Positions 1 to 22,771 of a stretch of DNA of 22,771 nucleotides are shown here, one piece after another. The notes beneath the pieces were generated by a model. That model ran no database searches. It had not been told where the DNA came from and saw only the letters and a program-made list of their open reading frames with translations. Within the stretch, counting starts at the first letter, position 1. Each line of letters opens with the position of its first letter. Source of the stretch: a virus. A program made the position numbers and the translations under genes. The stretch lies in IMG/VR virus record IMGVR_UViG_3300008050_004860, positions 1 to 22,771 of that record, one strand, 5' to 3'.

Positions 1-1926
1 ACAAAAGAACAGGGGGGTTACGAAATACCCCAGCACTATACTTTCCTCGGCAGAGAGTGGCGAAGTGCATATTTAGGAGCTGTTCAACTAGAGCACCAAG
101 CACAGGCTTTACAACTAGCTACTGGTGAAAGTATGAGAAAAGTATTAACAGAAGGAGGGACACCTGAAGAGTTAGTTTCTCTTACACAGGATATGTTAGC
201 AATGTTCCATCCTAATTTAATAGACTCATATGTCTGGAATCCAGAAAACTATAGTGATGTACCTGTTAGAATAACTGGTGTAGGAGGAGACTTACAGGAT
301 TTATTTATTCGAGCTGACAATATACGCGAAAGGTATACAGATATACTGGTAAATAAAACTGCTACAGCAGAAGAGAATGAAAGCTACATACGAGAGTACC
401 AAGCATTTCAGGAAGAGGTTACACAATTTTTTACTAATAGGAATGTAGAACTACAGCAACTGAAGGCTGCGTGGGCTACTTTTCAGACAGGAGAGCACAG
501 AGAACTAGCAGATTTGTATTTGAATAAAGAGACAGGAGTGATTGCCGCTTATGAATCAATGCTCACAAACTGGCAAAATACTGTACTAAAGTTGGATGAC
601 AATGCTAGTCCTTTAAAGATGTTTAAAGCTATGAATGCACTAGCAGGAGAGCAAAACTTATTTGAAAGACCAACACAGAGAACAGTCATTAGATTATTAA
701 AGGAACTAGAGCCTCTTTTAGATAGTACTAAACATCCGTGGATCACTCATAAATTACAACAGGTATTAGAACAGGCTAATCTGGGTGGGATATGGAACGA
801 ACTTACAAAGCCAGATTCCGACAGTGATGGTGAGACTGCTGCGATCAGAAAGATACTTCAAAGTGTTGCAGGGGGCGAGACTATTAACCTGACTTCAGGT
901 ATACAAGCAGCGATTGCTGCTGCTGGGGGTGTGACGAGCAACGCCACTCCAGATAATACAGTGCTTCCTCCAAATGAAATGTATAAACAATATGCACTGG
1001 CTTTGGCTAGTACTGAAGTTATATCAGATGTTCTAGAGGTTCCAACTTTTACACTACCTAACCAACCGTATCCTGAACCAGTGATACATACAATAGCCTA
1101 TGAAGCAGCTTGGTTGATGAAAACAGCAAACAATGGAGCCTCTTCCTTTACGGATGGACGAGCAGGTATAGAAACAAGATACACACAGCCTGAGTTCTAT
1201 GAGCTTGTAGCTAACTATATGGATAAAACCTCCGGTAAAACAAAAGAAGGTAGTCTAAGTTTTGGATTACTAGGTACGGCTCTTAATAAATACTATATAC
1301 AGAATAATTATGCTGCCTCTGTAAAAGAAAACTTGCGTAATCATATGTTAGCTCGTTCATGGCAAGGAGCATCTCTACTAGACCTAGTAGATGTTAATGT
1401 TGACGGGCTAGAAGAATTTGGGAATGTGGAAATAACAGTAAAACCAGATGCTGCTGAAATCCTAGCTTCTTTTGATACAAGGATCGGGAAAGCAGGAGAC
1501 TACAGTGAAACAGGGGAATCATTAGAGGGTGTACCACTAGAGGGTCGGGGATTGTACTTTATTAACATACCTGAAGAGGTATACTATATGCAAGATCGCC
1601 TTACTGGTATCTTACCTGCTCTCAGTCCCACTAAAGATACTGTAGGTGAGATGAGTCAAAGGAATTTAGAAGCTGCGCGAGAAATTTATGGGGAAGAGCA
1701 GGTTGGAAAAATTCCTCCGCTATCAGAAGCTGATTACAGTCTTATGATAGAGCGTTTAGAACTGGTTGCTCCTATGCTCGCAGAAAAACTAACGACTTGG
1801 GCTAAACTAGATGCTCTTAAGTGGATGTTGAGCAATGATTCTGGAGGAGCAAGAGTAAATCCCCTTGAAGTTTTGGCTGGTAACCCAGACCCTGCACTAA
1901 GAATGGTTCTTGGAGCATCTAAGTAG
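1..1926 (+). CDS. Large virion-associated-type protein, 5'-truncated by window edge
   Basis: The frame is open from the first base to a TAG at 1924-1926, so the gene starts outside the window. The first ATG inside (133) is probably internal, because the 44 codons before it read as ordinary protein (they include the stretch FLGREWRSAYLGA) and no ribosome site precedes 133. The visible 641 residues are soluble, mostly helical and acidic, with no signal peptide, membrane segment or motif I recognise. An alanine/glycine-rich stretch lies near residue 300 of the visible part. Its position just upstream of the endolysin and holin-type genes, at the end of the late operon, suggests an internal virion or tail-associated protein. 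That is inference from position only. The next gene starts with a GTG sharing one base with this stop (TAGTG), so the two are probably translationally coupled. Confidence 0.8.
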   Translation, partial: TKEQGGYEIPQHYTFLGREWRSAYLGAVQLEHQAQALQLATGESMRKVLTEGGTPEELVSLTQDMLAMFHPNLIDSYVWNPENYSDVPVRITGVGGDLQDLFIRADNIRERYTDILVNKTATAEENESYIREYQAFQEEVTQFFTNRNVELQQLKAAWATFQTGEHRELADLYLNKETGVIAAYESMLTNWQNTVLKLDDNASPLKMFKAMNALAGEQNLFERPTQRTVIRLLKELEPLLDSTKHPWITHKLQQVLEQANLGGIWNELTKPDSDSDGETAAIRKILQSVAGGETINLTSGIQAAIAAAGGVTSNATPDNTVLPPNEMYKQYALALASTEVISDVLEVPTFTLPNQPYPEPVIHTIAYEAAWLMKTANNGASSFTDGRAGIETRYTQPEFYELVANYMDKTSGKTKEGSLSFGLLGTALNKYYIQNNYAASVKENLRNHMLARSWQGASLLDLVDVNVDGLEEFGNVEITVKPDAAEILASFDTRIGKAGDYSETGESLEGVPLEGRGLYFINIPEEVYYMQDRLTGILPALSPTKDTVGEMSQRNLEAAREIYGEEQVGKIPPLSEADYSLMIERLELVAPMLAEKLTTWAKLDALKWMLSNDSGGARVNPLEVLAGNPDPALRMVLGASK

Positions 1927-2963
1927 TGGAACTAATACAAACAGTTCAAGATTATTTGCATCAAGCGGTGATAGATTTGGAGCTAAATAGAAAACGGGGG
2001 ATAGCTGTAGCTAAAACCCGTAACCTTCTACATGAAGAAGCAAAGCTTGCAAGAGATAACCCAGAAGCTTTTATAGAATTAGTAAATGAGACAGGTCTCT
2101 TTGATGAAGAATTAAACGTACAGGGACAACGACAATATCAAAACGATCCTAGACTTAGGCGAGTCGCTCAAATAAAAAGTAACATTGTTATCCGAGATAA
2201 AGTGTTAGCTAGTATGGAAGACGCTCAACAAAGTACAGCAGCCCTCCGTTCAGATATGCCAGAACCAGAGGCACCCTCTCTTCCAGTAGAGGTAACAAGA
2301 GATTCTTGGTTTGACCAATGGGTAGGTAGGTTTGAGGGTACTGAGACAACAATAAATGAGAAAGGGGTAGTAACTCGTCCCTACGGGATTGAGGAGCAGT
2401 GGCATGGTGAGCTAATATCTGATTGGCACACAGACAGCGACATACCACTAGATAGAGAACTTACTCCTGATGAGGATAAAAGACTCGCCAAATTTATTTG
2501 GAACGAGAAACATAAGGTGTTGTTAAAGCCGGATGATCAGAACTCAAAGAAAGTAGAAGTAAGGGAAAGGCATAAAAACTATGCTAAACTGTCACAACTT
2601 GGTCAGTCTATAGTTCTAGATACCTACTGGCATGGTAATGATAAGTATCCAAAGCTGACTGAGGCATTACTAGCTTGGGAAAACGATAAGGATAATGATG
2701 AGTTAAGGGATGCTGTTTTTGCCCAAATACGAAGAGTAAAGAAACCAAAAGGGGTCGAGACACCTAGCACTACATTTGATAATCGAGCAGCTCGGAATAT
2801 ATTTACATATAAAGAACTAGCAGATTGGCAAAATCAAGATCATGTAGAGAGGATAAAAAGGCAGCTAAAGCTCTTGGAGTTTGAAGGTGGGGCAAAGCCT
2901 AAAGGCGTATATTTAGATATGTTCAAATGGGATAAAGAAGATGCCAAGCTTCGGGGCGAATAG
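1926..2963 (+). CDS. Uncharacterised late phage protein, GTG start
   Basis: This 345-residue protein begins with a GTG that overlaps the previous TAG by one base. The protein is highly charged, rich in Lys, Glu and Asp, and without membrane segments. I recognise no family. The middle (about residues 125-185) is rich in Trp and acidic residues, and the C-terminal third has alternating Lys/Glu helices. Its location between the large virion-like protein and the endolysin fits a late structural or virion-internal protein, or a morphogenesis factor. The 3' end overlaps the endolysin gene by 23 bases, so the endolysin ribosome site lies inside this gene. Function is unknown. Confidence 0.75.
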   Translation: MELIQTVQDYLHQAVIDLELNRKRGIAVAKTRNLLHEEAKLARDNPEAFIELVNETGLFDEELNVQGQRQYQNDPRLRRVAQIKSNIVIRDKVLASMEDAQQSTAALRSDMPEPEAPSLPVEVTRDSWFDQWVGRFEGTETTINEKGVVTRPYGIEEQWHGELISDWHTDSDIPLDRELTPDEDKRLAKFIWNEKHKVLLKPDDQNSKKVEVRERHKNYAKLSQLGQSIVLDTYWHGNDKYPKLTEALLAWENDKDNDELRDAVFAQIRRVKKPKGVETPSTTFDNRAARNIFTYKELADWQNQDHVERIKRQLKLLEFEGGAKPKGVYLDMFKWDKEDAKLRGE

Positions 2964-3312
2964 TCTTAAGCACAGGCATACATGTCATCCTGATCTACAA
3001 GCTATACTTGATAGAGCTATTAAGAAGTATGACTTCTCAGTTATATGGGGACACCGAAACAAACAAGAACAGAATGCGGCTTGCGCTGACGGATACAGCG
3101 AATTAGAGTGGCCTCATTCTAAGCACAATAAATATCCATCTATGGCATTTGATGTTATACCCTACCCAAATGGGTTTAGCAATTCAGATGCAGAGTTCTA
3201 CAAGATGGCAACCTACATACTAGCAGCGGCTAGTGATCTTCAGATACCATTACGATGGGGAGGACATTGGGAAAGTTTTAAGGATATGGCTCACTTTGAG
3301 CTAAGGAGTTAA
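2941..3312 (+). CDS. Endolysin, peptidase M15 family
   Basis: This 123-residue enzyme has the zinc-site layout of M15 peptidases (VanY / T5 endolysin type), which cut peptide cross-links of peptidoglycan. It has SKHN...AFDV at residues 60-72, giving candidate zinc ligands H62 and D71. It also has WGGHW...FKDMAHFEL at 106-121, giving D115 as catalytic acid and H118 as third ligand. The D-to-H spacing of 3 matches the T5 enzyme. The length is normal for a compact phage M15 endolysin with no binding domain. There is no signal peptide, so export would depend on a holin, and small membrane proteins follow directly. Specificity (L-Ala-D-Glu versus D-Ala) cannot be read from sequence. Confidence 0.88.
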   Translation: MPSFGANSLKHRHTCHPDLQAILDRAIKKYDFSVIWGHRNKQEQNAACADGYSELEWPHSKHNKYPSMAFDVIPYPNGFSNSDAEFYKMATYILAAASDLQIPLRWGGHWESFKDMAHFELRS

Positions 3313-3314
3313 GG

Positions 3315-3575
3315 ATGCATTGGGATAAACACATACTACAGATTGCTGCGATTGTCTTCCTAGCTGGCGGGGGATGGATGACCCTATCTCAAGTGCAAGC
3401 AGTAGCAGAAGAAAATAAAGCAAAGATAGAATTAGAGAGTGCTCGATCTCAAGAGATCGAAAAGAAATTAGTTAGGATAGAAACCAAACAAGAATTAATT
3501 GCAGAAGATGTAGATGATGTCCAAGATAAACTGGACACTATTTTAGAAGCGATAAGAGAGAGACACGGAGAATAA
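3315..3575 (+). CDS. Small membrane-anchored coiled-coil protein (lysis cassette, spanin- or holin-accessory-like)
   Basis: This 86-residue protein has one N-terminal hydrophobic segment (about residues 8-25). A long charged region with heptad character, rich in Glu, Lys, Asp and Ile/Leu, runs to the end. An anchor plus coiled coil right after the endolysin is the layout of inner-membrane spanin subunits (Rz type). However, no lipoprotein partner (Rz1) is embedded or adjacent, so a holin accessory or pinholin-like role is equally possible. The gene starts 2 bases after the endolysin stop, and the ribosome site AAGGA lies across that stop. Confidence 0.72.
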   Translation: MHWDKHILQIAAIVFLAGGGWMTLSQVQAVAEENKAKIELESARSQEIEKKLVRIETKQELIAEDVDDVQDKLDTILEAIRERHGE

Positions 3576-3578
3576 ATT

Positions 3579-3698
3579 ATGCCTGAAAGAATGATTGATA
3601 GCCTGAGCCACATGATAAGCGACCATAGAAAAGCAACCACCGCTATTCTGGTAGTTAGCTTTGTACTTGGTATTATATTTGGTAGTGCTATAGCCTAA
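3579..3698 (+). CDS. 39-residue single-span membrane protein in the lysis cassette
   Basis: This short gene starts 3 bases after the preceding stop, behind a GGAG-type site. It encodes a polar N-terminus of about 20 residues followed by one hydrophobic segment (about 22-38) ending at the C-terminus with alternating Gly, Ile, Val and Ala. Such tiny single-span proteins beside endolysins are often holin or antiholin components, but no family is recognisable at this length. Support comes from tight spacing on both sides and clean protein-like composition. Confidence 0.6.
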   Translation: MPERMIDSLSHMISDHRKATTAILVVSFVLGIIFGSAIA

Positions 3699-3703
3699 TA
3701 ACT

Positions 3704-4099
3704 ATGTTCTCCTCAATACTGACCGCCCTTCTTTCTAAGGCGTTACCTGCTGCTGCTGATTTCTTTATGGCTAAAGAACAGTTGAAGCAAGAGGTGAAGC
3801 TGGAAGAACTCAGAGGTAAGAGAGCATGGGAACGGGCGATGACCCAGAGAGCAGAGGCTAGTGAAGGGCGCGACCACGAGTGGGAGTTGGCTAGGCTAGC
3901 CGATTCGCGTAATAGCTGGAAGGATGAATGGGTACTAATCCTATTATCAATACCCCTTATACTAGTCTTCATCCCAAACGCACAAGAGTATGTGCTTAAT
4001 GGCTTTGGTGTATTAGCGCAGACTCCTGAGTGGTATCAGTGGATGATCGGTGTCATCTTCACTGCTATCTATGGGGTGCGCATATGGAGGCGTAAGTAG
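3704..4099 (+). CDS. Probable holin (two visible C-terminal membrane spans)
   Basis: The 131-residue protein has an amphipathic N-terminal helix (residues 1-22) and a long charged helical region (24-72). Two hydrophobic spans follow, at about 76-93 and 109-126, and the end is strongly basic (IWRRK). Charged helix plus C-terminal spans resembles holins of the gene-transfer-agent/3TM type, in which the first helix also inserts. That family call is from general resemblance. It is the last gene of the rightward late block. Its stop lies only 4 bases from the stop of the first leftward gene, and no terminator hairpin is visible between them. Confidence 0.7.
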   Translation: MFSSILTALLSKALPAAADFFMAKEQLKQEVKLEELRGKRAWERAMTQRAEASEGRDHEWELARLADSRNSWKDEWVLILLSIPLILVFIPNAQEYVLNGFGVLAQTPEWYQWMIGVIFTAIYGVRIWRRK

Positions 4100-4103
4100 A
4101 AAC

Positions 4104-4355
4104 CTATGTGCTATCCTTACCTCCCTTCCGTTTGTCCTTAGCAAAGCTTTTAATAGGCTTTGTGCTGTAATCTCTAAAGGTATCTAGATACTCATACGGG
4201 TCTTTAGCTAGATTAGACCTGAAGGTAGAGGGTATCCTCTTAGTAAAGCCAGAGCCACAATAAGGACAGGTAGCCACAGGCACACCTACTTGTGGTATTG
4301 TATCCTCAAATACATTTAGGCATTCGTCACACTTAACATCAATAACAATTCCCAT
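4104..4355 (-). CDS. Zinc-ribbon protein
   Basis: This 83-residue protein has two Cys pairs, CDEC near residue 9 and CPYC near residue 31. They are about 20 residues apart, the four-cysteine layout of a rubredoxin-like zinc ribbon, as in FmdB-type small regulators. The C-terminal 45 residues are basic and likely unstructured or nucleic-acid-binding. It is the last gene of the long leftward operon, 8 bases after the ribonucleotide reductase. A GGGGG-type ribosome site precedes the ATG. A role in regulation or as a partner of the reductase is only positional inference. Confidence 0.75.
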   Translation of the reverse strand: MGIVIDVKCDECLNVFEDTIPQVGVPVATCPYCGSGFTKRIPSTFRSNLAKDPYEYLDTFRDYSTKPIKSFAKDKRKGGKDST

Positions 4356-4363
4356 TATACCCC

Positions 4364-6265
4364 CTATAATTCACACGCACCACCAGCACAAGCCAACTCT
4401 TGGCTACTGGTGGTTTCGTCGTGTTCTTCTTTTATGTCCCAATCTATTTCAGATGGGAACTTCTTCATTAGTTTATTGTACTGCTTCTTAGTTATCTTCT
4501 CATAAGGAGCCTGTCTGTATGTATGGTCATCGACAGGGAAGAAGCTTATACCACTGATGTGGTCAAAGTTCCTGTACACCCACGCCCCTACCACCAACCA
4601 CTCATCCTCTTTTACATATATAGAAACACTGGGCTTGTGTTCACAGTAGTACTTGTTGAATAGCTTCCAGTGTTCTAGTTGTGTCAGTGCATTAAGGTCA
4701 CTGATACATACTGCTAGTTCTGGTGAAGCAATAGGGAAATCAAATACCCATTGTAACTCATTAGTTACGTCTGTTTCATGGGGGATACCGGCTTGGATAA
4801 GAGCCTCACTGATAGGATCGGCTTTGGATTGTCTAACTCTCCGAATATAATATGGTGCATATCTAGGATGTATCCCACTGGCTGATCCCGTAAGTTGGCT
4901 AACTGTTCCAGATGGCTTAACACAAGTAATTGCAGCCGAAGGTTGTACTCCAAGGTTTTTAGCCCACGTTTTATTGGCATGTATAGCTTCATTGCGTAGC
5001 TCCTTAAGTTTGTTTGCTAACAAATCAGGGGCTTTACACCCTTTCCATCTATGCGCTGATAAGATATAGTTGTCCATGATACCTGTTAGGGACACACCTA
5101 GTAAGCGTTCTTCTTCGCAATTGCCTTTCCATTTAGCAGATAAATATCTAAAGTTAGTTAATGTAGATTGAAATGTACCGAGGATAGTAGCTAGTTTAAT
5201 CTTATATTTAAGATCAGCTATACTATCATCAGCTCGTGCTATGACTTCTGTGAGATTACAGAACTGTCTTGGTCTTAGAATTATTTCGGAACACGGATTA
5301 GTTCCCCATCCATGATCGCTTTCTCTACGAGCTGGCAGTTCCCTGTTACATGCATCTCTGGAAAAGATGCCACGCTCTCCTGACTTACTTTCGTAGAGAG
5401 CTGTCCATTCTTTAAGGAACACTCCAGTGTCAGGCTGCTCCGTGTAACATACCGAGTTGTTAGATAGTGATCGCTGTTGGTTAGCGTAATACCAAGTTCC
5501 AGACTTTGCTGTTCTAAGTCGTTCACTCTGGAGATTAGATAGACTAAGCAAAGCAGAACGACGAACACCGCCACAGACAACACTTTCTGCAATTTTACAA
5601 ACGACATCATGGCATTCGATATCATGAAGTTTTCTCCCTTTAGCACCCTTAAACACATTAATAATAAAAGTAAACAGTTCTTCCAATGGCTCTGGGCCAC
5701 TAGCTCTACCACCAAATATTTTCAGGGGTGCTCCTGCTGGTCGTATTCGTGAGTAGTCTATGTCTGGTACTTGTCCATCATACAGTAAAGAGATGAGCTT
5801 ACGTAAGGCAGAAGCCCAACCAATCTTGGAATCTGCTACATGTATAGTAGCATCAGCATCGTGGAACTCATCAGGTATCTCAGGTAAACTGGAAACGTAT
5901 TCACGTTCAACACTAAACCCTACACCTGTACCACACAACAAGACGTACATAATCTCATCAAAGACTTTACGGTTATCTATCGGTACATAAGCACAGTTAT
6001 ATCCAGCTACGTGATCTCTTTCTAATGCTGGCCCTGCTGTCATCAATGCCCTCATACTTGGCATGATCTCATGGTTAAGAATAGCATTGCGCAATTCATT
6101 ATATAACCTAGTACTTAAATCGTAGTCATTATTTTCTTTCAAGTGCTCCCGCATGAAATCCATATAACGGGTCACAGTTTCTTCCCATGTCTCCCGCCTT
6201 TGCTTGTCAGGCAGGTATCTAGCATAGCGTGACTTGTGTATAAATTGTTCGTATATGTCACTCAC
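4364..6265 (-). CDS. nrdJ: Adenosylcobalamin-dependent (class II) ribonucleotide reductase
   Basis: This enzyme reduces ribonucleotides to deoxyribonucleotides for phage DNA synthesis using vitamin B12 coenzyme. Numbered from an ATG 15 bases upstream, the motif NPCSEI places the thiyl-radical Cys at 330 with N328 and E332. C341 (11 residues on, as in Lactobacillus leichmannii C408/C419) pairs with C96 in GYNCAYVP. The C-terminal shuttle pair is CX4C (631/636). It resembles the monomeric triphosphate-reductase branch but is about 100 residues shorter than the 739-residue L. leichmannii enzyme. I chose the GTG at 6265: GAGGAG sits 7 bases upstream and its start overlaps the previous gene by 8 bases, whereas the upstream ATG at 6280 has no site and overlaps the ribosome site itself. 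The protein is 633 residues. No small subunit or activase is needed. Confidence 0.93.
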   Translation of the reverse strand: MSDIYEQFIHKSRYARYLPDKQRRETWEETVTRYMDFMREHLKENNDYDLSTRLYNELRNAILNHEIMPSMRALMTAGPALERDHVAGYNCAYVPIDNRKVFDEIMYVLLCGTGVGFSVEREYVSSLPEIPDEFHDADATIHVADSKIGWASALRKLISLLYDGQVPDIDYSRIRPAGAPLKIFGGRASGPEPLEELFTFIINVFKGAKGRKLHDIECHDVVCKIAESVVCGGVRRSALLSLSNLQSERLRTAKSGTWYYANQQRSLSNNSVCYTEQPDTGVFLKEWTALYESKSGERGIFSRDACNRELPARRESDHGWGTNPCSEIILRPRQFCNLTEVIARADDSIADLKYKIKLATILGTFQSTLTNFRYLSAKWKGNCEEERLLGVSLTGIMDNYILSAHRWKGCKAPDLLANKLKELRNEAIHANKTWAKNLGVQPSAAITCVKPSGTVSQLTGSASGIHPRYAPYYIRRVRQSKADPISEALIQAGIPHETDVTNELQWVFDFPIASPELAVCISDLNALTQLEHWKLFNKYYCEHKPSVSIYVKEDEWLVVGAWVYRNFDHISGISFFPVDDHTYRQAPYEKITKKQYNKLMKKFPSEIDWDIKEEHDETTSSQELACAGGACEL

Positions 6266-6413
6266 TATCAAACTCCTCATGTAAATGTTGTCTTACCTTC
6301 TCAGGGAAGGCTTGTATTAATTCCTCGGTAGTTACTTGTAACACATCTACCACATAATCTGGATCAGATTCTATTAAAGTACCTAGTCGGTATTCCCATT
6401 CTTCCGGTGACAC
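6258..6413 (-). CDS. Small acidic protein, GTG start coupled to exonuclease stop
   Basis: I read this as 51 residues from a GTG at 6413 that shares one base with the TAG of the exonuclease gene (TAGTG). The same junction occurs at 1926 and 15665 in this window. A longer reading from an ATG at 6488 would add 25 residues lying wholly inside the exonuclease gene and of unlikely composition (Arg, Cys and Ser rich). The protein is acidic and helical, beginning SPEEWEYRLG. I recognise no family. It overlaps the reductase start by 8 bases, so co-translation with the reductase is likely. Confidence 0.65.
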   Translation of the reverse strand: MSPEEWEYRLGTLIESDPDYVVDVLQVTTEELIQAFPEKVRQHLHEEFDSE

Positions 6414-7189
6414 TATCTTGGTATCCTCTGTGTAAGGTTCCGACTTGCTGCATTTAATGATTCTCCTGCTCGTAATGGTGTGCTGCACCCTTCACATAAG
6501 TAGGCTTCGTATTCTAATGCCTTGCTCTTGAATGTGGTATCCAGACTTTGTAACTTAGTACTACCACATTGAGCACATGTCCTACGTGTACGATTCTTCC
6601 ATAGCCCTACATTGGGATGATCTGTTATCCAAGGTAGGAGTGTATGATATAACTTAGGTAATAACCTGACATCTTGTTTGTTATACTTTTCCATTTGCTT
6701 CCATGCTGTAGCATTATCAGCCATACAGTCATACCATAACTGGATACCCTTGTGCTGTACCTTAGCACCAAGCCCAAGCAATTGACATACATAGTCCAGC
6801 TTGTTAGATTCAAATCTAAACTGCGCTCGAACAGTCTTAAGTAAATCTATCTGGTGATAGTGGGTAACGGGTGGTAAGCCCATCTTTATAAACTCCCTAT
6901 TCAATGTAGGCATATCAAACTTACGTCCATTGTAATGTACCACTGCATCTGCTTCTGTTAGAAGTTCGTGCATTTGTTGTAGCATATTTTCTACTGTATT
7001 ATTATGCAGTCCAGAATATATAACTTCCCTTTGTCCTTCCCACTTAGCTGCCCAGCACAATGTATAACCTGCACTAGTTATATACTTGGGATTAATATAC
7101 CTTTGACGTAGAGAAAATATCTTAGCATCAGCAGGTGCTGTCTCTATATCTAGATACAGTATCTTCATTGGATTACTTCTCCGTGCCAT
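6413..7189 (-). CDS. DEDDy 3'-5' exonuclease (RNase H fold) with C-terminal zinc ribbon
   Basis: This 258-residue protein carries the three exonuclease motifs of the DnaQ-like superfamily. Exo I is DIET at 14-17 (D14, E16), Exo II is HYNGRKFDMP with D92, and Exo III is YNKQD with Y169 and D173. The Y-x3-D spacing places it in the DEDDy class. The last 60 residues form a four-Cys zinc ribbon (C205/C208 and C232/C235), an unusual addition suggesting a DNA- or protein-binding tail. The polymerase in this operon has its own exonuclease domain, so this one is separate, perhaps for host DNA degradation or repair. The ribosome site GGAGAGG lies 4 bases upstream of the chosen ATG. Confidence 0.85.
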   Translation of the reverse strand: MARRSNPMKILYLDIETAPADAKIFSLRQRYINPKYITSAGYTLCWAAKWEGQREVIYSGLHNNTVENMLQQMHELLTEADAVVHYNGRKFDMPTLNREFIKMGLPPVTHYHQIDLLKTVRAQFRFESNKLDYVCQLLGLGAKVQHKGIQLWYDCMADNATAWKQMEKYNKQDVRLLPKLYHTLLPWITDHPNVGLWKNRTRRTCAQCGSTKLQSLDTTFKSKALEYEAYLCEGCSTPLRAGESLNAASRNLTQRIPR

Positions 7190-7277
7190 AATCCCTCTCC
7201 AGTTTTTCTATCTCCACAAGCAGTACCCATGTCTTAAAGTTGAGCCATTCTAAGAATTGTTTCCATAACTTCTTCAC
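7173..7277 (-). CDS. 34-residue small protein between endonuclease I and exonuclease
   Basis: A short frame starts at GTG 7277, whose GTGA overlaps the stop of the endonuclease gene by 4 bases. A near-perfect site AAGGAGG sits 7 bases upstream. It runs to a TAA at 7173, 17 bases inside the next gene. The product is amphipathic, rich in Trp, Leu and Lys, beginning KKLWKQFLEWLNF. Without it, this would be the only 84-base gap in this part of the operon. Size prevents any family call. Confidence 0.58.
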   Translation of the reverse strand: MKKLWKQFLEWLNFKTWVLLVEIEKLERDYGTEK

Positions 7278-7714
7278 AACCATTCCTCCTTTAGTTCTGT
7301 GCCAACAGTATAGTCTACACCATGCTTGTCACACCAATCAGTGTACTTACTGTTAGCCCTACGGTTTAGTTTATTGTTACGCATAAACATCATTACTAAT
7401 TTCTCATTTAGTTCGGGAATACACTCCCTGACTGCGAGTATTTTTCTACGGTCAGCCGCAGTAAAACGTCCCTTTGCCTCAATAATGAGGTGATTTCCCA
7501 CAAAGAAATCGGGCGTATACCATGCATAGCGCACAAGATTCGTAGACCCACAGTCCCTACACTTTGCCCTGTTCTTTCGCAAAGCTTCATGGTACTCAAA
7601 CTTCTTAGCTTCATACTCATATGTTATTTTATTCTCCTTTAACCACTGCCCGATGTTCTCCTCATATAATGATCTAAAAGGGTGGATCGGGGATTTCTTC
7701 TTCTTCCGTGCCAT
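7274..7714 (-). CDS. T7-type endonuclease I (Holliday-junction resolvase)
   Basis: The 146-residue protein matches the T7 gp3 active-site layout. It has acidic E18/E19 in the N-terminal helix (SLYEENIGQWL), D69 in YTPDF, then E79 and K81 in IIEAKG. The D-to-E spacing of 10 and E-x-K agree with T7 residues D55, E65 and K67. The enzyme cuts branched DNA, and in T7 it degrades host DNA and resolves replication intermediates before packaging. A CRDC pair (C52/C55) in a loop between the first and second acidic sites is an extra feature. The start overlaps the DUF3310 gene by 41 bases, but AAGGAG placed 7 bases upstream of the ATG supports it. Confidence 0.9.
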   Translation of the reverse strand: MARKKKKSPIHPFRSLYEENIGQWLKENKITYEYEAKKFEYHEALRKNRAKCRDCGSTNLVRYAWYTPDFFVGNHLIIEAKGRFTAADRRKILAVRECIPELNEKLVMMFMRNNKLNRRANSKYTDWCDKHGVDYTVGTELKEEWL

Positions 7715-7916
7715 AGCAAAACTCCTTCAGTAATTGCAGGTAGTGTATTGCTTTGTCTATATCCTGCACACCATTCTTAATATGGTGTCTACAAATATAC
7801 TTAACAGCATTGCCTTCATGCCACCCTAATCCATTAGAGGCTATGAAATTTGTAGGTTGTATAGGTAGTGTCCTATAATGATCTCCACCTATCTGAATCT
7901 TTGACGGTTGCGCCAC
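7674..7916 (-). CDS. DUF3310 protein
   Basis: This 80-residue protein has the DUF3310 signature: an N-terminal GGDHY, then IQP..FI..NGLG..EGN.VKYICR, and a DIDKAIHYLQLL helix. The family is very common in phage replication modules. Its biochemical role is unsettled, and annotations as nucleotide kinase are not proven. The start is GTG, with AGGAG 6 bases upstream that lies just after the preceding nuclease stop. The acidic C-terminal tail (about residues 70-78) is encoded within the overlap with endonuclease I. Confidence 0.88.
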   Translation of the reverse strand: MAQPSKIQIGGDHYRTLPIQPTNFIASNGLGWHEGNAVKYICRHHIKNGVQDIDKAIHYLQLLKEFCYGTEEEEIPDPPF

Positions 7917-7925
7917 TTTATTCTC

Positions 7926-8807
7926 CTATATTATTGGTGGTACTCGTGGTTCTCTCTTAACATTCGTTAACCAGACGGGGCCATAGTTGTAAGCATATCC
8001 CTTTAGTCCCTGTCCACCATTAGCATCACGCCAACAGTGCTGCTTGAAATCACAGTAGCTACATTTAATACCAAGCTTCATGTTACCAGACTTACCTTCA
8101 GGTATTGCTACCTCTCCTCTGGCTGGTTCTCCATCACCAAGAATTGTATGTGCTATTGCAGTTGCTCTCTTTTCAATTGCGTTCTTACTTGGTAAGTCAT
8201 CTACCTTATCATACAGTACGTGTCCATTCTGTTTATCTATCCATAGAAAACCAGCCTCCTCTACTGGTAACTTAATGAAGTGCCTATAGTATCCTAACTG
8301 CCAGCGATACCCAAAGGAATCATTGTTAGCATTCAATCCTTCTCTGGAATACTTCTTGAATCCAAAGCTGGATGTAGATTTAACATCCACTAGTACGTTG
8401 TTTATAACAGCATCAATCCTACCTGATATTTGCCAAGGGCCATCATCAACTGTGAAGTCAAACTTAACCGGAGCCTGTTGTTGCTCTACTGTATACCCTG
8501 CTTCTTCAGCTAGATACAAGACAGCCTCCTCTAGTATGTTACCGTACAAGAATTTAAAACGAGTGTGTCCTTGCAATGGCTCGGCTATATCACTAACATT
8601 CCATTTGTAATACGTCTTACGTGGGCAAGATTCTCCTAAGTCTGAAGCCCATAACTTACCATGCTCTCTATCTCTATGCCTGAATGTAGTAGCTTTAGCA
8701 AGCTCGCCACCTATGCGCATGGCATAGGCAGCGGCTTGTTCGCTATTAGGCTCATGAGATATACTTGTATCAAGGATATTATATATATCCTTTGTTATCT
8801 CTTTCAT
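7926..8807 (-). CDS. PD-(D/E)XK exonuclease, Cas4/RecB-like with Fe-S cysteines
   Basis: From an upstream ATG at 8813 the frame has 295 residues. I prefer the third codon ATG (8807), 293 residues, because it makes a TAATG one-base overlap with the previous gene and places AGGAG 7 bases upstream. In the 295-residue numbering the nuclease motifs are E95/E96 (GNILEE), D134 (GRIDAVI), D143 and K145 (VDVKS) and Q172 (WQLGYY). Four cysteines (C63 and C251/C254/C260) have the N- plus C-terminal spacing that binds a 4Fe-4S cluster in Cas4 and AddB. It likely processes DNA ends in replication or recombination. There is no cas gene or repeat array in the window, so this is not evidence for CRISPR. Confidence 0.87.
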   Translation of the reverse strand: MKEITKDIYNILDTSISHEPNSEQAAAYAMRIGGELAKATTFRHRDREHGKLWASDLGESCPRKTYYKWNVSDIAEPLQGHTRFKFLYGNILEEAVLYLAEEAGYTVEQQQAPVKFDFTVDDGPWQISGRIDAVINNVLVDVKSTSSFGFKKYSREGLNANNDSFGYRWQLGYYRHFIKLPVEEAGFLWIDKQNGHVLYDKVDDLPSKNAIEKRATAIAHTILGDGEPARGEVAIPEGKSGNMKLGIKCSYCDFKQHCWRDANGGQGLKGYAYNYGPVWLTNVKREPRVPPII

Positions 8808-9073
8808 TACCATTCTCCTAACATGCGATTTACCTCACGTTCAGAAACACAACGCTCCCCTCTATGATCTCGATAACGTACATAAGATGGAGGACAGGTG
8901 CCTGTAATGCGCCTGTCTTTTATCGCTGCAAGCCTGTCAGCCTGTTTCCTTAAGCTGACACATTCCTCACTGTCAACAGGCTTACACATAATAGCTCGTT
9001 CATCTAGCGAAGTAGCATGACATGATCCTACAGCAAGGAGCACTAATGCATATACTAAAAGTATCCTAATCAT
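8807..9073 (-). CDS. Small exported or lipoprotein-like protein, unknown function
   Basis: The 88-residue product starts with a short positive end and a hydrophobic core (residues 3-16), then GSCHA. C18 could be a lipidated cysteine (VGSC is a marginal lipobox), or signal peptidase I could cut after HA at 20. The mature part is charged and has three more cysteines, which could form disulfides in the periplasm. It lies amid replication genes, so the location gives no hint. Possible roles are superinfection exclusion or envelope modification, which are guesses. It overlaps the OB-like gene by 8 bases. Confidence 0.72.
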   Translation of the reverse strand: MIRILLVYALVLLAVGSCHATSLDERAIMCKPVDSEECVSLRKQADRLAAIKDRRITGTCPPSYVRYRDHRGERCVSEREVNRMLGEW

Positions 9074-9533
9074 TTTTTGTATCTAATACTTTTGCATCCA
9101 GTGTTCCCATACCAAACCCTACTAAGTTGTAAGCCACCTTGATGATCTCATTATAGACATCATCCTGTGTCTTAGGTTTAAATACCCCTGCTGCTATAGC
9201 ACTACCTACTGCTGTATTAGCATTAGTCAATGCGTTCTGCCTAATGATACTATGATCCTTAGTGTTAGGGTCTACTGGAAACATCTTCTTTGCAGTATGA
9301 GCAGGAGCAGGACTAGCTTGCTGTGCTGGTGCAGCACCACTGCTTCTCCTCTTACTTGGAACTTGTAGTCCCCATTTAGTAGACTCTACATCAACGCTCA
9401 CAAATTCACCTTCTGAATAAGTACAGCTAAAACCTAAGTTAACATCAGTCCCATCTATCACAGCCGTGTATACAGTACCACCATTGCTAACAGTACGTGT
9501 ACGAATCTCACTTATAATACCTTCTACTTTCAT
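9066..9533 (-). CDS. OB-fold-like protein, candidate phage ssDNA-binding protein
   Basis: This 155-residue protein has a beta-rich first 55 residues (KVEGIISEIRTRT...TVYTAVIDGTDVNLGF) that look like an OB fold. A Pro/Ala/Gln linker (66-82) and a helical C-terminal domain with HSIIRQNALTNANTA follow. It sits 9 bases after the DNA polymerase, a usual place for a phage single-strand binding protein. The C-terminus is only mildly acidic (LDTKND). The assignment rests on predicted fold and neighbourhood rather than a clear motif. The ribosome site GGAGAG is 4 bases upstream of the start. Confidence 0.68.
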   Translation of the reverse strand: MKVEGIISEIRTRTVSNGGTVYTAVIDGTDVNLGFSCTYSEGEFVSVDVESTKWGLQVPSKRRSSGAAPAQQASPAPAHTAKKMFPVDPNTKDHSIIRQNALTNANTAVGSAIAAGVFKPKTQDDVYNEIIKVAYNLVGFGMGTLDAKVLDTKND

Positions 9534-9542
9534 TTGTCTCTC

Positions 9543-11420
9543 CTATAACCAATATACTTCGTGTTCAATATCAAACATAAGAGGAACCTTAATATCAAAG
9601 GCTTCCCTTACATACTTTACTACATGATTCATTAACGCTCGTAGTTCCTCCTCCTTATCTTTTTCCCAGTCCACAACTATACTATCATGTACAGTCATGC
9701 GTAGTTTTGCACTCGTCCCTGATAATATGCTATCCAATATAGATAGTGCAGTCATAACAATATCCCCACCTGCAAATCCTTGTATGGGGTAGTTCTTAGT
9801 TTCTGTTGGCTTGAAGCTAAAGCTCCTGCCCTCTTTAACCTTGAGCCAGTGCGGTGATTTACTCTCTGTAAATGTAAACTTCCTGCGACCATGTTCATGT
9901 GGTATCCACCAACAGGCTCTATTATATGATTCATTATCAATCCACCCATGTGGATGAGAGTTAGCCTTTACTGCATCAAGCACCTCATCCTGCCACTGTC
10001 TAATTGTAGGGTACTTAACATAGAAAGCATCAATCAATTGCTTAATCAGATTGATATTCTGTCCGGTCTGTTCCGATAAACCTTTAGCTCCACCACCATA
10101 CAGCACTCCAAAGTTTACATTCTTAACTAACTTGCGATCCTTCTTGGTCATATCAGCAGGTGTTTGCCAGCCAAATACTATCCGTCCTGTTTCAAAGTGT
10201 ATGTCTTTACCTTGCAGTAAATCTCTCCGTAAATCAAGGCATCCTGACAGGGTAGCTGCACCTACTATCTCTAGCTGTGCAAAGTCTATCTCATACAGCT
10301 CACCCTCTGTAGATTTAAACAGTTCCCTTGCTAGTGGTGGTATGTTCTGCCCATTAGGATTAGAGCTTGACAGCCTACCCGTAGCGGTAGCAGTAGTATT
10401 AATCTTTGGATGCACAGTACCACCTGTATCCATTGCCTGAGTTAGGAACGGATTACAATATGTTTCTAGTAGCTTTCGTTTATCCTTTGCTAACTTATAG
10501 TTAGATATGAGTGGAAAGGTTAACAGCTTATCTAATACGCTGTGGTTAATGGGATACCCTAAGTGTGGATTAGGTTTAATGTCTTTCCATATTCTTTTTA
10601 TAGAGTCCTCATCTAACAGAGGCTGTTGGTTTAGTAGTAGCTTCCTCTTTGCCTTAGCTGATCCACCAATGCCATGCTCTGGTACACCTGTCAGTATATA
10701 GGACATGGTACGTGGAGCCAGTGGCTTGAAATCTTCTGGATCAACAGGCTTGTGGTCGTCCCACTCAACGGCTGCTAGTACCATATGTGATACTAATTCT
10801 GTGTGCGAATCAATAGACGTAATTAAATCCTTAGCTAATGTCTTACACTTATCTACATCTAAAGGTAGACCATTCACCTCCATCTTAGCCAGTGGTAGGA
10901 TGTAATCCATATCACGATCAGTATCTTGGTGGAAATGTATTTCCTTTAGTACCTTAACATCTGCTTCTAGATACTGTCTCAATTCTTGCACATCTATATC
11001 AGAGATGTCTACCCCTTGTGCTATGTATGCACCAAGGTCAATAGACTTCTCGAACTCTAGACCATAGGTCTTAGCTGCATCTTCTAAGTTAATAAACTTA
11101 GTACTATGCCCAGATATTAGGTACTCTGCTGTCATAGTGTCATAGAACTTCAGCTTATGCCAAGGAAAATCAGGGTACTCACGAACCAGATACTTTAAAT
11201 CAAACTTTAAATTATGTGCTACTAAAGTTATATCAGATGCAAACGACATTAGCTCAACCAATTCACGTACAAGAGGGTCGAGACTGTTCGATACTGCTAC
11301 GTCATTACCTAGTAAATACCCACATAGTACTACTTCATTCTCCTTGTAGTGTGCTTCGGGACTATTGTCTGGGCCTCTAGCTGTAGTCTCTAGGTCTAGA
11401 TAGATTGTCAGTTTTTCCAT
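9543..11420 (-). CDS. polA: Family A DNA polymerase with 3'-5' exonuclease
   Basis: This 625-residue replicative polymerase is of the T7/Pol I type without a 5' nuclease domain. The exonuclease motifs are D9/E11 (DLET), D74 (HNLKFD) and Y150/D154 (YLEAD). The polymerase motifs are TGRL at 347-350 with SSSNPNGQNIPP, motif A EIDFAQLE with D379, motif B R429-x3-K433-x3-F437-x3-Y441 and motif C VHDS with D579. F437 corresponds to E. coli F762. Phenylalanine here is the residue associated with discrimination against dideoxynucleotides, while T7 has tyrosine. All catalytic residues are present. The start overlaps the helicase gene by 13 bases. With the primase and helicase just upstream it completes a minimal replisome. 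Confidence 0.96.
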   Translation of the reverse strand: MEKLTIYLDLETTARGPDNSPEAHYKENEVVLCGYLLGNDVAVSNSLDPLVRELVELMSFASDITLVAHNLKFDLKYLVREYPDFPWHKLKFYDTMTAEYLISGHSTKFINLEDAAKTYGLEFEKSIDLGAYIAQGVDISDIDVQELRQYLEADVKVLKEIHFHQDTDRDMDYILPLAKMEVNGLPLDVDKCKTLAKDLITSIDSHTELVSHMVLAAVEWDDHKPVDPEDFKPLAPRTMSYILTGVPEHGIGGSAKAKRKLLLNQQPLLDEDSIKRIWKDIKPNPHLGYPINHSVLDKLLTFPLISNYKLAKDKRKLLETYCNPFLTQAMDTGGTVHPKINTTATATGRLSSSNPNGQNIPPLARELFKSTEGELYEIDFAQLEIVGAATLSGCLDLRRDLLQGKDIHFETGRIVFGWQTPADMTKKDRKLVKNVNFGVLYGGGAKGLSEQTGQNINLIKQLIDAFYVKYPTIRQWQDEVLDAVKANSHPHGWIDNESYNRACWWIPHEHGRRKFTFTESKSPHWLKVKEGRSFSFKPTETKNYPIQGFAGGDIVMTALSILDSILSGTSAKLRMTVHDSIVVDWEKDKEEELRALMNHVVKYVREAFDIKVPLMFDIEHEVYWL

Positions 11421-12682
11421 CTTGAATTCCCCGAAAATAATTTGGAAGAAAATCTCCCAGTTGGCAAGTCAAAGTGTACCTCTGACATCAGGTGTTTGCA
11501 TGTCAGGTCACAGCACTTGGCTGGTGGTATCTTATTCTTAGCCACGTTAAAGAAACGCACATCATCAGGCTCATCATGATCCTTACCTATCATAAGTAAG
11601 ACATCAGCTTCACCTTGAATGGCGGTCTTAGATTTATATAGCCTGTCTTGATGTATGTATTTCACTCCCTCTGCTGAAGGATCAGCTTGTGTTACCACAT
11701 ATACAGGGCCATAGTCTTGTGCGATCCTTCGCATTTCTTCTCCTAAAAATTGTAGCTTATCATGGTCTTCCAGTTTACCTGTCCCTTTCACCTTGAGTAG
11801 GACATTGACTCCTATCAATCCGTAGTTACCCTTCTGTAATCTGTTACGAATACTAGCAACGGACATCTGTGTATCATGCTCAATGTCAAATCGTCTACCA
11901 TCTAACCATACTTTAAACTCTCTATCATACTGCGCTGCATTTGTCATTAGTGTCCTATAATCTACACCTAGTGCAGCAGATACTAACCGAGTGTATACTT
12001 TATCGGGAGCCTCCTCATTATTAAAGATGATAGCATCCTTACCATCTAGTTGTTCAAACATATGTGCTAACTCAGAGCAGACAAAGGATGTGCCTCCTAC
12101 CTCTGGTCGTTTACCAATAACTATTAAATCCCCCTGTCTTATGGGGCCGATAGCTTGGTTCAAGTCCTCACACCTCCAGTAGTATCCTTCATCATCCCTT
12201 GTGTGTTCTGATAAGTCTTCAAGCGACATGTTAACCAGCGTGTCAGTGCTTCCAGTCGTTGTCTCTGCATTGCTTATAATCTGTGTCGCTTGAGACATAA
12301 ACTCATCAAGTTCCTTCTTACCTTCTTGTATATCCTGTACTAATACAGACAGTTCTTGCTTGGTTTTACTTTCCATCAGTGTACTAACAAACTCATCAGA
12401 CACACCATCACTACGCTTTTGTTCTACATTAGTAACTATCTTACCATAGAACTCATGCTCATCCGGTTTCATGTTAGGATATTTATCTACCCTAAACCAT
12501 AGGGTAAAGTCCGTATCTATTTCATTACTATTAGGATGTTTATCAAAGTATTCACCGAACGCTTTGATTAGGTTCCAAGAATATTTGGTACATAATCCTT
12601 TGTTGATGTACTCGCTGTACATAGTATAGTTTTCTTTGGTACTAAGGAAGGCAAGTAGTTGTAAGTCAAGTGCATCCATCAT
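11408..12682 (-). CDS. DnaB-like replicative helicase with altered Walker A and B motifs
   Basis: The 424-residue protein has a helical N-terminal part (1-150) and a RecA-like helicase core. The core begins with the RQGDLIVIGKRPE stretch typical of phage DnaB-type helicases. Further core signs are NNEEAP (E223/E224, catalytic glutamate region), TQADPSAEG (331-339, H3-like) and VAKNK (380-384, arginine-finger-like). At Walker A, GKRPEVGGTS (190-199), glycine 197 stands where the catalytic lysine is expected. At Walker B, GVNVLLKVK, N293 stands where aspartate is expected. The reading frame is otherwise intact. It overlaps the primase by ATGA and lies just before the polymerase, so a replisome role is likely. 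ATPase activity needs testing. A nearby Lys (K191) might substitute. Confidence 0.85.
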   Translation of the reverse strand: MMDALDLQLLAFLSTKENYTMYSEYINKGLCTKYSWNLIKAFGEYFDKHPNSNEIDTDFTLWFRVDKYPNMKPDEHEFYGKIVTNVEQKRSDGVSDEFVSTLMESKTKQELSVLVQDIQEGKKELDEFMSQATQIISNAETTTGSTDTLVNMSLEDLSEHTRDDEGYYWRCEDLNQAIGPIRQGDLIVIGKRPEVGGTSFVCSELAHMFEQLDGKDAIIFNNEEAPDKVYTRLVSAALGVDYRTLMTNAAQYDREFKVWLDGRRFDIEHDTQMSVASIRNRLQKGNYGLIGVNVLLKVKGTGKLEDHDKLQFLGEEMRRIAQDYGPVYVVTQADPSAEGVKYIHQDRLYKSKTAIQGEADVLLMIGKDHDEPDDVRFFNVAKNKIPPAKCCDLTCKHLMSEVHFDLPTGRFSSKLFSGNSRWKN

Positions 12683-13551
12683 GTAGCCTCCTCTATACTT
12701 AATGTCCTTTGTATCTCCACAGTACTAATGTGTTTTGGTTCTTCAGTTCGTGTTACCAAGTAAGTATCAAAGCCAAGTAACTGGCATACTGCTTGCATGT
12801 CTCTAGCTTTCTTCTTTACATGAGGGCTATCATTATCTAACCAAATATATACTGGCTTATCATCAGGTAGCTGGCTCAATATTTCCGGCTTAATTTGTAC
12901 ACCATAATTACATACTACATTCATAGCGAGAAATGCGTCGGTGTATTTACAACGATGAATACATACAGCACTAACATAATCCTCAACAATTACTGTTGCC
13001 TTTGCGTCCTTGTGTCGAAGCAAACCACCTATTGGTATAGTCTCATCCTTTAAATGAGTTACATATTTTGCTCCCTCATTTGTTAGTGGTTTAAGTTGAT
13101 ATCCATTTGGTCTTGGGCTACGTTCCATAGTCTTAATAGGTGTATAGATAGCGTGTTCATCTGCTACATATTTAATACAATAGTCCTCACACTCCCGCAT
13201 TGACAAACCATTCTTCTGTCTCCATATAGTTACTTCGGCAGGAGAATGGCTATCTATGAGTTCAGTGCATGGGTATGCAAACACCTTATCTGTTTCTGTT
13301 TTCTCTTTAGATACTCGTCCATGATATGGTTTAAATCTATCCTTAGCTGCTATATACCTAGCTGCTGATTGCTGGCAATTATGACAATAACCTAACAGTA
13401 CTTGTGGTTTCTTGGTTATATATAATCTACGTCTTGTATCTGTACCAGCAGGACAACCATCATGGTTTATACGAATCGTTTCGTTCTCACTTAATTCATC
13501 TGAGTACTCATCTATAAACTTACGAATCATCTTGTCCTGTGTGTTTGTCAT
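12679..13551 (-). CDS. DNA primase with Toprim domain
   Basis: This 290-residue primase is of the T7 gp4 N-terminal type and unfused to the helicase. A zinc-binding region (C33 in HDGCP, C56/C59 in GYCHNC) precedes a Toprim domain with E190 (VIVEDYVSA) and D239/D241 (IWLDNDSP). It makes RNA primers for lagging-strand synthesis. The start is uncertain. ATG 13551 overlaps the upstream membrane-protein gene by 32 bases and has only a distant GAGGAG. ATG 13530 (eighth codon) has AGGA at short spacing and overlaps by 11. A sigma-E-like promoter sequence lies at 13576-13602, just upstream. Confidence 0.9.
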   Translation of the reverse strand: MTNTQDKMIRKFIDEYSDELSENETIRINHDGCPAGTDTRRRLYITKKPQVLLGYCHNCQQSAARYIAAKDRFKPYHGRVSKEKTETDKVFAYPCTELIDSHSPAEVTIWRQKNGLSMRECEDYCIKYVADEHAIYTPIKTMERSPRPNGYQLKPLTNEGAKYVTHLKDETIPIGGLLRHKDAKATVIVEDYVSAVCIHRCKYTDAFLAMNVVCNYGVQIKPEILSQLPDDKPVYIWLDNDSPHVKKKARDMQAVCQLLGFDTYLVTRTEEPKHISTVEIQRTLSIEEAT

Positions 13552-13849
13552 CTTCTTTATCTTGCTCCTCTTTATTTAGACCATTCGTTTCATAATAAGT
13601 TCTAACTAAATCATGAATGTTTTCAGTAACTTGTAAGCTCACTACTTGATTTAGGTAGTCAACACACGCATTGATCTGGTGATGCAGTAAAGCAAACAAG
13701 CCCAGAGCTACTGCTCCGTTGATTGTACCCAACCCTATAGACTGCTGGAGAATAAGGGTTTCTAATAACATATTAGATACCAATATTCCGTACACTATTG
13801 ACGCTCGTACTCCACCGATCTTACTCTTTGCAATGTCTATCTCAAGCAT
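13520..13849 (-). CDS. Small membrane protein, unknown
   Basis: The 109-residue protein has two hydrophobic stretches, at about 15-35 and 38-58, and a charged, acidic C-terminal tail (about 90-109). AAGGAGGG lies 8 bases upstream of the ATG, and the start overlaps the CobT-like gene by 8 bases. Family is not recognised. A membrane protein between the CobT-like and primase genes could anchor a complex or act in envelope remodelling; neither is shown. The last third of the gene contains the internal promoter-like sequence described at 13576-13602, which might constrain its codons. Confidence 0.7.
   Translation of the reverse strand: MLEIDIAKSKIGGVRASIVYGILVSNMLLETLILQQSIGLGTINGAVALGLFALLHHQINACVDYLNQVVSLQVTENIHDLVRTYYETNGLNKEEQDKEDDKHTGQDDS
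13576..13602 (-). promoter_or_regulatory. Sigma-E-type promoter sequence upstream of primase
   Basis: On the minus strand GAACTT (13602-13597) is followed after exactly 16 bases by TCTAA (13580-13576). E. coli RpoE promoters follow the pattern GGAACTT, 15-17 bases, TCTGA/TCTAA-like. The site is inside the 3' end of the membrane-protein gene. Transcription would begin near 13570, a few bases before a GAGGAG site and the primase start, giving separate expression of primase, helicase, polymerase and downstream genes. Confidence 0.5.
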
Positions 13850-15665
13850 ACTTCATTCCCTCCTTAAGCACATTAAGTAATGCCTCATTAATATCTTCAG
13901 GTTCTCTAATAACTTGGTGGTTCCTGTAATACTCTGATACTGCATCTGATTTAATACCCAGACCAAAGACTTCAACCTTACCTTCTTGTTCTATTCTATT
14001 TACAGCAGCCATTAAGGAATCATGTGATGAACCACGACCATAGCAATTAGCTGGCGCACCATCAGACAGTACAATTAATAACTTACGTGGTTCCTTCCTT
14101 TTATGCAGTCTATTGTATGCCCACATCACAGCATCAGCATCTGCATTAGCAGACATAAGCCTATACCATTGACCAAAGCGAGCAGCTATTTGTTTCTCAG
14201 TAGCTGGCTTATCGAAGTGCTTGATAATGGCTATGTCTGACTCAGTAGCACCATTGGTAAAGGAGGAGATCATAGTAGGAATCCTTAAGCTCCTACTGAA
14301 TACTTCCGCTGCTCTTTGTGTAGCCATAGCAGCATATATCTGCTTGTCTCCTTGCATAGAACCAGACCAATCCACTAGTATATGTATAGCTGTATTCAAT
14401 GCTCGCTTATTATTTCTAGTGTAAAAGATTTTCTTATTCCATTCACCCTTGTCAATAGGTGGTAGTGCAACCCGTACTAGTGACCTCTTATCTAACCGTC
14501 CATGTTTCTGGTCTGACTTAAACTTACTACGTGTCTGGGATTGCACATACCTCCTGATTCTGTTAGCTAATGCTCGCCCTGCATTGTCCTTCATCATGAA
14601 CCACTTGACTCCTTTACCTTTACCAGTCCATGGTGCTGCTTCATCTATAATCTCTTTCATATTATCTACTGTTAAATCATAGACAGTATTGAGATGGTCA
14701 GGTCTAATCTTAACCTGTTGCTTATGTTCTTTACCTTCCCATGTTATACCCATAGCACCACCAGCATTACTCTCTGGATGGTCACTAACTACAGCATCTT
14801 GCCAATTAACAACATATCCCTGTTGTGTCTGGTCTTCTGTTTCACTGTCACCTTCCTCTTTACTAGCTGATGAACCAACGTCCTCCTCTATTATCATATC
14901 AGATTCAGCTTTGATATCTGGTGTTGGTCTGTCTTCAGGTACACCATCAGGATAGAACCTATCAAACAAGGCACAAGCTACATCCCATGTATCATATGGA
15001 GTTTTAGTAGCTCGGAACTTCTCAACCCATCCCTCTTTGACCAGTGCTGTTAGTAATGGTTGTCCTTCTTCAGGCATAACTCTTAGCCACTTATCCACAG
15101 CATCTCTTGACCAACCATCCCAACTCCTACGTGATAGTTGATTCAATGCTATGGTAATCATAGGTTTGAGAGCATCTTCTGTAAATTGTTTACCAGCAGT
15201 ACGCCATTGCTCTACCTTATTTTGCCAGAACTCTGCGCCACTAACACATATAAGGGCATTACCTTGACCTAATACTTTAGCATCACCCAGATGTCTGTTA
15301 GCCATGTCTCTTTCCATGCCATCATCCTCTACTATATTATATATAGAATGTAACTCTGCTGATGGGTGCTCTTTCTTACATATCTCAAAGGCTTCCGGTC
15401 TAAGTAGATGTCCACATTCATGTACTACATACATGTGTGTCTTAGCTAAGTCATCCTTGGATATTGGCTGGCTGATTATAGGTAGTATAATTTCTCCTGC
15501 TGCATTAGTGCAAGCTGTTGAAGCACTAGCACTCCATGTTACTGTGACCTCATGCTTATCTGCTCTACGTCTACATATCTCTGTGATCCTATCTACATCT
15601 AGAACAGATGCCATGTCATCTGTAAAACCTAAGTCTTCATATGTCTCTGCACTATAGTATCCCAC
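13842..15665 (-). CDS. CobT-like VWA protein with N-terminal HECGH zincin motif
   Basis: This 607-residue protein resembles the CobT subunit of aerobic cobaltochelatase in layout. The C-terminal von Willebrand A domain has a MIDAS metal site (D432-W-S434-G-S436, later D535 in LSDG) after a central acidic linker (about 254-282). Residues 82-86 read HECGH in a helix (MYVVHECGHLL), the zinc-protease HExxH pattern, with E113 in NIVEDD a possible third ligand. Known CobT function is assembly with a CobS AAA+ ring for cobalt insertion. No CobN-like large subunit is in the window. The start is GTG sharing one base with the CobS stop (TAGTG), behind GAGGAG, so both are made together. It could be a cobalt chelatase helper, a MoxR/VWA-type chaperone or an AAA+-driven protease. 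Confidence 0.82.
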   Translation of the reverse strand: MGYYSAETYEDLGFTDDMASVLDVDRITEICRRRADKHEVTVTWSASASTACTNAAGEIILPIISQPISKDDLAKTHMYVVHECGHLLRPEAFEICKKEHPSAELHSIYNIVEDDGMERDMANRHLGDAKVLGQGNALICVSGAEFWQNKVEQWRTAGKQFTEDALKPMITIALNQLSRRSWDGWSRDAVDKWLRVMPEEGQPLLTALVKEGWVEKFRATKTPYDTWDVACALFDRFYPDGVPEDRPTPDIKAESDMIIEEDVGSSASKEEGDSETEDQTQQGYVVNWQDAVVSDHPESNAGGAMGITWEGKEHKQQVKIRPDHLNTVYDLTVDNMKEIIDEAAPWTGKGKGVKWFMMKDNAGRALANRIRRYVQSQTRSKFKSDQKHGRLDKRSLVRVALPPIDKGEWNKKIFYTRNNKRALNTAIHILVDWSGSMQGDKQIYAAMATQRAAEVFSRSLRIPTMISSFTNGATESDIAIIKHFDKPATEKQIAARFGQWYRLMSANADADAVMWAYNRLHKRKEPRKLLIVLSDGAPANCYGRGSSHDSLMAAVNRIEQEGKVEVFGLGIKSDAVSEYYRNHQVIREPEDINEALLNVLKEGMKYA

Positions 15666-16768
15666 TACTTTAACTCCTCTGCAAATACTTGGAAGTATAA
15701 TTCTTTAGCTATAGATTTGTCAGCATCTGTTAGCTTGTCATACCAGCTAACCTTGAGTGCTGTTGCTATACCACCAAAGATATTAACCTTGTCTGCCCAG
15801 TTGAGTAAGGTACGTACTGATATAGTATCAAGTAACTCGTGTCTCTTGAACGATCTTCGTATACCCTTAGCAAAGTCTAACATACAACTGACTTGTTGTT
15901 CATTGAGGTGTGGAGCATAGCTTGATAGTATCTTGCGCTCTTGTGGTTTACCTAAGTAATCCACTTCAATGACACTATCAATACGATCAAGTGTACTCAT
16001 GTCCTGTACTTCAGCATCAAATGTACCTGTCTCATCACCTAACCCAGTAGTATTATCAGTCATTACATACCACCACTGATTGAATGGTGCTACTAGCTTG
16101 CGCTCATCAGCACTACGATTAGGTGCATCAGGTAATACTAAGAACCGTGATGACTTCTCTCGTAGTGATTGTAATACTAGAGCAGAGCTATGTCTAAAGC
16201 ACTCATCCTCACAGAATATACCACCATACTTCAAGCTATCTGTTAGGTGTGTTGGTTCTTGCTGTATATTGATACGGTCTTGTTCATCATATGTAATACC
16301 TACAGCACCAACAAAGTGTGTCTCTCTAGTTTCAGCGTGACAATTCATACGCCAGAATGGTATCCTGAATTTAGCACACCACTCTTTAACTAGGTCAGAC
16401 TTACCTGACCCCTTGTTACCAAACAATAAGGTAGTGTCATTAGTATACAAAGCAGCAGCTAACTTCTCAGTTGCTTCCCTATTCCACTCCCAATTAGGAT
16501 TAGGATCAGGTATCATGGGTCGTGCTTGTTCATCCCAATCTGTATCCTTGAATACTCTGATAGGAAGGTCTAAGTCTATCAACTTAGGCTTCCAGAAAGC
16601 CTTATGAAATGGTACTGTACCTGCATCAGCATTGTATTCACGTACCGTTATAGTTGCTAGTCTATTAGCAACATCATTAGTTTCTTCCTTAATGTTATCC
16701 TCATCTCTGTCTTCAACCATCTTCTTAATAACATCAGGATCATACATACCTTTAAGACTCGGCATCAT
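15665..16768 (-). CDS. CobS-like AAA+ ATPase (MoxR class)
   Basis: This 367-residue ATPase has Walker A GNKGSGKS at 117-124, Walker B IFCEDE with D188/E189, and sensor 1 around N239. The stretch MTDNTTGLGDETG followed by MSTLDRIDSVIEVDYL closely follows the CobS pattern. CobS rings work with CobT to drive metal insertion by the chelatase, or act as MoxR-type remodelling chaperones with VWA partners. The next gene is the CobT-like VWA protein, coupled through a one-base overlap. Of two adjacent ATGs, 16765 has the better spacing (AGGAG, 7 bases). The start 16768 is kept as the outer limit. Confidence 0.88.
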   Translation of the reverse strand: MMPSLKGMYDPDVIKKMVEDRDEDNIKEETNDVANRLATITVREYNADAGTVPFHKAFWKPKLIDLDLPIRVFKDTDWDEQARPMIPDPNPNWEWNREATEKLAAALYTNDTTLLFGNKGSGKSDLVKEWCAKFRIPFWRMNCHAETRETHFVGAVGITYDEQDRINIQQEPTHLTDSLKYGGIFCEDECFRHSSALVLQSLREKSSRFLVLPDAPNRSADERKLVAPFNQWWYVMTDNTTGLGDETGTFDAEVQDMSTLDRIDSVIEVDYLGKPQERKILSSYAPHLNEQQVSCMLDFAKGIRRSFKRHELLDTISVRTLLNWADKVNIFGGIATALKVSWYDKLTDADKSIAKELYFQVFAEELK

Positions 16769-16988
16769 TCATCTCCTCTAGTAATGTGCCATTGATAGAT
16801 ACGATAGACAAGTCCATCATAACAGTTGCTTCATTAGGTAAGTCTTCATTTACTGTTACCTCTAGTGTAGCAATGCTATTATCCATGTCTAACATTTTCT
16901 CCACAATCATACGTACTCCCTTGTCCATTGTGATTTCGGTAGCTTTACCAAAATCTATGGTGGGTTCATACTCTACTTCTAATCCCAT
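16752..16988 (-). CDS. Small acidic protein, unknown
   Basis: This 78-residue acidic protein has a possible beta-rich central part (ATLEVTVNEDLP...TVMMDLSIVSING) and no recognised family. GAGGG stands 7 bases upstream of the ATG. It overlaps the CobS-like gene by 17 bases and the preceding gene by 10. Tight coupling to CobS suggests an accessory or adaptor role, which is inference only. Base composition is like its neighbours. Confidence 0.68.
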   Translation of the reverse strand: MGLEVEYEPTIDFGKATEITMDKGVRMIVEKMLDMDNSIATLEVTVNEDLPNEATVMMDLSIVSINGTLLEEMNDAES

Positions 16989-17257
16989 AAGTTTACCCTC
17001 AATATAAATATATTGTCATCCTTGATATCCTCACTAACGTGAGCTATATCTTCTATAACTTTAGTTAATTCTTTATCTACTTCCTCATCCTCACAAGGAT
17101 GAGGTAAGCTTTCTACTTCATCATCTCTAGAGTGAGTAGAAGATAATCTCTCTACTTTCACCTTGTAAAACTGTGTAAACAAGGGCATTGTAGCTAACAC
17201 TTTAAATGCTTTACTTCCTGACAATTTAGTACCAGCTTGTCGCTTTAATCTTACCAT
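16979..17257 (-). CDS. Small protein with basic N-terminus and acidic centre, unknown
   Basis: The 92-residue product starts very basic (VRLKRQAGTKLSGSKAFK), passes through a hydrophobic stretch near 25-33 and becomes acidic from residue 43 to 80 (EDEEVDKELTKVIEDI). No family is recognised. A GAGGAG site lies 6 bases upstream. The 63-base gap before it is the largest inside the leftward operon and holds the hairpin at 17285-17303. Confidence 0.65.
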   Translation of the reverse strand: MVRLKRQAGTKLSGSKAFKVLATMPLFTQFYKVKVERLSSTHSRDDEVESLPHPCEDEEVDKELTKVIEDIAHVSEDIKDDNIFILRVNLWD

Positions 17258-17284
17258 AGGTTTCTCCTCTGTCTTCCCCCTTTA

Positions 17285-17303
17285 CGCGTGACGGCTTCGC
17301 CGT
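17285..17303. repeat. Hairpin element, copy 1 (GAA-loop, covarying with copy 2)
   Basis: On the minus strand this reads ACGGCGAAGCCGT followed by CACGCG, a 5-bp stem with a three-base loop. The core GCGAAGC is known to form an exceptionally stable DNA minihairpin. The same 19 bases recur at 19641-19659 with one stem pair changed from G-C to A-T. It stands upstream of the ribosome site of the gene starting at 17257. No T-run follows on either strand, so it is not an intrinsic terminator. Confidence 0.7.
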
Positions 17304-17320
17304 TGCGCACATGTGTAGCA

Positions 17321-17884
17321 TTAAGTAGTCCTTTCTATTTGATTTAATATTATTTGTCTAGCTCTGTGTAATCTGGAACGTACTGTACCTAACGCCCATC
17401 CTAGTTTGTCACTAATCTCATGGTAGCTTAGGTTATGTTCTTCTCGTAGTAAGAACACCTCCCTCAACTCAGTAGGTAGGTTAGCTAGTGCTTTGTCTAT
17501 ACTATCCTGTGTCTCCCTTGTTACTAATAATGCTTCAGGTGTATCATTGTCATGTGTCTTAATGCTAAGATCAGTAAACAAATCGGGATCATCTATATGT
17601 ACTTCTAGTTTCTTATTACTATTACTGCTTGATGTCAAGTAATTCTGTGCTGTATTAATTGCTATCCTATACAACCATGTATAGAAAGCACTATCTCCCT
17701 TGAAAGAATCCAATGCTATATATGCTTTCATGAATGTATCTTGAACAAGATCATCTACTTGATTAGTATCCTTAACGTACTTGTATATCAGTTTGTGTAT
17801 ACGTTCTTGATACTTTAATACTAAAGTATTGAAAGCCTCAGTATCACCAGCTTGTACCTTATGTACTATAGTAGCATCACTCAT
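17321..17884 (-). CDS. ECF (RpoE-like) RNA polymerase sigma factor
   Basis: This 187-residue protein is a complete group IV sigma factor closely patterned on RpoE. Region 2 spans about residues 9-84, with DDLVQDTFMKAY at 44-55 and FYTWLYRIAINTA at 67-79. Region 4 spans about 130-180, with the helix-turn-helix LSYHEISDKLGWALGTVRSRLHRAR at 152-176 (leading motif LSYHEIS, recognition part GTVRSRL). It would redirect host RNA polymerase. There is no anti-sigma gene beside it; the upstream partner, overlapping by ATGA, encodes a lipoprotein. Two exact GAACTT-N16-TCTAA sequences in the window (13576-13602 minus and 21265-21291 plus) fit the known RpoE promoter pattern and are candidate targets. ECF-type sigma factors are uncommon in phages. 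Confidence 0.93.
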   Translation of the reverse strand: MSDATIVHKVQAGDTEAFNTLVLKYQERIHKLIYKYVKDTNQVDDLVQDTFMKAYIALDSFKGDSAFYTWLYRIAINTAQNYLTSSSNSNKKLEVHIDDPDLFTDLSIKTHDNDTPEALLVTRETQDSIDKALANLPTELREVFLLREEHNLSYHEISDKLGWALGTVRSRLHRARQIILNQIERTT

Positions 17885-18204
17885 ACTCCACCTACTTTCA
17901 TTGTTACACCGTACTGATTGATACTATCATCTAGCTGTTTATTATTAAATGGGAAACCACATGTTATATGTGATAGATGTTCATAATGACTAGCTAATAC
18001 TATCTGTTCTGATATCCTATGTTCTAATCCCAACTCAAAGCTAGAGTTCTCTGATGTACAGGCTGACCAATCACTATTGATGTCCTTATATATACCTATC
18101 TTAGCATACGGCTGCGTACCTGCACACCCTGATACTGTAAATGCAATGATGATAAACACCACAGCTAACAGTATACGCTGTCCTATACCTAACGATCTAA
18201 TCAT
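17881..18204 (-). CDS. Lipoprotein, possible outer-membrane beta-barrel-like
   Basis: This 107-residue protein has a signal peptide with hydrophobic core (residues 11-23) and lipobox VSGC with lipidation at C27. The mature part alternates polar and hydrophobic residues (YAKIGIYKDI, SFELGLEHRI, IVLASHYEHLSH, YGVTMKVG), like a few beta strands of a small outer-membrane protein. No firm family. It overlaps the sigma-factor start by ATGA, an arrangement in which ECF sigma genes usually have an anti-sigma factor. This protein lacks the inner-membrane anchor and cytoplasmic domain such a factor would need. It may alter the envelope or block superinfection. Confidence 0.75.
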   Translation of the reverse strand: MIRSLGIGQRILLAVVFIIIAFTVSGCAGTQPYAKIGIYKDINSDWSACTSENSSFELGLEHRISEQIVLASHYEHLSHITCGFPFNNKQLDDSINQYGVTMKVGGV

Positions 18205-18407
18205 TTAAACATCCTCCATTTTAATCTAGGATTAATGTGTCTCCATTCTAATGGATACATGAGCTTGTTCATCTCAGCTTCCCCCTTAGTAAAGAGCATA
18301 ACATCTTCAAGTCCCTTGATTACAGTACTTCTCTTTGTAATCTCAAGGTCTGTCCATCCTTCATATGTTTTAAACTTACGTGTACTTGTATTAAAGATTC
18401 CTTTCAT
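18201..18407 (-). CDS. Small basic protein, unknown
   Basis: This 68-residue basic protein is rich in Lys, Arg and Trp. It begins at an ATG sharing one base with the previous stop (TAATG), with GGAG 9 bases upstream. It overlaps the lipoprotein start by ATGA. No motif is recognisable. Its size and charge fit an early phage protein that binds a host factor or nucleic acid, which is inference. Confidence 0.65.
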   Translation of the reverse strand: MKGIFNTSTRKFKTYEGWTDLEITKRSTVIKGLEDVMLFTKGEAEMNKLMYPLEWRHINPRLKWRMFK

Positions 18408-18589
18408 TAGTGAATGCTCCTACTAAATGGTACTACATTAGATGGTTGTTCCTCCGTCCCATCCAACTGTCCTAGTGTACGGTAACCTTGTCGATGGGCT
18501 GCTGCTAATCTATTCACTTCCTCCCATGCCTCTTGGATAATACCTAGTATACCTTGTATCTCATCCTCAATTAATACATCATCATCCAC
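18407..18589 (-). CDS. Small acidic helical protein, unknown
   Basis: The 60-residue product has an acidic, helical N-terminal half (DDDVLIEDEIQGILGIIQEAWEE pattern) and a polar tail ending with PSNVVPFSRS. GGGAGAG lies 7 bases upstream of the ATG. It overlaps its upstream neighbour by 8 bases and its downstream neighbour by one (TAATG). I recognise no family. Confidence 0.65.
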   Translation of the reverse strand: MDDDVLIEDEIQGILGIIQEAWEEVNRLAAAHRQGYRTLGQLDGTEEQPSNVVPFSRSIH

Positions 18590-18767
18590 TATCTCTCTCC
18601 CATGTTACGTTCTCATCCTTATAAAATAGAAACACATCGCCAAACTTAGGGACATAAGCTAAGAACTGTGACGCTAGTGTAACACGTACCCGTGCGCGTT
18701 TATCAATCTTAAACATATCACCTTTTAGTATTACTATCTTATCCCTTATTTCTACGTTCTGTTTCAT
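18582..18767 (-). CDS. Small beta-rich basic protein, unknown
   Basis: I start this gene at ATG 18767 (61 residues) rather than ATG 18797 (71 residues). ATG 18767 forms a TAATG one-base overlap with the small membrane-protein gene upstream and has AAGGA 8 bases before it. The product alternates charged and hydrophobic residues (IRDKIVILKGDMFKI, RVRVTLASQFLAY), suggesting a small beta barrel or SH3-like fold. No family is recognised. Confidence 0.66.
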   Translation of the reverse strand: MKQNVEIRDKIVILKGDMFKIDKRARVRVTLASQFLAYVPKFGDVFLFYKDENVTWERDSG

Positions 18768-18922
18768 TACTTCTGTCCTTCTTTCAATGATCGACACAGT
18801 TCTATAATATTATACACTACTATGTAAGCTGGGTAAACTATAGCTGAAATACATATGACAGCTATTCCCAGTCCTGCACATAAAAAAGTAACTATTGTAA
18901 TGGTATGCAGTATTTCTTGCAC
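18767..18922 (-). CDS. 51-residue membrane protein, GTG start
   Basis: A GTG at 18922 with GGAGAG 4 bases upstream opens a 51-residue frame ending in TAA. It has one long hydrophobic region (about residues 8-42), possibly two helices, and a charged tail (CRSLKEGQK). It is the first gene of the long leftward operon and ends in a TAATG overlap with the next gene. A longer overlapping frame (18810-19031) has random composition and no ribosome site. The pseudoknot-like leader at 18952-19000 lies about 20 bases upstream of its ribosome site. Confidence 0.68.
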   Translation of the reverse strand: MQEILHTITIVTFLCAGLGIAVICISAIVYPAYIVVYNIIELCRSLKEGQK

Positions 18923-18951
18923 TGTACTCTCCAATTGTATTAAGAATTAGG

Positions 18952-19000
18952 TGGTGTGGACTTCTGTTTCTCCGAGCCACACCAAGTCGGAACAAGAAAC
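18952..19000 (-). ncRNA. Pseudoknot-like 5' leader element
   Basis: Read on the minus strand, GTTTCT and CCGA (19000-18987) pair with TCGG and AGAAAC (18975-18966), leaving a TGTT bulge. The loop of this hairpin contains TGGTGTGG, which pairs perfectly with CCACACCA at 18959-18952. The two helices interlock as an H-type pseudoknot with 18 base pairs in 49 bases. It lies in the untranslated leader of the leftward operon. Riboswitch-like or translational control is possible; I do not recognise a known class. Sequence symmetry allows the same fold on the plus strand, so transcript strand is inferred from context. Confidence 0.5.
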
Positions 19001-19067
19001 TCATATCGTATCTGCTATTTATATACCTCAATGGTAGTGCAGATCGGTTTCTTGAATTAATAAAGTA

Positions 19068-19089
19068 GCTTGGACTTCCCGTGCCAAGC
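19068..19089 (-). other. Hairpin in operon leader
   Basis: On the minus strand GCTTGG pairs with CCAAGC around a 10-base loop. GAAGTCCA straddles its right arm, and the same 8 bases occur at the right side of the pseudoknot downstream. No T-run follows. Together with the pseudoknot it is the main structure visible in the gene-free stretch 18923-19164. I found no convincing sigma-70 promoter in that stretch; only AT-rich -10-like sequences are present. Confidence 0.4.
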
Positions 19090-19164
19090 CATGACGCTAT
19101 CTTTAACGTGTTCTCTACAATATAATTGTTATTCTCAATAGAACTTCACGACCTAATCGTACAT

Positions 19165-19190
19165 AAAAAAAAGGGGAGCCGAAGCTCCCC
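19165..19190 (-). terminator. Intrinsic terminator of the 19197-19589 gene
   Basis: On the minus strand GGGGAGC pairs with GCTCCCC around TTCG, followed by eight T residues. It begins seven bases after the stop codon of the 19197-19589 gene. This is a textbook Rho-independent terminator, so that gene is its own transcription unit and the leftward operon must have another promoter further on. Confidence 0.93.
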
Positions 19191-19196
19191 TCAATG

Positions 19197-19589
19197 TCAC
19201 GGGTTGATGATACCTGACGTACCGTCCTTGAACTTGTCAACAGTAGTCACGAAACTGGGTTGGCTACTGATCTTGCCCATCTCTGCCAGCCTGCCATAGG
19301 CAACACCGTACTTGCCCCGCCCCTTACTGTACACATACATCTGCACTTTTTCGCCCCACTTTGCTGCGCTATCTGCTGCACCTTGACGCCGACGTAATAT
19401 CTGATGTTCTGGAACCTTACCAGCAACTGCACTCATGTCCGTCTTCTGTACAACAACCTTACGTTGCGCTGGAGCCGGAGCAGGTACACCTGCTTGTACC
19501 ACCGCCATTGCCTGTGCCAGCACCTCAATGCTCGCCTGAAGTCCCGCTAGCTGATCCGCTAGCTCCTGCGTTGTTACTCGCTTTGTCAT
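19197..19589 (-). CDS. Monocistronic early-type protein with leucine-rich helix, unknown
   Basis: This 130-residue protein has an N-terminal helix with regular Leu/Ala spacing (residues 8-33, likely a coiled coil). A Pro/Ala linker (34-42) and a basic C-terminal domain (about 62-110, with VQMYVYSKGRGKYG) follow. No family is recognised. A possible role is a multimeric DNA-binding or regulatory protein, suggested by the layout and by the repeat array upstream, but unproven. GGGAGG lies 5 bases before the ATG. Codons are clearly more GC-rich than in the leftward operon. It has its own terminator and a long upstream control region, which points to high or independently timed expression. Confidence 0.75.
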   Translation of the reverse strand: MTKRVTTQELADQLAGLQASIEVLAQAMAVVQAGVPAPAPAQRKVVVQKTDMSAVAGKVPEHQILRRRQGAADSAAKWGEKVQMYVYSKGRGKYGVAYGRLAEMGKISSQPSFVTTVDKFKDGTSGIINP

Positions 19590-19640
19590 AGTGGCCTCCC
19601 TTGGTCACGTTGTCTTGGAAAATTTTCTCGTTCACTGCCT

Positions 19641-19680
19641 CGCGTGACGACTTCGTCGTCGATCACGTGTGACACACGCG
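19641..19680. repeat. Hairpin element, copy 2, nested in larger inverted repeat
   Basis: The 19 bases at 19641-19659 match the element at 17285-17303 except for one compensated stem pair (minus-strand ACGAC-GAA-GTCGT, then CACGCG). Here it is enclosed by an outer inverted repeat, CGCGTG (19641-19646) with CACGCG (19675-19680), and next to TCACGTGTGA, another short inverted repeat. It lies about 50 bases upstream of the start of the 19197-19589 gene, in its leader or promoter region. Confidence 0.65.
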
Positions 19681-19686
19681 GTTCTG

Positions 19687-19715
19687 CGCGTAACAGCGTT
19701 CTTTCTGTTTGTCAA
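19687..19715 (-). promoter_or_regulatory. Candidate leftward promoter (-35 only convincing)
   Basis: The minus strand has an exact TTGACA at 19715-19710. Seventeen bases on, the hexamer is TACGCG, a poor -10, so the promoter may need an activator or another sigma factor. The repeat array 19728-19838 lies directly upstream of this -35, where an activator would bind. The product would be the 19197-19589 gene. Confidence 0.35.
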
Positions 19716-19727
19716 GCACTAATTTAT

Positions 19728-19838
19728 TTTAAGTATAAAATATCTGGATACTTTAAGCATAAAATATATAGATAGTTTAAGTATAAAACAAATAGATACT
19801 TTAAGTATAAAATAATATTAAATACTTTAAGTATAAAA
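19728..19838. repeat. Iteron-like array: five copies of TTTAAGTATAAAA
   Basis: The 13-base core TTTAAGTATAAAA begins at 19728, 19752, 19776, 19800 and 19826, that is 24, 24, 24 and 26 bases apart. Only the second copy differs in the core (one C for T). Four of the junctions create ATACTTTAAGTAT, a palindrome that is exact at copies 4 and 5 and has one mismatch at copies 2 and 3. An inverted partial copy (ATGCTTAAA) lies at 19855-19863. The array fills most of the gene-free stretch 19590-19910 between divergent genes. It could be a cluster of operators for a dimeric regulator, or replication iterons. Confidence 0.88.
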
Positions 19839-19910
19839 TAAATAAATTTGCACTATGCTTAAAAATATGCTACACGTGCGTTTCCATTTAACAAAACAGA
19901 GGAACAAAAC

Positions 19911-20078
19911 ATGCAATACTTTCCAAATCAGTATGATGACAATGTGAACGACACAATGACGCTAGAAACAGCACTAGAAATCGTAGAGAACAGAGAAGAA
20001 GGAATAGGTGTTGATTATGACGCTGACCTACCATTTGAAATAGCAGCACTTAATGCTGCACTGGATGCGCAAGAATGA
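19911..20078 (+). CDS. 55-residue acidic protein, first gene of rightward early-type operon
   Basis: A frame starts at ATG 19911, with AGAGGAA 6 bases upstream, and ends in a TGA that overlaps the next start as ATGA. The product is acidic (many Asp and Glu) and helical (TLETALEIVENREE, PFEIAALNAALDAQ), without a recognised family. It follows the repeat array and opens a three-gene unit closed by a terminator at 20709. Small acidic first-operon proteins of phages often target host enzymes; that is analogy only. Confidence 0.7.
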   Translation: MQYFPNQYDDNVNDTMTLETALEIVENREEGIGVDYDADLPFEIAALNAALDAQE

Positions 20079-20443
20079 GTGCAACAGATGCTGAGATTGT
20101 TGAGGCTATTAACCAGAATAATTGGCTTGGTATTGACGGGACAATGTTCGGTGAAATCTGCCGCTATTACGCAGTCGATAAAGGAGCGGGTAAAACGGTT
20201 TATTGTGATCCAGAGACGGACGCTACTATCACCCTATCTGGTAGGCAGTATGATGACGATATGCTTGGCATGTTGGATGGCCCCTTCAGATATGTGGGAT
20301 GGGACTTGATAGATGGATGGGGTGCCATCAAAGCACGACGCGCCCGTACCCATTACATGACTAAGAGACAAGAGAAGGCACTACGACGCGCCAACGCTAA
20401 AGCTAGGAAATTAATTGAAGCTCAAGGAGGCTTAGTACTATGA
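20075..20443 (+). CDS. Uncharacterised early-type protein
   Basis: This 122-residue protein has an N-terminal helical part, a middle with many Asp, Gly and Trp residues (FRYVGWDLIDGWGAIK near 71-86) and a strongly basic C-terminal helix (RQEKALRRANAKARKLIE). I recognise no family. It is coupled by ATGA to both the gene before and the gene after. A basic terminal helix suggests nucleic-acid or nucleoprotein contact, which is inference. Composition is more GC-rich than the leftward operon. Confidence 0.72.
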   Translation: MSATDAEIVEAINQNNWLGIDGTMFGEICRYYAVDKGAGKTVYCDPETDATITLSGRQYDDDMLGMLDGPFRYVGWDLIDGWGAIKARRARTHYMTKRQEKALRRANAKARKLIEAQGGLVL

Positions 20444-20685
20444 AAAAACGAGACGTTAAAAACTCGGAATCTACACCACTGCTGATAGGTAAATACGCGG
20501 TCTATCTACAGGTACAATGCTACCGACGCGATAAGACTACTGGTGAGTATGTATTGGCTACCAAGCCAAGACCTAGACCTATGTCTTTCATGAAGTTTGC
20601 AAGGGAGTATCTAGGACGCGCCAGAGTCGAGGCAAAAGGATACCCATTGCCGCTACATATCGACGGTGTATCACTGACTGACTAG
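20440..20685 (+). CDS. Small basic protein, last gene of early-type operon
   Basis: The 81-residue protein is basic (Lys, Arg) with a beta-like segment (KYAVYLQVQCYRR) and a TKPRPRPMSFMKFAREYLGRAR stretch that may bind nucleic acid. AAGGAGG lies 9 bases upstream of the ATG, and the start overlaps the preceding gene by ATGA. No family is recognised. The terminator follows 23 bases after the stop. Confidence 0.7.
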   Translation: MKKRDVKNSESTPLLIGKYAVYLQVQCYRRDKTTGEYVLATKPRPRPMSFMKFAREYLGRARVEAKGYPLPLHIDGVSLTD

Positions 20686-20708
20686 GCACTACTCCAAGCA
20701 CCATCCTA

Positions 20709-20733
20709 GGGGCGCGATTGCGCCCCTTTTTTT
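20709..20733 (+). terminator. Intrinsic terminator of the early-type operon
   Basis: GGGGCGC pairs with GCGCCCC around GATT, followed by seven T residues. It stands 23 bases after the last stop of the 19911-20685 operon and separates it from the packaging operon starting at 21440. Confidence 0.94.
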
Positions 20734-20929
20734 GTCCAGTAAAAACGTAATACTTAGCAGCTATTTAGAGCCTCCAGAATGGCGCAATCGTGGCACCCTT
20801 TATCGCGGTATTACTCGCCCCTAAATCGTCTCTTAGAAGCTCTTAGAATGAGCTTGAATACTGGTGCTTCATCTAGACGCTAGCACTGGCGGATATCGTC
20901 ACGTTACCCAGTACAAATGAGGGTGTTAA

Positions 20930-21019
20930 ATGGTACGCATATCGCCCCTAATATTACTATGTGTATCCCTGTTATTAGGACTAAATTGGTACTATATAAA
21001 ACATTATATGAATCAATAG
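20930..21019 (+). CDS. Possible 29-residue membrane peptide
   Basis: ATG 20930 has GAGG 7 bases upstream and encodes 29 residues. The core is hydrophobic (PLILLCVSLLLGLNW) with a basic start and a Tyr/His/Lys end, like a single-span micropeptide. It is the only credible coding frame in the stretch 20734-21439. Against it: the AT-rich flank of a likely origin can produce such frames by chance, and no promoter is visible before it. Confidence 0.33.
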   Translation: MVRISPLILLCVSLLLGLNWYYIKHYMNQ

Positions 21020-21086
21020 CTTACACACTTATACATGACTGTCCACAAGTTATTAACAGAGGATGAGAACAATTATCATTAAAGCC

Positions 21087-21157
21087 TGTGGATAAGTCGC
21101 TTTTGTGGATAACTCTGGGGATAAGCTGTGAATAAGTTGTTAGTTTCCTGTGGATAA
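21087..21157. other. DnaA-box cluster, oriC-like
   Basis: The plus strand has TGTGGATAA at 21087-21095, 21104-21112 and 21149-21157, each an exact reverse complement of the E. coli DnaA box TTATCCACA. TGTGAATAA at 21127-21135 also fits the TTATNCACA consensus. TGGGGATAA at 21116-21124 is one base off. All five share one orientation, with starts 17, 12, 11 and 22 apart. A weaker box, CTGTCCACA, faces the other way at 21039-21047. The flank 20945-21080 is AT-rich, as a melting region would be. No dnaA gene is in the window, so host DnaA is the likely ligand. Confidence 0.85.
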
Positions 21158-21163
21158 CTTTTC

Positions 21164-21189
21164 GGGGGTAGGGGAGGGGGCATACGGGG
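21164..21189 (+). other. G-quadruplex motif beside DnaA boxes
   Basis: Four runs of at least four G (21164-21168, 21171-21174, 21176-21180 and 21186-21189) are separated by 2, 1 and 5 bases. This satisfies the standard intramolecular G-quadruplex pattern on the plus strand. It starts 7 bases after the last DnaA box and stands out in an AT-rich region. Three tandem GACCA units (21191-21205) follow directly. Confidence 0.7.
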
Positions 21190-21264
21190 CGACCAGACCA
21201 GACCAAAGCCACACTAAAATTATCTCGGAGAAATGTTCAGACGCTTGAAAAAAGAAATTAACCA

Positions 21265-21291
21265 GAACTTTTCATAAAAAATATTGTCTAA
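21265..21291 (+). promoter_or_regulatory. Sigma-E-type promoter upstream of the packaging operon
   Basis: GAACTT (21265-21270), 16 bases, then TCTAA (21287-21291). It is intergenic and correctly oriented for the operon starting at 21440. A run of A residues precedes the -35, as in many strong ECF promoters. Transcripts would start near 21298 and begin with the hairpin at 21301-21320. No good sigma-70 promoter is visible between 21200 and 21440. The ECF sigma factor encoded at 17321-17884 is the natural candidate to use it; host sigma-E could also. Confidence 0.6.
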
Positions 21292-21300
21292 TACCTTAGA

Positions 21301-21366
21301 AGGTTTATAGTTATAAACCTACGTTAGGAGTCGTAGCCTCCCTAGAGGGTCGGCTCCGAATAACGT
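21301..21366 (+). other. Two hairpins in the leader of the packaging operon
   Basis: AGGTTTATA and TATAAACCT (21301-21320) form a 9-bp inverted repeat with a 2-base centre, exactly where the predicted transcript begins. It is followed by a longer stem. ACGTTA at 21321-21326 pairs with TAACGT at 21361-21366, and GGAGTCG at 21327-21333 pairs with CGGCTCC at 21351-21357 (one G-T pair), with GAA bulged. A 5'-terminal hairpin commonly protects phage mRNA from decay. Confidence 0.6.
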
Positions 21367-21391
21367 TACTAGTAAAAATACATGGGGGTCT

Positions 21392-21418
21392 ATCTGAAGA
21401 GTCAGATAAACTCTTTTT
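21392..21418 (+). promoter_or_regulatory. Two mutually exclusive hairpins with T-run (attenuator-like)
   Basis: ATCTGA (21392-21397) pairs with TCAGAT (21402-21407). Alternatively AAGAGT (21397-21402) pairs with ACTCTT (21410-21415), which is followed by TTT. The two helices share bases, so only one can form. The second with its T-run is a weak terminator shape just before the ribosome site of the 21440 gene. The stems are AT-rich and short, so strong termination is doubtful. Confidence 0.35.
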
Positions 21419-21439
21419 AGTATCTCAATTGGAGTATGT

Positions 21440-22039
21440 ATGGGCTTAGTACGTAAAGCAGATAAAAAGAATCCTCCGACTTACCCCGTAGGGGTAAAAC
21501 CGGATGCATCAATCGAGATGGACGGGAACCTTGGTGGTTTCGCCGCACTCAAGGACGATCAGGGTCGGTTCCGCACCCAGTCCTTATTCTGGGAGATGCG
21601 CAACCCTAAATTCCCGCCCGTCTTTACGACGAAGCGGTACGACCACGAAGGTTGCCTATCAATGTACCAGAAGTACATGGATATAGCTGATCCGACTGAG
21701 TACGAGGTAGCCATAAGGCTACTCGGCTCTTGGGATCACTGGAAAGCCCTGTGCTCTAGCAAATGGTTCGAGGAAATGGTATCAGAGTGGCGAGAAGAGC
21801 TTAAGATACGTATGGACTCGGAAAGATACTGGGAGATGAAGAACGCCGCTGACAAACACGCAGGAACCCCCACAGGTATCCAAGCGACCAAGTGGCTTTC
21901 AGAAAGGTACGGCGAGAAGAGTCCCGTCAAGCGGGGCCGTCCGTCTAAGGCTGAGAAAGCAGCAGCTCTCAAAGAAAAGATTGAAGAAGATACGTACTTA
22001 ACCGAAGACGCAAACATAATAGGACTAAAGACAGTATGA
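21440..22039 (+). CDS. Terminase small subunit-like protein
   Basis: This 199-residue protein has a helical core rich in Trp (LLGSWDHWKALCSSKWF at 94-110, then VSEWREELKIR at 114-124). A helix with IQATKWLSERYGEK at 147-160 and a basic KRGRPSK at 164-170, which resembles an AT-hook, follow. This layout fits phage small terminase (DNA maturase) proteins that recognise the packaging site, and it is the first gene of the rightward structural block. The large subunit is not in the window. GGAG stands 5 bases upstream of the ATG. Codons are richer in G+C than in the leftward operon. Identity is by layout and position, not by a diagnostic active site. Confidence 0.68.
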   Translation: MGLVRKADKKNPPTYPVGVKPDASIEMDGNLGGFAALKDDQGRFRTQSLFWEMRNPKFPPVFTTKRYDHEGCLSMYQKYMDIADPTEYEVAIRLLGSWDHWKALCSSKWFEEMVSEWREELKIRMDSERYWEMKNAADKHAGTPTGIQATKWLSERYGEKSPVKRGRPSKAEKAAALKEKIEEDTYLTEDANIIGLKTV

Positions 22040-22359
22040 CAAACATTAATCTACCACTATCCCAAGGCGGGACACCTGTTCAGGTATTATCGTTCAAGGG
22101 CGATCCTACAAAGATCGCTGTAGCCAGCTCATCGGCTCGCGCAGCCTTGCCCACGGGGGCAGCTTCTGGCGATGTTATTCGTATAGGCAGTACAACAGAC
22201 TGCTATATTGTGTGGGGGTCATCAAGTATTGATGCTGACTCTAACGACCACATGTTTACATCTGGCGTAGAGTATATGACAATTCCATCAGGCGTTACAC
22301 ATTTAGCAGCTATAAGGGTCGCAGCAGACGGTGTACTTACTTTGTCCCTTATGGACTAA
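22036..22359 (+). CDS. Small structural-type protein, unknown
   Basis: The 107-residue product is Ala/Ser/Gly/Thr-rich and beta-like (DPTKIAVASSSARAALPTG, DVIRIGSTTDCYIVWGSSS, THLAAIRVAADGVLTLSLMD). This is typical of small phage head-decoration or fibre-type proteins. It is coupled to the terminase-like gene by ATGA. No specific family can be named. A virion component is the best guess from composition and location. Confidence 0.7.
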   Translation: MTNINLPLSQGGTPVQVLSFKGDPTKIAVASSSARAALPTGAASGDVIRIGSTTDCYIVWGSSSIDADSNDHMFTSGVEYMTIPSGVTHLAAIRVAADGVLTLSLMD

Positions 22360-22384
22360 ACTTAAGACTTGCTGGAGAACCAGA

Positions 22385-22771
22385 ATGGGTTCAGGTATAT
22401 CAACAGCAGGAATGACTCTTGCTAATATCTACGAGTATACCGCTGAAGGTAATCCCATCGTTGGTGAGGATGGGCCAGTAATACAAACGACACCAGCTCC
22501 TGTCTTTACTGAGGGAACCGCCGCCTCATATGACCTTCTTCAACATGCTGTAGACCCTAACGGGGATACCCTGACCCTAGCCATGTCAGGTACACTTCCT
22601 CAAGGAATTTCACTGAGTGGAAATTCATTAGTCTATGACGGCGTAGAAGGCGCGACCAGCTCGGCGGGGCATGTACTCACCGCGACTGATCCGGGTGGTC
22701 TATCAGATAGTTCTAGTGCATTTACTATAGTAGTGAATGCTGTAACTGTAGAGACTACAACAGCAGTACCG
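22385..22771 (+). CDS. Ig-like/cadherin-like domain protein, 3'-truncated by window edge
   Basis: The frame starts at ATG 22385 with GGAG 7 bases upstream and is open to the last base (129 codons). Residues from about 37 to 120 read like a putative Ig (He_PIG, dystroglycan-type cadherin-like) domain: AVDPNGDTLTLAMSG, LPQGISLSGNSLVYDG, then VLTATDPGGLSDSSSAFTIVV. Such domains decorate phage capsids or fibres and help adhesion to cells or sugars. The Thr-rich end (TVETTTAVP) may be a linker to further domains beyond the window. Confidence 0.72.
   Translation, partial: MGSGISTAGMTLANIYEYTAEGNPIVGEDGPVIQTTPAPVFTEGTAASYDLLQHAVDPNGDTLTLAMSGTLPQGISLSGNSLVYDGVEGATSSAGHVLTATDPGGLSDSSSAFTIVVNAVTVETTTAVP

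Follow-up and report, generated by a model that had tools for sequence, protein, structure and literature searches.

What does a tight array of DnaA boxes do in a phage that encodes its own helicase, primase and polymerase? The window, by which we mean the whole 22.8-kb stretch analysed here (22,771 nucleotides, an IMG/VR record of a marine bacterial virus), is part of a tailed-phage genome. Its leftward replication and nucleotide block, comprising an RNR-like gene, exonucleases, PolA, a DnaB-like helicase, a separate primase, a CobT/CobS-like pair and a sigma factor (some of these roles being read from sequence only), is flanked by rightward genes on both sides. With a phrog_8035 gene, TerL, PolA, a CobT/CobS-like pair as in ICP2 and divergent early and late blocks, the phage is Zobellviridae-like, a term that refers to shared genes and layout and not to a formal family assignment; in several Zobellviridae the phrog_8035 gene adjoins TerL. 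The first-pass annotation proposed a bacterial-origin-type module that may exploit host DnaA, and stated that no phage dnaA is present. We likewise find no dnaA gene in the window or in the record of its nearest relative (G001, 46.6 kb), both of which may be incomplete, and with DnaA in neither record host DnaA would be used.

The boxes lie in a non-coding gap at 20685-21440, to the right of two short rightward genes, and the features in and around this gap are as follows.

20317 to 21205: segment that cannot be aligned to G001, with the array inside it in both genomes and largely alignable flanks
20708 to 20735, + strand: intrinsic terminator of the short rightward genes to the left of the gap, with a tail, CCCTTTTTTTGTCCAG, that also occurs in G001
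20945 to 21084: AT-rich flank (70% AT), where unwinding might occur were the element to act as an origin
21011 to 21023, + strand: IHF core AATCAATAGCTTA, an exact match to WATCAANNNNTTR
21087 to 21095, - strand: DnaA box TTATCCACA, exact
21104 to 21112, - strand: DnaA box TTATCCACA, exact
21116 to 21124, - strand: DnaA-box-like TTATCCCCA, one mismatch
21127 to 21135, - strand: DnaA box TTATTCACA, one mismatch to TTATCCACA, fits TTATNCACA
21149 to 21157, - strand: DnaA box TTATCCACA, exact
21164 to 21189, + strand: G-rich run GGGGGTAGGGGAGGGGGCATACGGGG, a four-tract G-quadruplex motif adjoining the last box
21191 to 21206, + strand: GACCAGACCAGACCAA, which holds the threefold GACCA repeat
21284 to 21311, + strand: promoter-like TTGTCT-16-TATAGT, a match to consensus upstream of the rightward operon
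21440 to 22039, + strand: gene for the 199-aa phrog_8035 protein, the first gene right of the array

A sequence scan gives five same-strand matches to TTATCCACA at 21087-21157, which on the + strand read as TGTGGATAA and start at 21087, 21104, 21116, 21127 and 21149 (spacings 17, 12, 11 and 22). The tight, single-orientation array that had been described is thus present, but three of the five boxes are exact and not four, the other two carrying one mismatch each. The four-tract G-quadruplex motif and the three GACCA units (21191-21205) were likewise where they had been reported. The maximum number of boxes per 80 bp in the window is five (at most one mismatch, single strand), and in 300 Markov shuffles every 80-bp stretch held two or fewer; as none of the chance models that we tried yields such an array, a chance origin is ruled out. 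The element thereby contains a DnaA-box cluster, as oriC does, and its sequence predicts DnaA binding. A search of the window against Rfam gave no match.

G001 is the only close relative with this region that we found: queries with the primase and CobS proteins matched it alone, and a query with the phrog_8035 protein matched it and one fragment. Long stretches on either side of the non-alignable segment are 93-96% identical between the two genomes. At the equivalent place G001 carries six TTATNCACA boxes on one strand (spacings 75, 22, 12, 11 and 11), an AT-rich region similar to that of the window, and an IHF core, AATCAATAACTTA, at 30546, preceding the array; the exact core AATCAATARCTTA thus lies to the left of the boxes in both genomes. 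Exact words of at least 11 bases common to the two segments are confined to DnaA-box words, the tail of the terminator and ACCAGACCAGACCAA in inverted orientation. The surrounding DNA has thus been exchanged and the array type retained, which argues strongly that DnaA binding is under selection. The G-quadruplex, on the other hand, does not qualify as a conserved part, since the intact motif is absent from G001, in which no G-quadruplex motif was found.

The edges of non-homology at 20317 and 21205 are sharp in otherwise closely similar genomes and look like modular replacement of the gap; one fragment (L005) also ends at about 21213 in window coordinates. The 15-mer ACCAGACCAGACCAA occurs at 21192-21206 and, in opposite orientation, at 30227-30241 of G001, and may be bound by a phage protein.

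A more distant relative, L014 (eight protein matches to G001, the best at 54% identity), has a three-box array in the equivalent gap, upstream of the late genes. No arrays were found in seven named Zobellviridae, which rules out an origin common to the whole family. The box layout of G001 is unique to it among viral contigs, and the layout of the first four boxes of the window is absent from 84,980 bacterial and archaeal genomes; the window array was therefore not recently copied from an oriC within that genome set.

Head-to-tail arrays are found well beyond this group. Using three TTATNCACA boxes with gaps of 2-3 bases as the pattern and the reversed pattern as control, we obtained at least 120 matching viral contigs in IMG/VR (119 of them re-found in stored DNA) and a single match for the control. 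This result contradicts the earlier view that such an arrangement would rarely accompany a lytic-type replisome: the arrays are common, occurring in at least 119 IMG/VR contigs. The contigs sampled are mostly tailed phages, as judged by terminase, portal or replication genes. Among the 119 listed arrays, 97 lie outside ORFs of at least 90 aa, and the flanking genes diverge in 28 cases, converge in 13 and point the same way in 33. TerL was detected in 23 cluster representatives of the listed arrays, belonging to 15 TerL groups, and the array lies 5' of TerL in every one of them, mostly at 0.1-3 kb. G001 has TerL on the + strand at 38.9-40.4 kb, downstream of its array at 30.6-30.7 kb, and so shows the same non-coding, same-strand placement upstream of TerL. 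IHF cores near the listed arrays number 16 (4.2 expected), and G-runs directly beside them, on the favoured side, number six (0.31 expected), three of the six being from one phage group.

Isolated phages carry the array as well. In GenBank it is found in T5-like, T7-like (Studiervirinae), N4-like Litunavirus and Siaravirus phages, in phages of Arthrobacter, Microbacterium and Lactococcus, and in Microviridae, some of these matches being short or partial with one or two boxes only (e.g. LP14). In Eapunavirus phiEap-1, five exact boxes on one strand lie about 70-175 bp from the record end; Berlinvirus P483 and nasanit also have five exact boxes, and the T5-like DT57C has four. In several isolates of the T7-like, N4-like and SEA phages the array is at or near the genome end, and in several phage groups it is within about 1% of the record end, which equals the physical end only where depositors determined the ends. 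The arrays of Siara and Slocum are inside annotated terminal repeats. Siovirus ICBM1 has a homologue of the gene at 21440 of the window, and its annotated terminal repeat lies 250-420 bp upstream of that homologue. This is where the window has its array, and a terminus there is therefore plausible.

These positions raise the possibility of a terminus or packaging element, in which DnaA and IHF, perhaps with the G-run, would mark or shape the genome end or the region of terminase cleavage, as IHF does at lambda cos. The proximity to TerL, the terminal repeats of Siara, Slocum and ICBM1, the arrays near record ends and the G-runs adjoining arrays are all consistent with such a role. Box orientation relative to TerL is nevertheless mixed (15 versus 8), and no packaging role is known for DnaA, so we regard this explanation as very improbable.

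Two of the isolate groups merit closer comparison. The arrays of the Studiervirinae (phiEap-1, P483, nasanit and Ship_A7) resemble that of the window in having four or five exact boxes on one strand, most of them separated by 11 to 45 bases, in largely non-coding DNA close to or at the genome end; they differ in lying on the early-gene side of the end, in the lack of an IHF core in our search, and in the T7-type replication of their carriers. The injection-stop-signal region of T5-like phages (Demerecviridae), where DnaA boxes have been noted before (PMC13250531), likewise holds a non-coding, one-orientation cluster of exact TTATCCACA boxes in a virulent phage (DT57C), but lies some 5.5 kb into the first-step-transfer DNA of a different phage family, and the exact IHF core is absent from the stretch examined.

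Could the element be a replication origin, as first proposed? In such an origin, oriC- or plasmid-like and dependent on or assisted by DnaA, host DnaA and IHF would open the AT-rich left flank and the phage's own DnaB-like helicase and separate primase would be loaded. The parts fit: besides the boxes and the IHF core, the flank to the left of the boxes is AT-rich as described (70% at 20945-21084 against 59% overall), a similar region is present in G001, the position in the gap is suitable, and phage DnaA was found in neither record. Like oriC, pSC101 and P1 oriR, the element combines DnaA boxes, an IHF site and an AT-rich flank; in contrast to them, it has no recognised initiator gene, iterons or convincing DnaA-trio. 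The trio-like arrangement that had been pointed out proved weak. By the rule that we applied (PMC8287927), only AAT-GAT-AAT beside the leftmost box fits the loosest pattern of three NAN triplets, which arises easily in AT-rich DNA, and no runs of 3'-[G/A]A[T/A]-5' triplets were seen by eye beside the boxes. Cumulative GC-skew, suggested as a check, does reach its minimum near the gap, but at a distance from the array of 1.2 kb in the window and 1.7 kb in G001, and it marks the gap in several array-less Zobellviridae too, so that the array is not singled out by it. A uniform oriC geometry is not borne out over 81 independent array loci, at which the AT-rich side is not fixed and the change in skew is not clearly above control; at 76 array loci the orientation of the boxes relative to the AT-rich side varies (27 positive). 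T7-type replication, moreover, is primed by RNA polymerase and does not need DnaA, which makes it unlikely that the same arrays in T7-like phages are origins. On balance we consider an origin less likely than not.

The array shortly precedes the rightward late genes, and at all 23 other loci with a detected TerL it lies upstream of that gene. This could also mean that DnaA acts here as a transcription factor, the array timing the rightward (packaging and structural) or an early operon, for instance as DnaA is titrated off by accumulating phage copies. The promoter-like site at 21284-21311 lies in a block conserved with G001, and a perfect 9-base inverted repeat, AGGTTTATA/TATAAACCT, at 21301-21320 covers its -10 and is an operator candidate. 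The boxes stop about 125 bp upstream of this site, however, and hence do not form a simple operator, and in T7- and T5-like phages the arrays precede or sit among early or pre-early genes. We therefore consider a primarily transcriptional role improbable.

We favor, tentatively and with a probability of roughly 0.4, the reading that the element is a platform for capturing host DnaA, which would most likely sequester or inactivate it and might also act on a promoter. Between a decoy or regulatory role and a true replication origin, the former is slightly favoured. The case for a module that would bind host DnaA is good, drawing on the array with its AT-rich flank and IHF core, the lack of a phage dnaA in both records and the persistence of arrays in relatives. 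The recurrence of such arrays at genome ends or just upstream of packaging genes in many unrelated phages makes it probable that they serve to capture this host protein. The platform would consist of mostly high-affinity same-strand boxes about one helical turn apart together with an IHF site. It occupies the non-coding gap that separates the leftward replication block from the rightward late genes, and probably lies at or near a physical genome end. Host DnaA would form a short cooperative filament on this platform, assisted by an IHF bend, and would most likely be sequestered or inactivated in a datA-like or decoy fashion, the more strongly as phage genomes multiply; captured DnaA may also act on a nearby phage promoter.

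In E. coli, datA is a high-affinity DnaA-box cluster with an IHF site, and the window element has the same parts list by sequence match. It differs in that datA is chromosomal, promotes DnaA-ATP hydrolysis and has another box geometry, the function of the window element being predicted. Several points speak against the capture of DnaA. About five boxes per genome are too few to titrate hundreds of DnaA molecules before the phage replicates, so that a decoy would have to act catalytically, as datA does, or be present in many copies; since the host chromosome is destroyed by T5- and T7-like phages, these would gain little from a block of oriC; and the AT-rich flank and IHF site of the window fit an origin too.

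A broader form of the proposal is that same-strand arrays, in many cases accompanied by IHF and a G-run, have arisen by convergence in many unrelated phage families at the genome end that is close to the terminase or enters first, and that they are DnaA-capturing devices of the entry stage and not origins. Such a device would hold or anchor the entering DNA, interfere with initiation in the host, or set the timing of phage genes. We put this forward as a possibility, at rather less than even odds.

In the literature that we searched, which was mostly open-access, we found no paper on terminase- or end-proximal DnaA arrays as a general feature of phages. Known already are the T5 injection-stop boxes and an Ori-Finder prediction of an origin with DnaA boxes for one phage (PMC11512268). 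How virulent phages handle the host replication initiator has been little studied, and a DnaA array that recurs at a near-constant position in unrelated phages, T7-like ones included, turns the T5 anecdote into a testable general phenomenon, for which the isolated phages phiEap-1, P483 and DT57C make array deletions feasible.

Seven related phages in IMG/VR (L053, L042, L116, L022, L126, L097 and L089; about 55-95% best protein identity) all have arrays upstream of TerL, several of them large and some with a G-run right after the last box. A Fur-box-like TGAGAACAATTATCA at 21064-21078 (12/14) is the sole match of at least 11/14 in the window. Fur co-regulation as a general companion of the arrays was rejected, a Fur-like match lying within 200 bp in just 3 of the 119 listed arrays; one array, that of L083, has two Fur-like sites.
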